A stretch of DNA of 64,000 nt from Fimbriimonadaceae bacterium. GTDB lineage: Bacteria; Armatimonadota; Fimbriimonadia; Fimbriimonadales; Fimbriimonadaceae. Where the stretch lies: NCBI GenBank assembly GCA_019454105.1, contig CP075364.1, positions 1,057,362 to 1,121,361 on the forward strand, read 5' to 3'. Shown in pieces: positions 1 through 64,000 of this stretch. The notes beneath the pieces are model-generated. The model saw only the letters and a list, made by a program, of their open reading frames with translations. It did no database searches and was not told where the DNA came from. Both the position numbers and the translations under genes were made by a program. The first letter of the stretch is position 1. Every line of letters starts with the position of its first letter.

Positions 1-50
1 GAGACTTCGCTATATTCTTGGCAGCAGTGTCTGTCGTGTCGTTCGTTCAC
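1..50 (-). CDS. DUF1501 family protein, N-terminal fragment (cut by window edge)
   Basis: Only the first 16 codons lie in the window, reading left from a GTG at 50-48. The translated start MNERHDRHCCQEYSEV lines up with the start of the complete DUF1501 protein at 51185-52468 (MNHRSPQDGCTEYGQL), sharing the Cys-x-Glu-Tyr stretch. A GGAGG ribosome site lies at 57-61, six bases upstream. The start sits 11 bases after the DUF1800 stop, as in the second locus (10 bases). By homology the full protein should be a Tat-exported DUF1501 protein; the body is outside the window, so this rests on the short match and the gene order. Confidence 0.7.
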   Translation of the reverse strand, partial: MNERHDRHCCQEYSEV

Positions 51-61
51 TTTTGGCCTCC

Positions 62-1582
62 TCAGTACCATTGGAAGCTAGGCGAGGCCATGGCGAGCGA
101 GACGGCCGCCCTGAGCCTTTCTTGGTCGACGAAGCCCTTGGCAGTGAGGAACGCCAGCAGGGCGTTCTTGTCGCCAGTGGACATCTCGTTGCCGAACAGC
201 CGCGTATTGATCGCATTCATCATGCCGACCGGGGTCTGATTGTTGCGGAAGAGCCTTTCGAACTCGACCGAAACCTCCCAGACAGCGTTGCTCCCCAGCG
301 ACATCACGAAGTCCATCCGAGGGGCCTGGGCTGTGGCCCAGTAGTGGAACTTGTCCGGGAACCCGTCAGGTGGGAACCAGTCGAACGGCCTCATGCCGGC
401 TCTCGGGAGATATCCCCAGAGAAGGCTGTCGAAGTTGTTCACGCTCGCCTTGGTCGATCGAAGGGCGGAGACGATCAAGTGGAAGGGCCGCTTGAACTTC
501 GGGGTGGCCGCCATCAGGTTCTGCGGCGTCAAGATCACCCGCAAGACGGCCTTGATGTCTCCGCGCGTGTTCTTGAAGGCGGTCTGGGCGGCGGTCCAGA
601 CCGAGTCCGGAGCGCCTTCTCCAAGGAACCACCGAATCAGCTTCTTGGTGATGAACCGGGCCGTGTTCGGGTGGTCGGCGAGATAGCGAATGAGCTTCTC
701 GCCCTCGTCCTGGCCGCCCGAGGGAATGTTGAGTGTCATGACCTTCTTGTTGCCAGGCTTGTGGTCGTCTTCCTCGAACTTGAATTTGCCACGGTTCGGG
801 CTTCTGCTGTCCCTTGTCCAAGTCCAGCCGGTCAAGGCGGCGGCGGCCTGGTGGAGGTCGCGTCCTACGTATCCTCCGTCCGAGCCGACCGTGTGAAGCT
901 CATGAAGCTCGCGCGCATAGTTGATGTTGGGGGCCTCGAACGAGTTGTCGTCGTTGTCGAGGAAGGTCAACATCGCAGGCGAGTGGGCCACGCCGCTCAA
1001 CAGATCGTAGAAGTTCCCGAGCGCGTGCTTGCGGATGACGTCCCGCACGAGGGAGATCAGGAGCGTCCCCCCGACAGACTCACCGTTCACGTTGAAGTGG
1101 TCTGTCCAGAACTCGACCATTCGCTGATGGAGCTGGCGCTTCGAGACCATCGCCCGGAACACGGTCGCGGCACGATACTGGTGCAGCGAGATCCAATCCT
1201 CGCCCCTGTCCCACAGTTGAGCGAGCGTCCAAGTGGCCCGGGGGAACCTGGCGATGACCGCCCTGTCGGCCGCCGAATCGTCGATGGTGGCCCAGTTCAG
1301 CTGTCGCTCGAGATAGCCTCGGAAGCCGAGTTGGACTGCGGCGACCGTCTCGACCTCGTCGATTCCCATGGTGATCCTCCGGACCAGCCGGTTGGTGGGG
1401 CTCGTCCAGTTGGCGGCCGCTTCCCAGCCGGGCGGCTTGGCTTGAGCGTTGGCCTCGCGCGGGAGTCCTGCGAGGAGGGCGGCGCCTCCGATCGCGAGGA
1501 GCGCGCGCCTGTTCGGGGCGTTTGAGGCAGCGGTGACGATCTCGTCGGCGACCTCGGCGGCGCGTTCAAAGTGTTCTAGCAT
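62..1582 (-). CDS. DUF1800 domain-containing secreted protein
   Basis: A 506-residue DUF1800 family protein. An N-terminal export signal is visible: twin arginines at residues 25-26, a hydrophobic stretch, and a probable cleavage site near residue 48 (ANAQA). Family-typical stretches include NWTSPTNRLVRRITMGI, FWTDHFNV, NINYARELHELHTVG and the C-terminal ASPSFQWY. The biochemical role of DUF1800 is unknown; these proteins are usually encoded beside DUF1501 proteins and are predicted to be exported. The ATG has an AGAGGTGG ribosome site about six bases upstream. It is a paralogue of 52479-53987 and probably co-transcribed with the DUF1501 gene that runs off the left edge. Confidence 0.9.
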   Translation of the reverse strand: MLEHFERAAEVADEIVTAASNAPNRRALLAIGGAALLAGLPREANAQAKPPGWEAAANWTSPTNRLVRRITMGIDEVETVAAVQLGFRGYLERQLNWATIDDSAADRAVIARFPRATWTLAQLWDRGEDWISLHQYRAATVFRAMVSKRQLHQRMVEFWTDHFNVNGESVGGTLLISLVRDVIRKHALGNFYDLLSGVAHSPAMLTFLDNDDNSFEAPNINYARELHELHTVGSDGGYVGRDLHQAAAALTGWTWTRDSRSPNRGKFKFEEDDHKPGNKKVMTLNIPSGGQDEGEKLIRYLADHPNTARFITKKLIRWFLGEGAPDSVWTAAQTAFKNTRGDIKAVLRVILTPQNLMAATPKFKRPFHLIVSALRSTKASVNNFDSLLWGYLPRAGMRPFDWFPPDGFPDKFHYWATAQAPRMDFVMSLGSNAVWEVSVEFERLFRNNQTPVGMMNAINTRLFGNEMSTGDKNALLAFLTAKGFVDQERLRAAVSLAMASPSFQWY

Positions 1583-1776
1583 GAGTGTCCACCTCTGGAC
1601 CGGGTCACAGTGAACCCGCAGTATCCCCAGGCAGCCCTGTGAGAAAGGTCACATTTGGAAGTTTTCGCCGGTTGGGGTCGGGATTGAGGCTGGGAAATCA
1701 CGGGCAATCACAGGTCGGGAGCAAGGCCCCTCAGGGGCTTTTCCACCCACCCCGGACGAGCAGACCGGCAGGGTTA

Positions 1777-2232
1777 CTATCGATCCCCGGCCAAAAAGAG
1801 AAACTCGCAATCTCCGGTGTCTGAGGTGGTCGCCGCCACGATCTCGGCCATGAAACTCTCCATTTCTTCTTCGTCGCGGACGATCCGGTCAAAGCTCTCC
1901 GTCCCGAAAGGCGCGTATCGCTCCCCGGTCTTGGCGATGATCTTGTCCCCCGCCTTTTTCTTGGCCCTCTCCAACACCTTTCCCAGATCAGGCTCGACGC
2001 CCTCTTGGCTGGAAACCATCTTGACGAGCAAGGTCGTCTTTTCCGGAGCCACGCCCAGGGCGGCCAGTTCCCAATGCCGTCCCTCACCTCTCATCAAACT
2101 CGCAAAGACGGCGGCGCGCTCGCTGTCTTCCAGCGGGCGGCGATGGCGGAACGAGGCGAAGTAGACGACTCCGTCAGCCCGCCAATGCGGCCATCGGCCG
2201 TGCCAAACCTGGAAGTTCTTCCATCGCGCCAC
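1777..2232 (-). CDS. REP-associated tyrosine transposase-like protein lacking the HUH motif
   Basis: A 151-residue protein resembling Y1/RAYT transposases (IS200-like fold). The N-terminus has the VVYFASFRHRRPL strand and the C-terminus has TESFDRIVRDEEEMESFM, a close match to the family's E-x-x-D-x-x-x-R-x-E-E-E stretch. Where active enzymes carry NHVHLLV (the metal-binding HUH pair), this one reads APEKTTLLV with no histidine. The Y-I-x-x-N-P segment after the acidic stretch, in or near which the nucleophilic Tyr should lie, reads AEIVAAT. It is thus probably catalytically dead or domesticated. The GTG start is preceded by a -10 box TAGAAT (2239-2244, minus strand) with a six-base gap. No terminal repeats were seen. 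Confidence 0.65.
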   Translation of the reverse strand: MARWKNFQVWHGRWPHWRADGVVYFASFRHRRPLEDSERAAVFASLMRGEGRHWELAALGVAPEKTTLLVKMVSSQEGVEPDLGKVLERAKKKAGDKIIAKTGERYAPFGTESFDRIVRDEEEMESFMAEIVAATTSDTGDCEFLFLAGDR

Positions 2233-2269
2233 GGCTCGATTCTAGCCCCAGTCAGCTTGGCCGACCATA

Positions 2270-3547
2270 ATGACCGTCGTGCGCCTCGCCGATCAGATCT
2301 GGGGACAAACCGCCGGGGCCTCGCCATACGCCCTTGGCCTGGTGTTCGCTGCCCTCCTTGTTCCGGATCCGATCGGTCGATGGCTCGCGGGCGGGTTGGT
2401 CGCCCTGTCTCTCGTCGGGGTCGCAAGGCTGCTCGTCGAGAAGAGCCGGGCCGACGAGGAAGTGCGCCTCGTCACCACCAGGAGCCGAGTGCTTGAGGTC
2501 GAGCTGGTTCGACAAAAGGACGCTCTCGACGACTTTGCCGAGGGCCTCGACACCTTCGTGTTCTTGATCGACGGGGAGGGGACGGTGCTTTACGCCAACC
2601 GGCTCGCGACGGCTCACTTCGACGCCAGGGACTCTCAAGGTTCGACCCTTCTGGCGGTGACCCTTTCGTCCGACCTCCAAGACCTGATGAGGAAAGCAGT
2701 CGCTTTGGGGGCCCCCGTGATTTCAGAAATCGTTTACAGCCATCCGATCGAGATGGTCGGGCAAACCCAGGTCTGGCCCGAGTCGGCCGAGGAGCCACGT
2801 TACTTCGTCTCGATCCACAACATCACGGACCTGCGCAGGCTCGAACGGGTGCGAAGGGACTTCGTGGCGAACGTGTCGCACGAGCTCAGGACGCCCATGA
2901 CCACGGTGCGGGCCATGGCCGAAACTTTGATCGACGAGGAGACTGAACAAGGAGGCTCGGCCCATCGATACCTCTCTCGGATCGTCAGCGAGGTCGACCG
3001 GCTGACCCGGATCACCGACGATCTCTTGATTCTGAGCCAAGCCGAATCGACCGAGCCTGCCAAGCAACTTGTCGACCTGTCGCAATTGGTCGAGCTGCAC
3101 GCCGAGACGTTCAAACCGAGCGCCGACGCCAAGTCATTGAGGCTCTTGACGGACATCGAGCCAGGGATCCAAGCGGTCTGCAACGAGGCGCAGATCAACC
3201 AGGTGTTGACGAACTTGATCGACAACGCGATCAACTACACCCAATCCGGGCATGTGACCGTCAGGCTCGCGACGATCGAAGAGGGCGCCTTGATCGAGGT
3301 CGAGGACACGGGGGTGGGGATCTCGAGCGAGAACACCGCCCGGATCTTCGAGAGGTTCTATCGGGTCGACCGAGGGCGGTCTCGCCAAACCGGAGGAACG
3401 GGTCTTGGGCTCAGCATCGTCCGCCACATCGTCGAGGCCCATGGGGGGAAAGTCTCGGTGGAGAGCCAGTTGAACCAGGGCAGCTGCTTCCGGGTGGTCC
3501 TTCCCTGCCGGCTTAATGAGGCGGAGTCCACAGAACCGGCGCGCTGA
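2270..3547 (+). CDS. PhoR-type sensor histidine kinase (orphan)
   Basis: A membrane-bound two-component sensor kinase, about 425 residues. Two hydrophobic segments lie near residues 17-55, then a coiled linker and a PAS-like region (about 90-185, FVFLIDGEGTVLYANRLA). The HisKA domain carries phospho-acceptor His204 in NVSHELRTP. The HATPase domain has N (NLIDNAINYT), G1 (DTGVGIS), F (FERFYRVD) and G2 (GTGLGLS) boxes. The domain order is that of PhoR/WalK-type kinases. No response regulator gene is adjacent, so its partner is unknown. The ATG at 2270 lies within a CATAAT -10 box (2266-2271); an in-frame GTG at 2279, seven bases beyond, is a credible leaderless start. The 3' end overlaps the converging GHL10 gene by 35 bases. 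Confidence 0.9.
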   Translation: MTVVRLADQIWGQTAGASPYALGLVFAALLVPDPIGRWLAGGLVALSLVGVARLLVEKSRADEEVRLVTTRSRVLEVELVRQKDALDDFAEGLDTFVFLIDGEGTVLYANRLATAHFDARDSQGSTLLAVTLSSDLQDLMRKAVALGAPVISEIVYSHPIEMVGQTQVWPESAEEPRYFVSIHNITDLRRLERVRRDFVANVSHELRTPMTTVRAMAETLIDEETEQGGSAHRYLSRIVSEVDRLTRITDDLLILSQAESTEPAKQLVDLSQLVELHAETFKPSADAKSLRLLTDIEPGIQAVCNEAQINQVLTNLIDNAINYTQSGHVTVRLATIEEGALIEVEDTGVGISSENTARIFERFYRVDRGRSRQTGGTGLGLSIVRHIVEAHGGKVSVESQLNQGSCFRVVLPCRLNEAESTEPAR

Positions 3548-4925
3548 CGGCCCCACCGAACCCAAGCGCCCTGATCGCGACCTGCTTCGCTTCCGTCTTG
3601 ATCGGCCCAGGAGTTCGGAACCGCCACGGCCCCCACCCCTTACCTACCCTCTCGGCGACCAGATAGCCCTTGACAGGCTCCTCTGAGACCGGAGCCCCGT
3701 TGACGACCTTGGGCGGCCTCGGAGACGAGATCCTCTTGGGAGGACCCGGCCAGGCTGGGCTCGCTACAAGGCGGGGCCGGATGCCGCCCCAGTCGTCCCG
3801 GACGGCCTTGGCGGAAAAGTGGGCGTGGCCCTCGGCCCCCAGTTTTGCCGTCATCTCGATCTGGCCCACGATCTCAGCGACGGGCCAACCCTTTCCTTGA
3901 GGACCGATTTGGCTGGTAAAGAGCCCAGCGACCAACTGACGGTCGTGCTTGTTCTCTCCGATCCACCACTGGAGGAGCTTGCCGAACGGCTGGCCGGTGC
4001 TGGACCGTTTCCAATAAAGCTGGGGCACGAAATAGTCGCACCAGCCCTCTCGCAGCCACTTGCGCGAGTCGGCGGCAAGGTCGACAAAGGGATCGATCCC
4101 AGCTTTGATTCCGGCTGGCACGTTGGGCCGGTAGATCCCAAAAGGACTGATCCCAAACTTGGCCCAAGGTCGCGACTTCTTGACCAATTCGTAGAGATCT
4201 TTCACGAACTGGTCCACATTGGCCCTCCGCCAAGCTTCCCGGCCCAGGTTGCCTCCCGACCGACGATACTCGCCGTAGCTCCGGTCGTCGTCGAACCTTG
4301 CGTCTTTCACCGGATAGGGATAGAAGTAGTCGTCGATATGGACGCCGTCAAGCGGGTAGCGGGCGAGAAGGTCGCGGACGACCGCCAGGGCCTCGGCCCT
4401 GGACTCAGGGGCGCCAGGATCTGCCCATTTGTAACGGCCAAAGGTGACGACTCGCTCCGGGGCCTTCCCTGTGACGTGGTCAGCCGAGGTCGGGCCCCTT
4501 TGGGCCGGGTGCAACGCGCGGAATGGATTGATCCACGCATGCAGCTCGATCCCGCGAGCATGGCAAAGGGCTAAGGCGACTTGGAGCGGGTCCCAGCCGA
4601 TCGGCTTCCCTTGCTCACCGGTCAGGAACCAACTGCTGGGTTCCAGGCTCGAAGGATAGACGGCGTCATAAGACGGTCGGACCTGAAAGATCAGGACGTT
4701 GATTCCGGCCCGATGGAGCCTGTCCACCGTACGCTCCAGCTCTTCACGCTGCTGTTCTTCAGAGAGCCCGGGCCGAGACGGCCAATCGATGTTGTCCACC
4801 GTTGCGACCCAGGCGGCCCGGATCTCACGCGGAACGGGCGGTAGGTCGGACGTCACAGACGACGAGGCCATGGCCAGAAAGAGCCCCCACACACAAGGCA
4901 CACTACCCAAAGAACCATGGATCAT
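3513..4925 (-). CDS. GHL10-type (DUF187) glycosyl hydrolase-like secreted protein
   Basis: A protein of up to 470 residues with a TIM-barrel domain of the glycosyl-hydrolase-like 10 family, formerly DUF187. Family-type segments are EIRAAWVATVDNIDWPS near the N-terminus, NVLIFQVRPSYDAVYPS, LHAWINPFRA, PLDGVHIDDYFYPYP and CDYFVPQLYW. These proteins are predicted to act on cell-envelope or extracellular polysaccharide; the substrate is not evident. The C-terminal 80 residues look like a proline-rich linker followed by a small beta domain. A hydrophobic export signal is at the N-terminus. The ATG at 4925 overlaps the divergent gene by nine bases; a GTG at 4892, seven bases after a TAGTGT -10 box, would avoid that and still leave a signal segment. 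Confidence 0.85.
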   Translation of the reverse strand: MIHGSLGSVPCVWGLFLAMASSSVTSDLPPVPREIRAAWVATVDNIDWPSRPGLSEEQQREELERTVDRLHRAGINVLIFQVRPSYDAVYPSSLEPSSWFLTGEQGKPIGWDPLQVALALCHARGIELHAWINPFRALHPAQRGPTSADHVTGKAPERVVTFGRYKWADPGAPESRAEALAVVRDLLARYPLDGVHIDDYFYPYPVKDARFDDDRSYGEYRRSGGNLGREAWRRANVDQFVKDLYELVKKSRPWAKFGISPFGIYRPNVPAGIKAGIDPFVDLAADSRKWLREGWCDYFVPQLYWKRSSTGQPFGKLLQWWIGENKHDRQLVAGLFTSQIGPQGKGWPVAEIVGQIEMTAKLGAEGHAHFSAKAVRDDWGGIRPRLVASPAWPGPPKRISSPRPPKVVNGAPVSEEPVKGYLVAERVGKGWGPWRFRTPGPIKTEAKQVAIRALGFGGAVSAPVLWTPPH

Positions 4926-5438
4926 ATCCGGGCCGCTTCGGCCTCACTACAAGCGTCCGGGATCGTCCTTTCCGTCGGACTAGAGCTGGACTCCTTCGTC
5001 CTGTCGCTCGGAGCCCTGAAGGTCGACTTCAAGCCCTTGGGCTTTTCTCATGATCAGCCCGGAGAGTTTCAGGCTGTGGTCGGTTATGGGCGTCTCGCCG
5101 CTTTCATCGAGTCGAAGGCCAAAGGGGCGGTGCGCGACGTGACCGTCGTCCCTCAGGGTGAGACGCTTGAGATCCAAGCGACGGCCAAAGTGGTCTTTGA
5201 GGTCAAAGTCACCATTTCGTGCCGATTGCGCGTCGAATCGGACAAGAAGCTTTTCGTCGACCTTGTGGACGTCAGCCTTCCAATCGCTAGGGGAATCGTT
5301 CAATCAGAGCTCGACAAGGCCAACCCAGTGCTTGACGCCTCGGACTGGCCCGTCGACGTCTCGATCCAGATGGTCGAATTGGCAGAAGAGGGCGTCGTCT
5401 TAAGTGGGCAAGCAGCTTGGCGTGGTCAGACCTTGTAA
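4917..5438 (+). CDS. DUF2993 (LmeA-like) family protein
   Basis: A 173-residue protein with the general pattern of DUF2993/LmeA: alternating beta strands, a GxVRDVTVVP-type strand, a conserved-looking central KLFVDLVDVSLP strand, and a C-terminal strand EEGVVLSGQAAWRG that ends the domain. LmeA-type proteins bind phospholipid or lipoglycan in the periplasm. This copy has only a weak N-terminal hydrophobic stretch, so export is uncertain. The ATG lies nine bases inside the 5' end of the divergent GHL10 gene, so one of the two annotated starts is probably too long. The 3' end overlaps galE by 13 bases, convergent. The family assignment is from pattern only. Confidence 0.6.
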   Translation: MDHIRAASASLQASGIVLSVGLELDSFVLSLGALKVDFKPLGFSHDQPGEFQAVVGYGRLAAFIESKAKGAVRDVTVVPQGETLEIQATAKVVFEVKVTISCRLRVESDKKLFVDLVDVSLPIARGIVQSELDKANPVLDASDWPVDVSIQMVELAEEGVVLSGQAAWRGQTL

Positions 5439-6406
5439 CCGTCTGGACGCGACTTGAACCAGGCAAACGCGTGCTCGATCATCGGCTCGAGCTTTGGGTA
5501 TTGAGGCCGCCAGCCAAGTCGCTCTTTGGCCCGGTCGCTGGAGGCCACCAGGGTGGCCGAGTCGCCCGGGCGGCGCGGCGCGACCTCGGCCCCGACCTTC
5601 AGCCCGGTCACCCTTTCAACGGCGGCGACCACCTCTTTGACAGTGAAGCCTTGTCCGTTTCCGAGATTGCAGACCAGGCTTTCGCCCCCTGACCTCAAGT
5701 GGCCGACGGCGCCCAAATGGGCGTCCGCAAGATCGCAGACGTGGACGTAGTCTCGGACGCACGTTCCGTCGCGGGTCGGGTAGTCGTCCCCGAAGACTCT
5801 GAACTCGGCCCGGCCTAGGGCCTTGAGCAGCACCCTCGGGATCAAATGAGTCTCGGGCGAGTGATCCTCTCCAAGCTCACCCTCGGGATCGGCGCCGGCT
5901 GCGTTGAAGTACCGGAGGCGGACGCTGCGTAGCCCATACGCTTCGTCATAAGACTCCAGCATCCGCTCGACCGCCAGCTTGGTCTCACCATAAGGGTTGG
6001 TCGGGACGGTGGGGTGGTCTTCGTCCATCGGAGTCCTTACCGGCTCGCCATAGACCGCGGCGGTGGAACTGAAGACGAACTGCTGAACCCCTGCCTCGCG
6101 GGCCACTTCGAGCAAGTTGAAGGTACCGACGACGTTGTTCTGCCAAAAGGCCGCTGGCTCTTGGACACTCTCGCCGACCTCGATGTAGGCGGCGAAGTGG
6201 AGGACGACGTCTATGTCCCGACGGGCGAACGCGGCTCGGAGCGAGTGGGGGTCGCGCAGGTCGGCCTTCACGAGCGACGCGCCCCTCAGGGCCGCTTCAT
6301 GGCCGCGCTCCAAGTTGTCCAGCACCACGAAACGCTCTCCTGCCTGCTCCAAGCGCTTCACCATGTGAGAGCCGATATAACCGGCTCCGCCCGCCACCAA
6401 GATCAT
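5426..6406 (-). CDS. galE: UDP-glucose 4-epimerase
   Basis: A 326-residue extended short-chain dehydrogenase, the usual length for GalE. The NAD-binding motif GGAGYIGSH is at residues 6-14. The catalytic Tyr-x-x-x-Lys is YGETK in the stretch NPYGETKLAVERML, with the partner Ser/Thr in SSTAAVYGEP. The GalE-specific segments DYPTRDGTCVRDYVHV and LGNGQGFTVKEV are present. It interconverts UDP-glucose and UDP-galactose for envelope polysaccharide synthesis. The -10 box TAGTCT (6416-6421 on the minus strand) ends nine bases before the ATG, so a leaderless message is likely. Confidence 0.96.
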   Translation of the reverse strand: MILVAGGAGYIGSHMVKRLEQAGERFVVLDNLERGHEAALRGASLVKADLRDPHSLRAAFARRDIDVVLHFAAYIEVGESVQEPAAFWQNNVVGTFNLLEVAREAGVQQFVFSSTAAVYGEPVRTPMDEDHPTVPTNPYGETKLAVERMLESYDEAYGLRSVRLRYFNAAGADPEGELGEDHSPETHLIPRVLLKALGRAEFRVFGDDYPTRDGTCVRDYVHVCDLADAHLGAVGHLRSGGESLVCNLGNGQGFTVKEVVAAVERVTGLKVGAEVAPRRPGDSATLVASSDRAKERLGWRPQYPKLEPMIEHAFAWFKSRPDGYKV

Positions 6407-6469
6407 GAGCGGAGGAGACTACCGGCTCTTGGCCACAAGGCACGGGGACGGTATCCTGCTCGGGCGAAT

Positions 6470-6555
6470 GGGCGAGTGGCGGAACTGGTAGACGCCCTGG
6501 ATTTAGGTTCCAGTGTCCACAAGACGTAAGGGTTCGAGTCCCTTCTCGCCCACCA
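6470..6555 (+). tRNA. tRNA-Leu (anticodon TAG)
   Basis: An 86-base class II tRNA with encoded CCA. The acceptor stem GGGCGAG (6470-6476) pairs with CTCGCCC (6545-6551), followed by discriminator A and CCA at 6553-6555. The anticodon stem CTGGA/TCCAG encloses the loop TTTAGGT, giving anticodon TAG, which reads CUN leucine codons. The long variable arm and the GGTTCGAGTCC T-arm are typical of tRNA-Leu. A TATCCT box lies about 13 bases upstream. Confidence 0.97.
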
Positions 6556-6562
6556 GACTATT

Positions 6563-6576
6563 TACCCGGTAGGGTA
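6563..6576 (+). promoter_or_regulatory. Probable CsoR operator overlapping the csoR -10 box
   Basis: Perfect inverted repeat TACCC-GGTA-GGGTA, the kind of GC-rich pseudo-palindrome bound by CsoR-family repressors. Its right arm runs into the -10 box TATAGT (6575-6580), which ends six bases before the csoR ATG. Binding would therefore block the promoter of the copper operon (autoregulation). A looser repeat ATAC-N8-GTAT at 6877-6892 covers the copZ ribosome site. Confidence 0.7.
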
Positions 6577-6586
6577 TAGTCGGCAG

Positions 6587-6874
6587 ATGACCGACGAGCG
6601 AGGTTCCCTTGACCGACGGCTCGCCCGGATCGAAGGGCAAGTCCGAGGGGTGAGAAGGCTCTTGGCAGAAGGAGCCTATTGCTGCGACGTTCTCAATCAG
6701 ATGAACGCGGTCAGCGCCGCTTTGAACCAAGCCAAGGCAAGCTTGGCCGTGAGCCACATCAGGAACTGCGTTGACGGGCACGAGACGGAGTCGGCCCACC
6801 CGTCGGCTCGGGAGATGTCGAAGGAAGAGGTCCTTGACGAACTTTCGGAAGTCCTCCAACGTCTCGTGCGGTGA
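6587..6874 (+). CDS. csoR: CsoR-family copper-sensing transcriptional repressor
   Basis: A 95-residue all-helical CsoR/RcnR-family repressor. The Cu(I) ligand set Cys-His-Cys is present as Cys32, His57 and Cys61, with the 25- and 4-residue spacing of known CsoR proteins. This favours copper over the nickel- or formaldehyde-sensing paralogues. The N-terminal RRLARIEGQVRGVRRLL helix is family-typical. It heads the operon csoR-copZ-copA and likely represses it until copper binds. The promoter -10 TATAGT ends six bases before the ATG, so the message should be leaderless, and the operator overlaps it. Confidence 0.93.
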   Translation: MTDERGSLDRRLARIEGQVRGVRRLLAEGAYCCDVLNQMNAVSAALNQAKASLAVSHIRNCVDGHETESAHPSAREMSKEEVLDELSEVLQRLVR

Positions 6875-6894
6875 CCATACACTACGGAGTATCC

Positions 6895-7101
6895 ATGAAG
6901 ATGAAACTGACCATCGACGGAATGCACTGCCAGAAGTGCGCGGATCATGTCCAGAAGGCGTTGGAGTCCCTGGAAGGCGTCACCTCTGCCCGGGTGAATC
7001 TGGAACACAGAACGGCATGGGTCGAGACCGAAGCCGGATCAGCGCCCGACTTCGCATCGGCCCTTGACGACGAGGGCTACCAGCTTGTCGCAGAGGAATG
7101 A
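6895..7101 (+). CDS. copZ: Copper chaperone (heavy-metal-associated domain)
   Basis: A 68-residue single HMA domain: [17 protein letters not shown] at the N-terminus supplies the two Cu(I)-binding cysteines, followed by the beta-alpha-beta-beta-alpha-beta pattern. It should carry Cu(I) to the CopA ATPase encoded next. The start chosen is ATG 6895 with GGAG at 6886-6889; an upstream GTG at 6871 overlaps the csoR stop but adds residues outside the domain. The stop overlaps the copA ATG in an ATGA, so translation is probably coupled. Confidence 0.9.
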
Positions 7102-9263
7102 ACCAGGAAGCCGAGCTTGAGATCCGTGGCATGACCTGCGGAGCTTGCGCCGCCCGTGTGCAGAAGGCCCTGTCGCGGGCCCCCGGGGTGGAATCGGCGA
7201 GCGTCAACTTCGCCACCCACCGAGCGACAGTCGTGCTGGCTGATGGGGCCGACGAGGCCCAGGCCGTCCGTGCCGTCCAAGAAGCAGGCTACAACGCGGA
7301 GTTGTCGGTTCGAACTTCGATCGTGCCGGACGAGGACACTGCCGCGCTTCGAACGGACTTGGTGCTCGCCGCCGCACTGACAGCACCGGTCTTTGTCCTC
7401 TCAATGGCCCAGCACCACCGTCCAGAGTGGATGAACTGGCTGCTCTTCGCATTGGCGACTCCGGTGGTCTTCTGGTGCGGCCGAAGGTTCTTCGCGACGG
7501 CCGCCCGAGGCCTCCCGAAGGCGCAGTTTACGATGGACACGCTCATCGCCCTCGGAGCAGGAGCTGCCTGGGTCTATTCGACGGTCGCCCTCTTTCTCTA
7601 TCGCGGTCACGAGCAAAGCGAACACGTCTACTTCGAGACCGGGGCGGTGATCGTCACGTTGATCCTCCTCGGCCGGTTCCTTGAAGCCCGGGCGAAATCG
7701 CGGATGTCCGATGCGATCCGGATGCTCATGGCCCTTGCCCCTCCGACCGCCACCTTGGTCGGGCCCGACGGTCCGGTCGAGGTGCCGGCCGACTCCCTCA
7801 AGCCGGGAGACGTCGTGAGGGTCGTGCCTGGCGAGCGGTTGAGCGCCGACGGGACGGTGGTGGAAGGCGAGTCTTCTGTGGACGAATCGATGCTGACTGG
7901 GGAACCGGCCCTAGTGCCCAAGTCGCCGGGCGACCCCGTGACCGGAGGCACCGTCAATGGTCAGGGCTCGTTCCTCTTCCAGGTCGAGCGTTCGGGTTCT
8001 CAGACGACCCTTTCCCAGATCGCGAGAATGGTGCAGCGGGCCCAGGGATCGCGGGCTCCCATGCAAAGCCTGGCCGATCGGGTGAGCGGCGTCTTCGTGC
8101 CGGTCGTGATCGCAGTGGCACTCCTCACCGTGTTGGGAACAGGGCTCGCCGGATCTGGATGGGACGCGGCCCTCATGCGCGCGGTCGCAGTCCTGGTCAT
8201 TGCCTGCCCGTGCGCTCTGGGGCTCGCGACTCCGACCGCCTTGATGGTCGGCACAGGCCGGGGAGCAGAACTTGGGGTGCTGGTTCGGGACGGGGCGAGC
8301 CTGGAGCGGGCGGCGGAAGTCCGGACGGTGCTGCTGGACAAGACGGGGACGGTTACCGAAGGCAAGCCTCGGGTGCTCAGGATGGCCGTCTTCGGTGGCT
8401 GGACCGAGGACGAGGCGCTGGCGTTCGCCGCCTCGCTCGAGCGACTCAGCGAGCACCCGCTGGCCCTGGCCGTGGTCGAAGAAGCCGAGCGGCGGGGGAT
8501 CAGCGCTCCAGATGTGACCGGTTTCGAGGCGGTCAGGGGACAGGGCGTCCGAGGGGCGGGCGGCGCCGTCGGGCGGATCTCGTTTGTGGTGGGAGAAGGA
8601 TTCGCTTTGCCGGCTGGGGCCCATCAGACCGCCGCCGCGTGGGAATCTCAGGCAGAAACGGTCTTCGCCCTGGCCCAGGGGCACAATTCTGCGATCGTAT
8701 CGGTCGCTGACGCGCTTCGCGATACCAGCCACGCCGCGGTCTCGGCCCTGTTCGCCGAAGGGCTCCACGTCGCGATGGTCACTGGCGACAACCCCGTGAC
8801 CGCCGAGGCCGTCGCGGCCCAAATCGGCGTGCGGGAAGTGCGGGCCGGTGTCTTTCCAGACGGTAAAGCGGCAGTCGTGGCCGAGTTTCAGAAGGGTGGG
8901 CCCGTGGCGATGGTCGGCGACGGGATCAACGACGCCCCGGCCCTGGCCGCCGCCGATCTCGGGATCGCGATGGGTGGCGGGACGGACGTGGCGATGGAGG
9001 CGGCCGGAGTGACTTTGCTTCGCGCCGACCTTCTTGGCGTGGCGACGGCGGTCCGGCTCGCCCGGGCGACGATGGCCACGATCCGGGGCAACTTGTTCTG
9101 GGCGTTCGCCTATAACGTGGTCATGATCCCGCTCGCCGTGGTCGGGCTGTTGAACCCGATGCTCGCGGCAGCAGCGATGGCGTTCTCAAGCGTCAGCGTC
9201 GTCCTGAACTCTCTCAGATTGCGCGGATTCGGAGGCAAGACGGTGGCGCCACAAAGCAACTGA
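7098..9263 (+). CDS. copA: Cu(I)-translocating P1B-type ATPase
   Basis: A 721-residue copper-exporting ATPase of the inner membrane. It has one N-terminal metal-binding domain (GMTCGAC, Cys14 and Cys17), eight predicted membrane helices, and the intramembrane CPC motif near residue 371 ([10 protein letters not shown]). The phosphorylation site is DKTGT (Asp near 414), with SEHPL for nucleotide binding, TGDN, and the hinge [13 protein letters not shown]. The late-helix residues YN and MAFSS..NSLR match Cu(I)-selective pumps. It is translationally coupled to copZ and regulated with csoR. Intact, normal length. Confidence 0.96.
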
Positions 9264-9344
9264 GATTCCAAGGAACCCGAGTCCAGCCCCTGGACTATGC
9301 CCCGGGACTGGTCGGGCGTAAAATAGGTTCCAAGAGACAAGACT

Positions 9345-10868
9345 ATGAGCGCGACCATGATCCATCCCACCGAGACCGGCTTGACCGTCAAGAACTACAT
9401 CAACGGCGAGTGGGTCGCGGGAGACCGCACCTTCCAGAGTTTCAACCCGGCCAATCGCGAGCATGTCGTCGGGGTCGTCCCGCAGACCGGCAAAGACCAG
9501 GTGGAAGCGGCGGTTACAGCGGCCAAGCACGCGTTCAAAACCTGGCGCGAGCTCAGCTGGGTGAAGCGCGCCGAGTACATCGACAACCTCGCCCAGTTGA
9601 TCAAGCGCGACGTCGAGGCGCTTTCCCGGCTCGTAACGATCGAGTGCGGCAAGCCGATCAATGAAGGCCGAGCGGACGTGGTCGAGGCCTTGCACATGGC
9701 CCAGTACATGGCCGGTCTCGGACGCCTGCCCTACGGCCATGTGATTAGCAGCGAGATCGCGTCCAAGGACGCTTACATCATCCGCAAGCCCAAGGGCGTG
9801 GTCGGGATCATTACACCATGGAACTTCCCGTTCGCCATCCCGCTCTGGGGCATCCTTCCTGCCGTCCTGGGCGGCAACACTGTGGTCTTCAAGCCGAGCG
9901 AAGAAACCCCGGTCATGGGGCAAAAGCTGGCTGAGCTGTTCGAAGAGGCTGGATTCCCGGCGGGGGTGATCAACACGGTGCACGGCAACGGCGAGGAGAC
10001 CGGGGCCGCTATCACCGGTGCGGAGGGCGTCGACGTCGTCATCTTCACGGGGTCGCGCGCGGTCGGCTCGATCATCAAGCGGCAAGCGGTCGCGGGCGAA
10101 GTGCACAAGTTTGTGGCGACTGAACTCGGCGGCAAGAACGCGGTCATGGTGCTTGCAGACGCCGACCTTGACATCGCCGTCAACGCGGGCGTGCTGAGCG
10201 CGTTCAAGACGAGCGGACAGCGGTGCGTGAGCTCAAACCGGATCATCGTCGACAAGAAGATCATCGACGCCTACACCGAGCGGTTCGTGGAGAAAGTCAA
10301 GCGGATCAAGGTCGGCGACGGGCTGGAGGAGGACACGTTCATGGGCCCGCTCATCAGCCAAGAGGGCGTCGCGAAGTGGCACCACCATAACGCGAAGGCT
10401 GTCGAAGAGGGCGGCGAGGTGCTCGTACACGGCGAAGAGGTCAAGGAAGGACCGCTCGCGAAAGGCAACTTTGTGACGCCGTTCGTTTACCGCTTCCGCG
10501 ACTACAGGGAGAACACCTTCTGCCTGCGCGAGGAGGCCTTCAGCCCGCACACCTGCATCATCGGTTGCGACGGGATGGAGGACGCGGTGCGGATCTACAA
10601 CGACACCGACTATGGGCTGGCGATGGCGGTGATCACCGAGGACTATCGCAAGTGGCGCTGGGTTCGCGACCACGCTGACTATGGGCTGGGCTACGTCAAC
10701 CTGCCTTCGATCGGGGCTGAGGTGCACCTTCCCTTCGGCGGGGTGAAGGCGTCGGGCAACGGCCATCCGGCGGCGGAGACAGCCCTGGACTACCTGACCC
10801 ACCGGGTGGCGTTCACCGTGAACCACGCCCGGGAGATCGTCATGGCCCAGGGCCTGACGACGCTTTGA
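9345..10868 (+). CDS. NAD(P)-dependent aldehyde dehydrogenase
   Basis: A 507-residue enzyme of the aldehyde dehydrogenase superfamily. It oxidises an aldehyde to the acid with NAD(P)+. The catalytic Cys294 lies in TSGQRCVS and the general base Glu260 in ELGGKN, 34 residues apart as expected. The Rossmann segment shows TPWNFPFAIP and FTGSRAVGS. The substrate cannot be told from the sequence; overall it looks like aminoadipate- or succinate-semialdehyde-type enzymes. It stands alone: 81 bases separate it from copA and a strong hairpin follows. A TAAAAT box lies about 20 bases before the ATG. Confidence 0.93.
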   Translation: MSATMIHPTETGLTVKNYINGEWVAGDRTFQSFNPANREHVVGVVPQTGKDQVEAAVTAAKHAFKTWRELSWVKRAEYIDNLAQLIKRDVEALSRLVTIECGKPINEGRADVVEALHMAQYMAGLGRLPYGHVISSEIASKDAYIIRKPKGVVGIITPWNFPFAIPLWGILPAVLGGNTVVFKPSEETPVMGQKLAELFEEAGFPAGVINTVHGNGEETGAAITGAEGVDVVIFTGSRAVGSIIKRQAVAGEVHKFVATELGGKNAVMVLADADLDIAVNAGVLSAFKTSGQRCVSSNRIIVDKKIIDAYTERFVEKVKRIKVGDGLEEDTFMGPLISQEGVAKWHHHNAKAVEEGGEVLVHGEEVKEGPLAKGNFVTPFVYRFRDYRENTFCLREEAFSPHTCIIGCDGMEDAVRIYNDTDYGLAMAVITEDYRKWRWVRDHADYGLGYVNLPSIGAEVHLPFGGVKASGNGHPAAETALDYLTHRVAFTVNHAREIVMAQGLTTL

Positions 10869-10877
10869 GTTCCGATC

Positions 10878-10906
10878 CCCCCTCTCCCTCGCTGAGGGAG
10901 AGGGGG
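10878..10906 (+). terminator. Perfect 13-bp GC hairpin after the aldehyde dehydrogenase gene
   Basis: The arm CCCCCTCTCCCTC (10878-10890), a GCT loop and the exact complementary arm (10894-10906) form a very stable stem nine bases after the stop codon. There is no T-run, so it may act as a transcript-stabilising or REP-like palindrome rather than a classical terminator. The remaining intergenic sequence to 11084 holds nothing else I can recognise. Confidence 0.5.
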
Positions 10907-11084
10907 CGCAGCCAATAGGCTCGATAGCCCCTCTTCGTCTGCCGTATCCAATTCAACTTCAAGCCACAGGGCGAAGAACCTACTTCTCAGACGCTCGCAA
11001 TCAGCCGCGAGACTTCCACGATCGCAGATCAAAGAGAAGTGTGCCTGGTTGGCCAGCTTCGGTCAGACCGCCTGAAACCTGGCC

Positions 11085-11513
11085 TCAGACCTTTTTCAGC
11101 CTCAGAAAGATCTTGATTCCGGGCGGAACCTTCTCGTTCGGGAATCCTTGCTTGATGAAGGCCGTGAAGTCTTGAGTCATCGACTTACCGTCTTTGGCCA
11201 GCGTGAGGCGGTGCGTTTCGGCGGGCTTGTCCAACGGCTTGCCGTCGGCCTTGTGCGCGGTCAGCACGACGGTCTGCCCTGCCACCTTCCACTTCCCATC
11301 GGAGGTCATCGGCTTCGGATACTCAGGCTGAACGATCGTGGCCTGGAAGGCGCCGCCCTTCTTGATGACGACCGTCAGTTGCATCTTGCCCCCCATCTGC
11401 CGGGTGAGGTTGAACTTGCCCGTTTTGTCGTTGGTCTCCATCGTCCCTTTCCAGGTGCCAATTGGGTCAGCGGCCGAGACAACGACAGCGGCGAGAACAG
11501 TCAGTGCGACCAT
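11085..11513 (-). CDS. Small secreted protein of unknown function
   Basis: A 142-residue protein with a short signal peptide (VALTVLAAVVVSAAD, cleavage near residue 15). The mature part is rich in beta-strand patterns and lysine, with IGTWKGTMETNDKTGKFNL and a repeated T-V-V-hydrophobic pattern suggesting a lipocalin-like or small beta-barrel fold. I do not recognise a named family. It is monocistronic and faces the aldehyde dehydrogenase gene. A CATATG box is only four bases before the ATG, so the exact start is uncertain. Confidence 0.7.
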   Translation of the reverse strand: MVALTVLAAVVVSAADPIGTWKGTMETNDKTGKFNLTRQMGGKMQLTVVIKKGGAFQATIVQPEYPKPMTSDGKWKVAGQTVVLTAHKADGKPLDKPAETHRLTLAKDGKSMTQDFTAFIKQGFPNEKVPPGIKIFLRLKKV

Positions 11514-11655
11514 GTTTCATATGACGCCGCATCCCATCGGACGCGTCGACCGAGGGAACGGCCCGGCCCTTCTTCGCCTGCGGAACGAGCCAGTCGGCAC
11601 AAGTCGTGCCGCCAGAGCGGCTCACAATTGTGGGGCCCAGAGGTACCATGAAGGC

Positions 11656-11802
11656 ATGAAGCGGCCCACCAAGCAAGAGATCCGAGAGGCGGTTGAAAAG
11701 CTCAAGTCGAAATCAGAAGGCTCCGCGCCTCCGCCCGAGCCCTCTGTCGGAAAGCTGACCGAGAAGAAGTCGAGCCAGCGCATCCGAAAGCAGGGAGTCT
11801 GA
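11656..11802 (+). CDS. Hypothetical 48-residue charged protein
   Basis: A short reading frame, MKRPTKQEIREAVEKLKSKS and onward, predicted to form one charged helix, followed by a Pro-rich middle and a basic tail ending RIRKQGV. The codon choice looks coding and the frame is open further upstream, but no family is recognised. An AAGG just ahead of the ATG is too close to be a convincing ribosome site. It faces the DinB gene with 56 bases between. Confidence 0.4.
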   Translation: MKRPTKQEIREAVEKLKSKSEGSAPPPEPSVGKLTEKKSSQRIRKQGV

Positions 11803-11858
11803 CCGCCCGCCTTTGACCCCACAGCCCGGGGATGGCGGCCAGAGGCCATGTGCGACCC

Positions 11859-12314
11859 TCAGAAGTCCATCGATGTGTCGCCGTGGATCATCTGGATGTA
11901 AGCGAGCTGGCCGACGTGGTACATCGGGTTCCAATACGCGTAAGACATGAAGTCGCGCCAGGTGAACACTCCCCACGGCGTCTCGATTGTCTCAAGCAGT
12001 TTGTCGCTGGGAAAATGGCGGATGGCCTCGAAGAGACCGCCTTTGACAGAATCAAAGTGGGCCTTGCAAGCGGCGACGGTCTCGAAGCCGCTTGAGTCGT
12101 GGGGCTCAGAGGGAACGTCGGCTGGCATGGCTCGGTCTTGGATCACTTGGGCGAGGAACGGCGGGACGGTCGCGCACTCGATCACCATCTCCATCGGAGT
12201 GCGGGTCGACTCGGAAGCCTTGTATTGAAGCTTGTCGCCAAGCCGCTCGGCGTTCTTGAAGAGGTCGTCGTAGGCGCTTTCGATAAGCGGGACCAGGGCG
12301 TCTTGATAGGTCAC
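11859..12314 (-). CDS. DinB-superfamily protein
   Basis: A four-helix DinB/YfiT-like protein of about 151 residues. The C-terminal helix carries the family motif WNPMYHVGQLAYIQ, whose His normally binds a divalent metal. The other two usual metal histidines are not obvious. DinB-like proteins include thiol-dependent metalloenzymes, so this one's role is open. A TAGACT -10 box (12324-12329, minus strand) abuts a TTG that would add three residues; the first start downstream of the promoter is the GTG at 12314, nine bases on, which I chose. Confidence 0.75.
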   Translation of the reverse strand: MTYQDALVPLIESAYDDLFKNAERLGDKLQYKASESTRTPMEMVIECATVPPFLAQVIQDRAMPADVPSEPHDSSGFETVAACKAHFDSVKGGLFEAIRHFPSDKLLETIETPWGVFTWRDFMSYAYWNPMYHVGQLAYIQMIHGDTSMDF

Positions 12315-12371
12315 GGCATGCAAAGTCTACCGGCCCCAGAAGGAACGGAGTGTCGCGCCCGACTCTCCTTT

Positions 12372-13037
12372 TCAACGGTCAGCCCGGACGACGTCTAGAG
12401 TCATCCAGAGTGGTAAAACCTCGAAGGCATGATGGGCCGGGTCTTGGCCGAGCGCCGCCGACAGCCCGTCGGAGTCGGCGCTCACGAAGATAGCCGCCTC
12501 GATGACGCCTTTGAACGTAGGATCCTCGCTCAACCCGACGCGGCCCCAAACGGCGAGGCCGTGGCTTTTCTTCAGCATGTTGAGCCACGGTTGCCGATCT
12601 TCCGGCGCGCTTCCCGAACTCTCAGGGCCAGAGCGCCACAAGACGAGCCGGTGCTCGGTGATCTTCGAGGGGTCCACACCCGGTGTGAATCTCTTCAAGT
12701 CGACTTCCCATGGGGCTGCCTCGATCTTCAGCAAATCCATCTTCACGAAGTCATCGCCAGTGAAGAGAGCCGGAATTGACGCCCGATCCTCGGCTCTTAC
12801 GACGGTGATGCCCCGGCGAACACCGGTCGGATCCTGAACCGGGCCGGCCGCAAACAGAAACCCTGCCTTGGCCTGCTCTCCCATGTTGCCCAGGTGGGTC
12901 TTCATAGCTGCCTCCATCGCCTCTTGGGATGGGCGCTGTCCTTCGCCCTTCACAAAGAACATGAGAAAGGTCTTGGGCTCGGCCCGTGGCGCGAGCGTCG
13001 CCATCAGAACCGTCAACAGGGCCGTCGTCGTGACCAT
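12372..13037 (-). CDS. Secreted protein with two YCII-related domains
   Basis: A 221-residue protein with an N-terminal signal peptide (TTALLTVLMATLAPRA). Two consecutive YCII-like ferredoxin folds follow, roughly residues 22-115 (starting KTFLMFFVKGEG) and 125-220 (starting EHRLVLWRSG). YciI-type domains usually occur singly and in the cytoplasm, so a tandem exported version is unusual. Function unknown. The ATG at 13037 is seven bases after a TATAGT -10 box (13045-13050, minus strand), arguing against the longer in-frame start at 13133. Divergent from the Nudix gene. Confidence 0.75.
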   Translation of the reverse strand: MVTTTALLTVLMATLAPRAEPKTFLMFFVKGEGQRPSQEAMEAAMKTHLGNMGEQAKAGFLFAAGPVQDPTGVRRGITVVRAEDRASIPALFTGDDFVKMDLLKIEAAPWEVDLKRFTPGVDPSKITEHRLVLWRSGPESSGSAPEDRQPWLNMLKKSHGLAVWGRVGLSEDPTFKGVIEAAIFVSADSDGLSAALGQDPAHHAFEVLPLWMTLDVVRADR

Positions 13038-13127
13038 CGCGCCCACTATACAGCAAGATGTCGGAGTGGTGAGTCTCCTCACCTGGACATCGGGGTCGCT
13101 CCGCCTGGAGACGGTAAGGTCTCGGAC

Positions 13128-13553
13128 ATGCAAGGATGGACTCGGGTCGCCAGCTATGCTTGGATCGAGGACAGTTCGCGAGCCGTTCTACTGTGCCGTC
13201 TCTCCGCAGAGGAGCCGGACGCTGGAAAGTGGACTCTCCCAGGAGGCGGACTGGAATTCGGCGAAGATCCGGCAGTGGGCTGCCGCCGCGAGTGCCTGGA
13301 AGAGACGGGTTTGGAAGTCCATCTTGGCCCCGTGATCGACGCGCACGGCGAAGAGATCACGACATCACGAGGGCCGCAGCACGCGGTCAGGATCGTCTAT
13401 CGGGCGACAGTCGTCGATGGCCATCTCCGGCCCGAAACTTTGGGATCGACCGACCATTGCGAGTTTGTGCCCCTTGAGGCGCTCCCTTCCTTGGACTGTG
13501 TCCCTCTCGTTCACAGGGCCATCGCTGCGCTGACTTCTGGCGCTTCGGGCTAA
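13128..13553 (+). CDS. Nudix hydrolase
   Basis: A 141-residue Nudix protein. The complete Nudix box is present: GGLEFGEDPAVGCRRECLEE followed by TGL, giving the G-x5-E-x7-R-E-x2-E-E-x-G pattern that binds the catalytic metals. Such enzymes cleave nucleoside diphosphate derivatives; the short form with a WTLPGG entry resembles MutT/ADP-ribose types, but the substrate is not predictable. The -10 box TAAGGT (13115-13120) ends seven bases before the ATG. The stop overlaps the converging gene's stop by four bases. Confidence 0.92.
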   Translation: MQGWTRVASYAWIEDSSRAVLLCRLSAEEPDAGKWTLPGGGLEFGEDPAVGCRRECLEETGLEVHLGPVIDAHGEEITTSRGPQHAVRIVYRATVVDGHLRPETLGSTDHCEFVPLEALPSLDCVPLVHRAIAALTSGASG

Positions 13554-14092
13554 GCGAGCTGGGCGAGAGCCCGTCTGCCGATGACGGCCATCGCGGCTAT
13601 GGCCAGCGGCACCGTGATGTAGACAGCCAAGGAGCTGCCCATGATGAAGACGGCCATGACAACCGCCAGTTCGGCGAAACTCAGCTTCACCAGGGTCTGT
13701 GTCTGAAGGAAGCGCTCAGGCTGAATGGAGGGATCCCGAGAAACCGGCACCGGGAAGAGAAGCCCCATCGGGATCAGAAGGAGCGGAGCGAGGTGCCAGA
13801 GTTCGAAACCGCGCCGCAGTTCCGGAGCGACCGACTCGTGGATGAACACCATCAGCAAGACTGGCAGCGCCATGTGGGCACCGATCACGATAGCGAGAAC
13901 TTGTCGATGGTTGACCGTCGATGGCTCAGTGGAGCCTGGATCGGCGAGGGCCGCCTCGATCCCTTCGCGGGTCAGGCCCGGGTGCCTGTCCATGAGCTCC
14001 TCATGCGAGACACCGTCCGACACGGCTTCTCGGATCACCCTCACCGGAACTCCGCACCCTGCGACGACCGGCTCGTCCCGTTCTTCCGGCAT
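13550..14092 (-). CDS. DUF433-like helix-turn-helix domain fused to a membrane domain
   Basis: A 180-residue protein. Residues about 10-50 (VPVRVIREAVSDGVSHEELM, then DRHPGLTREGIEAALA) look like the winged helix of DUF433 proteins, usually stand-alone antitoxin-like or DNA-binding proteins of about 75 residues. Three or four hydrophobic helices follow, near residues 62-84, 95-113, 135-155 and 158-175. I know no characterised member of this arrangement. The -10 box TAAGGT (14099-14104, minus strand) ends six bases before the ATG. Confidence 0.6.
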   Translation of the reverse strand: MPEERDEPVVAGCGVPVRVIREAVSDGVSHEELMDRHPGLTREGIEAALADPGSTEPSTVNHRQVLAIVIGAHMALPVLLMVFIHESVAPELRRGFELWHLAPLLLIPMGLLFPVPVSRDPSIQPERFLQTQTLVKLSFAELAVVMAVFIMGSSLAVYITVPLAIAAMAVIGRRALAQLA

Positions 14093-14170
14093 GGCGGCAC
14101 CTTACCACCGGACATTCTCGCTTGAATCCAGTTTGCCTTCATCCGGTTGGGGCCGGGCATACTCGCCATC

Positions 14171-15109
14171 GTGAATGAACCGTTCCCTTGGCCCTTGGAC
14201 CAAGCTCGTGCGTTCCTCCGATCCCACGGGCTCCCTGAAGGGCCGCTGACCGAAATCTCTGGCCAGGCTTGGGTCAACTGGGTGTTCCTGGTCGGAGAAA
14301 GCCACGTCCTGCGCATCAACCGGATCACGGTCGAGACAGACGACGCCTACACGGAGCGCGTGGCCGTGCCGGCCGTGCGCAAGGCGGGGATCAGGACGCC
14401 CGAGCTGGTCGTTTTCGACGACTCGCGGTCGGTCATCGACTCGGTGGTGACAGTCTACGAGCAGGTCGAGGGCCGTGCTTTGGGGCGCCTCCCTTGGCGG
14501 CTTGAAGGACTGAGGGAGGTGTACACAGAGCTTGGGGTCGAGATCGCGAGAATCCAGCAGCGGGTCACGGAAGTCGACGACCCTCACGGATGGTTGGACG
14601 AGGAGACGGTGTCCGACCTGGGAGAGCTGGTGCCCGAAGCTCTTGAATCGGGCAAGATCGAGGCTGTCACGGCGGCATGGCTCGAAGACTGGGCGTCCAG
14701 GCTCGACCCCGCTGGCGCGAGTCGGGGCCTGATGGTCTTCGCCCACCAAGACTTTCACTCCTTCAACCTTCTTGTATCGGGAGAACCGATGCGCCTGAAC
14801 TCCGTCATCGACTGGGGTGACGCGGGCTGGGCCGACGCGTCGTGCGACTTTTGCAGCGCCCCGGTCTGGGCCGTCCCTTGGATGATCGAGGGATATGAGG
14901 CCGAGGGTGGGGTCGTCGATGAAGCGTTTGTCGGACGGATCTTGACTGAAGCCGTCGGCACTCTCCTTGACTGGGAGGACCACCCTGGAAAGGAGCCATG
15001 GGCCCCACAGGTTTCGAGCTTCTGGGCCAACCTCGTCCGGCTGATGGCCATGGACCTTGACTCTCGATGGTCGCCTTGGCTGCCCGACTTCCTACCAGGG
15101 GTGGCTTAA
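14171..15109 (+). CDS. APH-family phosphotransferase (aminoglycoside/homoserine kinase-like)
   Basis: A kinase-fold protein of about 312 residues from the APH phosphotransferase family. The catalytic loop reads HQDFHSFNLL (Brenner-type H-x-D-x4-N) and the metal-binding loop reads DWGDAGWAD. The N-lobe has VFLVGESHVLRIN. These enzymes phosphorylate small hydroxylated molecules, including antibiotics, homoserine and sugars; nothing indicates which here. The start chosen is GTG 14171, seven bases after a CATACT -10 box (14158-14163); an ATG at 14147 precedes that promoter. The stop overlaps the converging gene's stop by four bases. Confidence 0.85.
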   Translation: MNEPFPWPLDQARAFLRSHGLPEGPLTEISGQAWVNWVFLVGESHVLRINRITVETDDAYTERVAVPAVRKAGIRTPELVVFDDSRSVIDSVVTVYEQVEGRALGRLPWRLEGLREVYTELGVEIARIQQRVTEVDDPHGWLDEETVSDLGELVPEALESGKIEAVTAAWLEDWASRLDPAGASRGLMVFAHQDFHSFNLLVSGEPMRLNSVIDWGDAGWADASCDFCSAPVWAVPWMIEGYEAEGGVVDEAFVGRILTEAVGTLLDWEDHPGKEPWAPQVSSFWANLVRLMAMDLDSRWSPWLPDFLPGVA

Positions 15110-15525
15110 ACTTCGAGTTCGGCTCCTGAAGGGAGCTTCATCAGCAGCCAGGTGTCAAGAACCAACAAGGCGACCCCTTGGATGGCGATCGCCCAGCCAG
15201 CACCCTGGACGACCGGGGCGTTGGAGGACAGTCCCAGGGCCAAGCCGACTCCAAGATAACCGACATTGAGACCTTCATTAAGCATGAGGAACTCTCGGAG
15301 CTTTCTTAGGTCGCCAGGGGGCTTGCCGTACCACGAGAGCCCACAGATGGCCAGGTTCACCAGGCACCATCCGCACATCCATGCTAAGAAAGAGGTCCAA
15401 GATCCATTCGGGGTTCCCATGGACCAGGCCGAGTACAGAGCGGTCCCGCAGACGAGGATGCACACGGCCGACCATATTGCCAGCCGGGACAAGTGCCCTC
15501 GATGCTCGCCCCGAATCTTTTCCAC
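15106..15525 (-). CDS. Small integral membrane protein, unknown function
   Basis: A 139-residue protein with four predicted membrane helices (about residues 15-35, 45-64, 85-103 and 108-127) and a conserved-looking loop LMLNEGLNVGYLGVGLALG between helices two and three. The exact function is not known to me. The start chosen is GTG 15525, ten bases after the stop of the upstream peptidase gene and with GGGAG four bases ahead; the ATG at 15573 would lie inside that gene. Probably co-transcribed with the YgjP-type peptidase. Confidence 0.7.
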   Translation of the reverse strand: MEKIRGEHRGHLSRLAIWSAVCILVCGTALYSAWSMGTPNGSWTSFLAWMCGWCLVNLAICGLSWYGKPPGDLRKLREFLMLNEGLNVGYLGVGLALGLSSNAPVVQGAGWAIAIQGVALLVLDTWLLMKLPSGAELEV

Positions 15526-15535
15526 TAGGCTCCCT

Positions 15536-16228
15536 CTAGGTCGCTGGGCGACCGATCTGAAGTATGGCCCCATGGATCTTGAGCCAGTCGCGGCGCTGCT
15601 GCCATTCCGGGCAATTCTGAGCGACGATGGCCCAAAACCGTTCGGAGTGGTTCATCTCACGGCGATGAGCCAGCTCGTGGACGATCACATAGCGGAACAC
15701 CTCCACCGGGGCCATCGCCAGTCGCCAGTTGAGGGTCACCGTTCCCCGGCTCGAGCAAGAACCCCAACGGGTTCGCTGGTCACGGATCTGGATCTTGGTG
15801 TAGTCGACTCCCATGGCCTTGGCGATGACAGGAGTCTCGCTATGGGCGAAGCGCTTGGCCCGAACCTTGAGCCACGACTGTAAGACAGGTTTGAACTCTG
15901 GACCATGGACTCGGACGATGGCGTCTCCCAATTCGACAGACTCCTCGTCGTCCCGGCAATACTCGGCGCGGTGCAGGCGGCCATCGATCCAAACGTGGCC
16001 CTCGGGGAGCGTCACCGTGGACAACTGTCGTTCCACCCAAGTTCGATGGGTCTCAAGCGCGTCCCAGCCCAGACTAAAAGGAACCCGCTGGGGCACGACA
16101 ACCTCGACTTGATCGCCGAGGACTCTGATCCGCACCCGACGGGCTCGGGGCGACTTTCGGACGGAGGCACGAACCGGACCCGACTCGAACTCGATCAGTT
16201 TCGAATCAGTACCCGGCTTGCCCCTCAT
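15536..16228 (-). CDS. YgjP-type zinc metallopeptidase (DUF45, M48-like)
   Basis: A 230-residue protein of the YgjP/DUF45 family. The zinc-binding signature HELAH lies in VIVHELAHRREMNHSERFW, with the extra family residues N-H-S-E-R-F-W downstream and the preceding TRWGSCSSRGTVTLNWRL strand. Members are SprT-like putative metalloproteases; some occur in restriction loci, but no such genes are near. A TATCCT box (minus strand) and a GGGGAGGA ribosome site both precede the ATG. First gene of a two-gene unit with 15106-15525. Confidence 0.92.
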   Translation of the reverse strand: MRGKPGTDSKLIEFESGPVRASVRKSPRARRVRIRVLGDQVEVVVPQRVPFSLGWDALETHRTWVERQLSTVTLPEGHVWIDGRLHRAEYCRDDEESVELGDAIVRVHGPEFKPVLQSWLKVRAKRFAHSETPVIAKAMGVDYTKIQIRDQRTRWGSCSSRGTVTLNWRLAMAPVEVFRYVIVHELAHRREMNHSERFWAIVAQNCPEWQQRRDWLKIHGAILQIGRPAT

Positions 16229-16271
16229 TCCTCCCCAAGGATAGGGCGCCGTGCACCGAGCTCGCCAGGTC

Positions 16272-16541
16272 TTAGTTCGGGTTGACGTCGGTCAGTTCTG
16301 GGCACGTGGCGGCGATCTCGGCCAACTTGGCCCCGACGATCCATGGATCTCGGAGGAACCGACCTTGCCAGGCACAAACGAAGCAGTGAGAGGCCGCCTG
16401 AGTCACCAAAGTGCCGCAGACGGGGCACACCTTCAACGATCCGGCGACCAGTCTTTTGAACTTTGGGGTGACCGGGAATCGACGTCCATAGAGCATGTCC
16501 AGCTTAGATTTTCGGAAGAACGTCCGCCGGTTCTGAGACAA
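16272..16541 (-). CDS. Small zinc-ribbon protein
   Basis: Up to 89 residues, with a basic N-terminus and one zinc ribbon: CPVCGT, then SHCFVCAW twelve residues on, giving a C-x2-C...C-x2-C metal site. Function unknown; such ribbons often bind nucleic acid or protein. The TTG at 16541 gives the longest form. The ATG at 16496 (MLYGRRFPVTPKFKRL) is an equally likely start and keeps the whole ribbon. Confidence 0.6.
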   Translation of the reverse strand: MSQNRRTFFRKSKLDMLYGRRFPVTPKFKRLVAGSLKVCPVCGTLVTQAASHCFVCAWQGRFLRDPWIVGAKLAEIAATCPELTDVNPN

Positions 16542-16583
16542 TCTTGCCGGATCTGTGGAACAAACCTAGGGAGGAGCCGTTCC

Positions 16584-17039
16584 ATGCTGGGTCTTGTCGG
16601 ATATTCCATCGGGTGTTTGGTCATTGGGGCCTTGATGACCACGATCATCCATTTCTTTCGCCCGATCAAAGTCAACGATGACGCCAAAGTATGGAAACCG
16701 TTGATTGTTTCTACTTTGATCGCTATGGCTGTTCCGTATATCTACGGTGAGGTCATGACCAGGATGCATGGGACTGGAATGAGCTCGGGGATCAGTGAAG
16801 CCCTCGACTCGGCCGGGGTCATTGGCCCGCTCAAGTACTTCCGAGTGATGACGGCGAGCGACAGCAAGGCGACGGTGATCGCGGTCGCCAACGACAAAAA
16901 CGAGTGGGGGATGGCCGAGAACGCCGTCGTCGAGGTCGACCTGGTCAAGGACAAGGGCCGGTGGGAAGCGACCTCCTACAAGATCGTCAATTCTTTCAGC
17001 CGCCAGCGCGACGAGACCACGATGCCCCCTTATTGGTGA
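16584..17039 (+). CDS. Two-helix membrane protein of unknown function
   Basis: A 151-residue protein. Two membrane helices are near residues 2-25 and 38-58, followed by an extracytoplasmic or cytoplasmic beta-rich domain (residues 85-150) that contains KATVIAVANDKNEWGMAENA and ends RDETTMPPYW. No family recognised. This is one of the few genes here with a clear ribosome site (GGGAGGAG about 8 bases before the ATG at 16584) and a GACAAT -10 box near 16537, so it has a normal leader. Confidence 0.7.
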   Translation: MLGLVGYSIGCLVIGALMTTIIHFFRPIKVNDDAKVWKPLIVSTLIAMAVPYIYGEVMTRMHGTGMSSGISEALDSAGVIGPLKYFRVMTASDSKATVIAVANDKNEWGMAENAVVEVDLVKDKGRWEATSYKIVNSFSRQRDETTMPPYW

Positions 17040-17057
17040 GCTAGACTCCCCGGGTCG

Positions 17058-17456
17058 ATGACCCTGCGCGAAGTCCTCCATTCCCATGTCCCTGTGCTCA
17101 GCCTCTCAAGCACGGTTCGCGACGCTGTGGACAAGATGGACGTCTACCAGTTCCCTGCCCTTGTCGTCTTGGACGGCGACCACCGGCCAATCGGAGTCCT
17201 GACAGAAGGGGACGTCTGCAGGTCTGTCACCGACCTCGGGAGCCTCACCGCTTTGGCCCATGAACCTGCGCACAGGCTCTGCACCCCAGACCCTACCGTG
17301 GCCAGTCCAGAGATGGAGGTGAGTGACGCCTTTCACCAAATGTTGAGCCAGGGGATCACTTTGTTGCCTGTTGTCGAAGAGGGCCGCTTTTCCGGATTGG
17401 TGATGCGGATCGACCTGATGCACGCCATGATCCTTGATTCAGAGCCTCCTCTTTGA
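17058..17456 (+). CDS. CBS-domain pair protein
   Basis: A 132-residue protein made of two CBS motifs (residues about 8-58 and 72-128), each ending in the usual G-hydrophobic-h-T/R-x-x-D pattern (PIGVLTEGDVCR and FSGLVMRIDLMH). CBS pairs bind adenosyl ligands and act as regulatory modules. Being free-standing it probably regulates a partner protein that is not identifiable here. The -10 TAGACT (17042-17047) ends ten bases before the ATG; no ribosome site is visible. Confidence 0.88.
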   Translation: MTLREVLHSHVPVLSLSSTVRDAVDKMDVYQFPALVVLDGDHRPIGVLTEGDVCRSVTDLGSLTALAHEPAHRLCTPDPTVASPEMEVSDAFHQMLSQGITLLPVVEEGRFSGLVMRIDLMHAMILDSEPPL

Positions 17457-17492
17457 CGCATTGGCCGACCTGGAATGCGTAAGAATCAGGCG

Positions 17493-17948
17493 ATGCCGAT
17501 CGCTGCAGGAGAAACGTTCCCCGATTTTTCCCTCGTTGACCAAGACGGAGCGACCCACACGCTTGAGAGCCTTCGGGGATCGTCCACCATCGTTTACTTT
17601 TATCCCAAGGACGACACGAGCGGTTGTACGACTGAGGCGTGTGAGTTCCGCGACCTGGTTCCTCGCTTCGCTGGGGCCAAGGTCTTCGGCGTCTCGCCGG
17701 ACTCGGCCAAGAGCCACAAGAAGTTCGCTGACAAGTTCGGGTTGAACTTCCCTCTTTTGGCCGACACCGAGAAGGAACTGGCCACGGCGGCGGGAGTCTG
17801 GGTCGAAAAAACCCTCTACGGCAAGAAGTACATGGGAGTCGAACGGACAACGTTCTTGCTCGACGCGGACGGTCGCATCACCAAGGTGTGGGAGAAGGTG
17901 AAACCGGCCGGGCACGCCGAAGCTGTCCTAGCCGCCCTTCAGGGCTGA
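17493..17948 (+). CDS. bcp: Thioredoxin-dependent peroxiredoxin (BCP/PrxQ type)
   Basis: A 151-residue peroxiredoxin that reduces hydroperoxides using thioredoxin. The peroxidatic Cys45 in PKDDTSGCTTEAC and the resolving Cys50 five residues later give the atypical two-Cys arrangement of BCP. The start is ATG 17493; an in-frame ATG at 17475 adds only MRKNQA. An AAGAAT box lies just upstream. Nineteen bases separate it from panB, which has its own promoter. Confidence 0.93.
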   Translation: MPIAAGETFPDFSLVDQDGATHTLESLRGSSTIVYFYPKDDTSGCTTEACEFRDLVPRFAGAKVFGVSPDSAKSHKKFADKFGLNFPLLADTEKELATAAGVWVEKTLYGKKYMGVERTTFLLDADGRITKVWEKVKPAGHAEAVLAALQG

Positions 17949-17967
17949 ACAGTAGACTCGCGCCCCA

Positions 17968-18750
17968 ATGCCGAGCAAGGTCACTGCCCCATCGATCCGC
18001 TCGATGAAGGGAGGAGCCAGGATCGTGTGCCTGACCGCCTATGACTTCACGGGAGCGAGGTTGGCCGACGAGGCTGGGGTGGACTTGGTGCTCGTTGGCG
18101 ACTCGCTCGCGAGCGTTGTTTTCGGTCGGGAATCGACGACCGGCGTGACCTTGGAAGAGGTGGAGCACCATGTGCGCGCGGTGCGATCCGGAACTCACCG
18201 AGCCTTGCTGGTCGGCGACTTGCCCATGGGTTCTTATGGGTCGAGCGTCGGTCAGGCGGTGGACAGTGCTGTGCGGCTCGTCAAGGCGGGAGCCGAGGCC
18301 GTGAAACTCGAAGGGCCCTTTTACGAAGAGATCGCCGCCATTCGCAAGGTGGGCATTCCTGTGATGGGGCACGTCGGGATGACTCCGCAATCGGAGAATC
18401 TGTTCGGTGGATTCAAAGTGCAGGGCCGTGAGGACGAAGGATCGGCGACGGTCGAGACGGCCCGACAGCTGGAGCAGGCGGGCGTCTTCGCGATCGTCGT
18501 CGAGTTGGTGCCTCGGGAGGTGGGAGGACAGGTCACTCGGGCGGTCCGAGTGCCCACGATTGGCATCGGGGCCGGCCCCGATTGCGACGGTGAGATCCAG
18601 GTCTTGACCGACATCCTTGGGCTCTCGCCCAAGGTCTACCGCCATTCTCGCGTTTTCTCGGATTGCGGTCAGGCCGTCCGGGCCGGGATCCAGGAGTATG
18701 CCCGGGCTGTTCGGGAGCGCGAGTTCCCATCGGAGTCAGAGTCGTTTTGA
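17968..18750 (+). CDS. panB: 3-methyl-2-oxobutanoate hydroxymethyltransferase
   Basis: A 260-residue TIM-barrel enzyme that adds a hydroxymethyl group from methylene-tetrahydrofolate to alpha-ketoisovalerate, the first committed step to pantothenate and coenzyme A. Family segments are CLTAYDF, VLVGDSL (metal-binding Asp), VGDLPMGSY, VKLEG, PVMGHVGMTPQ and VELVP. It is followed at once by panC with a TTGA overlap. The -10 box TAGACT (17953-17958) ends nine bases before the ATG, predicting a leaderless bicistronic message. Confidence 0.97.
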   Translation: MPSKVTAPSIRSMKGGARIVCLTAYDFTGARLADEAGVDLVLVGDSLASVVFGRESTTGVTLEEVEHHVRAVRSGTHRALLVGDLPMGSYGSSVGQAVDSAVRLVKAGAEAVKLEGPFYEEIAAIRKVGIPVMGHVGMTPQSENLFGGFKVQGREDEGSATVETARQLEQAGVFAIVVELVPREVGGQVTRAVRVPTIGIGAGPDCDGEIQVLTDILGLSPKVYRHSRVFSDCGQAVRAGIQEYARAVREREFPSESESF

Positions 18751-19586
18751 CGGTCGTTCAGACGGTCGCGGGCCTGCGGAGCCACCTCAAAGGGCTCCCC
18801 CGTCCAATTGGGCTTGTCCCGACGATGGGGGCTCTCCACAAGGGCCATGCCGAGCTCGTCCAAAGGGCCGTCGCCGATTGCCCGACCGTCGTCGTGTCCA
18901 TTTATGTGAACCCGACCCAGTTTGGCCCCAACGAGGACTTTGCTTCTTATCCAAGATCCAAGGACGATGATTTGGCGCTCCTTGATGCTGTAAGGGCCTC
19001 CATCGCCTTTTTGCCAAGCGACTCTGAAATGTATCCGGGACACGAGACCAAGATTTGCGTCGAAGGTGCGGCCAGAGGATTCGAAGGCGACCTTAGGCCT
19101 GGCCACTTCGACGGCGTCGCCACAGTCGTCGCCAAGCTGTTCTTGATGACGGGTTGCGATATCGCGTACTTCGGGCTCAAAGACCTCCAGCAGTGCGCTG
19201 TCGTTCGTCAAATCGCGAGGGATCTATGCTTTGACGTCTCTTTGCGGTTCGTTGAGACGGTGCGCGAAGAGACAGGTCTAGCACTGTCTAGTAGAAACCA
19301 ATACCTTAGTTCGGAACAGAGATTGCTAGCCGCATCCTTGTATCGAGTGCTGAACGAGACTGGTCGTGCGGTTCTTTTCGGGACTTCTGTCTTAGAGGCT
19401 TGCGAAATTGGGAAGGCGAATTTGCGAGGCTTAGGGTTCGAACCCGAATACCTTGATTTGGTCAATCCAGAAACGATGTTGAAGCTAGATCAACCCCATC
19501 GTGATGCACGATTAGTCGTGGCCGCTCGACTGTCTGGCGTGAGGTTGATCGATAACATGGCCCTTAATTCCGTCAAATCCGCTTGA
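18747..19586 (+). CDS. panC: Pantothenate synthetase (pantoate-beta-alanine ligase)
   Basis: A 279-residue enzyme joining pantoate and beta-alanine with ATP. The nucleotide-binding PTMGALHKGH motif, VSIYVNPTQFGPNEDF, FGLKDLQQ (usually FGEKD) and LSSRNQYLS are present. The start proposed is TTG 18747, whose TTG overlaps the panB TGA; this gives the family's usual length, whereas the ATG at 18663 would add 28 unrelated residues. The last 300 bases have about 50 percent G+C by hand count, clearly lower than the neighbouring genes, yet the family motifs continue through the change. Confidence 0.93.
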   Translation: MTVVQTVAGLRSHLKGLPRPIGLVPTMGALHKGHAELVQRAVADCPTVVVSIYVNPTQFGPNEDFASYPRSKDDDLALLDAVRASIAFLPSDSEMYPGHETKICVEGAARGFEGDLRPGHFDGVATVVAKLFLMTGCDIAYFGLKDLQQCAVVRQIARDLCFDVSLRFVETVREETGLALSSRNQYLSSEQRLLAASLYRVLNETGRAVLFGTSVLEACEIGKANLRGLGFEPEYLDLVNPETMLKLDQPHRDARLVVAARLSGVRLIDNMALNSVKSA

Positions 19587-19611
19587 CATTCTTCTTCGAC
19601 GCGTCCATAAT
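19583..19611 (+). promoter_or_regulatory. Consensus sigma-70 promoter
   Basis: -35 TTGACA (19583-19588), exactly 17 bases, then -10 CATAAT (19606-19611). It is the best -35/-10 pair seen in the window. It lies across the panC stop and drives the gene at 19664 with a leader of about 46 bases. Confidence 0.8.
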
Positions 19612-19663
19612 GCGCTGGTCGCTCGAACTAAGCCACAAACGGCTACGAACGACGGAGCCCACG

Positions 19664-20077
19664 ATGGCCAAAAGTGTTGACAAGATCAAAGCAGCCCTGA
19701 AACTTCGAACCGAACCGAGGGAGAACAGTCTTTCCCTGCGGATCGGCACCAAGAAGTACGTTCTTCCCTTCGAAGTCCGGACTTTGCAGTCCACCGACTA
19801 TATCTTTGTGCACATCCCGCCAAGCGCAGAGATCTTGCGATTGGGAGACGACGGACTGGCCATCGTGTCCAGCGATTCTGAGGCGGCCAACGCCGCCAAG
19901 ACCTTCCGCAAGTCGCGAAAGCGAACGCGCTCGTCGAGCGGTCGTGGACCGGTCGAGTTGCCCGAGGAACTAAAGGCCGCTTTGAGCAAAGTTCCTGCAG
20001 GTCACAAAATCAGTTACACCCCAGACGGCAAAGTGAAGCTCGTCAAGGCTCGCCGACGCCGCAAGGCGACTGCCTGA
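19664..20077 (+). CDS. Hypothetical basic protein
   Basis: A 137-residue protein with a mixed alpha/beta N-terminal part (residues 1-70, including YVLPFEVRTLQSTDYIFVHI) and a strongly basic C-terminal half with KSRKRTRSSSGRG and a KARRRRKATA tail. This suggests RNA or DNA binding, but no family is recognised. Strong expression is likely: a near-consensus promoter (19583-19611), a GGAG ribosome site six bases before the ATG, and a hairpin after the stop (20104-20132). Confidence 0.75.
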   Translation: MAKSVDKIKAALKLRTEPRENSLSLRIGTKKYVLPFEVRTLQSTDYIFVHIPPSAEILRLGDDGLAIVSSDSEAANAAKTFRKSRKRTRSSSGRGPVELPEELKAALSKVPAGHKISYTPDGKVKLVKARRRRKATA

Positions 20078-20103
20078 CACGGCCGCGGTTCGTCGTTTCC
20101 CAT

Positions 20104-20132
20104 GCCCTGCGCCACCGTCTGGAGCGCAGGGC
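20104..20132 (+). terminator. Hairpin between the basic-protein gene and tRNA-Thr
   Basis: Arms GCCCTGCGC (20104-20112) and GCGCAGGGC (20124-20132) pair perfectly across an 11-base loop. The T-run is poor, so efficiency is uncertain. A TAGATT -10 box for the tRNA follows at 20144-20149. Confidence 0.5.
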
Positions 20133-20157
20133 TCGCTATTGGGTAGATTCGGGCCGT

Positions 20158-20232
20158 GCCGCCTTAGCTCAGTGGTAGAGCAACCGCCTTGTAAGCGGTA
20201 GGTCAGGGGTTCGAATCCCCTAGGCGGCTCCA
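20158..20232 (+). tRNA. tRNA-Thr (anticodon TGT)
   Basis: A 75-base tRNA with encoded CCA. The acceptor GCCGCCT (20158-20164) pairs with AGGCGGC (20222-20228), followed by T and CCA. The anticodon stem ACCGC/GCGGT encloses CTTGTAA, anticodon TGT. The T-arm is AGGGGTTCGAATCCCCT. The last 13 bases overlap the 3' end of the MFS gene on the other strand. Confidence 0.97.
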
Positions 20233-21488
20233 GTGTTCCCAAAGTCTGGTTCCGGAACTTTTGAGGCCGCCATCCATCCGACCGCCGTTGTCAGTCCCAA
20301 GGCCGCTGCCCCGCAAGCCAGCGCGAAAGCGAGGCCCGCTTCCCTGGCGATCCACCCCGAGGCCAAAACCCCCAACGGGGCCATGCCGCCAATCGCCCAA
20401 AGGTGCATCGAAAGCACTCTTCCTCTGAGCTTTTCCGGCGTCAAGAGTTGGAACAGGGTGTTGGTGGAGTTGAACTGGACAATCGTGCAGGCTCCTAAAA
20501 CCGACAAAATTGGGAACGCTACCCACGGGGACGTCGTGGAGGCCAAACCGAACAGACCAAGACTCATGATCGCCATGGCTACGCGGACCAGCAAAGTTTT
20601 GTAGGGCCTCGCGCTCACCGAAGCGAGGAGGATGAGCCCGATTAAAGCTCCAATTCCTACGCAACTCATGGCGGCTCCCAAGCCCCGCTGATCCAACCCA
20701 AGTTTCGATTTGGCTATGGCCGGCATCAAGGCCAAGTAGCTCGTGCCGAAGACCGAGGTCGCGGTCTCAAGGAGGAAGAGCGTTCGGTGGGAGGTAGTGC
20801 GAAAGGTGAAACGCAATCCTTCAAAGAGCAGATCTTTGACTGGCTCCCTTCTTTCAGGAGGATTATGAAGCTGAGTCTTGAGTTTCGCCGCTGCGAAGGC
20901 CATAGCTGAGAAACTCAGGCCATTGATCAAGAAGCACCAGGCTGGGCCGACCGTCGCGGCAAGAAACCCGCCCAGGGCCGGTCCAACGATCCGAGCTAGG
21001 TTGAAGGTCGACGCTTGAGCCGGGATCGCGGCGGCCAGATCCTTCTCATCGACCACCTGACGGACGATTCCCTGCCTGGTCGGCACCTCGACACACTGCA
21101 CGAGACCGATCCAGAGGGCCGAAGCGATGAAGTGCCAATACGCGACCCAACCAGCGGCAGTGCCCCAGGCAAGAAGGAGCGGCCCGGCAGAACTGAGGGC
21201 CATGCACCAAATCAGAACTTTGCGCTTGTCGAAGAGGTCGGCGACGAACCCAGCGAACGGCCCGACAAAGGAAATCGGCAGCATCGCGCAGAACATGACG
21301 AACGCGAGCTTGGCCGCGTCGCCAGTGAGCTCGTACACCAAGTATCCCTGGGCGACGTTCTGGACCATCGAACCCGTGAACGACACGAACGCGCCGACCC
21401 ATAAGACCCGGAAGTCACGGTACGTCAGGGCACGAAAAGCCGGCAGCCGAGTCAGGTTCGAGAACCACGCACGTTCGACCTCTGGCAT
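20220..21488 (-). CDS. MFS transporter (MFS_3 / EntS-like exporter)
   Basis: A 422-residue major facilitator with 12 predicted helices. The N-terminal half shows FRALTYRDFRVLWVGAFVS and GPFAGFVADLFDKRKVLI, which carries the loop 2-3 motif D-x-x-D-K-R/x of the MFS_3 (enterobactin exporter-like) group. Substrate unknown. The stop codon TAG (20222-20220) lies inside the antisense tRNA-Thr gene, so the final residues GNTGAA are dictated by the tRNA 3' end. A CATGCT box precedes the ATG by nine bases. Confidence 0.92.
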   Translation of the reverse strand: MPEVERAWFSNLTRLPAFRALTYRDFRVLWVGAFVSFTGSMVQNVAQGYLVYELTGDAAKLAFVMFCAMLPISFVGPFAGFVADLFDKRKVLIWCMALSSAGPLLLAWGTAAGWVAYWHFIASALWIGLVQCVEVPTRQGIVRQVVDEKDLAAAIPAQASTFNLARIVGPALGGFLAATVGPAWCFLINGLSFSAMAFAAAKLKTQLHNPPERREPVKDLLFEGLRFTFRTTSHRTLFLLETATSVFGTSYLALMPAIAKSKLGLDQRGLGAAMSCVGIGALIGLILLASVSARPYKTLLVRVAMAIMSLGLFGLASTTSPWVAFPILSVLGACTIVQFNSTNTLFQLLTPEKLRGRVLSMHLWAIGGMAPLGVLASGWIAREAGLAFALACGAAALGLTTAVGWMAASKVPEPDFGNTGAA

Positions 21489-21532
21489 TCGTCAACCAGC
21501 ATGGCCGATCTTTTCAACCCCATCCGGGCAGG

Positions 21533-22828
21533 CTAGGCAGGCGCCGGGTTCGGCGCGAGCTCAGAGCGGGCCGCCCAGTCGTCCGTCACTTCGAGCCGGC
21601 CCGACTCTTCGGCGATCATCACAGCATCGAGCGAGGCGACCGCGACTTCCAGGTGCTTCTCTTCGGGCTCGGCCGTCGTGATGAGCTGCGTGAGGAGTCC
21701 GGGTTTGAGGATCGCATTGACCCAGGCCTTGTTGCGCATCTTGCCCGCAAGCCGAATGACTTCGTAGCTGACCCCGGCGACCAGAGGCAGGCAAGCGAGT
21801 TCGACCGGAATGCGCGACAGGGCGATCAGCCATCCCGGAGACGTCGCCGGAACGAAGAGGTCACGAGGAATCAAAGGGAAAAGAAAGAAGCTGACGACCG
21901 TCACGATGATGACGAAGTTCGTCCCACAGCGAGGATGGAGCCGTGTTTGGCGGGCCGCGCTCTCCACGCTCAGGTCTTCGCCCGCTTCGATGGCGTTGAT
22001 GGCTTTGTGTTCGGCCCCGTGGTACTTGAAGACCTCGTAAATCATGGGCAAGCGACTGATCGCCGACAGGTAGGCGATCACGAAGACGATCTTCACCACC
22101 TCGGCCAAGTAGTTCGTCGCCAGCAAGTGCTTGTTCACGTCCATTGATCCGGTCGCGAACCGAACCAGGTATTCAGCCACGAACTGCGGGGTGGCGTTAA
22201 ACAGCAGGAATCCGAACGCCAAGGAGACGACGACGGTGGCTGCGATCAGCATCGCATCGACGGCTTTCGGCGAGAGCAGGCCCTGCAGCATCGGGGCCTT
22301 TGAGAGGCCGATCAAGCCGAGCAAAGCCGGGGTCAGCGCGATGAGCCAAGGCGCGAACCGGCCAAGGGCTCCTTTGGCTTCGGGCCCCTGCAGGCTCGCG
22401 GCCAAGGCGAAGTGGCTACCAGTAGCGAACATCCACACGGCAACAAGGACGAGGGCCAGACCGATGACGGCCGATCCCCAAGCCATGGCCGGGCTCATGG
22501 GCTTCTGGGCCTTCACCGGTGCCGCCTCCCCCCCGTACTTCTCCTCGGTCTGGACGTTGCCCGCGAAGTTCATCGCTCGGATTCCCAGCCCCATGGTGTC
22601 CAGCATCGCCAGAGTCCCGCGGAGAAACGGCTTTTTGAGCCACGTCTGCCGGCCGATCCACGTTTTCTCAAGCGGCTCGGTCTTGACCACGATCTTGCCG
22701 TTGGGAGCCCGACAGGCCACCGCATAGTAGTTCGGCGACCGCATCATCACCCCTTCGACTACGGCCATGCCGCCAAACGTCAGGTATTCCGTTTCGTTCG
22801 GGGAAGTGGGCCGTTTTTCCTCGGACAT
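21533..22828 (-). CDS. DUF1385 family membrane protein (YqhQ-like)
   Basis: A 431-residue protein of the DUF1385 family. Diagnostic segments: FGGMAVVEGVMMRSP near the N-terminus, FKYHGAEHKAINAIE centrally, and LHPRCGTNFVIIV, followed by hydrophobic helices. This copy has an insert of about 100 residues with two or three extra helices after residue 110 (MSPAMAWGSAVIGLALVLVA). The function of the family is unknown. The -10 box TAGACT (22837-22842, minus strand) ends eight bases before the ATG. Monocistronic. Confidence 0.9.
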   Translation of the reverse strand: MSEEKRPTSPNETEYLTFGGMAVVEGVMMRSPNYYAVACRAPNGKIVVKTEPLEKTWIGRQTWLKKPFLRGTLAMLDTMGLGIRAMNFAGNVQTEEKYGGEAAPVKAQKPMSPAMAWGSAVIGLALVLVAVWMFATGSHFALAASLQGPEAKGALGRFAPWLIALTPALLGLIGLSKAPMLQGLLSPKAVDAMLIAATVVVSLAFGFLLFNATPQFVAEYLVRFATGSMDVNKHLLATNYLAEVVKIVFVIAYLSAISRLPMIYEVFKYHGAEHKAINAIEAGEDLSVESAARQTRLHPRCGTNFVIIVTVVSFFLFPLIPRDLFVPATSPGWLIALSRIPVELACLPLVAGVSYEVIRLAGKMRNKAWVNAILKPGLLTQLITTAEPEEKHLEVAVASLDAVMIAEESGRLEVTDDWAARSELAPNPAPA

Positions 22829-22972
22829 GAAGCGTGAGTCTACCTAGCCCCTGGTTTCTCACTGGATTCACTGCCGAGGGGTCCTGGTTTCCGCTCTAGA
22901 TTGGAAACTCAGAGCCCAAAATCCACGTCAGACAATCGTGTCCGCAACTCGGGCACAAGGAGCGAAGACCCT

Positions 22973-23173
22973 ATGGGAACACCAGACCGGTTGGAGCTCA
23001 CAGAGGACGAGGCGTACTCCCTTTTGTCGCTTTGCTTGACAAGCGAACTCGGGCTGGACGCGCAGTCTGAACGGGCAGTGCGGAAGCTGGCAGAGTTCTG
23101 CAAAGCTCACCGCAACTCCAAAAACGATCATCGACGATCCAATCTCAGTGAGCTCATACAAGGGGCGGGGTGA
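22973..23173 (+). CDS. Hypothetical 66-residue protein
   Basis: A small acidic helical protein (LELTEDEAYSLLSLCLTSEL, then a KLAEFCKAHR helix). It has an AAGGAG ribosome site ten bases before the ATG at 22973 and a proper intrinsic terminator overlapping its stop, both uncommon in this window, which supports it being real. An in-frame ATG at 22901 would add a Ser/Asn-rich, unstructured 24 residues. No family recognised. Confidence 0.6.
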   Translation: MGTPDRLELTEDEAYSLLSLCLTSELGLDAQSERAVRKLAEFCKAHRNSKNDHRRSNLSELIQGAG

Positions 23174-23188
23174 TTCCCGCTCCTTTTT
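23162..23188 (+). terminator. Intrinsic terminator overlapping a stop codon
   Basis: GGGGCGGG (23162-23169) pairs with CCCGCTCC (23176-23183) with one G-U pair, six-base loop, then TTTTT (23184-23188). The TGA of the 66-residue protein (23171-23173) lies in the loop. Confidence 0.8.
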
Positions 23189-23207
23189 CATTGAGTAGCA
23201 TGCGCCT

Positions 23208-24296
23208 GTGACGACTGTCGGTGACGTGGTCTCTTTGGTCGAATCCTTGGCGCCGCCGTTGGCTGCCTTCGAGTGGGACCGAGTCGGGTTGCAAGTCGGC
23301 GATCGGTCGGCTCCTTGTGGCACCGTGTTGGTCTGCTTGGACTGCACCCAAGGAGCCGTGGCACGGGCCCGAGAGCTCGGTTCGGGTCTGATCGTGTCCC
23401 ATCACCCGGTGATCTGGGAACCTCTTCGGGCGATAGGGTCGGGAGTGGTGGCGGACCTCGTGCGGAACGAGGTCGCGCTGTATGCCGCCCACACCAACTG
23501 GGACTGTGCTCGAGGCGGCATCAATGACGAGTTGGCCTCACGGCTGGGGCTCTCAGGAGTGCGGGCATTCGGGCCCGGTCGGGCCCTGGCGGTGCACAAG
23601 TTGGTGGTCTTCGTGCCCGTGGAGGCAGGGAGCGCTTTGATCGACGCCCTCAGTTCCGCAGGGGCCGGGGTCATCGGAGCTTATTCGCGCTGCGCGTTCT
23701 TTCATCAGGGCACGGGCACCTTTCTTGGGGGGGCTGGTTCGAACCCCGTCGTTGGAAAGGCTGGAGAGGTGGAGGAAGTGGCGGAACTTCGGGTCGAGAT
23801 GGTCGTTCCCTTTGGCTCTGAAGAAACCGTCGAGGAGGCCCTCCGCCGTGTTCATCCCTATGAGGAGCCTGCCTTTGATTGGGTCCCCCTGCGTCCCTCG
23901 GTCGCGGCCGCCCTCGGACGAGTGGGTTCCTTGCCGCAAGGGGTCAGTGCCCCTGTGCTTGGGCGCAGTGTTGCCGAGCGCCTTTCGACGCGGGTCGAAG
24001 TCTGGGACGGCGGGCGACCCATCGAGCGGGTGGCCGTGATCGGCGGGGCCGGGAGCGGCGAATGGCAGTCGGCCCTGGGCGCGGGCGCGCATGCTCTGGT
24101 GACCGGAGAGGTCAAACAGAGCGATGCTGTGGCCGGGTCTGCGGCGGGATTGACGATGGTCTCGGCTGGCCACTACGCCACCGAGCAACCGGGGATGGAG
24201 GCTCTGGCGCGGGCATTGGTGGGCGCAGGCGTGGCCTGTGAGTTGTTTGTGCCCGAGCCAGGCTCTTGGGGCAGGCCAAGCTCTCACTGGCCTTGA
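23208..24296 (+). CDS. Nif3-like dinuclear metal centre protein (DUF34)
   Basis: A 362-residue Nif3/YqfO-type protein. Metal-binding segments: SHHPVIWEPLRAI, AHTNWDCARGGIN and near the C-terminus SAGHYATEQPGMEAL. Between them (residues about 130-235) lies the PII-like insert domain found in longer Nif3 members, with HPYEEPAFDWVPL. Members have been linked to GTP cyclohydrolase-type activity, but the role is unsettled. GTG start six bases after a TAGCAT -10 box (23196-23201); leaderless. Three bases separate its stop from the antisense tRNA-Glu. Confidence 0.92.
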   Translation: MTTVGDVVSLVESLAPPLAAFEWDRVGLQVGDRSAPCGTVLVCLDCTQGAVARARELGSGLIVSHHPVIWEPLRAIGSGVVADLVRNEVALYAAHTNWDCARGGINDELASRLGLSGVRAFGPGRALAVHKLVVFVPVEAGSALIDALSSAGAGVIGAYSRCAFFHQGTGTFLGGAGSNPVVGKAGEVEEVAELRVEMVVPFGSEETVEEALRRVHPYEEPAFDWVPLRPSVAAALGRVGSLPQGVSAPVLGRSVAERLSTRVEVWDGGRPIERVAVIGGAGSGEWQSALGAGAHALVTGEVKQSDAVAGSAAGLTMVSAGHYATEQPGMEALARALVGAGVACELFVPEPGSWGRPSSHWP

Positions 24297-24299
24297 CTT

Positions 24300-24375
24300 T
24301 GGTACTCCGGACGGGATTCGAACCCGCGATTTCCTCCTTGAAAGGGAGGCGTCCTAACCGCTAGACCACCGGAGC
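24300..24375 (-). tRNA. tRNA-Glu (anticodon TTC)
   Basis: Read on the minus strand, GCTCCGG (24375-24369) pairs with CCGGAGT (24310-24304) with a G-U first pair, then A and an encoded CCA (24302-24300). The anticodon stem CCTCC/GGAGG encloses CTTTCAA, anticodon TTC. T-arm CGGGTTCGAATCCCG. A -35-like TTGACC lies upstream on the same strand. Confidence 0.96.
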
Positions 24376-24417
24376 GTGAGCCTTCAGTTTGGCCCAAGGG
24401 CCGGGTCAACACCAGGA

Positions 24418-24444
24418 CTCCCCAGGCTGGTTCAACCTGGGGAG
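24418..24444 (-). terminator. Hairpin after the NlpC/P60 gene
   Basis: Perfect nine-base arms CTCCCCAGG / CCTGGGGAG with a nine-base loop, 18 bases beyond the stop of the wall hydrolase gene and ahead of the tRNA-Glu promoter. It lacks a clear T-run. Confidence 0.5.
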
Positions 24445-24462
24445 CTTCTGGTCGATGAATCC

Positions 24463-26070
24463 TTAGCCGCCGACCGCGTCGGTGCCGTTCACTGGCCCTG
24501 GATTCGGGTCTTCGACCCGCTCCCGAACGGGAGACTGATTGGGCTTGACGGCAGGCGCTTTCGGCTGAGCCGTCGCCTCGCGCTTCGACTCCTCGCGCGC
24601 AGGAGCCGGGCGCGAGGCAGCACTGGTTCCGCTACGGCTCGTCGGCCTTCGGGCCCCCGTGTAACGGCGAGCATAGTAGCCTTCGTTGAGGCTGTTCACG
24701 CGCACGCGGCCCCCGCCGCTGCTCGCGTGGATGAACTTGCCGTTACCGACATAGATGCCGACGTGGCTGACGCGCGAGCCACGGGTGTTGAAGAAGACGA
24801 GGTCTCCCTTGGAGAGGTTCTCTCGGCTCACGGCCTTCCCAGACTGTGACTGGGCGATCGAGGTGCGCGGGAGTTGGACGCCGTGCTTGCTGTAGACGTA
24901 AGTCGTGAACCCAGAACAGTCAAATCCGCTCCGGGAGGTGCCGCCCCACCGGTAGCGGACGCCCATCGCGCTCGCTGCGGTGTCGATCACGTCGCCGTTG
25001 CCCGAATAGGCCAGGGCGTCGGAATAGTCGGGCTTTCCGCTGGACTGCCGCCGCGGTTGGGCGGCGACCGTCCGCCTCTGGCTCGACGAGGACGCCACGG
25101 AGTTCCTCGCAGTGCTCGGGCGCTGGGCGGAAGTGTCCGCGGCCACGTAGTTGCGGCTCATCGCAGCCCGGGCGAGCCGCTCCTCGCGCTCGGCAGCAGC
25201 GACCTGGGACGCGGGGACTTCGGTCAAGAGGTCTTGGCGCACCCATCCGACCGTGCCGCCGCTGAAGGCGAGTTTGTACCAGTCGCCGATCCTATCGCGC
25301 ACCTTGGCGAACCGACCCTGGTCGACCATCGTGACCTTTCGGGCATCGGTCGACGCACCAGCGCGGACAATGACGTTGTCGCGGACGACCTTGGCCCGCT
25401 TGGTGAGAATCTTGGGCGTCTGGCGGCCCGCGACCTTCGGAACGTTCACCATCGTGCCAGGGCGGAGACGGTTCCAGTTGACGTTCGGGTTCGCGGCCCG
25501 CACCTGCGGCGGGGTCACACCATAGCGGCGCGCGATCGTCCAGTCGTTGTCGTCGTCTTCGGCTTTGTGCTGGATCGTGCCCTGGGTCGCCGGCAGTGAC
25601 GCTGTCTGCAACGCTGGTTTCTCCTGGGTAGAGGAGGCGACTTGAAGCCCCGGAACGCTCAAGAACTGGCCGATCTGGAGGGCCGTCCAGTTGACTCCAG
25701 GATTGGCTTGGCGGAGGTCGCTCGGCTTGATGCCGTGCCGTCTGGCAATGGACCAGTCGGTGTCGCCGTTTTGAACCTTGTACTTCCCTGGTTCAGGTTC
25801 TACCTGGGCGAGGGTCTGTTTGATTCGTCCAGGGATTACGATCACCGCGCCGGGCCGAAGCTTCTCAGGCTGGATCGTTGGGTTGGCGAGGGTCAAGCGT
25901 TCATAGCCGGTGCTGTACCTGCGCGCGATGCTCGCAAAGGTCTCTCCTGGCTGGACGCGATGAACGTTGGGCGCTTTGTAGCTTCCGCTGGTGAGCAGTG
26001 CGCACGCAAATAAGGCTCCGGAAACGATCAATAGGCTCCTCCTCCGGTTCCGGAAAGCTATGAGGCTCAT
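24463..26070 (-). CDS. LysM-SH3-NlpC/P60 cell-wall hydrolase
   Basis: A 535-residue secreted or anchored peptidoglycan peptidase. A basic N-terminus and one hydrophobic segment (RRRSLLIVSGALFACALL) form the export signal or anchor. Three LysM repeats follow (VQPGETFASIARRYS, VQNGDTDWSIARRHG, and a variant EDDDNDWTIARRYG), then an SH3_3 domain (about 230-290), a Ser/Arg-rich linker, and an NlpC/P60 domain with catalytic Cys near 383 (GFDCSGFTTYVY) and His in VSHVGIYVG. The Pro/Ala/Lys-rich tail is disordered. A TTGACA-18-TATGGT promoter at 26118-26089 makes ATG 26070 the first usable start, 29 residues shorter than the open frame allows. Confidence 0.92.
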   Translation of the reverse strand: MSLIAFRNRRRSLLIVSGALFACALLTSGSYKAPNVHRVQPGETFASIARRYSTGYERLTLANPTIQPEKLRPGAVIVIPGRIKQTLAQVEPEPGKYKVQNGDTDWSIARRHGIKPSDLRQANPGVNWTALQIGQFLSVPGLQVASSTQEKPALQTASLPATQGTIQHKAEDDDNDWTIARRYGVTPPQVRAANPNVNWNRLRPGTMVNVPKVAGRQTPKILTKRAKVVRDNVIVRAGASTDARKVTMVDQGRFAKVRDRIGDWYKLAFSGGTVGWVRQDLLTEVPASQVAAAEREERLARAAMSRNYVAADTSAQRPSTARNSVASSSSQRRTVAAQPRRQSSGKPDYSDALAYSGNGDVIDTAASAMGVRYRWGGTSRSGFDCSGFTTYVYSKHGVQLPRTSIAQSQSGKAVSRENLSKGDLVFFNTRGSRVSHVGIYVGNGKFIHASSGGGRVRVNSLNEGYYARRYTGARRPTSRSGTSAASRPAPAREESKREATAQPKAPAVKPNQSPVRERVEDPNPGPVNGTDAVGG

Positions 26071-26088
26071 AGCCAGACCGGAACGCAC

Positions 26089-26118
26089 ACCATACCGGCT
26101 TTCTTTTGAGTGTGTCAA
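26089..26118 (-). promoter_or_regulatory. Promoter of the NlpC/P60 gene
   Basis: On the minus strand, TTGACA (26118-26113), 18 bases, then TATGGT (26094-26089). Transcription would start about 12 bases before ATG 26070, inside what a naive longest-frame call would treat as coding sequence. Confidence 0.65.
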
Positions 26119-26208
26119 CCACATAGACGGACCTCCGGGACTCTTGGGAGCGGGCAAACAACAACAATCGGGCAGATATTCCCGACTTTGGTACTATTGT
26201 GGGGCCCC

Positions 26209-27090
26209 GTGGTGAGTGTCCTTATAGTCAACTGGAACACTCGGGACTTGTTGCGGTCTTGCATCCAGTCAATCTTGAGGCACCCGCCGGAGGGCCCCTA
26301 TGAGATCTTGGTGGTGGACAACGACTCGTCTGACGGGTCGGCCGCCATGGTCGAGACAGAATTTCCGGACGCCAGGCTTTTCAGACCGGGCAAGAACCTG
26401 GGCTATGCGGCCGGAAACAATTTGGCCTTCAGCCATGCCCAAGGCGAACTTCTCCTGACCCTCAATCCGGACACCGAGTTCGAGGATGACACCTTGGCCC
26501 GAGCGTGCGCCGCCCTTGCCAAGCAGCCGAGGGCGGGATCTCTCGCCGTGCGGCTCGTCGGGCCGGACGGCCGGACTCAAAGGTCGGTGCGAGGGTTTCC
26601 CACTCCCCTTGGCGTCATGGGGCAGGCCCTGAGGCTCGATCACCTGTTTCCGGATTCGGTCTTGGGCAGCTACAGCCTGCCCAAGTTCGATTACGACCGG
26701 CCAGGCCCAGCCCCGCAACCTATGGGGACGTTCTTGCTCTTTCGCCGCGAGGCCCTGGCGATGGTCGGCGACCCTTGCGCCCCTTTTGACGAACAGTTCC
26801 CGATCTTCTTCAACGAAGTCGACCTGCTGTACCGGCTTGACCGGGCCGGCTGGCCCTGCTGGTATGAGCCCAGCGGGCACGTGTGGCACCACCACGGCGC
26901 CAGCACCCGGCAGGTCAGGAAGTCCATGGTCTGGGAGTCGCACCGGAGCCTGGTACGGTATCTCCGCAAGCACCTGGCCGGGCCCGAAAGGCTCTGGTTG
27001 CCGCTTGTCTGGCTTTTGGCGACCCTATCGGCGCTGGTAAGGGCCAAAGGATTCTATGCCGGATTTCGAGCTCAGTGTGACGATCTGTAG
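26209..27090 (+). CDS. Family 2 glycosyltransferase (rhamnosyltransferase-like)
   Basis: A GT-A fold glycosyltransferase of about 293 residues. The N-terminal VSVLIVNWNTRDLL and VVDNDSSDGSA bind the sugar nucleotide; LNPDTEFEDD holds the metal-binding acidic motif, and FFNEVDLLYRLDRAGW contains the acceptor-side E-D-type motif. One hydrophobic helix is at the C-terminus. Start: one of two tandem GTG codons (26209, 26212); the open frame extends upstream but precedes the TACTAT -10 box (26192-26197). First gene of a three-gene polysaccharide operon; the next gene starts 35 bases before its stop. Confidence 0.9.
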   Translation: MVSVLIVNWNTRDLLRSCIQSILRHPPEGPYEILVVDNDSSDGSAAMVETEFPDARLFRPGKNLGYAAGNNLAFSHAQGELLLTLNPDTEFEDDTLARACAALAKQPRAGSLAVRLVGPDGRTQRSVRGFPTPLGVMGQALRLDHLFPDSVLGSYSLPKFDYDRPGPAPQPMGTFLLFRREALAMVGDPCAPFDEQFPIFFNEVDLLYRLDRAGWPCWYEPSGHVWHHHGASTRQVRKSMVWESHRSLVRYLRKHLAGPERLWLPLVWLLATLSALVRAKGFYAGFRAQCDDL

Positions 27091-27958
27091 CTGGAACACT
27101 CGCGAGGACCTGCGGCTTTGCCTTGAGAGTCTTCGGGCCGCCCAAGGCGAGGCCGACTTCGAAGTGATCGTGGTGGACAACGCCTCAGCCGACGGATCGG
27201 CCGACATGGTCGAGTCGGAGTTTCCCGAGTTCAACCTTGTCCGGTCTCCTGTGAACCTTGGCTTCACGGGCGGGCACAACCTGGCCCTCGGTCGCCGAGC
27301 GGGCCATCACGCCGCCTTGCTCAATTCCGACACGGTCGTCCATCCCGGGGCGATCGGAAGCTTGGCCAATGTTCTGAGGAACCAGCCCGATGTCGGGATC
27401 GTGGCCCCTAAGCTCCTTAACCCAGACGGAAGCCTTCAATACAGTTGCCGACGATTCCCCAATCCCATCGCGGCCGCCTTCCGGAACACGTTCTTGGGCC
27501 GGTGGTTCCCGAACAATCCCTATGTCCGCGACTATCTGATGAAGGACTTCGACCACTCTTCTCCTCGCGAGGTCGACTGGGTCTCTGGGGCCGCGCTCTT
27601 CATCCGCAACGAGGCCCTGGAAAGGGTCGGCAGACTCGATGAGAGCTTTTTTATGTACTGTGAGGACGTCGATCTTTGTAAGAGGGTCTGGGACGCCGGT
27701 TACCGGGTGGTTTATTGGCCCGAGGCCGTCGTGACCCATGCGATCGGACGAAGCACCGACAAAGCGGCCAACAAAATGATTGTTCGGTTCCATCGCTCGA
27801 TGCTTCGGTATTACCGAAAGCATTTGATCTCTCAGGCTCCGTTCTTGTTGCGCCCCGGCCTGATCGCCTTGGCAGCCCTGGCCCTGAGCGTCAGGGCCGG
27901 GCTGTTCCTCAGCAAAAACGGGATCGACGCCCTAAGGAGGTGGGCCTTTCATCGATGA
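27056..27958 (+). CDS. Family 2 glycosyltransferase
   Basis: A 300-residue paralogue of the preceding gene with the same layout: LSVTICSWNTREDLRLCL, VVDNASADGSADMV, LNSDTVVHPGA (acidic metal motif) and FMYCEDVDLCKRVWDAGYR. The C-terminus has one membrane-associated helix. Successive GT2 enzymes like these usually add sugars one after another to a lipid-linked oligosaccharide. It overlaps the upstream gene by 35 bases and the downstream gene by ATGA, so the three are almost surely co-translated. Confidence 0.92.
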   Translation: MPDFELSVTICSWNTREDLRLCLESLRAAQGEADFEVIVVDNASADGSADMVESEFPEFNLVRSPVNLGFTGGHNLALGRRAGHHAALLNSDTVVHPGAIGSLANVLRNQPDVGIVAPKLLNPDGSLQYSCRRFPNPIAAAFRNTFLGRWFPNNPYVRDYLMKDFDHSSPREVDWVSGAALFIRNEALERVGRLDESFFMYCEDVDLCKRVWDAGYRVVYWPEAVVTHAIGRSTDKAANKMIVRFHRSMLRYYRKHLISQAPFLLRPGLIALAALALSVRAGLFLSKNGIDALRRWAFHR

Positions 27959-30021
27959 CAAGGCCGACTCTCGAACAAGGGCTCTTGGCTTTGGGACTGG
28001 CCCTGGCCGTGGTGATTGGAGGACAGGTCGCCTTGACCCCGCTTCCATGGCCCGCAGGGGGCTGGGCCGAAGGGGCACTGGGCGGACTGGAGCTGCCCCT
28101 GAACGCCCGATGGTTGATCTCGCTCTTCTTGGTGGTCGCGTTCGCCCTGGCCTGGTTTCGTCACCGTATTGTCCAGATCCCCGTCTTGCCAGTCATAGGG
28201 TGTCTGGGCGTGTTCTGCGGGTTGGTCCTGGCTTCGGTGCCGCAGTCGGCGTTCCCGATGGCGAGCTTCCAGTTCGGGCTCGAATGGCTGACCTATGCCC
28301 TCGCTTTGGGGGCGGCGGTGGCTGTCGTCGGGAGAGGAGGCGGCCCGAGAGCCATGGTCTGGATCCTGGTCTCTGCGGCGGTACTTGTGGCGGCCAAGGG
28401 GATCACGGAGTACGCCGGGATGCGGGCCATCGAGCCGACCTACCGGATCTTCGCCGGTTGGAACAATCCTAACGCTCTCGCTGGGATCCTCGTCCTGGCG
28501 TCGCCGTTGGCGACTGGGTTGGCCGTCACGGCTCAGAGGGCCGAGAGGTTCGCGGCCTGGGCTTGCGCCGCTCTCTTGGCCGTCGCGCTCACGCTCACCC
28601 AGTCCAAGGGGGGTCTGGCGTGCTTTTTCCTGGCTCATGGGGCGTTGTTCTTGTTGGCCCTTGTTTGGCGCGCCGGGTGGGGGGCCTTGAGCGCGTTCGT
28701 AGCCCCATGTTTGGCCCTGGCGTTTGGCGGGCTGCTCGCGCTCACCCAACCGACGGCGACCGGGCCGGGGCCCGCTTTCACGAGGCTGGCCCAAGCTGGC
28801 CAGTCTCAAGAGCAGTCGGCAGGGTTCCGGGTTCTTCTCTGGCGCTCTGCGGTCGAGCTGATCCGGGAAAGGCCCCAGGGGATCGGGATCGGGACCTTCC
28901 AGTTTGAGTCCACCCGCCCTGGGCTCACCCCGGCCACCTACCTGGCCCACCAATCCTGGCTTCAGGTCACGGCGGAGACGGGCTGGCTCGGCCTTGTCGG
29001 CTTACTCGCGCTGCTCGGCGTCGCTGGTCGTGCCGCGTTGAGGAGGGTCGCGTCCCTGCCCGCTCCCAGGCGCCTCGTTCTGGCCGGGGTCGTCTCGAGC
29101 CTCGTCGGGGTCGGGGCGAACGGCTTCGTCGAAAGCAACCTCTATTATTTCGGGACGGGAGTGGCGACGTTCGCCCTCATCGGCGTCGCTCTCCTCCTCG
29201 GGACCGACGGCGTCACTCCGGAAATGACGCCAAGACCCTTGCGGCACATTCTAGCGGCGGGAGTCGCGCTTCTCTTCTTCGGAGGCTGGTCGGTCCTGGC
29301 TTCGAGCGAAGTCGCAAGATCCCAGGCCCTTGCCGGGATGGCCGATGGAAAGCCCGCCCCCCCGCCTTCGCTCGTTTGGGACAGCGAGGCTTGGTATCTG
29401 GCCTCGGTTTCGTCAGGTACACCGGAGCTACGGCTCGAACACGCCCGGCAGGCCGCGCGGTGGCAACCGAGCCCCAGGATGCTGCGCTACTTGGCCCGCG
29501 TTCAAACTTCGCAGGGCAGGACAGGAGAAGCGGCGGCGACGCTCCAACAGGCCCTCAAGCGCGACCCGTGCAACCTCCCCGCCCTCCTACAACTCGCCCA
29601 GCTCTATGACCAAGAGGGCGACCGGGCCATGGCCCGAGAGTTCGCCGCCCGTGCCGTCGCCGTCGAGCAAACAACGGTCTTCAAGACACGGGCGATCCCG
29701 GAGTTGATCCCGATTCAGACTTATGACGCGCGCTTGATCCTGGCCAAGGACGAGCCCGATCCTTTGGAAAGGGCCCGTCTCCTGGCCGAAGCCTGCCGCG
29801 GCTTTCTCAGCTTTGTGACGGTCACCGGCCCTCAGATCGAGAGGTTCAGCCGCGCCAACGCTCCGCAAGGATTCTTGGGCAACACGATGGAGACCCTTGC
29901 CGAAGTCAAGGAAAAGGCCAAAGGAGCCGGCAACGAGGCGGCCAAGATTTACCGCAAGCTCGGCAAGGAGGAGGAACGCTCCAAGTTGCTCGAGGAGATG
30001 TCTGTCTTGGGTTCCGACTGA
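27955..30021 (+). CDS. O-antigen ligase/polymerase-like (Wzy_C) membrane protein with TPR tail
   Basis: A 688-residue protein. About 11-12 hydrophobic helices fill residues 1-440, with the Wzy_C-type region around SAGFRVLLWRSAVELIRERP, then GIGIGTFQ (the large loop and its Arg residues). From about 480 onward there are TPR-like repeats (LRYLARVQTSQGRTGEAAAT, LLQLAQLYDQEGDRAMAREF), placed on the cytoplasmic or periplasmic side. Likely to polymerise or ligate the glycan made by the two GT2 enzymes. Starts at ATG overlapping the upstream TGA. The 3' end overlaps the converging PBP2 gene by 73 bases, unusually long. Confidence 0.85.
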   Translation: MTRPTLEQGLLALGLALAVVIGGQVALTPLPWPAGGWAEGALGGLELPLNARWLISLFLVVAFALAWFRHRIVQIPVLPVIGCLGVFCGLVLASVPQSAFPMASFQFGLEWLTYALALGAAVAVVGRGGGPRAMVWILVSAAVLVAAKGITEYAGMRAIEPTYRIFAGWNNPNALAGILVLASPLATGLAVTAQRAERFAAWACAALLAVALTLTQSKGGLACFFLAHGALFLLALVWRAGWGALSAFVAPCLALAFGGLLALTQPTATGPGPAFTRLAQAGQSQEQSAGFRVLLWRSAVELIRERPQGIGIGTFQFESTRPGLTPATYLAHQSWLQVTAETGWLGLVGLLALLGVAGRAALRRVASLPAPRRLVLAGVVSSLVGVGANGFVESNLYYFGTGVATFALIGVALLLGTDGVTPEMTPRPLRHILAAGVALLFFGGWSVLASSEVARSQALAGMADGKPAPPPSLVWDSEAWYLASVSSGTPELRLEHARQAARWQPSPRMLRYLARVQTSQGRTGEAAATLQQALKRDPCNLPALLQLAQLYDQEGDRAMAREFAARAVAVEQTTVFKTRAIPELIPIQTYDARLILAKDEPDPLERARLLAEACRGFLSFVTVTGPQIERFSRANAPQGFLGNTMETLAEVKEKAKGAGNEAAKIYRKLGKEEERSKLLEEMSVLGSD

Positions 30022-31799
30022 ACCTTCACTACGGGACTCCTCGGTTGGATCAGCCAGCGGACGATGCGGCCCGCGATCGGAGCGGCCACTTCTCCGCCGT
30101 GGCCCGCGTTCTCGGCCATGACTGCGACGACGTACTTGGGTTGGTCGAGTGGGGCCATGGCGACAAACCAACTGTGGGTCTCTTTGTCTTTGCGGTTCTC
30201 GGCGCTCCCGGTCTTGCCACCCCACCTGAGCCCAGGGATCCTCGCTCCGGCTCCTGTTCCGGACTCGATCACCGCACCCAGCGAAGTGGCGAGGGTCTCC
30301 CACTGACTGGAAGGCGCCTGTATCTCGCCGAGGACTTGAGACCGAACCGACTCAGGTTTCGAGTCCTCTTGCGGCGAAACGATCGCTCTGGCGATCTTCG
30401 GCTGGTAAGAGACGCCACGGTTGGCGACCATCGCCATCACGCACGCCATTTGCAGCGGGGTGACGGCGAGTTCGCCTTGTCCCACGCCCAGGTTCACGGT
30501 GTCACCAATACTGAACCGTCGCGTGCGGTGCTTGGCCCACCATTCCGGCGTCGGAACAATCCCGGTCGCTTCGGCTGGAAGGTCAAGACCGGTCTTCCTG
30601 CCAAGGCCGAGGATGTCACAGGTCTCGCGGATGGCATCCGGGCCCACCCGGACGGCCATATCGGCGAAATACGCGTTGCACGACTTAGCCATGGCCCTGA
30701 CAAAGGCGACGTCGCCATGGACGCCCATGCATCTGAACTGCCGGTTGCCCATGCGGTATGAGCCGGTGCACCGGGCGTGTCGGTTGGGATCGAACAGACC
30801 CCTCCGCATGGCGCTCAGGGTCGTGACGATCTTGAAGGTCGAACCGGGAGCATAGGCCGCCCCGGCTGCGCGGAAGAACATCGGGTTGGACGGGTCGCTC
30901 CGGAGCCGGTCGAACTCGTCTTGGCTGATGCCACGCAGAAAGAGCGACGCGTCGAACGTCGGGCTGCTCACCATGCATAGGACTTCTCCCGTCTTCGGAT
31001 CGAGAACGACGATCGACCCTCTTCGACCGCTGAGTGAGGCGAGAGCCTCGCGCTGGAGAGCCAGATCGATGCTCAGTACCAGCGTCTTCCCGGGGACAGG
31101 GGCGTCGATCCCGAGCGAGCGGACGGGCCGCCTCTTGACGTCGACCACCATCCTTTCAGAGCCGGGCTGGCCCATCAGCGTGGTCTCATATTCCCGTTCG
31201 AGCCCCTGGATTCCCACATACTCGGCAGGCTTCACTCCTTGGTCTTTAAGACGTTTGACGTCGACGTCGCGAGGTTTGCGGACATAGCCGAGGATGTGGG
31301 CGAGCTCCTTGGGAGCAGCGTAGGACCGCATCGGAAGCGTCTCGACGCCAAAGCCTGGAAGTCGCCATGCCGATTCGGCGATCCGGGTCGCGATTTTGGA
31401 GTCCACTCCGATGTACACGGGCGCGGGGAGTTCTCCGGCATATGCTGCCGCTTGTATCTCAGCCGTAAGCTTCTCGGGTTTGACACCGAGCCAGGAAGCC
31501 ACCTCCTTGACGGCTTCCGGGTGGCGGAGAGCTTCGTGCGGCCTGGCGGTGACGCAAGCCTTGGGGGCAATGTTCGCCACGATCCTGCCAGCTCGGTCGA
31601 CGATCTTTCCTCGGGGCGCCAGTCGCTCAATCTTGGCCCGACCCCCGCTCTCCGACGCCGCAACGAGGTCTTCCGACATCACGACCTGAAGGACCCAAAG
31701 GCGAACCCCATAGAGGAGGAAGACCAAGAGGAGGACAGTCGGCACGACGACGAACCTGAGGTCGAGCGAGCGTTCTTCAGGCGCGTGAATGACGGACAC
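29949..31799 (-). CDS. Penicillin-binding protein 2/3-type transpeptidase
   Basis: A class B PBP of about 616 residues that cross-links peptidoglycan. One N-terminal membrane helix (VVVPTVLLLVFLLYGVRLWVL), a dimerisation domain starting PRGKIVDRAGRIVA, and a transpeptidase domain with active-site Ser near 319 (APGSTFKIV), SCN, and KTG near 527 (GGKTGSAENR). The domain order fits PBP2/FtsI; which of the two is not certain. The start proposed is GTG 31799, two bases after the PBP1A stop with an AGGGG ribosome site, since the ATG codons upstream lie within PBP1A. Last gene of the sigma-factor operon. Confidence 0.9.
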   Translation of the reverse strand: MSVIHAPEERSLDLRFVVVPTVLLLVFLLYGVRLWVLQVVMSEDLVAASESGGRAKIERLAPRGKIVDRAGRIVANIAPKACVTARPHEALRHPEAVKEVASWLGVKPEKLTAEIQAAAYAGELPAPVYIGVDSKIATRIAESAWRLPGFGVETLPMRSYAAPKELAHILGYVRKPRDVDVKRLKDQGVKPAEYVGIQGLEREYETTLMGQPGSERMVVDVKRRPVRSLGIDAPVPGKTLVLSIDLALQREALASLSGRRGSIVVLDPKTGEVLCMVSSPTFDASLFLRGISQDEFDRLRSDPSNPMFFRAAGAAYAPGSTFKIVTTLSAMRRGLFDPNRHARCTGSYRMGNRQFRCMGVHGDVAFVRAMAKSCNAYFADMAVRVGPDAIRETCDILGLGRKTGLDLPAEATGIVPTPEWWAKHRTRRFSIGDTVNLGVGQGELAVTPLQMACVMAMVANRGVSYQPKIARAIVSPQEDSKPESVRSQVLGEIQAPSSQWETLATSLGAVIESGTGAGARIPGLRWGGKTGSAENRKDKETHSWFVAMAPLDQPKYVVAVMAENAGHGGEVAAPIAGRIVRWLIQPRSPVVKVQSEPKTDISSSNLERSSSLPSLR

Positions 31800-31801
31800 G
31801 G

Positions 31802-33994
31802 CTACCCCTGCCGGTGCGCCGTGCATTCGGCTTTGGGCTCTTGGCCCTTTGTAAACGCGCGCTTGATCCGAGACGGGCAATAGGCCGTGGCGCGGCGGCC
31901 GGTATCGACGCAGACCTCGACCGTCAGGTTGTTCTCGGTCTCGGCTGGAGCGGGCTCCAAGGGCGGGACAACTTCAGGGAACGAGGCGTCGTCGCCAGTC
32001 GTCCCGCTGGGCGGTCGATCCTTGGCCGGTTTGTCGTCGATGGGAGGTGCTGTCGTGGCCTCGCGATCGCCGCCGACATCGACGCTCCCCCGGGAGATGA
32101 CCCTGTGCTTTTCACCGAACAGCTTTTGGGCGTGGCTCACGATTTCGGCCCAAAGCGGGGCCACGACCTGTCCGCCCATGACAGAGTCGTCCATCTTTTC
32201 GTAGCGGGTCCTTCCGGCAGGGGTCTTGACCTCGTTGGCCACCCATCCCACGGCGATGAAGCGGTCGGTGTACCCGCAGAACCATGCGTCCTTGTTGTCG
32301 CTCGTCGTGCCCGTCTTCCCTCTGGCGTTCATGACTCGGCCAGCCCGCGTGCCGGTTCCAGAGGTGACGACCGCCCTCAGGGCCCGATCGACGCCTTCTG
32401 CCGCCGTGGAACTCAAGACACGGCGATGGTAGACGGGCTCCGCTTGGAAGATCGGCAAGCCGTCAGGACCAACGATCTTTGAGACCAAGAACGGGGTGAC
32501 ACGGTCGCCGCCAGACTGAAAGACACTGTACGCGGACGCGATCTCGATCGGGTAGACCTCTTCGGCCCCAAGGGCCAGCGTCTGCACAGGGTCAAGTTGG
32601 CTGGTGAACCCAAAGGTGTTCTTGCAGACAGCGATCACGTTCTCTGTCCCGGCCGCACGCTGGGCCCACATGGCTGGGACGTTGATCGACTTGGCAAGGG
32701 CCGTGGTCACCGAGACCGATCCTCCCTTGCCACCACCCCGTATGTATCGTTGAGTCCCTCGGTCGCGGATCAAGAAAGGTTCGTTGCTGACTGAGCCATA
32801 AGGGCTCAGAGCCCCGTATTCGAACGCGGCGGCATAAACGAACGGTTTGAAGGCAGAGCCGGGCTGTCGGAGCCCCTGGGTCACGACGTTGAACTGGTTC
32901 TTCTCGTAGTCGGGTCCACCGACCATCGCGAGGATCCGCCCCGTGTTGTCCATGATCAAGAACGCTGCGGTCGTGATGCGGAGACGCCGGCTCTGCTGCA
33001 CCATCTGCTGGACAGCCTTTTCGGCATAGGACTGCATGTCCGTGTTGATCGTCAGCTCGACCCGGTATCCCCCAGCCGAAAGGTCGATCTCTGGATACTT
33101 GTGCCGGATCCACGACCGGGCCGCGTCGACGACATACGGCGCGAGCCGCTTGCCCGAGATCGCGCGGGGCCGATCCTTCCGTAGCTTGATCTCTTCGGTG
33201 AGCGCTTCCTGGTACTCGGCCTCGCTCATCCAGCCTTCTTCCCGGATGATGCCCAAGACCAAGTCGCGGTTCTCAATCGCCTTCTTGAGGTTGACGAAAG
33301 GATTTTCATCGCTGGGGCGTCGGACGATCCTGGCCAACAGGGCGGCCTCGGACCACGTGAGCTTGTCAAGGCTCTTGCCAAAGTAGACCTCGGCGGCGGC
33401 GGAGACCCCGTACGCCCCGGCACCGAAGTAAACCTGGTTCAAGTAAAGCTCCAGGATCTGATCCTTTGTGAGCTGCCGCTCGATCATGGTCGCGAGCGCG
33501 ATGTCCTGAATCTTTCGGTCCACGGAGCGGGCGGAGCTCGTATAGACCCGTTTGGCGATCTGCATCGTGATCGTGCTGCCACCTTCCGTGCGGCGGCCCG
33601 AAAGCGTCGTCATCAGGGCCCGGCCCATGCCGAACGGATCGACCCCCATATGGTCGTAAAACCGCTTGTCCTCGGCGGCGAGTGTCGCGTGCACGACTTT
33701 CGGAGGAATCTGATCGAACAGGACGTGTTCGCGAAACTCGGTGGCCACCTCTTCCAGAACCTTGCCGTCTCGAGACACGATCTGGCTCGGACGCGTCGTG
33801 AGAGACCTCATGACGTCTGGGAGGTTCGGCACGAGCACGGCGGCCTCGTCCAGTCGCCGGACGGCATAAAGCGATCCGGCTATGAGGCCCAGGTTCGCAA
33901 GGGCCAAAAGGGCACAACCCCCGGTCTTGAGCTTCTTGCTGATCGGCCACTTGGCCCGAGGCCTGACGGCCTGTCTCGCGCTGGCCCGAGTCAC
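31802..33994 (-). CDS. Penicillin-binding protein 1A (bifunctional class A PBP)
   Basis: A 730-residue class A PBP. One membrane helix near residues 27-48. The glycosyltransferase domain (GT51) has AAEDKRFYDHMGVDP (catalytic Glu) and GGSTITMQIAK. The transpeptidase domain has GSAFKPF (Ser near 378), SIN and KTGTTSDNKDAWF (near 557). A Pro/Asp-rich linker leads to a C-terminal three-Cys tail (VEVCVDTG, YCPSRI, AECTAH). It polymerises and cross-links peptidoglycan. GTG start ten bases after the RseB-like gene, so it belongs to the sigma-factor operon. Confidence 0.94.
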   Translation of the reverse strand: MTRASARQAVRPRAKWPISKKLKTGGCALLALANLGLIAGSLYAVRRLDEAAVLVPNLPDVMRSLTTRPSQIVSRDGKVLEEVATEFREHVLFDQIPPKVVHATLAAEDKRFYDHMGVDPFGMGRALMTTLSGRRTEGGSTITMQIAKRVYTSSARSVDRKIQDIALATMIERQLTKDQILELYLNQVYFGAGAYGVSAAAEVYFGKSLDKLTWSEAALLARIVRRPSDENPFVNLKKAIENRDLVLGIIREEGWMSEAEYQEALTEEIKLRKDRPRAISGKRLAPYVVDAARSWIRHKYPEIDLSAGGYRVELTINTDMQSYAEKAVQQMVQQSRRLRITTAAFLIMDNTGRILAMVGGPDYEKNQFNVVTQGLRQPGSAFKPFVYAAAFEYGALSPYGSVSNEPFLIRDRGTQRYIRGGGKGGSVSVTTALAKSINVPAMWAQRAAGTENVIAVCKNTFGFTSQLDPVQTLALGAEEVYPIEIASAYSVFQSGGDRVTPFLVSKIVGPDGLPIFQAEPVYHRRVLSSTAAEGVDRALRAVVTSGTGTRAGRVMNARGKTGTTSDNKDAWFCGYTDRFIAVGWVANEVKTPAGRTRYEKMDDSVMGGQVVAPLWAEIVSHAQKLFGEKHRVISRGSVDVGGDREATTAPPIDDKPAKDRPPSGTTGDDASFPEVVPPLEPAPAETENNLTVEVCVDTGRRATAYCPSRIKRAFTKGQEPKAECTAHRQG

Positions 33995-34004
33995 GTTCAG
34001 TGAA

Positions 34005-34988
34005 TTATGACGACCGGGAGCTTGTTCCGGTGTCCGAATGTTGCACGGTCGCGGCCAAACGTCTCAACGCAGGTTCGGGCACGTCTGCGATCAAGACGAG
34101 GTGGACACCTTCCCTTTCGAACGTATGGGCATTGACGGCCCCGGCAAGACGCTTCAACCTGTCGCCATTCACCGCTTTCCGCATCAGGAAAAGACTCAGC
34201 CTCTGGTTCTCTGACTGATACACCTGCATCAGCGCGGCCGAGTCTCCTTGCCCAAGTTTCCGAACTTGGATCAGGCGCCAGCGCGTGTTGGCCGGGAGCC
34301 GAAGAACGGGGAGGCGCAAGTCCTTCGCTATGTCCGAGAGCTCGTCGGACAGGGTCACGATCCTGGTTCCGGGTCGACCAATCTCGAACGCTCGGGGCCC
34401 GAGGTCCGGGCTGAAGTCGATGCTTGTGTACTCGAAGTATGTGATCCTTTCTCCGGTGGGGTTGAAGGCCTCGAGCTTCAGGACGGCGCCGTGTTCCAAG
34501 TTGACCCAAGCCCTTGCCAAGACCCTCCCACCCTTGGCCCGCGCTTCCAATTGCCTCGTCATGTGGCCAGCCACCTGGGGGCCGGGCACGCTCGTGACTT
34601 GGACGCGGCCCAAAGCCTCCGCGGAGAACAGGCGCATGAGACGCATCAGCGACTCGTGCTCGAATGGCGGCATTTCTCGGATGATGTTCTCTTCTGGATA
34701 GAACTGAAGGCGTCGACGCTCCGACTCGACAGCCACGCTCCCCTTCCGCGACCCATCGACGACTTCCGTCCGCCACCTTCCCGCCATCCGGGCGACCCGC
34801 TCTGTCACGATCCTGCGGCCCTCGGGGGTGACAATCTGGGTCTCGCGGATCCCGGTGTACTTGATCTGGTTCTGCTTAGCCCTGACCGCACGGACGGCGG
34901 CACCCGCCTGCTGGCTCTCAGGCCCCCGTTGGGCCAGTCCGGGTGCGGCCAAGATGGCTGCGAGGACTACACAGCAAACGTTCCTCAC
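34005..34988 (-). CDS. RseB/MucB-like periplasmic sigma-factor regulatory protein
   Basis: A 327-residue protein with a signal peptide (residues 1-19). The N-terminal half is LolA/RseB-like beta sheet (IKYTGIRETQIVTPEGRRIV onward). The C-terminal domain (about 235-320) matches the RseB C-terminal fold: LPANTRWRLIQV, then MQVYQSENQRLSLFLMRK and VHLVLIADVPEPALRRLA. RseB binds the anti-sigma factor and protects it from cleavage until envelope stress. Placement directly after the anti-sigma gene (GTG start overlapping its TGA) supports that role. Divergent from E. coli RseB, so the ligand is unknown. Confidence 0.8.
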   Translation of the reverse strand: MRNVCCVVLAAILAAPGLAQRGPESQQAGAAVRAVRAKQNQIKYTGIRETQIVTPEGRRIVTERVARMAGRWRTEVVDGSRKGSVAVESERRRLQFYPEENIIREMPPFEHESLMRLMRLFSAEALGRVQVTSVPGPQVAGHMTRQLEARAKGGRVLARAWVNLEHGAVLKLEAFNPTGERITYFEYTSIDFSPDLGPRAFEIGRPGTRIVTLSDELSDIAKDLRLPVLRLPANTRWRLIQVRKLGQGDSAALMQVYQSENQRLSLFLMRKAVNGDRLKRLAGAVNAHTFEREGVHLVLIADVPEPALRRLAATVQHSDTGTSSRSS

Positions 34989-35407
34989 AGATCCGGAACA
35001 GGCTCGAACTCTGCCGGAACCCAGTGTCTTCCGTTTTCGCCGAGACCCGCCTCATGGTGGGCTTTCACCAACTTGTGTTCGAAGCTGGTCGAATCGAGCT
35101 CTGGAGCCGCTGAGGGCTTGCCGATTGGATTCATGGTGGCCAGGAACAAGGCCCCCGCCGCCACGCCAGCAAAGCCGATGGCTGGAGCCCACGGTCTTCG
35201 CCGCCAATGTCGAGGTTTGGGCACCGAAGCGGCGAGCCGCTGATTGAGCCGGCTGCGCCAAGCCAGGCTGGGCTCGTCTGCGGCCGCTTGACCGACCCAC
35301 TCGCGAACTGGCCCCTGGCTGTCCAGAGCCTCGTCGAGCCACAGGCTCTCGTCGACCCTGAGAGGCTCCTCGCGCACGAGTTTCTTGATCAGTTCTCGTT
35401 TGTCCAT
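34985..35407 (-). CDS. Membrane-anchored anti-sigma factor (RseA-like)
   Basis: A 140-residue protein between an ECF sigma gene and an RseB-like gene. The cytoplasmic N-terminal region is helical and acidic (ELIKKLVREEPLRVDESLWL), followed by one membrane helix (WAPAIGFAGVAAGALFLATM) and a periplasmic tail of about 50 residues. No zinc-binding HxxxCxxC motif is present. It should sequester the sigma factor until proteolysed. Start: ATG 35407 with AAGGTG five bases upstream; an ATG at 35422 lies inside the sigma gene. Confidence 0.8.
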   Translation of the reverse strand: MDKRELIKKLVREEPLRVDESLWLDEALDSQGPVREWVGQAAADEPSLAWRSRLNQRLAASVPKPRHWRRRPWAPAIGFAGVAAGALFLATMNPIGKPSAAPELDSTSFEHKLVKAHHEAGLGENGRHWVPAEFEPVPDL

Positions 35408-35411
35408 GCCT

Positions 35412-36032
35412 TCACCTTTCATTCAAATAATCTCCTAGGGCCCTTTGCAGGTGGGCCCTGGCCAAAAAGAGGCGGCTCTTGACGGTTCCGACGGGGATAT
35501 CGACTGTCTGAGAGATCTCTTCATAGCCCATGTCCTCCCGGTCGTGGAGCAAGAGGACGCTTTTCAGCTTTTCACTCATGGTGTCAAGCGCTTTGTCAAG
35601 AACGATCATGAGTTCCGCTTTGACGGCGGCGTCCGCCGGGTCCCACCGGACGTCGGGAAAGTCGATCGTGTCTTCCGTCTGTGGATCTGTTTCGATGCTT
35701 GTCTGGCCCGGGGTCCGAGCTCTCTTCCTGGCCTTGTCCACGCACAAATTGTGGGCGATGGTGAAGAGCCAGCTTCGCAGTGACGAGCGGCCGTCAAAGC
35801 CGTCGATGCCTTGGAACGCCCTGAGAAACACCTCTTGGGTGAGGTCGAGGGCATCGTCCTCATCGCGGAGCATCCGGCGAGCAAAGCCCAAAACCCGGCC
35901 TTGGTAGGCGTCGACGATCTTGGAAAAAGCGTCCAGATCACGCTTCTTGCTCTTGTCCAAGAGAACCTTTTCGTGGATCGACTCGATTGGCCCCTTGGTC
36001 TTCACCCTGATCGCTCCCAAGGCTGTGTTCAC
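35412..36032 (-). CDS. ECF RNA polymerase sigma factor
   Basis: A 206-residue sigma-70 family ECF factor. Region 2 is at residues about 40-110 (RMLRDEDDALDLTQEVFLRA and SLRSWLFTIAHNLCVDKARK), and region 4 at about 150-203, ending GYEEISQTVDIPVGTVKSRL. Close in form to RpoE/SigE-type factors controlled by RseA-like proteins. First gene of the operon sigma, anti-sigma, RseB, PBP1A, PBP2. GTG start. A candidate ECF-type promoter (36069-36042, minus strand) suggests autoregulation. Confidence 0.93.
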   Translation of the reverse strand: MNTALGAIRVKTKGPIESIHEKVLLDKSKKRDLDAFSKIVDAYQGRVLGFARRMLRDEDDALDLTQEVFLRAFQGIDGFDGRSSLRSWLFTIAHNLCVDKARKRARTPGQTSIETDPQTEDTIDFPDVRWDPADAAVKAELMIVLDKALDTMSEKLKSVLLLHDREDMGYEEISQTVDIPVGTVKSRLFLARAHLQRALGDYLNER

Positions 36033-36041
36033 GACACTATC

Positions 36042-36069
36042 AATGACGCAAGCCCCGGTCTGGAGTTCA
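36042..36069 (-). promoter_or_regulatory. Candidate ECF-type autoregulatory promoter
   Basis: On the minus strand TGAACT (36069-36064), 16 bases, GTCATT (36047-36042), ending nine bases before the sigma-factor GTG. The GAACT and GTC elements with this spacing resemble ECF promoters such as those of RpoE. A single site, so tentative. Confidence 0.35.
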
Positions 36070-36140
36070 CTCGCTCGGCCTGCCAGCCTCGCCAGGTTTC
36101 CAGACCCGGGCCTTTAGTCTCTGAAGCGAAGGTTCCGCCT

Positions 36141-36659
36141 TCAGAAGCGGATGCCGGCGTAGAGCCCAAGCGCGTTGAGCCTGCTCTCGTTGCTTCCGAA
36201 ATACTTGGCTTCGAAGAAGATCGGCGTGCCGCCCCGCTCGATGTCGTAGCCAGCACAGAGCGTGAACGTGAAGTCCTGGTCTCCGCTGCTCCCGTTCCTG
36301 CTAGGAACCCGAGTGAACCCGACTCCAGCTCCAACCCCGTAGTAAATCTGGTTGGCCCTTCCGATGTAGCTGACGGTCACGGGGACGTTGCTGAAGCTTC
36401 CCTTTCCGTAATAGTCGACGGAAAGCTGAAGGGAGGCGCTGTGCCCGGGCCTTTGGTTTCCGAAGCTAAGGTCACGGAGCTTGTAGTCGCCTCCGACGCC
36501 GAACCAGTTCTGGCCCTCGACGCGCTTGGCTGTGCCGTTCGTGACGATCACGATGCCGCCGCGCAAGGAAAGGCCGATCGGCTTTTCGTATTGGGCATAG
36601 GTTCCGGCGACCGGAAGCGCCGCGAGCATCGTACATGCGATTCTGACAACGTTGTTCAT
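36141..36659 (-). CDS. Outer-membrane-type beta-barrel protein
   Basis: A 172-residue protein with a signal peptide (cleavage near TYAQ, residue 22). The mature part alternates polar and hydrophobic residues in about eight strands (GHSASLQLSVDYYG, YYGVGAGVGFTRV, FTLCAGYDIE, PIFFEAKYFG) and ends LYAGIRF, the aromatic C-terminus recognised by BAM. This predicts a small OmpA/OmpX-sized barrel in an outer membrane. It sits just upstream of the envelope-stress operon but has its own ribosome site (AAGGATCAAGG) and a TAAGAT box. Confidence 0.75.
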   Translation of the reverse strand: MNNVVRIACTMLAALPVAGTYAQYEKPIGLSLRGGIVIVTNGTAKRVEGQNWFGVGGDYKLRDLSFGNQRPGHSASLQLSVDYYGKGSFSNVPVTVSYIGRANQIYYGVGAGVGFTRVPSRNGSSGDQDFTFTLCAGYDIERGGTPIFFEAKYFGSNESRLNALGLYAGIRF

Positions 36660-36752
36660 CCTTGATCCTTATTGACGGCGACGCCGACGATGGGGCACCG
36701 ACCCGCCTATCTTAGCATTCTGACGGCCCAGGCGCCCAAGAGGATTCTCTGT

Positions 36753-37883
36753 TCAAGAGCCCTCGCCGCGCGCCGCCTCGACCAAGAGCCGATAGGCCAA
36801 ACTCGCTGTCGCGACCAAATCGGCCCGGCTCACGAACTCGTCATGAGTGTGGATCTTCTCCATTCCCGTCGCGACCACGATCGTCGGCACTCCCTTGGCA
36901 TTGAAGACGTTCGCATCGCTCCCGCCGAGGGTGGTGCGCAACGCGCCGTCATATCCGAGGGATGCTGCCGCCCTTTGCGCGACACGGACGACATGGGCGT
37001 CCTCTGGAACGTGGTAGGAGTCGTAGTGACGGCGGTGGTCGATCTCGACCGTCGCGCCCCACTCGCTCGCCGCCCTCTCGAACTCTTTGATTATCCCGTC
37101 GACCACGGCGTCGAGTTCCTTGACGTCCGTGCTCCGCGCCTCGCCCCGCAGGACGACAAAGGGGCACACGACATTGACGGCGGTTCCGCCCTCCACGACG
37201 CCGAAATTGCACGTGGTCTCGGGGCCGATCCTGCCGACCTTGATCCGGCTCAAGGCATCGGCGGCCACCATGATGGCGTTCACTCCCTTTTCGGGATCTT
37301 TTCCGGCGTGGGCCGGCTTCCCTATCACGGTCACGTCCAGTTTGTCGTGCGTCGCCGTCCGGTTCACGAACGTGCCAACGGGCGGGCCAGTGTCGAGGAC
37401 ATAACCAAAGTCGAGCCCCAAAGACGCGGTGTCCAGGGCAGCCGCGCCTTTCAGGCCGATCTCTTCGGCGCAGGTGAAGAGGAGAAAGACGTCGCCGTGC
37501 GGTTCGCCTGAATCCATCAACATCTGGACGGCTTCGATCGCAGGGGCCATGCCTGCTTTGTCGTCCGCTCCGAGGATCGTGTCGCTCGCCGAAAACAGGA
37601 CGCCGTCCCGCTCTTCGATCTCCAGCCCCTCCGTCGGCTCGACCGTGTCAAGGTGCGCGCTCAGAAAGACCGTTGGGGCCCCGGGCTTGTTGCCTGGCAA
37701 CCGAGCCAGCAAGTTGTTGGCATCGCCCCCGATCTTCGACCCCGCGTCGTCCTCCCACACTTCGAGGCCTATCGCCTCTAAGCGTCGGCGGACTTCTACG
37801 ACGCACTCTCCTTCCTGCAACGCCGGGGCGTTGATCATGCACAAGTCGCGAAAGAGCGCGACGAGCCTCTCCTCGTTCACCAT
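36753..37883 (-). CDS. M20-family metallopeptidase (peptidase T-like)
   Basis: A 376-residue M20/M25 dinuclear zinc peptidase. Zinc ligands and catalytic residues: SAHLDTVEP (His, Asp), LGADDKAG (bridging Asp), TCAEEIGLKG (catalytic Glu pair), VLDTG, and HTHDEFV near the C-terminus. The dimerisation domain (about 180-290) is intact. It most resembles the PepT/YqjE di- or tripeptidase group. The -10 box TAAACT (37893-37898, minus strand) ends nine bases before the ATG. Confidence 0.92.
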   Translation of the reverse strand: MVNEERLVALFRDLCMINAPALQEGECVVEVRRRLEAIGLEVWEDDAGSKIGGDANNLLARLPGNKPGAPTVFLSAHLDTVEPTEGLEIEERDGVLFSASDTILGADDKAGMAPAIEAVQMLMDSGEPHGDVFLLFTCAEEIGLKGAAALDTASLGLDFGYVLDTGPPVGTFVNRTATHDKLDVTVIGKPAHAGKDPEKGVNAIMVAADALSRIKVGRIGPETTCNFGVVEGGTAVNVVCPFVVLRGEARSTDVKELDAVVDGIIKEFERAASEWGATVEIDHRRHYDSYHVPEDAHVVRVAQRAAASLGYDGALRTTLGGSDANVFNAKGVPTIVVATGMEKIHTHDEFVSRADLVATASLAYRLLVEAARGEGS

Positions 37884-37907
37884 ATTTGATCTAGTTTACG
37901 GCCAGAC

Positions 37908-38231
37908 TTAGGGCTCAACTTCGGGTCCGGGTTCCCAACCTTGGTCGCTGGCCCGCATCAAGACGGCGACCTCCATGTCCCGGTCGACACGCACTTGACA
38001 ACTCAATCGGAATTCGCCGAGGACGCCGTCTTCCTCAAGGCAATCCTTCTCGGTCGCGCCCATGGGGGGCTCGTCTGAGAAGAACTTGACGCGGCAGGTC
38101 GTGCACCGCGCCTGTCCCCCGCACCGGTGGCTGACGTCCACTCCGTTGTCCTCAATGGCTTTGACCAACTTGGTGCCCTCCTGCGCCTCGAACTCTCCAA
38201 ACCCCTGAACTTTGATCGTGTAGGAACCCAC
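37908..38231 (-). CDS. 2Fe-2S ferredoxin
   Basis: A 107-residue plant-type or adrenodoxin-like ferredoxin. The cluster ligands are in HRCGGQARCTTCRV (three Cys) and LSCQVRV (fourth Cys). The N-terminus begins with the beta-grasp strand YTIKVQGFGEFEA. It transfers electrons to an unknown partner. GTG start, six bases after the -10 box TAAATT (38238-38243, minus strand). Upstream of, and in the same direction as, the M20 gene, which has its own promoter. Confidence 0.93.
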   Translation of the reverse strand: MGSYTIKVQGFGEFEAQEGTKLVKAIEDNGVDVSHRCGGQARCTTCRVKFFSDEPPMGATEKDCLEEDGVLGEFRLSCQVRVDRDMEVAVLMRASDQGWEPGPEVEP

Positions 38232-38270
38232 GGCCTGAATTTACCGCCCCCCGGGTATAACCGCCGAGCG

Positions 38271-38792
38271 ATGGGCGCCTTGCTGGCAGAGAGATTGATC
38301 CGAGACGTGCCTGACTTCCCCAAGCAGGGCATCCTGTTCAAAGACATCGCGCCCGTGCTCCAGAACGCGGCGGCCCTCCAAGAAGCGGTGTCGCTCATCG
38401 CGGCCGATGCCCGAGAGAAGAGGGCCGAGTGCATCGTCGGCATCGAGAGCCGCGGTTTCGTGTTCGGTGTCCCTGTCGCCTTGGAACTCGGCCTTCCGTT
38501 TTCGATGGCCCGCAAACTCGGCAAACTGCCCTTCGACCGGGTGACAGAGGAGTACGCCCTCGAGTACGGCACCAACACGATCGAAATGCATGTCGACGCC
38601 GTCGATCCAGGACAGAGGGTCTATGTGATCGACGACCTTCTGGCGACCGGGGGCACCGCCGCTGCCTCGGCGCGGCTCATCGAACGGCTCGGGGCGCACG
38701 TGTGCGGCTACGGGTTTCTGGTCGAGCTCACCTTTTTGGAAGGTCGGAAGTACTTGCTCGGCTATCCGATCCACGCCCTGATCAGCTACTGA
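38271..38792 (+). CDS. apt: Adenine phosphoribosyltransferase
   Basis: A 173-residue purine-salvage enzyme, adenine plus PRPP to AMP. The PRPP-binding motif VYVIDDLLATGGTA, the IRDVPDFPKQGILFKDI N-terminus and GIESRGFVFG are all typical, and the length is normal. The -10 box TATAAC (38256-38261) ends nine bases before the ATG 38271; longer in-frame starts would precede this promoter. Divergent from the ferredoxin gene with 39 bases between the two starts. Confidence 0.96.
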   Translation: MGALLAERLIRDVPDFPKQGILFKDIAPVLQNAAALQEAVSLIAADAREKRAECIVGIESRGFVFGVPVALELGLPFSMARKLGKLPFDRVTEEYALEYGTNTIEMHVDAVDPGQRVYVIDDLLATGGTAAASARLIERLGAHVCGYGFLVELTFLEGRKYLLGYPIHALISY

Positions 38793-38814
38793 CCCCGAGG
38801 GGTAAGGTTGGGCC

Positions 38815-39189
38815 ATGACCGCCCTCTTCGCCCTTCTCATTGTCGGACAAGCCACCAAGCCGATCTCGGTCGAGGCCTTGGCGAAGGACCAAGCGAAGTT
38901 CGACGGCAAGCAAGTGACGGTCGACGGCTCGGTGAAAAAGTATCAAGCCCGAGTCTCGAAAAAGGACAACAAATATGCCACGTTCGTGGTCCTCAGCGGC
39001 AAGAGCGAGGTGAACGTTTACCTTCGCGCGCACGTGGTCCCCGCTTTGAAGGACGGTGACAAGGTGCGGGTGTCTGGCACGTACCGGCGCGTCAAGAAAG
39101 TCGGGACCCGAACGTTCCAAAACGAGATCGAGGCTCAAGTCGCCGCCGGAAAGCCTGTCGGCGTCAAGCGCCTGACTGGTCAGAAGTGA
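38815..39189 (+). CDS. Secreted OB-fold-like protein
   Basis: A 124-residue protein with a short signal segment (ALFALLIVGQ) followed by a five-stranded OB-like pattern: SVEALAKDQAKFDGKQVTVD, ATFVVLSGKSEVNVYLR, DGDKVRVSGTYRRV. Similar small OB-folds bind nucleic acid or oligosaccharide; the ligand here is unknown. The -10 box TAAGGT (38803-38808) ends six bases before the ATG. The stop overlaps miaA in a GTGA, so it heads the miaA-hfq-dapF unit. Confidence 0.7.
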   Translation: MTALFALLIVGQATKPISVEALAKDQAKFDGKQVTVDGSVKKYQARVSKKDNKYATFVVLSGKSEVNVYLRAHVVPALKDGDKVRVSGTYRRVKKVGTRTFQNEIEAQVAAGKPVGVKRLTGQK

Positions 39190-40082
39190 ACCGGCCAGCC
39201 CTTGTCGCGGTCATGGGCCCGACTGGCAGCGGCAAGAGCAGGCTGGCTGAGGCCCTGGCCGATGAGACCGGGCTCCAGCTGATCAACGCCGACGCTTTCC
39301 AGGTTTACCGAGGGATGGACGTCGGCACCAACAAGCCGGCCGACAAGAATCGATATCGATTGCTCGACCTGGTCGATCCCGATGAGGAGTTCTCGGTGGG
39401 CGTCTGGTTGCACGAAGCCCTGGCCGTCTTGGCCGAATGCCACGAATCAGGCCAAGGGTGCATCGTCGTTGGCGGCACGGGGCTGTATGTCAGGGCCTTG
39501 TTCGAGGAGTACGCCGAGATCGGTCCGCCGCCCGACCCGGCGACGCGCGACCGAGTCCGGGCACTGGAACCTCGTGAGGCCGTGGAAGAGCTCAGACGGC
39601 TCGACCCTGCGGCGCGACTCGACTGGTCGAACCCGGTGCGCGTCAAGCGGGCTCTGGAACGGCGTCTCGCACCGGGCCAAGCCATCAAAGTCCAACTTCC
39701 TCCGTTTCGAAAGCTTAAGACGGCGCTTGACCCGCCGCTCGATGTTTTGGAGCCTCGGATAGCGTCAAGAATCGACTGGATGCTCGATCATGGTTGGCCG
39801 GAAGAAGCGCTGGCTTTGGCCGAGGCAGGGATCGGTCCAGAAGACCCAGGGATGCGGGCCATTGGATACCAATATGTCATGGAGTTTGCAAGGGGCGATT
39901 CCCCGCGGTCCGCGACGGTGGACGCGGTCTTCAGGGACACGCGTCAGTACACGAAGCGACAAAAAACTTGGCTGAGGACGGAACCCTCTTTGGTCCACGT
40001 GGATTCAGCCTTGGACGAGGACGACCTTCAAGCTCTTTTGGCCAGGCTTGTGAACTTCGTTTATGGCCAGGAACCTGATTAA
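39186..40082 (+). CDS. miaA: tRNA dimethylallyltransferase
   Basis: A 298-residue enzyme that prenylates A37 of tRNAs reading U-initial codons. P-loop [13 protein letters not shown] at residues 11-23, then [30 protein letters not shown] and the C-terminal [16 protein letters not shown] start overlapping the preceding stop. hfq begins two bases after its stop, the widely conserved miaA-hfq pairing. Confidence 0.96.
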
Positions 40083-40084
40083 CA

Positions 40085-40345
40085 ATGGGCAAGGCGATCA
40101 ATCTTCAAGACATGTTTTTGAACCAGGTGCGAAAGGAAGGCATCGGGGTCACGATCTATTTGATGGGGGGAGTGCAATTGCGCGGCTTAGTGAAGGGATT
40201 CGACGCCTTCACGGTCCTCCTCGATTCTCCCGGCAAACCCACCCAACTTGTTTATAAGCACGCGATCACCAGCGTCGTGCCGACCAAGCAGATCGCGAGC
40301 GGCGGTGGGCGCCCTGACCGAGACGACAACGACAACCGGGACTGA
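40085..40345 (+). CDS. hfq: RNA chaperone Hfq
   Basis: An 86-residue Sm-like protein. The Sm1 motif ([20 protein letters not shown], then AFTVLLDS) and the Sm2 motif ([13 protein letters not shown], with the family YKHA) are intact. The acidic disordered tail [14 protein letters not shown] is typical. It forms a hexameric ring that pairs sRNAs with mRNAs. Two bases after miaA, and its stop touches the dapF ATG. Confidence 0.96.
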
Positions 40346-41167
40346 ATGAGATTCACCAAGATGCACGGGATCGGGAACGATTTCGTGATGGTTGATGGCG
40401 TCGGCCAGGTGTTCCCGGTCGGAGAAGCGGCCGAACTCGCCAAGAAGGTCTGCGACAGACGGTTCGGGATCGGTTCGGACGGGCTGATCGTCGCGACCCG
40501 GAACGGCAAGGGCCTCGCCATGAGGATGTGGAACCCGGACGGCAGCGAAAGCGAGATGTGCGGGAACGGCGTCCGGTGCTTCGCCCTGTTCGCGGTCGAG
40601 GAGGGTCTCGCCACAGGCCCGACGATCCCCGTCGAAACCGGGGCAGGCCCTCTCGTCTTGACCATACTTGACGGGGACCGGGTCCAAGTCGACATGGGCC
40701 CGGCCCGACTCACCTGTGGCGAGATCGGGATGACCGGCCCATCCGACGCGACCTTCATCGACCAGCCGGTCGAAGCCTCCTTCGGGCCGGTACGCGGAAC
40801 GGCCGTATCGATGGGCAACCCTCACCTCGTTGTCTTCGTCGAAGACATCGCGTCTGTGCCCCTCCGGGACTGGGGCACGGAACTCGAAGGCCACTCGCTC
40901 TTTCCACGCCGAACCAACGTCCACTTTGTCCAAGTGACTGACCCGGGCCACATCGTTCAAAGGACATGGGAGCGTGGCGCGGGAGCGACGCTGGCCTGCG
41001 GCACCGGTGCCTGCGCCAGCGCGGTGGCCGCGCACCTCAATGGCCACACGGGCCGTGAGGTCACGGTCAGCCTTCCCGGCGGCGACTTGGAGATTGGCTA
41101 TCAGGACGACGGCCGGGTCTTCATGACCGGCCCCGCAGTCAAGGTCTACTCGGGCGACTGGGGCTAG
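40346..41167 (+). CDS. dapF: Diaminopimelate epimerase
   Basis: A 273-residue PLP-independent epimerase that makes meso-diaminopimelate for peptidoglycan and lysine. The catalytic Cys pair are in MCGNGVRCFALF and ACGTGACASAVAA. The N-terminal MHGIGNDFVMVDG is diagnostic. The ATG directly follows the hfq TGA. The stop TAG forms the palindrome CTAG with the stop of the converging gene (four-base overlap). Confidence 0.97.
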   Translation: MRFTKMHGIGNDFVMVDGVGQVFPVGEAAELAKKVCDRRFGIGSDGLIVATRNGKGLAMRMWNPDGSESEMCGNGVRCFALFAVEEGLATGPTIPVETGAGPLVLTILDGDRVQVDMGPARLTCGEIGMTGPSDATFIDQPVEASFGPVRGTAVSMGNPHLVVFVEDIASVPLRDWGTELEGHSLFPRRTNVHFVQVTDPGHIVQRTWERGAGATLACGTGACASAVAAHLNGHTGREVTVSLPGGDLEIGYQDDGRVFMTGPAVKVYSGDWG

Positions 41168-41883
41168 ACTGGAAGAAGCTCCGGGATCCCGAGCGACTCC
41201 TCGAACCCGCACATGACGTTGAGTGCGTGCACCACCTGCGCGGCTCCCGCTTTTCCGTTCCGGTCGGCCATGACTTGGACCCGGATCAGGCAGTGCGGAT
41301 CGTCCGGCGTCACGGCCAACCGGTAGCAGGCCCATGGGCGTCCGGCGACGAGCCGGGTGTCCCAGTCGGAGTCTTGGTCGCGCCGAACGTAAAACGAGCG
41401 CGAAAAGGCCTCGTCGTAGAGCTCTGCGAGTTCCTCTGGCGCGTCTGGAGTCGGGACGACCGCCCAGGCGGTGACGGCCAGGACAGAGCCCAAATCGGCT
41501 CGGTCAGCCTCAAACACCGTACCACCTGACCAGCCCTCGGTCGCGAGCCATGAATCCAGGGACGGGTCGTCCTGGTTGGCTCGGAGAGCGGGAGCCTCGA
41601 CCAAGAGCGCGGCCCTGGCGAGCGGGCCGAGGGCGATCAGAGCCAGGGTGCCGACCTGCGAGGGCACTGAAGCCACGTCGGCACACACGAGCGGATTGTT
41701 GTCCATCAGTTCGGCAAGTCCACGCACTTCGGTAGCGGTAGAACCGGCTGTAACGGACCGCCGCCAGTCGCCTTGTTCCCATCGAACCGTCAGTCCCTCA
41801 GCGGGCGTCCCAGTAGGCTCGAACTCGGGGTGAGCCTCAAGCAGGGCCCTCAATGCCGGATCGGAAGGAACGGAGCAGACCAT
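41164..41883 (-). CDS. ArgC C-terminal-domain-like protein without the catalytic core
   Basis: A 239-residue protein. Residues about 150-235 resemble the C-terminal half of N-acetyl-gamma-glutamyl-phosphate reductase (ArgC): LAELYDEAFSRSFYVRR, VAGRPWACYRLAV and ADRNGKAGAAQVVHALNVMC followed by GFEESLGI, which parallels ArgC's DNLVKGAAGQAVQNMNLM and GxxETTGL. The N-terminal NADP-binding fold is not recognisable and no ArgC active-site Cys or His context is seen. It may be a divergent structural or regulatory paralogue. The ATG immediately follows the FKBP stop (no gap), so the two are co-transcribed. Tentative. Confidence 0.5.
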   Translation of the reverse strand: MVCSVPSDPALRALLEAHPEFEPTGTPAEGLTVRWEQGDWRRSVTAGSTATEVRGLAELMDNNPLVCADVASVPSQVGTLALIALGPLARAALLVEAPALRANQDDPSLDSWLATEGWSGGTVFEADRADLGSVLAVTAWAVVPTPDAPEELAELYDEAFSRSFYVRRDQDSDWDTRLVAGRPWACYRLAVTPDDPHCLIRVQVMADRNGKAGAAQVVHALNVMCGFEESLGIPELLPV

Positions 41884-42666
41884 CTACGGCGCGGGCTTGA
41901 CCGAGAGCAGGTCGACCTCATAGATCAAGACCTGGTTTCCTGGAACCACGTCGTTGCCATATTCTCCCCAGGCTGTGTTCGGCGCCAGCCAAAGTTTGCG
42001 CTTGCCGCCCGCGCGCATGCCGACGATGCCTTTGTCGACTCCCGAGATCGCTTCGCCTGAACCGACCTTGAACGACACGGTCTGACCGCGCTTGCGTGAG
42101 CTGTCGAACTCGGCACCATTGACGTATCGGCCCGAGTAATGGAGTTCGACGACAGTGCCCGGCTTGGCCTCGGCCCCAGAACCCACGGTGAGGTCCTCGA
42201 ACTCGACGCTGTCCTTGTCCTTCGGCTTCACCACCCAGAGGATCTTGACCCTGAAGACCAGGTCCGCATATCCCGGGATATCGGGGGGGTTGCCAGCGGC
42301 CCCGTAGCCCATCGAGTAAGGAATCTCGATGTCGCGCTCCCCGCCCACCTTCATCCCGATCACGCCCTTACCGAATCCTTCGATGACTCCTGACCCGCCC
42401 GCGACGAAGGCCAGGGGCTTGTTCTTCTTGGGATCATTGACGTTCGAATCGAACTCGACGCCGGTCGATTCGAGCTTTCCGGTGTATTCAACCAGGACGA
42501 GGTCGCCTTGCTCGACCGTCGCGCCGTCGCCTTCCTTCACGTCCTTTGTTCCGAGGGCGCTGAAGACGCTCTTCGGCTCACCTGCCCCTTTCTTGTCCTG
42601 TCCTTGGCACCCAAAAAGAGACAGGCCGGCGAGCCCGACCCAAGCCAAGGCACCGAGGAACCTCAT
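41884..42666 (-). CDS. Lipoprotein with two FKBP-type peptidyl-prolyl isomerase domains
   Basis: A 260-residue lipoprotein: signal peptide with lipobox LSLFGC (Cys20). Two FKBP domains follow, residues about 50-145 (VLVEYTGKL, GFGKGVIGMKVGGERDIEIP) and 160-257 (VELHYSGRYVNGAEFDSS, GVDKGIVGMRAGGKRKLWLA). Each holds the aromatic-lined pocket pattern, so a role as an envelope foldase is likely. The -10 box TACCAT (42676-42681, minus strand) ends nine bases before the ATG. Divergent from smpB with 35 bases between starts. Confidence 0.93.
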   Translation of the reverse strand: MRFLGALAWVGLAGLSLFGCQGQDKKGAGEPKSVFSALGTKDVKEGDGATVEQGDLVLVEYTGKLESTGVEFDSNVNDPKKNKPLAFVAGGSGVIEGFGKGVIGMKVGGERDIEIPYSMGYGAAGNPPDIPGYADLVFRVKILWVVKPKDKDSVEFEDLTVGSGAEAKPGTVVELHYSGRYVNGAEFDSSRKRGQTVSFKVGSGEAISGVDKGIVGMRAGGKRKLWLAPNTAWGEYGNDVVPGNQVLIYEVDLLSVKPAP

Positions 42667-42701
42667 AGGCGGAGAATGGTACCTTCGGTAAACTTGCGGA
42701 C

Positions 42702-43175
42702 ATGGCCCCTGGGACGGGAAAGAAGAAGGAGCCCCGGAGCCCGGCGACCATCGAGAACCGAAAGGCCCGGCACGACTATGAGGTCATCGAGACCCACGAG
42801 GCGGGGATTGTGCTGGCCGGGACCGAGGTCAAGAGCCTCTATCTGGGCCGGGCCAACCTCGTGGATGCCTATTGCCAAGTCAGCGACCACGAGCTTTGGC
42901 TGCACAACATGGACATTGAGCCCTACGAAAAGTCGGTGCATTTCCAGCACGAGCGACGGAGGGCCAGAAAGCTCCTCATGCACCGCCGGGAAATCGACCT
43001 CATCAGGAGAAAGGGGCAGGAGAAGGGCCTGGCCCTCGTGCCGCTCAAGGTCTACTTCAACGACAAGGGGCGGGCCAAGGCCCTGGTCGCCATCGCTCGG
43101 GGCAAGAAGCAGTACGACAAACGCGAGGCGATCAAGTCGCGGGAAACCCGACGAGAGCTGGAGCGCGGCGAGTAG
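42702..43175 (+). CDS. smpB: SsrA-binding protein
   Basis: A 157-residue tmRNA partner for rescue of stalled ribosomes. Diagnostic segments: NRKARHDYEVIETHEAGIVL, GTEVKSLYLGRANLVDAY, HERRRARKLLMHRREID and the basic tail KKQYDKREAIKSRETRREL. The -10 box TAAACT (42689-42694) ends seven bases before the ATG. The tmRNA gene itself was not found in the window. Confidence 0.97.
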   Translation: MAPGTGKKKEPRSPATIENRKARHDYEVIETHEAGIVLAGTEVKSLYLGRANLVDAYCQVSDHELWLHNMDIEPYEKSVHFQHERRRARKLLMHRREIDLIRRKGQEKGLALVPLKVYFNDKGRAKALVAIARGKKQYDKREAIKSRETRRELERGE

Positions 43176-43179
43176 GGGC

Positions 43180-43494
43180 TCAGCCGCCTTTTTCTTTCTT
43201 CACGGCCTCGATGTCTTCGGGAGCCCCTACGATCGCGTCCACTCCCTGCCCGGCGACCTTTTCCCATTGGCCGGCTCCGGACTTGCGCCAAGTCGTGAAT
43301 CCGCGCTTCGCCGCTTTCTCGGGATCGAACCCGGGCCGGACCCTGATGCTCACCGGGCCCACGATGCGTCTCACCTCCAGACCACAGCCTGGACAGAAGT
43401 CGAGCGGATCTTCGTGAAGGCCCTGAATGACTTCGAACTCGTCGCCGCTGATCGGACAATGATCGTAGACGTGTTCGTAGACGTAAACTGGCAT
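43180..43494 (-). CDS. FmdB-family zinc-ribbon protein
   Basis: A 104-residue protein with an FmdB-type N-terminus ([21 protein letters not shown]) and a second cysteine pair in [13 protein letters not shown], giving a zinc ribbon with C...CxxC. The C-terminal part is basic, without family hits I recognise. FmdB proteins are putative regulators. Its ATG and that of the divergent UDG gene are five bases apart; the -10 box TAACAT (43504-43509, minus strand) lies inside the UDG coding region. Confidence 0.8.
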
Positions 43495-43499
43495 CCTCT

Positions 43500-44186
43500 G
43501 TGGATGTTAGACGTTCGAGGGAGGCCCAACTGTCGGAAGCGATCGATCGGGCTGTGGTGGGTTGCGCCAGGTGCCCACGGCTTCGGGATTGGTGCCAGGA
43601 ACAAGCCAGGACCAAGAGAAAGGCGTTCTTAGGCGAGGACTACTGGGGCCTGCCAGTGCCGAACTTTGGCGACCCTGCCGCACTGGGGCTGATCGTCGGG
43701 CTCGCCCCGGCCGCCCACGGGGCCAACAGGACCGGGCGGATGTTCACCGGCGACAGGAGCGGCGATTGGCTGTATCGGGCCCTTCACAAGGCGGGCTTGG
43801 CCAACCAGCCCGTTTCGGTGTCTCGAGACGACGGGCTGGAGCTCACTGGCGTTCTGATCACCGCCGTGGCCCACTGCGCACCCCCAGGAAACAAGCCGAA
43901 TGAAGACGAGATCGCGAACTGCCGGGAGCACCTCGCCACAACGGTCGGGCTCAGGCCCTGGCGTGCCGTACTGTGCCTCGGGTCGCTGGCATGGCGGGAA
44001 GCGCACCGCGTCCTCGGGGCACGTCCGCTTCCCCAATTTCGGCACGGTGCCAGGAACGCCGCGCCGAACGGCGTTACGGTATTGGCTAGCTACCACCCGA
44101 GCCAACAGAACACTTTCACGGGCAGGCTGACCGAGCCTATGCTCGATTCAGTCGTCGGCGATTTCGCCAGGCTCGTGAACGTCTAG
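43500..44186 (+). CDS. Uracil-DNA glycosylase, family 5 (UdgB-like)
   Basis: A 228-residue family 5 uracil-DNA glycosylase. Motif 1 is [19 protein letters not shown] and motif 2 is [15 protein letters not shown], both matching UdgB. The four-cysteine iron-sulphur set is probably CARCPRL, WCQE and the later AHCAPP region. It removes uracil, hypoxanthine and related lesions from DNA. GTG start at 43500 follows a TAAACT -10 box (43484-43489) by ten bases; a later start cannot be excluded. The stop overlaps the rplI stop by four bases. Confidence 0.9.
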
Positions 44187-44707
44187 GCCTCGGGGGTCTC
44201 TGGGTTCTCTTCGGCGACTGGCTCGGGTGCGGCAACGACCTCTGGAGCCACTTCAGCCTCGGGGTCGAAGACCCGCACCGTCATCTTGATGTCGACGAGC
44301 CGATGCACGTCGATCTCGACGGTGTGGTCTCCCAGCCTCTTGATCGGCTGCGAAAGCAGCACGGCCCGCTTGTCGAGGCTGACCTTGAAGTCGCGAAGGA
44401 TGGCATCGGCGATGTCCTGGGCCGTGACGGCGCCGAACAGCTTGCCAGTGTCTTTGCCCACATGGCCCTCGATGCTCACCGTCTTGCCGTTGATGATGTC
44501 GCGAACTCCTTCGGCCTCAGACTTGGTGTCGGCCAGCTTGGCCTCGACCTTGGCGTTCCGCCGGGCGAGGACGCTCAACTGCGATTTATCGGCCACGACG
44601 GCCATACCACGCGGAAAGAGGTAGTTTCGGGCGAAGCCGTCCTTCACCGTGACGACCTGCCCTTCCTTGCCGACCTTCGGCACCGACTGTTTAAGGATGA
44701 CCTTCAT
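44183..44707 (-). CDS. rplI: Ribosomal protein bL9
   Basis: A 174-residue L9 of the large ribosomal subunit. The N-terminal domain [19 protein letters not shown], then [13 protein letters not shown], is diagnostic, followed by the long connecting helix and C-terminal RNA-binding domain. An extra acidic, Ala/Pro/Glu-rich tail of about 25 residues ([19 protein letters not shown]) extends the usual length of 150. Downstream of the mlaD-like gene by 13 bases rather than in the usual rpsF-ssb-rpsR cluster. Confidence 0.96.
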
Positions 44708-44720
44708 GATTCAAACCTGA

Positions 44721-46121
44721 CTATCTGCGGACTGAGACCCCGGCCGCTGGGCTGTTCTTCTCGAAGATGCGCTCGATCCCAGTCCAGCCGTAGACGCCCC
44801 CACCGAAATCGTAGCGGAGCCGGGCATCGAACTGCGGGTCGTTCAGACCGAACAGGTCGCCCCGGAACGAGACGCGGTCAGCGGTCGCGAAATCTACCCC
44901 AATTCCGGGCTTGCTTGCGTAGGCGCCGTACCTAAGGTCCAGGTTGGGCGAGAGTTTTCTCTGCAATTGTGCCGTGACCTTGTTCGACTCAAACGCATCG
45001 TAAAAGCCCACGACCGCTTTCTCTTTTCCGACCGGTATGGTGGCCGTCACGTCGGTCCTGAAGCGGCCCGGGCTGCTTTCCCGCGCCAAGGTGGCCTCGA
45101 CTTCGATGTTCTGGCCCATCGACTTCGCCCCGCTGGAGAACTTGTCCACGGTCTTGTTGAACTTTTCGACCAACTGCTGGACGTCGTCGGCAAGGGCGTT
45201 AGCCTTCCGCATCAAAAGGACGGTCTCCTCGGTGATCGTGACGCCGTTCTTGGCCATCGACTCGGCATCAGCCGCGATCCTGGGGCCAGACTCGGACGCC
45301 AGCTTCACGTTGGCGAGGGTCTGTTTGAGCGACTCCTTCAGTTCGGGATCGACAGCGACAGCTTGAAGTTCGGCCACGAGCCGGCGCCCGTCAGAGACGG
45401 CCCCGTCCAGGTTGTCGAGCAGCGCCTTGGACTTTCCTTGCAGTTCTCCGCTCGCTACCAGCTTCTGGACTTCCTTCGAGACCAGCTGGAGGTTCTCAAG
45501 GCTGGACGAGGCCGAGACGAGCATCCTGGCGAACTGGCCCTGGTTGCGCACGACCAGATTGTCGATCCTCGCGGCGAGGTCTCCGAACTTCTTGGCCGTG
45601 TCGGTCGCGCTCGCCATCAGCTCGGTAGCGCCAGTCTTCAGTTCCTTGTCGGCCAACAGCTGCCGTGTTGCCTCGAGAGTGGCATTGAGGTTCTTGAGAA
45701 CCTCGCCTGTGTCGGGAGACAGCGAATCGAGAGGCGAGCCGAGCTTGCCAGGGATCGTGCCGCCGACCTCGAGGAATCCCTCCGACTTGGCCGGAGGGAT
45801 GATCTGCACCCTTTGGTCGCCGATCGAGATCAGCGAAGCGGGCAGAAGGGCCTGACTGCCCAGGGGAAGCTTCGTCGGCCGCCAAATCTCAAGCGTGAGC
45901 CTCGCGGCGCCAGGCTTCACCAAGCTCACCGCGCGCACGTTGCCGACATGGACTCCTGAAAGCAGCACGGCCGAGCCGGTCGCAATGCCCCCCGCGTCTT
46001 CGAACTCGGCATAGTAAACGTCCACAGGCCGGGCAAAAATGGACTGTTCCAAGAACGCCAGGGCCGCCAGCATCAGGCCCACGAACAGAACGACGAAGCC
46101 TCCGACCTTCCAAGCCGCCAT
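44721..46121 (-). CDS. MlaD/MCE-domain phospholipid-transport protein
   Basis: A 466-residue protein anchored by one N-terminal helix (VGGFVVLFVGLMLAALAF). The MCE/MlaD domain (about 35-110) has YYAEFEDAGGIATGSAVLLS and VHVGNVRAVSL. A long helical region (130-330) with repeated coiled-coil character follows, then a C-terminal beta-rich part (about 350-460). MCE proteins form hexameric shuttles moving lipids between inner and outer membranes, so this supports a diderm envelope. No MlaE or MlaF gene is adjacent. The -10 box TAAACT (46129-46134, minus strand) ends seven bases before the ATG. Confidence 0.92.
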   Translation of the reverse strand: MAAWKVGGFVVLFVGLMLAALAFLEQSIFARPVDVYYAEFEDAGGIATGSAVLLSGVHVGNVRAVSLVKPGAARLTLEIWRPTKLPLGSQALLPASLISIGDQRVQIIPPAKSEGFLEVGGTIPGKLGSPLDSLSPDTGEVLKNLNATLEATRQLLADKELKTGATELMASATDTAKKFGDLAARIDNLVVRNQGQFARMLVSASSSLENLQLVSKEVQKLVASGELQGKSKALLDNLDGAVSDGRRLVAELQAVAVDPELKESLKQTLANVKLASESGPRIAADAESMAKNGVTITEETVLLMRKANALADDVQQLVEKFNKTVDKFSSGAKSMGQNIEVEATLARESSPGRFRTDVTATIPVGKEKAVVGFYDAFESNKVTAQLQRKLSPNLDLRYGAYASKPGIGVDFATADRVSFRGDLFGLNDPQFDARLRYDFGGGVYGWTGIERIFEKNSPAAGVSVRR

Positions 46122-46185
46122 GCCCGGCAGTTTAGCCGGACTCCGCGCCCCGGTGCGGATCTTCGCACATTGGTACGCTGGGGCC

Positions 46186-46971
46186 GTGAAGCTATGTCGG
46201 TTCGAACTGACGGCCAGTCCTGGCGAAACCCGATCGGGATTGTTCTACGACGGACGAGTCTATGAGACTGATGGGGAATCGGCCATCGGGATCCATGACC
46301 CGTCGTCGATCCGACTCCAGTGCCCGATCGGCAGGCCGAGCGCGGTGCGCTTCTTCGACCTCTTGACCGGAGAGTTCGGCGAGCCATTGCTGACCTATTC
46401 GTACCTCCACCCGTCCAGCCTGGTGCGGCCCCTGGGCGAGATCCCGCTTTCTGAATCGAGTGGGCCGGTCGGGCTCGACGTCAGGGTCTGCGCGGTCGTT
46501 CAGGAAGAGGGTCGGCTTGTCGAGCGGGCCGAAGCCGAGCGGCACATCCTCGGATATTCGATTCTCGCCAACGTGGTGGACCTTGACGGGTTCGAGAAAG
46601 CTCAACGCTCTGGGAGGGGATTGACCCCCGCTCGCGACCAGGGATCCTTCTTCGGACCTTTCGTGGTCACGCCTGACGAGCTGACCGAAGCCATGTCCGG
46701 AGACGACCGGACCCGGTTCACCTGGACCCTCAAGATCGCGATCAATCGGCAGACCATCTTTGAGTCGACCCAAGCCCAGGCTGTGTCGGCCGCCGACGTA
46801 TTGGCGGCGGGATCTGTCTTCAGGCCCTGGGAACCAGGCGAAATCGCCGCCTTCCCCGCCTTGGAGGTCCCTGACCTTTCCGAGACGCCCTTGGGACGGC
46901 CATTGGCGCCGACGGACCATCTGGCGGTGACGGTCGAACCTCTCGGCACGCTGGTTGGAGAAATCGCCTAG
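46186..46971 (+). CDS. Fumarylacetoacetate hydrolase-fold protein without metal ligands
   Basis: A 261-residue protein of the FAH fold. VRVCAVVQEEGRLVERAEAE and HILGYSILANVVD align with FAH segments normally reading ELELAVVIGK and GYTIANDVSARD, and FGPFVVTPDEL matches GPWIVTADEI. The Glu-x-Glu and Asp metal ligands of active members are replaced (Val-Arg-Val and Asn), so the usual hydrolase or decarboxylase chemistry is unlikely. GTG start six bases after the TACGCT -10 box (46174-46179). Confidence 0.65.
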   Translation: MKLCRFELTASPGETRSGLFYDGRVYETDGESAIGIHDPSSIRLQCPIGRPSAVRFFDLLTGEFGEPLLTYSYLHPSSLVRPLGEIPLSESSGPVGLDVRVCAVVQEEGRLVERAEAERHILGYSILANVVDLDGFEKAQRSGRGLTPARDQGSFFGPFVVTPDELTEAMSGDDRTRFTWTLKIAINRQTIFESTQAQAVSAADVLAAGSVFRPWEPGEIAAFPALEVPDLSETPLGRPLAPTDHLAVTVEPLGTLVGEIA

Positions 46972-46984
46972 AATCAAAACCTCC

Positions 46985-48220
46985 ATGCCCATCTGCAAAG
47001 AGACCCTCTCGAACGGTGTGCGTGTCCTCGTCGAGCCTGTCGGGCATGTCGGCTCGGCGAGCATCGGGCTCTGGTGCCAGACCGGGAGCACTCACGAGAC
47101 GGCTTCCGAGGCAGGAATCACCCACTTTATCGAACACATGCTCTTCAAGGGCACGGAAAGACGGACGGCCATGGAGATCGCGGAAGCGATCGAGGGCCGT
47201 GGCGGCATGCTCAACGCTTTCACTGACAAGGAGCAGACCTGCTACTACTGCCGAGTGCTGGCGGCCGACGCGGTCGAGGCGATCGACGTGTTGTGCGACA
47301 TGGTGACCGGGTCCAAGCTCGACTCCGAGGAGTTGGAGCGCGAGAAGAAGGTCGTCATCGAAGAGATCAAGCGGAGCGAGGACGAGCCCGGCGACCATGT
47401 CCACGACCTCCACATGCAGGGCCTCTTTCCCAGCCACCCCTTGGGCAAGCCGGTGATCGGCACGAAGGAGTCGGTGGCGTCCTTCGGTCGGGACAACCTG
47501 TCCGAGTACATCGGAAGGCGTTACCTCGGCGGCAACGTCATCCTTTCGGCGGCCGGCAATGTCGATCCTGACGTCATCGTGCAGGAGACGGAGCGCCGAC
47601 TTGGAGCCCTCCGCACGGGCGGTGGCCGAGTGAGTTTCGAACGTCCCCAAGGAGCCGCCGGAGAGAACCAGATCGGCGATGACGTCGAGCAGGTGCACTT
47701 CTGCATCGGCGGGACCGGGGTGTCGTTCCACGACGAGGACTTGCATGCGGCGGTCGTTTTGGACGGCATTCTCGGGGGAGGCATGAGCAGCCGTCTCTTC
47801 CAAGAAGTCCGCGAGAAGAGGGGCCTGGCCTATGCGGTCGGAAGCTATCTGTCCACTTACAGCCCAGGTGGAGCTTTCACCGTCTATGGAGGCACGTCGC
47901 TGGAGACTTGGCCGACCGTGCGAGAGGTCGTCGCCGGGGAGATGCAAGACTTGGTGGCGAACGGGCCAAGAGAGGACGAGCTGAAGCGGGTCAAGCAGAA
48001 CATCGCGGGTGTGCTCGCCCTGTCTCTCGAAGGCATGAGCCCCAGGATGATGCGCATGGCTCGGAACGAGATCAACTTCGGACGAGACGTCCCACTTGAG
48101 GAGACCCTTGAAAAGATCCAGGCCGTGACCGGCGACGCCGTGCACGAGCTGGCTGGACGAGTTTTCGATCCGGGCGGGCTGAGGACCACCGCCATCGGAC
48201 CATTCGGCCCGGGAGCTTGA
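46985..48220 (+). CDS. M16-family zinc peptidase (processing peptidase-like)
   Basis: A 411-residue insulinase-type peptidase. The inverted zinc motif HFIEHMLFKGT supplies His, Glu and His, with the distant Glu in the following helix. The C-terminal inactive-repeat domain includes GGGMSSRLFQEVREKRGLAY, the family's R/Y motif. Cytoplasmic or periplasmic location is unclear, as no signal peptide is visible. The -10 box TAGAAT (46969-46974) ends ten bases before the ATG. Three bases separate its stop from the kinase gene. Confidence 0.94.
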   Translation: MPICKETLSNGVRVLVEPVGHVGSASIGLWCQTGSTHETASEAGITHFIEHMLFKGTERRTAMEIAEAIEGRGGMLNAFTDKEQTCYYCRVLAADAVEAIDVLCDMVTGSKLDSEELEREKKVVIEEIKRSEDEPGDHVHDLHMQGLFPSHPLGKPVIGTKESVASFGRDNLSEYIGRRYLGGNVILSAAGNVDPDVIVQETERRLGALRTGGGRVSFERPQGAAGENQIGDDVEQVHFCIGGTGVSFHDEDLHAAVVLDGILGGGMSSRLFQEVREKRGLAYAVGSYLSTYSPGGAFTVYGGTSLETWPTVREVVAGEMQDLVANGPREDELKRVKQNIAGVLALSLEGMSPRMMRMARNEINFGRDVPLEETLEKIQAVTGDAVHELAGRVFDPGGLRTTAIGPFGPGA

Positions 48221-48223
48221 CCG

Positions 48224-49810
48224 GTGGAAGGCGGCAAACCGCTGGCCGTGGTGGTCGCCGAAGCCGTCGGCGAGGACGCAGCCCTCGTCGCGGCGGCCAA
48301 ACACCTGGCGACTCAGTTCCGTTCGTCGCTTTGCCACATCTTCACGAAAGACACGAGCGGCGGACTCGTGTTGTCGGCGAGCACGGCCCTCGAGGGGTTT
48401 GTGGGCCGGCTTCGAGTCGGCCGAGGGTTCGGGCTGGCCGGACAAGCTCTGGAGACATCGAGGAGGATTGTCGTGCCAGAGAACGTCGCCAGCGATCCTC
48501 GATATGTCCCCTTCCCTGGCGTCGAGGAGCCCCAAATCTGCTCGATGATCGTTCAGCCTCACGACCGTTCGGTCAGCGACCCGTTCGTGGTCGTGCTGGG
48601 CCGCGAAGAGCGGTGGATGCCGACACTCTCCGAGCTCAAGCTCTTGGACGCCGCCTGCCACGACCTTGACGTCGCCCTCCGCGTGTACCGAGGGGCCTAT
48701 GAAGCGGGATCCCACGCCAACAGGCTTCAGCTCCTCACCGAGGTGACTGACACGCTCACCGGGACTCCCTACCTTGAGGAGATCCTGCAACACCTTGTGA
48801 ACCTGACCGCCCGAAAGTTCAACTATCAAGCTGTGAGCCTACGGCTGTTGGACGCCAGCCGAAAGATGCTCGTGCTTCGGGCCGCCTTTTCGGCTCAAAG
48901 GTCGTACCCGCGGCGGCCTGCCATCAAGCTCAGCGAGTCGATCGCCGGGAAAGTCATCAAGCTCGGCCAGCCCATGGAGGTCGAGGACGTGCAACAGGAC
49001 GAGGAGTTCATTGGGCACGATCTGGCGATCGAGAGCGGCCTCCGGAGCATGGTTTGCGTCCCTTTGAAGCTCATGGGACGGTCGGTCGGTGTCATGTCTT
49101 GCTACACAGGCGAAGTGCGCCAGTTCACTCCGGACGAGGTCGCCACCTTGACGACGCTCGCCAAGCAGGCGGCGGTCGCGATCGAGCACGCCCGGCTCCA
49201 GGGTCGCGACACCCTGGTCCAAGAGATGCACCACCGGGTCAAGAACAACCTCCAACAGGTCGCTTCGCTGATCCGGCTCCAGATGCGTCAGGACAGCGAG
49301 AGGCCCCCGGCCCTGGCCCTGGGCGAGACCTTGTCACGCATCGAGGCGATCGCGGCCGTCCACGACCTTCTCAGCCGCGACGACCTGGACCACGTCTCGC
49401 TCACGACCTTGGCCGAGAGCCTGGTGAACCATCAGAAGCTCTCGTTCATCCACCCGGACAAGTCGGTCGACTTCAGCGTCAGGGGCGGCGACGTCTATTT
49501 GAACACGACCCAGGCCACCCAAGTAGCACTCGTCTTGAACGAATTGATCCAAAACGCGGTCACTCATGGATTTGGAAAGGCCAGTTCCGGCGAGATCCAT
49601 GTTTCAGTCGAGGAGAACGGGAACCAGATCGACCTTTGGGTCAGCAACAACGGCGATGCGCTTCCAGGCGACTTCAACCTGGCCTCGGGGAGAATGGGAC
49701 TCCAGATCGTTCGCGGCCTGGCGCGAAGCCTCGGAGGGGAGTTCAAACTAGAAGAGCGGCTCGGGTGGACGGTGGCCCACTTAAACTTCGAGCGGGAGCA
49801 GTCCGAATAG
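48224..49810 (+). CDS. GAF-domain sensor histidine kinase, HisKA_2 type
   Basis: A 528-residue soluble kinase. Two GAF-like domains (about 20-160, weaker, and 175-320, with RQFTPDEVATLTTLAKQAAV) lead to a HisKA_2 domain with phospho-acceptor His, probably His337 in EMHHRVKNNLQQVASLI. The HATPase domain has NELIQNAVTHGF and SGRMGLQIVRGLARSLGG. Such kinases often feed general stress or light responses. No response regulator is nearby. GTG start, three bases after the M16 stop, so they are probably co-transcribed. Confidence 0.92.
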   Translation: MEGGKPLAVVVAEAVGEDAALVAAAKHLATQFRSSLCHIFTKDTSGGLVLSASTALEGFVGRLRVGRGFGLAGQALETSRRIVVPENVASDPRYVPFPGVEEPQICSMIVQPHDRSVSDPFVVVLGREERWMPTLSELKLLDAACHDLDVALRVYRGAYEAGSHANRLQLLTEVTDTLTGTPYLEEILQHLVNLTARKFNYQAVSLRLLDASRKMLVLRAAFSAQRSYPRRPAIKLSESIAGKVIKLGQPMEVEDVQQDEEFIGHDLAIESGLRSMVCVPLKLMGRSVGVMSCYTGEVRQFTPDEVATLTTLAKQAAVAIEHARLQGRDTLVQEMHHRVKNNLQQVASLIRLQMRQDSERPPALALGETLSRIEAIAAVHDLLSRDDLDHVSLTTLAESLVNHQKLSFIHPDKSVDFSVRGGDVYLNTTQATQVALVLNELIQNAVTHGFGKASSGEIHVSVEENGNQIDLWVSNNGDALPGDFNLASGRMGLQIVRGLARSLGGEFKLEERLGWTVAHLNFEREQSE

Positions 49811-49854
49811 GACCGATGCCAACCGCTGGGAGCCAAAGACCGTACCACGCGGGG

Positions 49855-50505
49855 ATGGACGCGGCGTTGTCGCAACGGCCCGGACGGCCAGAGCCGGAGT
49901 GGCTGCAGAGGTGTTTCGCTTGGTCACTGGACCAGGCCATGAAGTTTTATGAGCCTGCCGTGGCGGAGAGAAAGCGACGGCTGTTCTCCGGACTCAAGGG
50001 CCGGATCCTCGAGATCGGGCCAGGAACGGGCGTCAACTTCCGGCACCTTCCGCTCGGGATCGAGTGGATCGGGGTCGAGCCGAACCCGCACATGCGGCCG
50101 TTTCTCGACCGCAAGGCCGCCGAGCATGGCCACAAGGCCACCGTTCTCGGTGGTGGTGCCGAGGATATTCCCCTTGAAGATTCCTCGGTCGATTCCGTGG
50201 TCGGGACGCTCGTGCTCTGCTCGGTGCCGGACGTTGGGCGAGTGTTGCAAGAGGTCAGGCGAGTCCTCAAGCCAGGCGGCGAATTCCGCTTCATCGAGCA
50301 TGTGCGGGCGCCCGAAGGTTCGTTGCACGCCGCCTGGCAGCGCGCGGTCAAGCCCCTTTGGAAAGTCGTCGCCTGCGGGTGTCACTGCGACCGGACGCCT
50401 TGGGAGGATCTCCAGCGAGCGGGATTCGCCCATCTGGAGTTCGAGAGGTTCTCGCTTCCCTTCCCAGTCGTCCGGCCCCACATATCCGGCCGGGCCTGTC
50501 GCTAA
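49855..50505 (+). CDS. Class I SAM-dependent methyltransferase
   Basis: A 216-residue methyltransferase of Methyltransf_11 type. Motif I is GRILEIGPGTGVNFRHL; the acidic residue is in GVEPNPHMRPFL; motif IV/post-I is SSVDSVVGTLVLCSVPDVGR. The C-terminal region (FIEHVRAPEGSLHAAWQRA) resembles METTL7-like enzymes. Substrate unknown. The start chosen is ATG 49855, six bases after TACCAC (49843-49848); an ATG at 49816 is an alternative. The stop overlaps the converging gene by four bases. Confidence 0.88.
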   Translation: MDAALSQRPGRPEPEWLQRCFAWSLDQAMKFYEPAVAERKRRLFSGLKGRILEIGPGTGVNFRHLPLGIEWIGVEPNPHMRPFLDRKAAEHGHKATVLGGGAEDIPLEDSSVDSVVGTLVLCSVPDVGRVLQEVRRVLKPGGEFRFIEHVRAPEGSLHAAWQRAVKPLWKVVACGCHCDRTPWEDLQRAGFAHLEFERFSLPFPVVRPHISGRACR

Positions 50506-51128
50506 TCGCGCTCTTTTCTGGCCAAGACCAGCTCTTCGTGGAGCCGACTTTGGACTTCTGTCAAGACCAGGTCGCTCCTCGTCCGCTCGATCACGGCGCG
50601 GAGAGCGTCGTTGGTCCTTCGGAGTCCGCCTGTGAGGCCATCGGGAAAGTCCAGTGTGCCCAGGTCGTCATGCACCATTTCCATGATCCCAAGCAATCGC
50701 CTGGCTTCGGGCAGGTTCCCAGAGCGCATCAGGTCTAAGACTGTCCTCCGCAGCTCGCTGGCGGCCTCGCCAGCTCCATTGAGGTAAGCCACGAGAGACA
50801 CTTTCAGGGCACCGGGCCCGGGCAGCTCTTCGCCTTGGAGAGCGGCCAGCACCAGGGCTGCCTCGACGAGCTCTTTCTCCGCGTCGTTAACATATCCTGC
50901 GTGAAGAAGCTCAGGAAAACTGGCGACGGCCTCGCGGGTCAGTTGGGAAGTAGCGACAGCCTCCTCAAGAAGCCGCTTGGCCTCGTCGAACTCGCGGCGG
51001 TGGGAGCACCGGATGCTGCGTGAGCTGATCTGAATTAGAAGACGGCAGTGGCGCAAGGCCGCTTCGCGCCCTTCGTGCATCGCTTCGAGGCGCTTCCGGG
51101 CCTCCTGGACTGATTCTCCCCAGGACAT
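50502..51128 (-). CDS. Translin-family protein
   Basis: A 208-residue all-helical protein whose C-terminal half matches translin: VSLVAYLNGAGEAASELRRT, RRLLGIMEMVHDDLGTLDFP and GLRRTNDALRAVIERTRSDL. The N-terminal helices include SRSIRCSHRREFDEAKRLL, like translin's nucleic-acid-binding helices. Translins form octameric rings that bind single-stranded DNA or RNA, and TRAX partners have RNase activity; no TRAX-type acidic active site is evident here. Bacterial members are uncommon. A CATAAC-type -10 box precedes the ATG by about eight bases. Confidence 0.8.
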   Translation of the reverse strand: MSWGESVQEARKRLEAMHEGREAALRHCRLLIQISSRSIRCSHRREFDEAKRLLEEAVATSQLTREAVASFPELLHAGYVNDAEKELVEAALVLAALQGEELPGPGALKVSLVAYLNGAGEAASELRRTVLDLMRSGNLPEARRLLGIMEMVHDDLGTLDFPDGLTGGLRRTNDALRAVIERTRSDLVLTEVQSRLHEELVLARKERD

Positions 51129-51184
51129 GTTCGTCAGTTATGACAGATCACCCGGCGGAGGTCAGGTCCGTGACGCCCGACGCT

Positions 51185-52468
51185 TCAGCGAACGATGCCG
51201 ACATAAGAGGGGGCGAAGTCCGGGAACACCGTCCCCAAGTTGGCCCCGTTTCCGAGCCGCTTGTCCACGATCTCGGCCAGGACCGAACGATAGTCGGTCG
51301 TCGCGTGAAGGTCTTGCCCGTCCAACAGGTTGTCTAATCCTGGCCAGGTGCGGTAGACGGTGCCGCCATTGACGGCTCCGCCCATGACGAACATCGAGCT
51401 TCCCGCTCCGTGGTCGGTCCCCACCGAGTTGTTCTGGGCGACGTTGCGGCCAAACTCACTGAGTACGACGAGGGTCCAGTTCATCCTGCCGCTGGCGTCC
51501 ATGTCGGTGTGGAAGTTGGCAAGGTTTGAGCCAAGGTCAGCAACGAGTTGCTCCATGTAGCCGTCGACACTGCCTTGTTGCTGATGGGTGTCCCAACCCT
51601 CGACATCGATGTGAACAGCCTCGACCCCGAGATCGGCCTTCAACAGCGCTGCGGTCGACTTCATGGCATATCCGAACCCGGAGTCACGGTACACCGCGCC
51701 TCCCGCACCTTGGTAGTTGGCAATGTCCAGGTCCTTGAGCAGATCGATCGTAACTTGGGTGTTCTCGACCGAGGCCCGGCATGCGTCGTTGGCCACCCGG
51801 TAGTTTCCGAGCGTGATCTGCTGGACTTGGACAAAGTCGTAGAGCCACGAGAAGTATTCGAATCGGTCGACGTCGGGGATGGGGAGCGTTTTTGGCCCAC
51901 CGTCCATGGTCCGCGTCATGCCATAGGTCATGCTAAGGCCCCGCAAGATCGACCCTGGCACGGCCTCTGCAGAGGTTGCGAGGTGGCGCCCAAGCCAGCC
52001 CGACCGAATGTTGATGTCGCGGCCGCAGTTCTCCATCCAGCGTTGGGCGTCAAAATGCGACCGGCTCCAGTTGCTCGAACCGACAGCGTGGACGATGGCG
52101 AGCCTCCCCGCCCGGTAAACCGGCTCGAGCGGCCAAAGACCAAACGGCAAGCCGAAGAAGCCGTCTAAATCCCGCGCCCGCTTGGGATGGCCGCTCCCTG
52201 GCGGCGGGACGGCGAGATCGGGCCTTAACTGGTAGTACTTGGCCTCGCCATGGGGCGCGCACATCGTCAGGCCGTCCGCCCCGCCTCTCAGATAAACAGA
52301 GATGACGACGTCCCGGTCCGACCGGTGGCTTTGGGCGAAGGCGACCTGGGGGAGCCACGTGGGGGCCACGGCCATACCGGCGGCGGTGAAGGCTCCCGCC
52401 CTCAAAAGAGACCGACGAGAGAGTTGACCATATTCTGTGCATCCGTCTTGGGGCGAGCGGTGATTCAT
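51185..52468 (-). CDS. DUF1501 family Tat-exported protein
   Basis: A 427-residue DUF1501 protein. A twin-arginine signal (SRRSLLRAG at residues 17-25) precedes the mature region starting VISVYLRGGADGLTM. Family segments: AIVHAVGSSNWSRSHFDAQR, IDVEGWDTHQQQGSVDG and TLVVLSEFGRNVAQNNSVGTD, then HGAGSSMFVMGG. These resemble sulfatase/alkaline phosphatase-fold folding elements, but activity is unproven. The ATG is ten bases after the DUF1800 stop; the two form a Tat-exported pair. Confidence 0.93.
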   Translation of the reverse strand: MNHRSPQDGCTEYGQLSRRSLLRAGAFTAAGMAVAPTWLPQVAFAQSHRSDRDVVISVYLRGGADGLTMCAPHGEAKYYQLRPDLAVPPPGSGHPKRARDLDGFFGLPFGLWPLEPVYRAGRLAIVHAVGSSNWSRSHFDAQRWMENCGRDINIRSGWLGRHLATSAEAVPGSILRGLSMTYGMTRTMDGGPKTLPIPDVDRFEYFSWLYDFVQVQQITLGNYRVANDACRASVENTQVTIDLLKDLDIANYQGAGGAVYRDSGFGYAMKSTAALLKADLGVEAVHIDVEGWDTHQQQGSVDGYMEQLVADLGSNLANFHTDMDASGRMNWTLVVLSEFGRNVAQNNSVGTDHGAGSSMFVMGGAVNGGTVYRTWPGLDNLLDGQDLHATTDYRSVLAEIVDKRLGNGANLGTVFPDFAPSYVGIVR

Positions 52469-52478
52469 GAACTTGTCC

Positions 52479-53987
52479 TCAGTACCATTGGAAGCTCGGC
52501 GAGCTGAGGGCGATCGAGTGCGCGGCGCGGACGCGGTGCTCGAAGAGCGGTTGGGACTGGACAAAGTGGCGGATCGAGTTCCGGTCACGGTTCGACATCT
52601 CGCCACCACAGAGGGCTTTGTCCAGTGAGTTGACGACGTCGTCGGTCGTGAGCGTGTCGAGCTTCCACCATGGGTGGATCGTCACGCCCCAGACCTCGTC
52701 GTTGCCCAGGCTGTAACAGTATTGGAGCCGGGGCCTCATGCTCGCGGCCCAATACTCGGTGCGGTCGGGGAAGCCGTCCGGAGGTTCCCAGGTGAACGGT
52801 ACCTGGCCCAGCACTTGGAGCTGGATCCATTTGAGATAGTTGAGATCTTTGAGCTTGGCGTTCGTCGACCGAAGCGACGAGACCACGAGATGGAACGGCC
52901 TCTTGAGCTTTGGCTGGGCGGCCATGAGGCTCTCGGGAGTCAGGAGCACCCGGAGCACGGCCCTCATGTCGCCAAAGGTCGACAGGTAGACGTTGACGGC
53001 CGATTGGACCAGGCTGACCGGGGGCGAGTCGCCCAAGAACCACTTGGCGAGCTTCGTGCAAAGGAACTGCGCCGTCCAAGGGTGCATCCCAAGCCAGGCG
53101 CAGATGTTCTCGCCCTCGCTCTGTTGGCCGTTCGGCACGACGTGGCCCATGACGATCTTGTCCCCGACCGAGTGGAGTTCGGGCCGGTATTGGAACTTGC
53201 CACGGTCTCCTAGGCTCAAGAAACCCTCGTTCACAGACCAACCCGTAAAGATCCTGGCTAGGTTCTTGATGTCTACGGTCGTGTAGCCCGACGCGGGGCT
53301 CACGGTGTGCAGTTCCAGCAGTTCTCGGGCGAAGTTGATGTTCGGCGCGTCCCCATAGTTGTAGACGTTGTCCAGATAGGACAGCATCGCGACATGCCCC
53401 ACGACCCCTCTGAGCAACTGGGGGAACTTGGAAAGGGCCATTGGCCGCACGACGTCGCGCATGAAGGGCACCATCTGCGCCCCGGGCACTTTGAGGGCCG
53501 AGATCGAGAAGTGGTCTCGCCAGAACTCGACCATTCTCTCTTGGAGCTGCTTACGTGATTTGACAGCCCTGTAGACCGTTGATTGCTGAAGCTGGTCGAT
53601 CGTCCACCAGTCGTCGTTGAGGCCGGACAGCTTGGTGACCGACCATGTGGTTCTCGGCCACCGGGCCGCGACCTCCGCGTCGACCCTCGAATCGTCGATG
53701 TTTTGAGGGTTCAGTTGCTCTTCAAGGTAGGCCCCGAACCCGATCCGGGCCGCCTTGGCCGCTTCGGGAGCGGTGATGCCCATCGTGACGCGACGGACGA
53801 GCCGGTTCGTGGGGCTCGTCCAGTTTTGCCACGGGTCGTCGGCGCCCGCCGGTTCTGCGCCTGTCGATTGGGCGAAAGGTTGACTGGGCCCCATGGCGAG
53901 CAAGGCTGCCCCCCCGGCGAAGACCCCGCGCCGCGACCATCCGTCCCGTGCGCTGGCGAGTGCGGTCAGTTGCGGACGTTCTTCCAA
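52479..53987 (-). CDS. DUF1800 domain-containing secreted protein
   Basis: About 502 residues, paralogous to 62-1582: same NWTSPTNRLVRRVTMGI, FWRDHFSI, NINFARELLELHTV and C-terminal SSPSFQWY. Twin arginines in WSRRGVFAGGAALLAMG form the export signal. Start: TTG 53987 with GAGAGG five bases upstream. A GTG at 54023 is open, but it precedes the -10 box of a TTGCCG-17-TACCAT promoter, so it would not be transcribed. It heads the two-gene operon with DUF1501. Function of the family unknown. Confidence 0.9.
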   Translation of the reverse strand: MEERPQLTALASARDGWSRRGVFAGGAALLAMGPSQPFAQSTGAEPAGADDPWQNWTSPTNRLVRRVTMGITAPEAAKAARIGFGAYLEEQLNPQNIDDSRVDAEVAARWPRTTWSVTKLSGLNDDWWTIDQLQQSTVYRAVKSRKQLQERMVEFWRDHFSISALKVPGAQMVPFMRDVVRPMALSKFPQLLRGVVGHVAMLSYLDNVYNYGDAPNINFARELLELHTVSPASGYTTVDIKNLARIFTGWSVNEGFLSLGDRGKFQYRPELHSVGDKIVMGHVVPNGQQSEGENICAWLGMHPWTAQFLCTKLAKWFLGDSPPVSLVQSAVNVYLSTFGDMRAVLRVLLTPESLMAAQPKLKRPFHLVVSSLRSTNAKLKDLNYLKWIQLQVLGQVPFTWEPPDGFPDRTEYWAASMRPRLQYCYSLGNDEVWGVTIHPWWKLDTLTTDDVVNSLDKALCGGEMSNRDRNSIRHFVQSQPLFEHRVRAAHSIALSSPSFQWY

Positions 53988-54090
53988 GTCAGCCTCTCGT
54001 GCCTCTCCTGTAGCATGGTACACCAGGTTCGCCCAATCGGCAAGAGTTTTTGATCACAACCCTTCGGTCGCCGAATGGATCCCGTTGTGC

Positions 54091-54744
54091 TCACAGCCAT
54101 CCCAGGTCAAGAAAGCTCGCAAACCGGCCGTTGTGGCCGATCACGATGTGGTCCAACAAAGGCACATCGAGCAACGTGCCCGCCTCCTTGAGCCTCTCTG
54201 TGACCAGGCCGTCCTCGGGGCTGGGGGTCGGATCCCCGCTCGGGTGGTTGTGGGCCACGATCAGGCTCGCCGCGTTGTGGCGCAAGGCTTCGCGGAAGAC
54301 CTCTCTGGCCCCCACCACGCTGGCGGTCAGAGTCCCGATGTGGACGACCTGGGTCGCAAGAACTTGGCTCTTGGCGTCGAGGAACGCGGCACAAAAGTGC
54401 TCCTGCCCTTCATCGGCCAGGTGGGCAAAGAGGGCGACCGCGTCCGACACGCCGGAGACAGTCGTCCGGCGCTCGCCCTGGCTGGCCTGGCCGATCCGCC
54501 TGCCGAGTTCGACGGCCGCCAGCACCCGTAGTGACTCGAAGGGCTCCAGGCCTGCCACACGGTGAAGGTCTCCCGGGCCGATGTCCTTAAGCTGGGGCAA
54601 GGACCAGTGCCCCAACGCTCCCCGAAAGTGGGCCTCGGCCTGCTGAAGGTCGCGTTCCTCGCGCACCGAGGCGAGGGCCAGTAGCTCCCAGTGGCTCAGT
54701 GACCGGAGCGACGAAGCGTCAAACCGGGAGCGGTCGAAGCTCAA
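54091..54744 (-). CDS. radC: RadC-family JAMM/MPN+ domain protein
   Basis: A 217-residue RadC. The N-terminal helix-hairpin-helix region (about 1-85, IGPGDLHRVAGLEP) precedes an MPN+ domain with the complete JAMM metal motif VAHNHPSGDPTPSPED. Despite the name, RadC's function in repair is not established; metalloprotease-like activity is presumed. TTG start overlapping the rluD-type stop (TTGA), so translated from the same message. Confidence 0.94.
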   Translation of the reverse strand: MSFDRSRFDASSLRSLSHWELLALASVREERDLQQAEAHFRGALGHWSLPQLKDIGPGDLHRVAGLEPFESLRVLAAVELGRRIGQASQGERRTTVSGVSDAVALFAHLADEGQEHFCAAFLDAKSQVLATQVVHIGTLTASVVGAREVFREALRHNAASLIVAHNHPSGDPTPSPEDGLVTERLKEAGTLLDVPLLDHIVIGHNGRFASFLDLGWL

Positions 54745-55649
54745 GTCCAGTCCTCCACATCTTCCCTCTTCACCAGCTCGCGGCGGATGAAGTCCGCTGG
54801 CGGGGGCGCAAAGACGCCGACCTGACGACCGTCCTCTGGGTGCAAGAACCTCAAGCTCGCCGCGTGAAGCTGGAGCGGCCCGCTGGACTCACCAGACCCA
54901 TACAACTTGTCGCCGGTCACTGGCATCCGACAGGAGGCCAGGTGGACACGGATCTGATGGGTGCGCCCGGTCTCCAGCCTGACGGTCACCAACGTCCGTT
55001 GCCCATGGGTGGACAGGACCCGCACATGGGTGCGGGCGGCCTTGCCTTCGGCCCTGACGGCGCGAAGCGTCCGGCGGGCGGGGTGAGGGCCCAACGGCGC
55101 GTCGATGGTGAACCTTTCTTGCTCCGGAATCCCCTCGACCCAGGCCACATAACGCCGGGACACTTCGCGGCGGGAGATCTGGGCGGCCAACGACGCGTGG
55201 GCTCCGTCGGTCTTGGCGACGATCAACAAGCCGGTGGTGTCGCGGTCCAAGCGATGGACGACGCCCGGCCGATAGGGAGCCTGGCCAGATGACAGGGTGT
55301 GGGGCCGGGCGAGAAGGGCGTGGACGAGGGTCGGGCCTTGGAACGACTGGGTCGGGTGGGTGACCATTCCCCGAGGCTTGTCAACGACGAGGAGCCAGTC
55401 GTCTTCGTACACGACATCGAGCGGGAGTTCGACCGGCTCAAGGTTGTGCGGCTCCGAGGCTGGGATCGGCTCCACCTGCACCCGCATTCCCGGTTTGAGC
55501 ATGAACCCCGCCTTATTGGCTGCCTCGCCATCGACCCTCACCAGGCCGCCGCGGATCGCCGTCGCCAGGCGCGACCTGGTGTGGTCCGGCATCCTCGTCG
55601 CCAGGAACCGGTCTAGCCTTTCAGGCTCGTCGGCCAACCATGTCTGCAC
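54741..55649 (-). CDS. rluD: RluD-type 23S rRNA pseudouridine synthase
   Basis: A 302-residue pseudouridine synthase. The N-terminal S4-like domain (about 10-65) is followed by the catalytic domain with VVHRLDRDTTGLLIV (catalytic Asp), VVDKPRGMVTHP and ETGRTHQIRVHL. RluD modifies helix 69 of 23S rRNA; RluA/RluC relatives cannot be fully excluded. GTG start nine bases after a TAGACT -10 box (55659-55664, minus strand). Co-transcribed with radC. Confidence 0.92.
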   Translation of the reverse strand: MQTWLADEPERLDRFLATRMPDHTRSRLATAIRGGLVRVDGEAANKAGFMLKPGMRVQVEPIPASEPHNLEPVELPLDVVYEDDWLLVVDKPRGMVTHPTQSFQGPTLVHALLARPHTLSSGQAPYRPGVVHRLDRDTTGLLIVAKTDGAHASLAAQISRREVSRRYVAWVEGIPEQERFTIDAPLGPHPARRTLRAVRAEGKAARTHVRVLSTHGQRTLVTVRLETGRTHQIRVHLASCRMPVTGDKLYGSGESSGPLQLHAASLRFLHPEDGRQVGVFAPPPADFIRRELVKREDVEDWT

Positions 55650-55731
55650 GCCGCCCGGAGTCTATCCGACAAGGGCCCGTTCAGATCTCGGGAACTTGAG
55701 ACAAGCCGCCGACAGTAGACTCAAGTCAATC

Positions 55732-58020
55732 ATGAACGCATTGGTCTGGGCAGCTTTTGCCGCAAGTTCGCTGACCACCACGGTCAGTTTTGAGTCCAAA
55801 GCCCAAAACCTGGGTCGGCTCAGCGAAGAGCTGGCCGCCCAGACCGGTCTCAAGCTCAAGGTCAGTTCGGAGCTCTCGCGCGAGATCGTCGCCGTCCGGT
55901 TCCATGAAGCTGACCCAGAAGAGGCCCTGGCCAAGGTGGCCGAGGCCGTCGATGGCAAGTGGGTCGAAAGTGGCGACACCCGCACCCTGATGCCCGACTC
56001 CGAGGCTTGGCGGGCCGAGACGAACCGCTGGCAGAAGGAGTGGCGGGCCGGTATCAAAGGCCGGCTCGACCAGTGGGCGGACGAACTGGCTAAAAACGGC
56101 GCATTCGACGCCGACAAGGCCTATCAGGAACTGAGTTCGGCTATCTCCCAATTCGAAGCCGGAGGAGTCCAAGGTATGAGAGGACGCGGCAACACGATGC
56201 AGCGCCTCGTGACCGGCAACCCGGGAGGACGCGCCATCTCTAAGATCGCGACTTCCCTCGGGCCGGACGCTCTGGCAGGGATCCGTCCCGGTGAGCGGGT
56301 CGTCTTCTCGACGAGCCCGACAAGGATGCAAAGGGCCCTTCCGGGCAACTCCGCGACGCTCGTGCGCGACTTTCTGGCCGAGCAGCGAGCTTGGACGACC
56401 AAGCTCGCATCATCGCCACGCGACGGCATCCGTGGATTTTTCGCCGGAAACATCGATTCCCAGAACGCGCTTGTCAACGGGACCCCGGCCAAGACGTTCC
56501 TGATCGTCAACCGGTCTGAGCAAGGGGACAATTTGACCCTGTCCCTCGTCGTCGCGAACGACCAAGGCCAGGCGATGGCCAACGGTTTCTCGGTCATCGT
56601 CGTCGATCGTGACCAGGAGGGTTCCCAGTCGGACGAAAAGTCGGGCGAAGATCCTCAAGTCGAACTCTCGGCCGAATCCCTTGAGGCGGCCAAGCTCTTT
56701 GCGACGTCCTCGGGAGGGCTCGGCGGCCCGATGCAGTTCGCGATGGGTGGAGGCCCCGTTCGCGGTGGCAATATCGACGTCGTCATGGTAGGAGGGCCAG
56801 CGGCGACACCGCGGGCCAAGACCCCGGCCGCTTGGATCGAGAAGTTCGCCGACCCTGTCGCCAACGAGCCTTTGGGTTGGCATGTGAGCGACGCCCTCCT
56901 GGGCGCCGCCAAGTCTGAGAACAAGAACTTGGTCGCTTATCTGCCCGACCATGTCGCGGTTTCGGTCGCCCGCGCGATGAACGCCAACATGACGGCGGGA
57001 TCGATCTATGCTGTGTTCTCCGCCCAAGGGATGAAGGTCTCGCAAGGTGGCGGCTGGACGCTGGTCACGCCGACTTGGAAGTCAGAGGCCCGCGATTCAA
57101 GGGTGGACCGGGGATCTCTCAAAGCTCTGTTGCAAGCGGGCCGCAAGGCGGGGACCTTCCGGCTGGGCGAGCTTGCCAACTACGCCCGCAAGGCCGGAGC
57201 GGACAGTGGCCTTGACTCGGCCCTGTCAAGTCTCATCGACCCGGCATTGGCCCAAGACCTTCGGCAGGTTTACGGCCAGAACGGAGAGGCTCTCCGGTTC
57301 TTCGGGCTGCTCGGCCCAGCACACAGGCCGATGTTCGGCACGGGCAAACCACTGGCTCTGAGCTCGGTCGGGCCCCAGGGATCCAGCATCCTCTACAACA
57401 TGGTGTTCAACTCGCTGGGCGGGCCGGATATCCAGCGACCGAACGACGCTCGAGAGCAACGAGTGGAGATCCAAGGCGTCGCCGGAGCCATGGGGGGCCG
57501 GGGACGAGGCGGCCCCATGATGTTCCAAAACATGTCCGACTTGACGCGCGAGCGAACCGAGATCTTGCCTAACGGCTTGCCGTCCATGGTGTCGTTCAAG
57601 GTCGATGTGCAAACCCAGCCTGGCGTCAAGGCGATCGAATCCGCCACCGGCGTGAGCCGCCACATGTCGGCCCAGCAGATGGCGGGCATGAGGGCGCTCG
57701 CCGACAATCCGAACATCCCGGCCAACGTGCGTCGAGGCCCACAGTGGGACGGCTATATCCCGACCACAGAGACCGAATACCGGATCACCTGGGAGATCGC
57801 CCCTGGCATCACCATGACTCGCGAGCTGTCGGATCGGAACATCGATGGGAACACGGGGCCAGTCGCCTATGACAAGCTTCCGGCCGCCTTCCAGAACCAA
57901 GTCGCCGACCTCGCGGCCAGGATGAGCGAGAGGATGAACAACCGTCGCGGCGACGGGCCTGGCGAGCGCCGGGGCCGCCAACCAGGCGCAGGGCGACCGA
58001 CTCGAACCCCTGTGCCCTAG
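55732..58020 (+). CDS. Large secreted protein with an STN-like N-terminal domain
   Basis: A 762-residue protein. A signal segment (NALVWAAFAASSLTTTVS) is followed by an STN-like fold (about residues 18-78: LGRLSEELAAQTGLKLKVSS, then HEADPEEALAKVAEAV), as in secretins and TonB-dependent receptors. The rest contains Met/Gly-rich stretches (PMQFAMGGGP, GGRGRGGPMMF) and a basic, Pro/Arg-rich C-terminus. No transmembrane barrel or other named domain is recognised. The -10 box TAGACT (55716-55721) ends ten bases before the ATG 55732. A strong terminator follows. Confidence 0.75.
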   Translation: MNALVWAAFAASSLTTTVSFESKAQNLGRLSEELAAQTGLKLKVSSELSREIVAVRFHEADPEEALAKVAEAVDGKWVESGDTRTLMPDSEAWRAETNRWQKEWRAGIKGRLDQWADELAKNGAFDADKAYQELSSAISQFEAGGVQGMRGRGNTMQRLVTGNPGGRAISKIATSLGPDALAGIRPGERVVFSTSPTRMQRALPGNSATLVRDFLAEQRAWTTKLASSPRDGIRGFFAGNIDSQNALVNGTPAKTFLIVNRSEQGDNLTLSLVVANDQGQAMANGFSVIVVDRDQEGSQSDEKSGEDPQVELSAESLEAAKLFATSSGGLGGPMQFAMGGGPVRGGNIDVVMVGGPAATPRAKTPAAWIEKFADPVANEPLGWHVSDALLGAAKSENKNLVAYLPDHVAVSVARAMNANMTAGSIYAVFSAQGMKVSQGGGWTLVTPTWKSEARDSRVDRGSLKALLQAGRKAGTFRLGELANYARKAGADSGLDSALSSLIDPALAQDLRQVYGQNGEALRFFGLLGPAHRPMFGTGKPLALSSVGPQGSSILYNMVFNSLGGPDIQRPNDAREQRVEIQGVAGAMGGRGRGGPMMFQNMSDLTRERTEILPNGLPSMVSFKVDVQTQPGVKAIESATGVSRHMSAQQMAGMRALADNPNIPANVRRGPQWDGYIPTTETEYRITWEIAPGITMTRELSDRNIDGNTGPVAYDKLPAAFQNQVADLAARMSERMNNRRGDGPGERRGRQPGAGRPTRTPVP

Positions 58021-58030
58021 GGCTTTGATC

Positions 58031-58062
58031 GCTTCCCCGCACCGACCATGGTGCGGGGAAGC
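58031..58062 (+). terminator. Terminator hairpin after the STN-like gene
   Basis: Perfect 13-base arms GCTTCCCCGCACC (58031-58043) and GGTGCGGGGAAGC (58050-58062), six-base loop, then a TCCTTTGTT tail. It starts 11 bases after the stop codon. Confidence 0.75.
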
Positions 58063-58108
58063 TCCTTTGTTAACAACTGCTTAAGAAGAGTCGGGTAGAC
58101 ATGCTTCC

Positions 58109-59368
58109 GTGACTCTTGCCGCGCTGGCCCTCTGTTTTGCTTGGCCCCAAACGACCACGCCTTCTCGGGTCTTGCTCTCTTGGAGCGACGATCCTGCGAC
58201 GACCGCCACCGTCTCTTGGAGGACCGACGCGGCCACCGCCGAATCGGTCGGACAGATCGCCTTGGCCTCCCCAGACCCACGACTCGGCAAGGACGCTCAA
58301 TCGGTCGTCGCGGCGAGCCAAACCGTGGAGCTGGACACGGGCTCGAAGGCTTCGTACCACCGAGTCACCTTCACCGGTCTGAAGCCCGAGACCCTCTACG
58401 CCTACCGGGTCGGAGAGCAGAACGAATGGAGCGAGTGGTTCCAGTTCAAAACGGCGGCCCAAGGTTTCAAGCCGTTCCAGTTCGTCTACTTTGGGGACGC
58501 CCAGAACAACCTCAAGTCGATGTGGAGCCGGGCGATCCGCCAGGCCCACCGGGACGCGCCCTATGCGGCGTTCATGCTCCACGCTGGCGACCTGGTCGAC
58601 AAACCCGACAGCGACAAGGAGTGGGGCGAGTGGTTCTATGCCGGTGGCTGGCTCCACGCCCAGATCCCGGTCGTGGCGACGCCCGGGAACCACGAATACG
58701 GCCGTGGGCCGGAAGGTCGGGCTTTGACCCGGATGTGGCGCCCGCAGTTCTCCTATCCGAAGAACGGATTACCAGGACTCGAGGACACGGTCTACTCGAT
58801 CGACTTCCAAGGGGTGCGCATCGTCAGCCTCAACTCGAACGAGAGGCAAGAGGAACAGGCTCCGTGGCTAGAAAAGACCCTCTCGACCAACCCTCAGCTT
58901 TGGACGATCGTGACGTTCCACCACCCGGTCTATTCGACGGCGGTCGGGCGAGACAACCCCCTCATCCGCCGGGTCTGGCAACCCATTCTCCAGAAGCACA
59001 AGGTCGATCTGGTGTTGCAGGGTCACGACCACACCTATGGACGCAAGAACGTGCCGACGGGGGCGAACGTTCGCGACCCCAAGAGCGGCACCGTCTACGT
59101 CGTCAGCGTGAGCGGCCCGAAGATGTACCGGATCAGCCCCGAGGCCCTCAAAGAGATGACCCGGGTCGGGGAGTACACCCAGCTCTATCAGGTGATCAAG
59201 GTGGACCGCAGCAAACTCCGGTTCGAAGCGCGCACGACGAGCGGGGAGCTTTACGACGGGTTTGAGCTGACCAAGGGGAGGGACGGCTCCAACACCCTCC
59301 GCGAGATCAATCCTGAGGTGCCTGCCAGGCTCGAACCGACTCCCGCGACTGGCCGCAAGGACGACTAA
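58109..59368 (+). CDS. Purple acid phosphatase-like metallophosphoesterase
   Basis: A 419-residue secreted enzyme. A short signal (TLAALALCFAWPQ) is followed by a fibronectin-III-like domain (about 18-120) and a calcineurin-like phosphoesterase domain with the five metal-binding blocks: FVYFGDAQ, MLHAGDLVD, ATPGNHEYG, TFHHPVYS and QGHDHTYGR. It probably hydrolyses phosphate esters outside the cytoplasm. GTG start seven bases after TAGACA (58096-58101). No ribosome site visible. Confidence 0.93.
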   Translation: MTLAALALCFAWPQTTTPSRVLLSWSDDPATTATVSWRTDAATAESVGQIALASPDPRLGKDAQSVVAASQTVELDTGSKASYHRVTFTGLKPETLYAYRVGEQNEWSEWFQFKTAAQGFKPFQFVYFGDAQNNLKSMWSRAIRQAHRDAPYAAFMLHAGDLVDKPDSDKEWGEWFYAGGWLHAQIPVVATPGNHEYGRGPEGRALTRMWRPQFSYPKNGLPGLEDTVYSIDFQGVRIVSLNSNERQEEQAPWLEKTLSTNPQLWTIVTFHHPVYSTAVGRDNPLIRRVWQPILQKHKVDLVLQGHDHTYGRKNVPTGANVRDPKSGTVYVVSVSGPKMYRISPEALKEMTRVGEYTQLYQVIKVDRSKLRFEARTTSGELYDGFELTKGRDGSNTLREINPEVPARLEPTPATGRKDD

Positions 59369-59472
59369 CCCTCTCCTCCTTTGGGAGAAGAGGGCTTACG
59401 TCCTCCCCGACGGAGGCGCCCCGCGCCCTGCGCGGAGTCGTTCGGAGGGCGGACTCGAGCCCGCCCTCTTGC
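59369..59472 (+). other. Convergent intergenic region with two hairpins
   Basis: Between the phosphatase and dnaK stops. An imperfect hairpin (CCCTCTCC at 59369-59376 with GGAGA-AGAGGG at 59384-59394) directly follows the phosphatase stop. GAGGGCGG (59445-59452) and CCGCCCTC (59461-59468) form a perfect stem four bases beyond the dnaK stop on the other strand. Neither has a good T-run; they may serve as bidirectional 3' ends. Confidence 0.4.
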
Positions 59473-61368
59473 TCACTTTTCTTCTTTGAACTCGGCGTCG
59501 ATGACGTCCTCGCCTTTCGTTCCAGCTCCGACTCCGGCTTCGACTTTCTCCTCGCCAGTGGGCGAGGCGGCCTCGTAAAGCTTCTGTGAGAGGGCGTGGC
59601 TCTCGGTCTCCAGGTCGCGATACGCGGCTTGGAGGCCTTCTGTGTCCTCCCGCTCCTTGGCCTGCTTGACGGCCGACACCTTCTCCTCGATCCTGGCCCG
59701 GTCGGCCTCGCCGACCTTGTCGCCCAGGTCGCGGAGGGCCTTCTCCACCGTGCCGATCAAGCGGTCGGCGTCGTTGCGAAGTTCCGCCGTTTCGCGCAGT
59801 TTCGCGTCGCGGTCCGCGTTCGACTCGGCCTCTTTGACCATTCGCTCGATCTCGTCCTTGTTCAGGTTGCCCGAGCCGGTGATCGTGATCTTCTGCTGGT
59901 TGTTCGTGGCCTTGTCGACAGCGGTCACGTGCAGGATCCCGTTCGCGTCGATGTCAAAAGTGACTTCGACCTGGGGCACTCGGGCCGGCGCCGGCGGGAT
60001 CCCGCTCAGGTTGAACTGGCCGAGCGACTTGTTGTCCTTGGCCATCGGGCGCTCGCCTTGAAGGATGTGGATCGTGACCTCGGTCTGGTTGTCGACCGCG
60101 GTGGTGTAGATCCGGCTCTTCTTGGTCGGGATCGTCGTGTTCCGCTCAATGAGCTTGTCGAGGACCCCGCCCTGCGTTTCAACGCCTAGGGAGAGCGGAG
60201 TCACGTCCAGGAGGACCACGTCGCGGACGTCGCCGCCGAGGACACCGGCCTGGATCGCGGCGCCGACCGCCACGACCTCGTCGGGGTTCACGCTCTTGTT
60301 CGGCTCCTTCCCTGTCATGCGCTTGACCAGTTCCTGCACCATCGGCATGCGGGTCGAACCTCCAACGAGGATGACCTCGTCGATCTTGTCCAGGCTGATC
60401 TTCGCGTCGTCAAGGGCGGTCTGAACAGGCCGCTCGACCCTCTTGAGGAGATCGTCGCAGAGCTCTTCGAACTTTGACCGGCTGATCTGGACCTCCAAGT
60501 GGACGGGCTCGTTGTCGATCGCGGTGATGAACGGGAGGTTGACGTCGGTCGTGACTTGGCTGCTCAGCTCGATCTTGGCCTTTTCCGCCGCCTCGCGAAG
60601 GCGCTGAAGGGCCTTGCTGTCCTTCCTCAGGTCGACCCCGTTCGACTTCATGAACTCGGTCGCCAGATAGTCGACCAGCTTTTGGTCAAAGTCGTCGCCG
60701 CCGAGATGGCTGTCGCCCGCGGTCGACTTGACCTCGAAGACTCCGTCGCCCACGTCAAGAATCGAGACGTCGAATGTGCCGCCGCCAAGGTCGAAGACCA
60801 AGATCGTCTCGTTGGTCTTCTTGTCCAATCCATAGGCCAAGGAGGCCGCCGTGGGCTCGTTGATGATCCGGAGGACCTTGAGCCCTGCGATCTCGCCCGA
60901 GTTCTTGGTCGCGGTGCGCTGTGAGTCGTTGAAGTAGGCCGGAACCGTGATGACGGCCTGATCGACCGTCTCGCCCAGGTACGCCTCAGCATCGGCCTTG
61001 AGCTTCTGAAGAATCATCGCACTGATCTCTTCCGGGGTGAACGTCTTGTCGACAGCCGGGATATGGACGGCAGCGGCCCCGTTTTTCCCCTCGACGACCT
61101 TGTAGCTCACCTTCTTGACCTCCTCGCTGACTTCCGTCAAGGCGTGGCCCATGAACCGCTTGATGCTGCTCACAGTGTTCCCTGGGTTGGTGACGGCCTG
61201 GCGCTTGGCGGTGACTCCGACCAAACGCTCTCCATTGGTCTTGAAGGCGACCACGCTCGGCAGGGTGCGGTTCCCTTCGGCGGTGGCGATGACCTTCGGC
61301 TCGCCGCCTTCCATGACGGCGACGACGCTGTTCGTGGTTCCTAAGTCGATTCCTACTGTGCGGCCCAT
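59473..61368 (-). CDS. dnaK: Chaperone DnaK (Hsp70)
   Basis: A 631-residue Hsp70. Nucleotide-binding domain signatures: [13 protein letters not shown] at the N-terminus, [14 protein letters not shown] and [11 protein letters not shown]. The substrate-binding domain has [13 protein letters not shown]. The helical lid ends in the acidic tail [11 protein letters not shown] with the conserved final motif. It folds proteins with DnaJ and GrpE, neither of which is beside it. The ATG lies 24 bases after an inverted repeat like a degraded CIRCE element (61393-61411). Confidence 0.98.
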
Positions 61369-61392
61369 GCTTCTATCCTTGGCGTGCCTCGG

Positions 61393-61411
61393 CGCTCACT
61401 TTACTTGAGCG
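61393..61411 (-). promoter_or_regulatory. Possible degenerate CIRCE/HrcA site upstream of dnaK
   Basis: CGCTC-N9-GAGCG has the spacing and inner bases of the CIRCE element (TTAGCACTC-N9-GAGTGCTAA), but outer arm bases mostly differ. A GATACT box (61416-61421, minus strand) lies just upstream, so a bound repressor would sit at the transcription start. Weak evidence. Confidence 0.3.
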
Positions 61412-61491
61412 TTCTAGTATCAAGCTCTAACGGCGAGCTTACCCGTCAGGTTCCAAGACAGGGCCCAATGGCTCCCCCAAAAAACGAGAAC

Positions 61492-61519
61492 GGCCCCGGG
61501 GTTCCGATTGCCCGGGGCC
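61492..61519 (-). terminator. Intrinsic terminator of rpsD
   Basis: Nine-base arms GGCCCCGGG (61492-61500) and CCCGGGGCC (61511-61519) pair perfectly with a ten-base loop, then on the minus strand GTTCTCG and six T. It begins 20 bases after the rpsD stop. The rest of 61369-61538 holds the dnaK upstream region and nothing else recognised. Confidence 0.75.
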
Positions 61520-61538
61520 ACCTGCTTTGAATAGAAGG

Positions 61539-62147
61539 TCAGCGGGCGTAGAACTCGACGACCTGCTGCTCCTGGAAGAACTTCGGGAAGTCCTCGCGCT
61601 CGGGCAAGGCGACGATCTTGCCGGCCATGTTGGGAACGTCCGGCTCAAGGTACACGGGGACCGGGGCTCCTTCATAGTGGTTGCGCCGAGCGATGCCCTT
61701 GCTGGCCTCTCGGTCGCGGACACTGACCACGTCCCCGACCCGGCAAGTGTAGCTCGAGACGTCCACGAGCTTGCCGTTGACCATGATGTGCTGGTGGCTC
61801 ACCATCTGGCGGGCCTGCTCGATGGTCTTCGCGTAGCCGAGGCGATAAACCTGGGTCTGGAGCCGGAGCTCCAAGAGTCGCAGAAAGTTGAGGCCCGTGT
61901 TGCCGTGCATCCGGCTGGCCCGCTCGAAAGTCCGATGGAACTGCTTCTCGAGCATGCCGTAGTAGCGACGGATCACCTGCTTGGCCAGAAGCTGTTCGCC
62001 GTACTCGGACGGCCTCCGGTCGCGCATGTTGGGCCCGTGCTGGCCGGGCGGATAGGGCCGCTTGCTCGAAGGGCACTTGGTCTGGCCCCAGATGTTAAAG
62101 CCGACTTTGCGGCAGATGTCGCTTCTTCTTCCTCGGTATGTCGCCAT
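61539..62147 (-). CDS. rpsD: Ribosomal protein uS4
   Basis: A 202-residue S4 of the small subunit. The N-terminal RGRRSDICRKVGFNIWG has only two cysteines, so it is the zinc-free type. The S4 RNA-binding domain shows RLGYAKTIEQARQMVSHQHI and VNGKLVD. It initiates 30S assembly by binding 16S rRNA. Unusually solitary, outside an rpsM-rpsK-rpoA-rplQ cluster. A GGAAAGG ribosome site and a leader of about 75 bases from a CATACT box precede it. Confidence 0.97.
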   Translation of the reverse strand: MATYRGRRSDICRKVGFNIWGQTKCPSSKRPYPPGQHGPNMRDRRPSEYGEQLLAKQVIRRYYGMLEKQFHRTFERASRMHGNTGLNFLRLLELRLQTQVYRLGYAKTIEQARQMVSHQHIMVNGKLVDVSSYTCRVGDVVSVRDREASKGIARRNHYEGAPVPVYLEPDVPNMAGKIVALPEREDFPKFFQEQQVVEFYAR

Positions 62148-62373
62148 GCTGTGCTTTCAGCCTTTCCAGTAGGTTTCGCGCCGCGAACCGGCCGGTGCCG
62201 GACACGGGCGGGCGTGAGCGAGGAGTATGGCAGATACGGCCCTTGAGTTCGCGGGACTCTGGCCCGCCCGCCCCGGCCAAGCCTCGGGGCAGAGGGTAAC
62301 CTCTCCTTAACAAGGGCGGGACCGGTGCGCGAGGCGCCCCTGGCCCGTCTTGGATCCTGAGGGTACTCCGACC
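62148..62373 (+). other. Divergent intergenic region between rpsD and gyrA
   Basis: Holds the rpsD leader (minus strand, from a CATACT box near 62225-62230) with the GC-rich inverted stretch around 62165-62200. This could be an S4-binding leader, though I could not fold it reliably. On the plus side a TTAACAAGG stretch at 62307-62315 and TACTCC at 62364-62369 are possible gyrA promoter parts. No reading frame of interest. Confidence 0.4.

Positions 62374-64000
<1,627 letters not shown>

Follow-up and report, generated by a model that had tools for sequence, protein, structure and literature searches.

Why should an ECF sigma factor, its anti-sigma factor and an RseB-like protein lie directly in front of two peptidoglycan synthases, and would the one group of genes control the other? 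The question is raised by a locus in a 64,000-nucleotide stretch of DNA (the window) from a member of the Fimbriimonas group in the phylum Armatimonadota, in which five ORFs follow one another on the minus strand (Table 1). We consider it likely that an autoregulated envelope-stress operon of the RseB type has here captured the main peptidoglycan synthases of the cell. Wall building is probably one direct output of the envelope-stress sigma factor, because the genes of the sigma/anti-sigma/RseB triad run into the PBP genes and because the sigma factor appears to activate its own operon in relatives.

Layout of the predicted operon and its wall synthases

An earlier note, made from the letters of the window, had described five packed genes running leftward, and the ORF positions were confirmed together with the gap of 4 nt between sigma and anti-sigma, the overlap of 4 nt (GTGA) between anti-sigma and RseB, and the gaps of 10 nt between RseB and PBP1A and of 2 nt between PBP1A and PBP2. 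Its view that these genes form a single module is supported by this tight packing and by conservation across the family. The PBP2 gene is the last of the operon, and its 3' end is overlapped by a convergent O-antigen-ligase-like gene (plus strand, ORF 27715-30021). No sigma-70 promoter was found by consensus in 29500-37000, a consensus that is uninformative for Armatimonadota, and transcription might also start within the RseB or PBP1A coding regions.

Table 1. Predicted features of the sigma-PBP locus (positions in the window)
Feature	Position	Strand	Basis or remark
Predicted ECF-type promoter in front of the sigma gene, TGAAC-N16-CGTC	36045..36069	-	autoregulation, comparative motif evidence
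ECF sigma factor, 206 aa	35412..36032	-	Sigma70_r2 + Sigma70_r4_2
Membrane anti-sigma factor without zinc motif	34985..35407	-	ortholog alignment, AF2 model
RseB/MucB homolog, secreted, two domains	34005..34988	-	profile, AF2 fold
Class A PBP (PBP1A family)	31802..33994	-	Transgly + Transpeptidase
Class B PBP, PBP2/MrdA, elongation type	29949..31799	-	PBP_dimer + Transpeptidase, TIGR03423
Small outer-membrane beta-barrel-like protein, associated, outside the operon count	36141..36659	-	upstream of the sigma gene

PBP1A carries Transgly (1.6e-59) and Transpeptidase (3.6e-31) domains and is the only class A PBP of the host genome, while PBP2 has PBP_dimer and Transpeptidase domains and scores 527 bits against TIGR03423 pbp2_mrdA, whose cut-off is 455. 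The host genome encodes only three proteins with a transpeptidase domain, two of them in this operon.

The stress unit and its promoter

The sigma factor matches Sigma70_r2 (E 7e-22) and Sigma70_r4_2 (E 3e-14), and its best NCBIfam match is SigW, below the cut-off of that model. Two start codons are plausible, namely GTG 36032, which lies 12 nt past the -10 box and gives the same N-terminal length as an ortholog (L058), and GTG 36005, which is preceded by an SD-like GGGAG. For the anti-sigma factor, a longer ORF opens at 35422. Searched alone, this protein had no Pfam match, and a fold search of its model against the PDB returned no match. An alignment of orthologs (n=33) contains an invariant W-R within EPSLAWRSxLNERL, and the AF2 model, of moderate confidence (pLDDT 76), places helices at H8-16, H23-35, H37-47 and H53-66, a transmembrane segment at about 83-97 and a periplasmic helix at H111-129, an arrangement that may suit an anti-sigma factor of the RseA type (class I, ASDI).

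The third protein, which the earlier note had called RseB-like and placed in a stress-sensing module, is a genuine RseB/MucB homolog as judged from profiles and a predicted fold, in support of a stress unit of the RseB type. The window protein alone gave a weak Pfam match (MucB_RseB_C, E 0.097, below the Pfam cut-off); the profile of its family matched MucB 6in8 at E 3e-11 and RseB 2p4b at E 5e-6, and MucB_RseB was matched by 33 of the 39 orthologs (best 3.6e-9), the C-terminal domain by 13. Its AF2 model (pLDDT 92.6) has the two-domain RseB/MucB fold, with a LolA-like N-terminal domain and a C-terminal domain, and the top 15 Foldseek matches in the PDB were RseB/MucB structures (about 310 columns, E 2e-14), followed by LolA. 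Superposition on RseB/MucB gave a TM of 0.5 and an rmsd of about 9, values too loose to fix how the two domains sit towards each other. An N-terminal hydrophobic stretch, MRNVCCVVLAAILAAPGLAQ, is read as a signal peptide and marks the protein as secreted. Its gene adjoins the sigma and anti-sigma genes in all loci read of the host family and its neighbour, and in distant families.

Strong comparative evidence supports the promoter, for which the earlier note had proposed an ECF-type site with positive feedback at 36042-36069, the same site as the one in Table 1. The exact motif at a spacer of 16 stands upstream of the sigma gene in 24 of 44 loci (Markov expectation 0.29, maximum 3), and a T precedes GAAC in all 24, although the search did not ask for it. 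With one mismatch allowed, the motif, of the form TGAAC-N16-CGT(C/T/A), occurs at a spacer of 16 in 56 of 64 loci from many Armatimonadota families (expectation 1.9), other spacings being rare; one spacing is thus kept across the phylum, in agreement with the proposal. Of the 28 forward matches in 877 kb of DNA from these neighbourhoods, 25 sit just upstream of the sigma gene. As such, the comparison argues strongly that the sigma operon is autoregulated from its own promoter. The host genome contains 18 ECF-like genes, another of which could share the TGAAC-N16-CGTC motif.

A search of the whole host genome for TGAAC-N16-CGTC returned 60 matches, mostly within genes, where the reversed pattern gave 19, and candidates were retained only where the match was conserved in relatives. 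The check for the motif upstream of other envelope genes, proposed together with the promoter, found it conserved at a DUF1800 gene (19/30 relatives, expectation 0.02) and at an LTXXQ/Spy-like gene (8/30, expectation 0.04), two predicted targets that would outline a small regulon. A PAF-acetylhydrolase-like gene (L165) and a DUF1501 gene (L114) also emerged from the motif search and are not claimed as regulon members.

Distribution of the PBP join and what it may mean

The triad and its promoter are found throughout Armatimonadota, and the join to PBP1A-PBP2 occurs in most genomes of the host family and of one neighbouring family and is absent elsewhere. Within the host family the five-gene order recurs in about 35 loci from some 30 genera at PBP1A identities of 37-58%, and is therefore conserved far beyond chance; the idea that the PBP genes might never lie beside the sigma module in relatives does not hold there. 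The packing is also tight in five of six examined genomes of the neighbouring family. The triad lies apart from PBPs in 12/12 distant loci and in 7/7 loci of three further families (f2-f4), and PBP1A matches outside Armatimonadota had neither a sigma, anti-sigma or RseB match in their flanks nor the motif. By this distribution, the join is a derived state. It has been broken about five or six times, so that the PBP linkage is not obligatory, and none of 14 PBPs detached from the triad has the sigma motif upstream, which argues that the PBPs are not core members of the regulon across the order.

The zinc motif of the anti-sigma factor is missing in exactly the same two families, and distant orthologs have zf-HC2 or HxxxCxxC. 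Here we speculate, tentatively and at somewhat less than even confidence, that a single rewiring in the ancestor of these two Fimbriimonadales families combined the PBP join with the loss of the zinc site, and that it turned the sigma factor from an emergency regulator into a constant, perhaps essential, homeostat of wall synthesis.

In the mechanism that we propose, the membrane anti-sigma factor would hold the sigma factor at rest, with the RseB homolog shielding the anti-sigma factor in the periplasm. Envelope damage, the presumed signal, would release RseB, whereupon the anti-sigma factor would be cleaved at site 1 by an HtrA/DegS-like protease and at site 2 by an RseP-like one; M50 and HtrA-like proteases are encoded in the host genome. 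The free sigma factor would then read the promoter at 36069-36045, yielding all five genes as one message, and would also transcribe the DUF1800 and LTXXQ/Spy-like genes elsewhere. Extra PBP1A and PBP2, however large their induction might be, would mend the wall, and extra anti-sigma factor and RseB would reset the brake. The earlier note had further predicted that the module responds to stress of the cell wall, which would be one possible signal. Given triads without PBPs elsewhere, PBPs without the motif, and LTXXQ/Spy-like and DUF1800 targets that suggest envelope stress of a general kind, we take the PBPs for an output that the module acquired rather than for evidence of what it senses.

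The restriction of the join to two families, its repeated loss and the existence of motif-free detached PBP1A-PBP2 pairs would also suit a neutral history, in which the triad and the PBP genes became adjacent by rearrangement and were kept by inertia, the PBPs being expressed from internal promoters of their own and free of stress control; the gene order around the locus (WZY, GT2, PEPT, OMP) is likewise conserved to a large extent. However, the short same-strand junction between RseB and PBP1A has been kept in those roughly 35 loci at low protein identity, and the gap at this junction is mostly too short to hold a promoter of its own with ease. Transcripts begun at a strong autoregulated promoter would need to end before PBP1A, where a scan of the junction revealed no terminator-like site. 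We thus regard neutral adjacency as unlikely. Far less probable still is that a PBP contacts the anti-sigma factor or RseB and reports wall inhibition, the operon being a signal chain and not a regulon. Such a role has a model in PbpP of Bacillus thuringiensis, a beta-lactam-sensing accessory PBP whose gene lies outside the sigP-rsiP operon (PMC8092216), but the PBPs here are housekeeping enzymes, PBP1A and PBP2, RseB already provides a sensor, and the triad, by its conserved promoter, works in many lineages without adjacent PBPs.

Relation to known systems

The operon most resembles rpoE-rseA-rseB(-rseC) of Escherichia coli and algU-mucA-mucB of Pseudomonas aeruginosa, with which it shares an ECF sigma factor, a predicted single-TM anti-sigma factor and an RseB/MucB homolog in the same order, an autoregulated promoter and the genomic presence of M50 and HtrA-like proteases. 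It differs in its phylum, in an anti-sigma factor too divergent for a Pfam match, and in having PBP1A and PBP2 after RseB in place of rseC or mucC/mucD. Its promoter, TGAAC-N16-CGT, also differs from the E. coli sigma-E type, GGAACTT...TCTGA, and is like the TGAAaC...CGTa/c type of sigma-W and sigma-M in Bacillus subtilis; the sub-threshold SigW match is a further likeness. However, neither an RseB homolog nor adjacent PBP1A/PBP2 genes are known from the sigma-W and sigma-M systems. The sigma-P/RsiP/PbpP system of B. thuringiensis is similar in being autoregulated, wall-related and encoded beside a PBP, yet it lacks RseB (PMC8092216). In Streptomyces coelicolor, a number of PBP genes, some of them for class A PBPs, are under the control of sigma-E during envelope stress, but these are scattered over the genome, a two-component system takes the place of the anti-sigma factor, and sigma-E does not act on the promoter of sigE (PMC6767563). 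Our literature search found no paper joining RseB, anti-sigma and Armatimonadetes, which is weak evidence, as most subscription papers lay outside it.

RseB-type control has been studied best in Proteobacteria, as a safeguard of the outer membrane. Here it spans a whole phylum and has a defined promoter that is conserved, and in one group of Armatimonadota it seems to be coupled directly to PBP2 and to the only class A PBP. Comparing relatives that have the join with relatives that lack it offers a natural experiment on the coupling of stress control to wall synthesis, and the predicted regulon gives a first hint at the function of a DUF1800 protein. As regards the outer membrane, the LptD Pfam model had no match in the host genome, and the same model finds nothing in a Bacteroides control, so that this negative says nothing about lipopolysaccharide. 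The beta-barrel-like gene lies upstream of the sigma gene on the same strand in most family members, and its product ends in YxGxRF/L, with a final F in 18 of 31.

Operon layout and the RseB homolog

The five minus-strand genes of the operon, encoding an ECF sigma factor, an anti-sigma factor and an RseB-like protein (the triad), followed by PBP1A and PBP2, were all found in the order and at the coordinates that the earlier note had read from the sequence, with the same gap of 4 nt between the sigma and anti-sigma genes, overlap of 4 nt between the anti-sigma and RseB-like genes, and gaps of 10 nt to PBP1A and 2 nt to PBP2. The 3' end of PBP2 overlaps a convergent gene by 73 nt, and since it falls within that O-antigen-ligase-like gene, the five-gene unit terminates at PBP2. 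The convergent arrangement, with two GT2 genes behind, is kept in many relatives. The genome is a single contig of 2.74 Mb, and the named relatives of its PBP1A belong to Fimbriimonadaceae and other Armatimonadetes MAGs.

Coordinates of the operon, its surroundings and candidate regulon genes
Feature	Position	Strand	Remarks
Predicted sigma-gene promoter	36069-36045	-	TGAAC-N16-CGTC
ECF sigma factor	35412-36032	-	Sigma70_r2/r4_2
Anti-sigma	34985-35407	-	longest ORF from 35422
RseB-like protein	34005-34988	-	
PBP1A	31802-33994	-	Transgly + Transpeptidase
PBP2	29949-31799	-	PBP_dimer + Transpeptidase; TIGR03423 pbp2_mrdA, 527 bits
O-antigen-ligase/TPR protein	27715-30021	+	convergent with PBP2
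Small outer-membrane barrel-like protein	36141-36659		directly upstream of sigma gene, conserved; C-terminal YxGxRF/L; no Pfam match
Anti-sigma genes compared for zinc motif	34985-35422 and L093, L098, L100, L101, L103, L333-L343, L348		
DUF1800 gene	L291:1501-2985 (G000:C1:2248175-2249659)	-	motif ~35 nt before start codon
Secreted LTXXQ/Spy-like protein	L155:819-1478 (G000:C1:2048380-2049036)	-	motif upstream
L, loci; G000:C1, contig of the window's genome.

The third protein is an RseB homolog, as its earlier label implied. Searched singly it gave a weak Pfam match; a profile from 39 orthologs matched MucB of Pseudomonas (6in8) at E 3e-11 and RseB of E. coli (2p4b) at E 5e-6, Pfam MucB_RseB was matched by 33 of the 39 orthologs, and the first 15 PDB matches of its AF2 model (pLDDT 92.6) were RseB/MucB, with LolA proteins next.

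Linkage to the PBP genes and the anti-sigma zinc site

Synteny likewise upheld the proposed association of the PBP genes with the sigma module, since, read from both sides, some 35 loci of the family to which the window belongs (f1) and five of six genomes of a neighbouring family (f5) retain the order from sigma to PBP2, these linked loci including two whose contig ends inside PBP1A. Also counted among them are two family members, G010 and G012 (L065, L075), in which the triad and PBP1A are together and PBP2 does not adjoin PBP1A. The join is broken in the f1 genomes G013, G021, G023, G027, G031 and G164 and, judged from the PBP side, in the f5 genome G040, and it is absent from all loci of families f2-f4 and from 12 distant loci. 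On a quick-method tree of sigma and RseB with many weak forks, the linked or detached state needs six changes, a count that cannot separate gain from loss. The PBP1A-PBP2 pair itself is order-wide, being intact in 12 of the 13 PBP1A regions retrieved, and the detached genomes G023, G027 and G040 also keep the WZY-GT2-GT2 genes downstream of it; therefore, the triad moved off a stable PBP block. TGAAC-N15-17-CGT was absent within 700 nt upstream of PBP1A at all 14 detached loci (16 were scanned, two being in fact linked). In G032, the PBP1A gene (L083:9017-10917) is interrupted and lies in two reading frames that overlap, through either a frameshift or a sequencing error.

The anti-sigma factor lacks the HxxxCxxC zinc motif in both families with the join, and every other family examined has it (f2-f4 and 12 of 12 distant families); zf-HC2 was found in both HxxxCxxC anti-sigmas that were scanned. 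Given that class I anti-sigmas with and without zinc are known to be intermingled among groups (PMC7406223), loss of the site is not exotic by itself. Here the loss goes together with the PBP join and persists in the f1 genomes that lost the join, which fits an ancestor in which the genes were joined. In an alignment of 33 orthologs, EPSLAWRSxLNERL is shared, its W-R being invariant, and so are a single TM segment and a tail in the periplasm. A moderate-confidence model shows four helices at the N terminus, one TM helix and another in the periplasm, and a PDB search with it returned no match.

Predicted autoregulation and comparison with known systems

An ECF-type promoter with positive feedback, as the earlier note had suggested, is strongly supported by conservation of the predicted motif TGAAC-N16-CGTC upstream of the sigma gene, distant families included. 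Of 44 loci, 24 have an exact match there, against a Markov expectation of 0.29 and a maximum of 3 in 300; other spacers gave 0-3, and a T preceded GAAC in all 24, though outside the search pattern. With one mismatch allowed, spacer 16 was found in 56 of 64 loci versus an expectation of 1.9, mostly as CGTT or CGTA, and spacer 17 accounts for several further loci. The exact motif lies directly upstream of the sigma gene in 10 of 12 distant-family loci; in the linked relative G127 the promoter reads TGAACCTTTACCGTTTCGATCCGTT. Neighbourhood DNA totalling 877 kb held 28 forward-strand matches, 25 of them directly upstream of the sigma gene, whereas no OMP, PBP1A or PBP2 gene was preceded by one. 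Among the listed genes and matches, none was directly upstream of the genome's other ECF-like genes.

The triad is the same kind of module as rpoE-rseA-rseB of E. coli and algU-mucA-mucB of Pseudomonas. Sigma-P of B. thuringiensis also has a PBP nearby, but there it is a beta-lactam sensor outside the operon (PMC8092216), and Streptomyces sigma-E controls scattered PBP genes and has no anti-sigma (PMC6767563). The RseB-type module itself is known, and its inclusion of a housekeeping class A PBP and PBP2 appears to be a new variant, as we found no described case in the mainly open-access literature searched. Being conserved, with a defined promoter, and testable, the operon is noteworthy.

Transpeptidase domains occur in only three proteins of the genome, namely PBP1A, PBP2 and a third at C1:1146881 that is presumably FtsI, so the operon holds the genome's only class A PBP and its only MrdA-type PBP2; a single class A PBP was also seen in 14 of 15 related genomes with a match. 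The operon genes would be co-transcribed and the PBPs induced by the sigma factor, which may be essential if PBP1A and PBP2 depend on its promoter. Alternatively, basal PBP supply could come by read-through from the PEPT and OMP genes, which lie upstream on the same strand with gaps of about 100 nt.

The inducing signal and other regulon candidates

By analogy with RseA/RseB, the RseB homolog would shield the anti-sigma factor until an envelope signal arrives. The parts for regulated proteolysis exist in the genome, namely M50 site-2-protease-like proteins and two strong HtrA-like serine proteases. Wall damage as the signal, predicted in the earlier note, is a guess that is compatible with the data and not favoured over outer-membrane or lipoprotein stress. 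The Pfam model for LptD had no match in this genome and also misses a Bacteroides control.

Genome-wide, the motif gave 60 matches, mostly inside genes, versus 19 for the reversed pattern, and regulon signal was told from noise by conservation in relatives. Among 30 relatives, 19 carry the motif without mismatch upstream of the DUF1800 gene, against an expectation of 0.018; spacer 17 was seen three times and the remaining spacers not at all. This gene is probably a regulon member of the operon's sigma factor; the distance from the motif to its start codon is usually 35 nt, a position at which the message would be nearly leaderless. The LTXXQ/Spy-like gene carries the motif in 8 of 30 relatives, f2 and f3 genomes among them (expectation 0.036). 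Spy-type chaperones are envelope-stress proteins. The ancestral regulon thus looks like one of general envelope stress, with the PBPs as an addition in f1 and f5. Two further candidates in this genome, DUF1501 (L114:241-1476) and PAF-acetylhydrolase-like (L165:535-1491) genes, have the motif directly upstream of a possible start.
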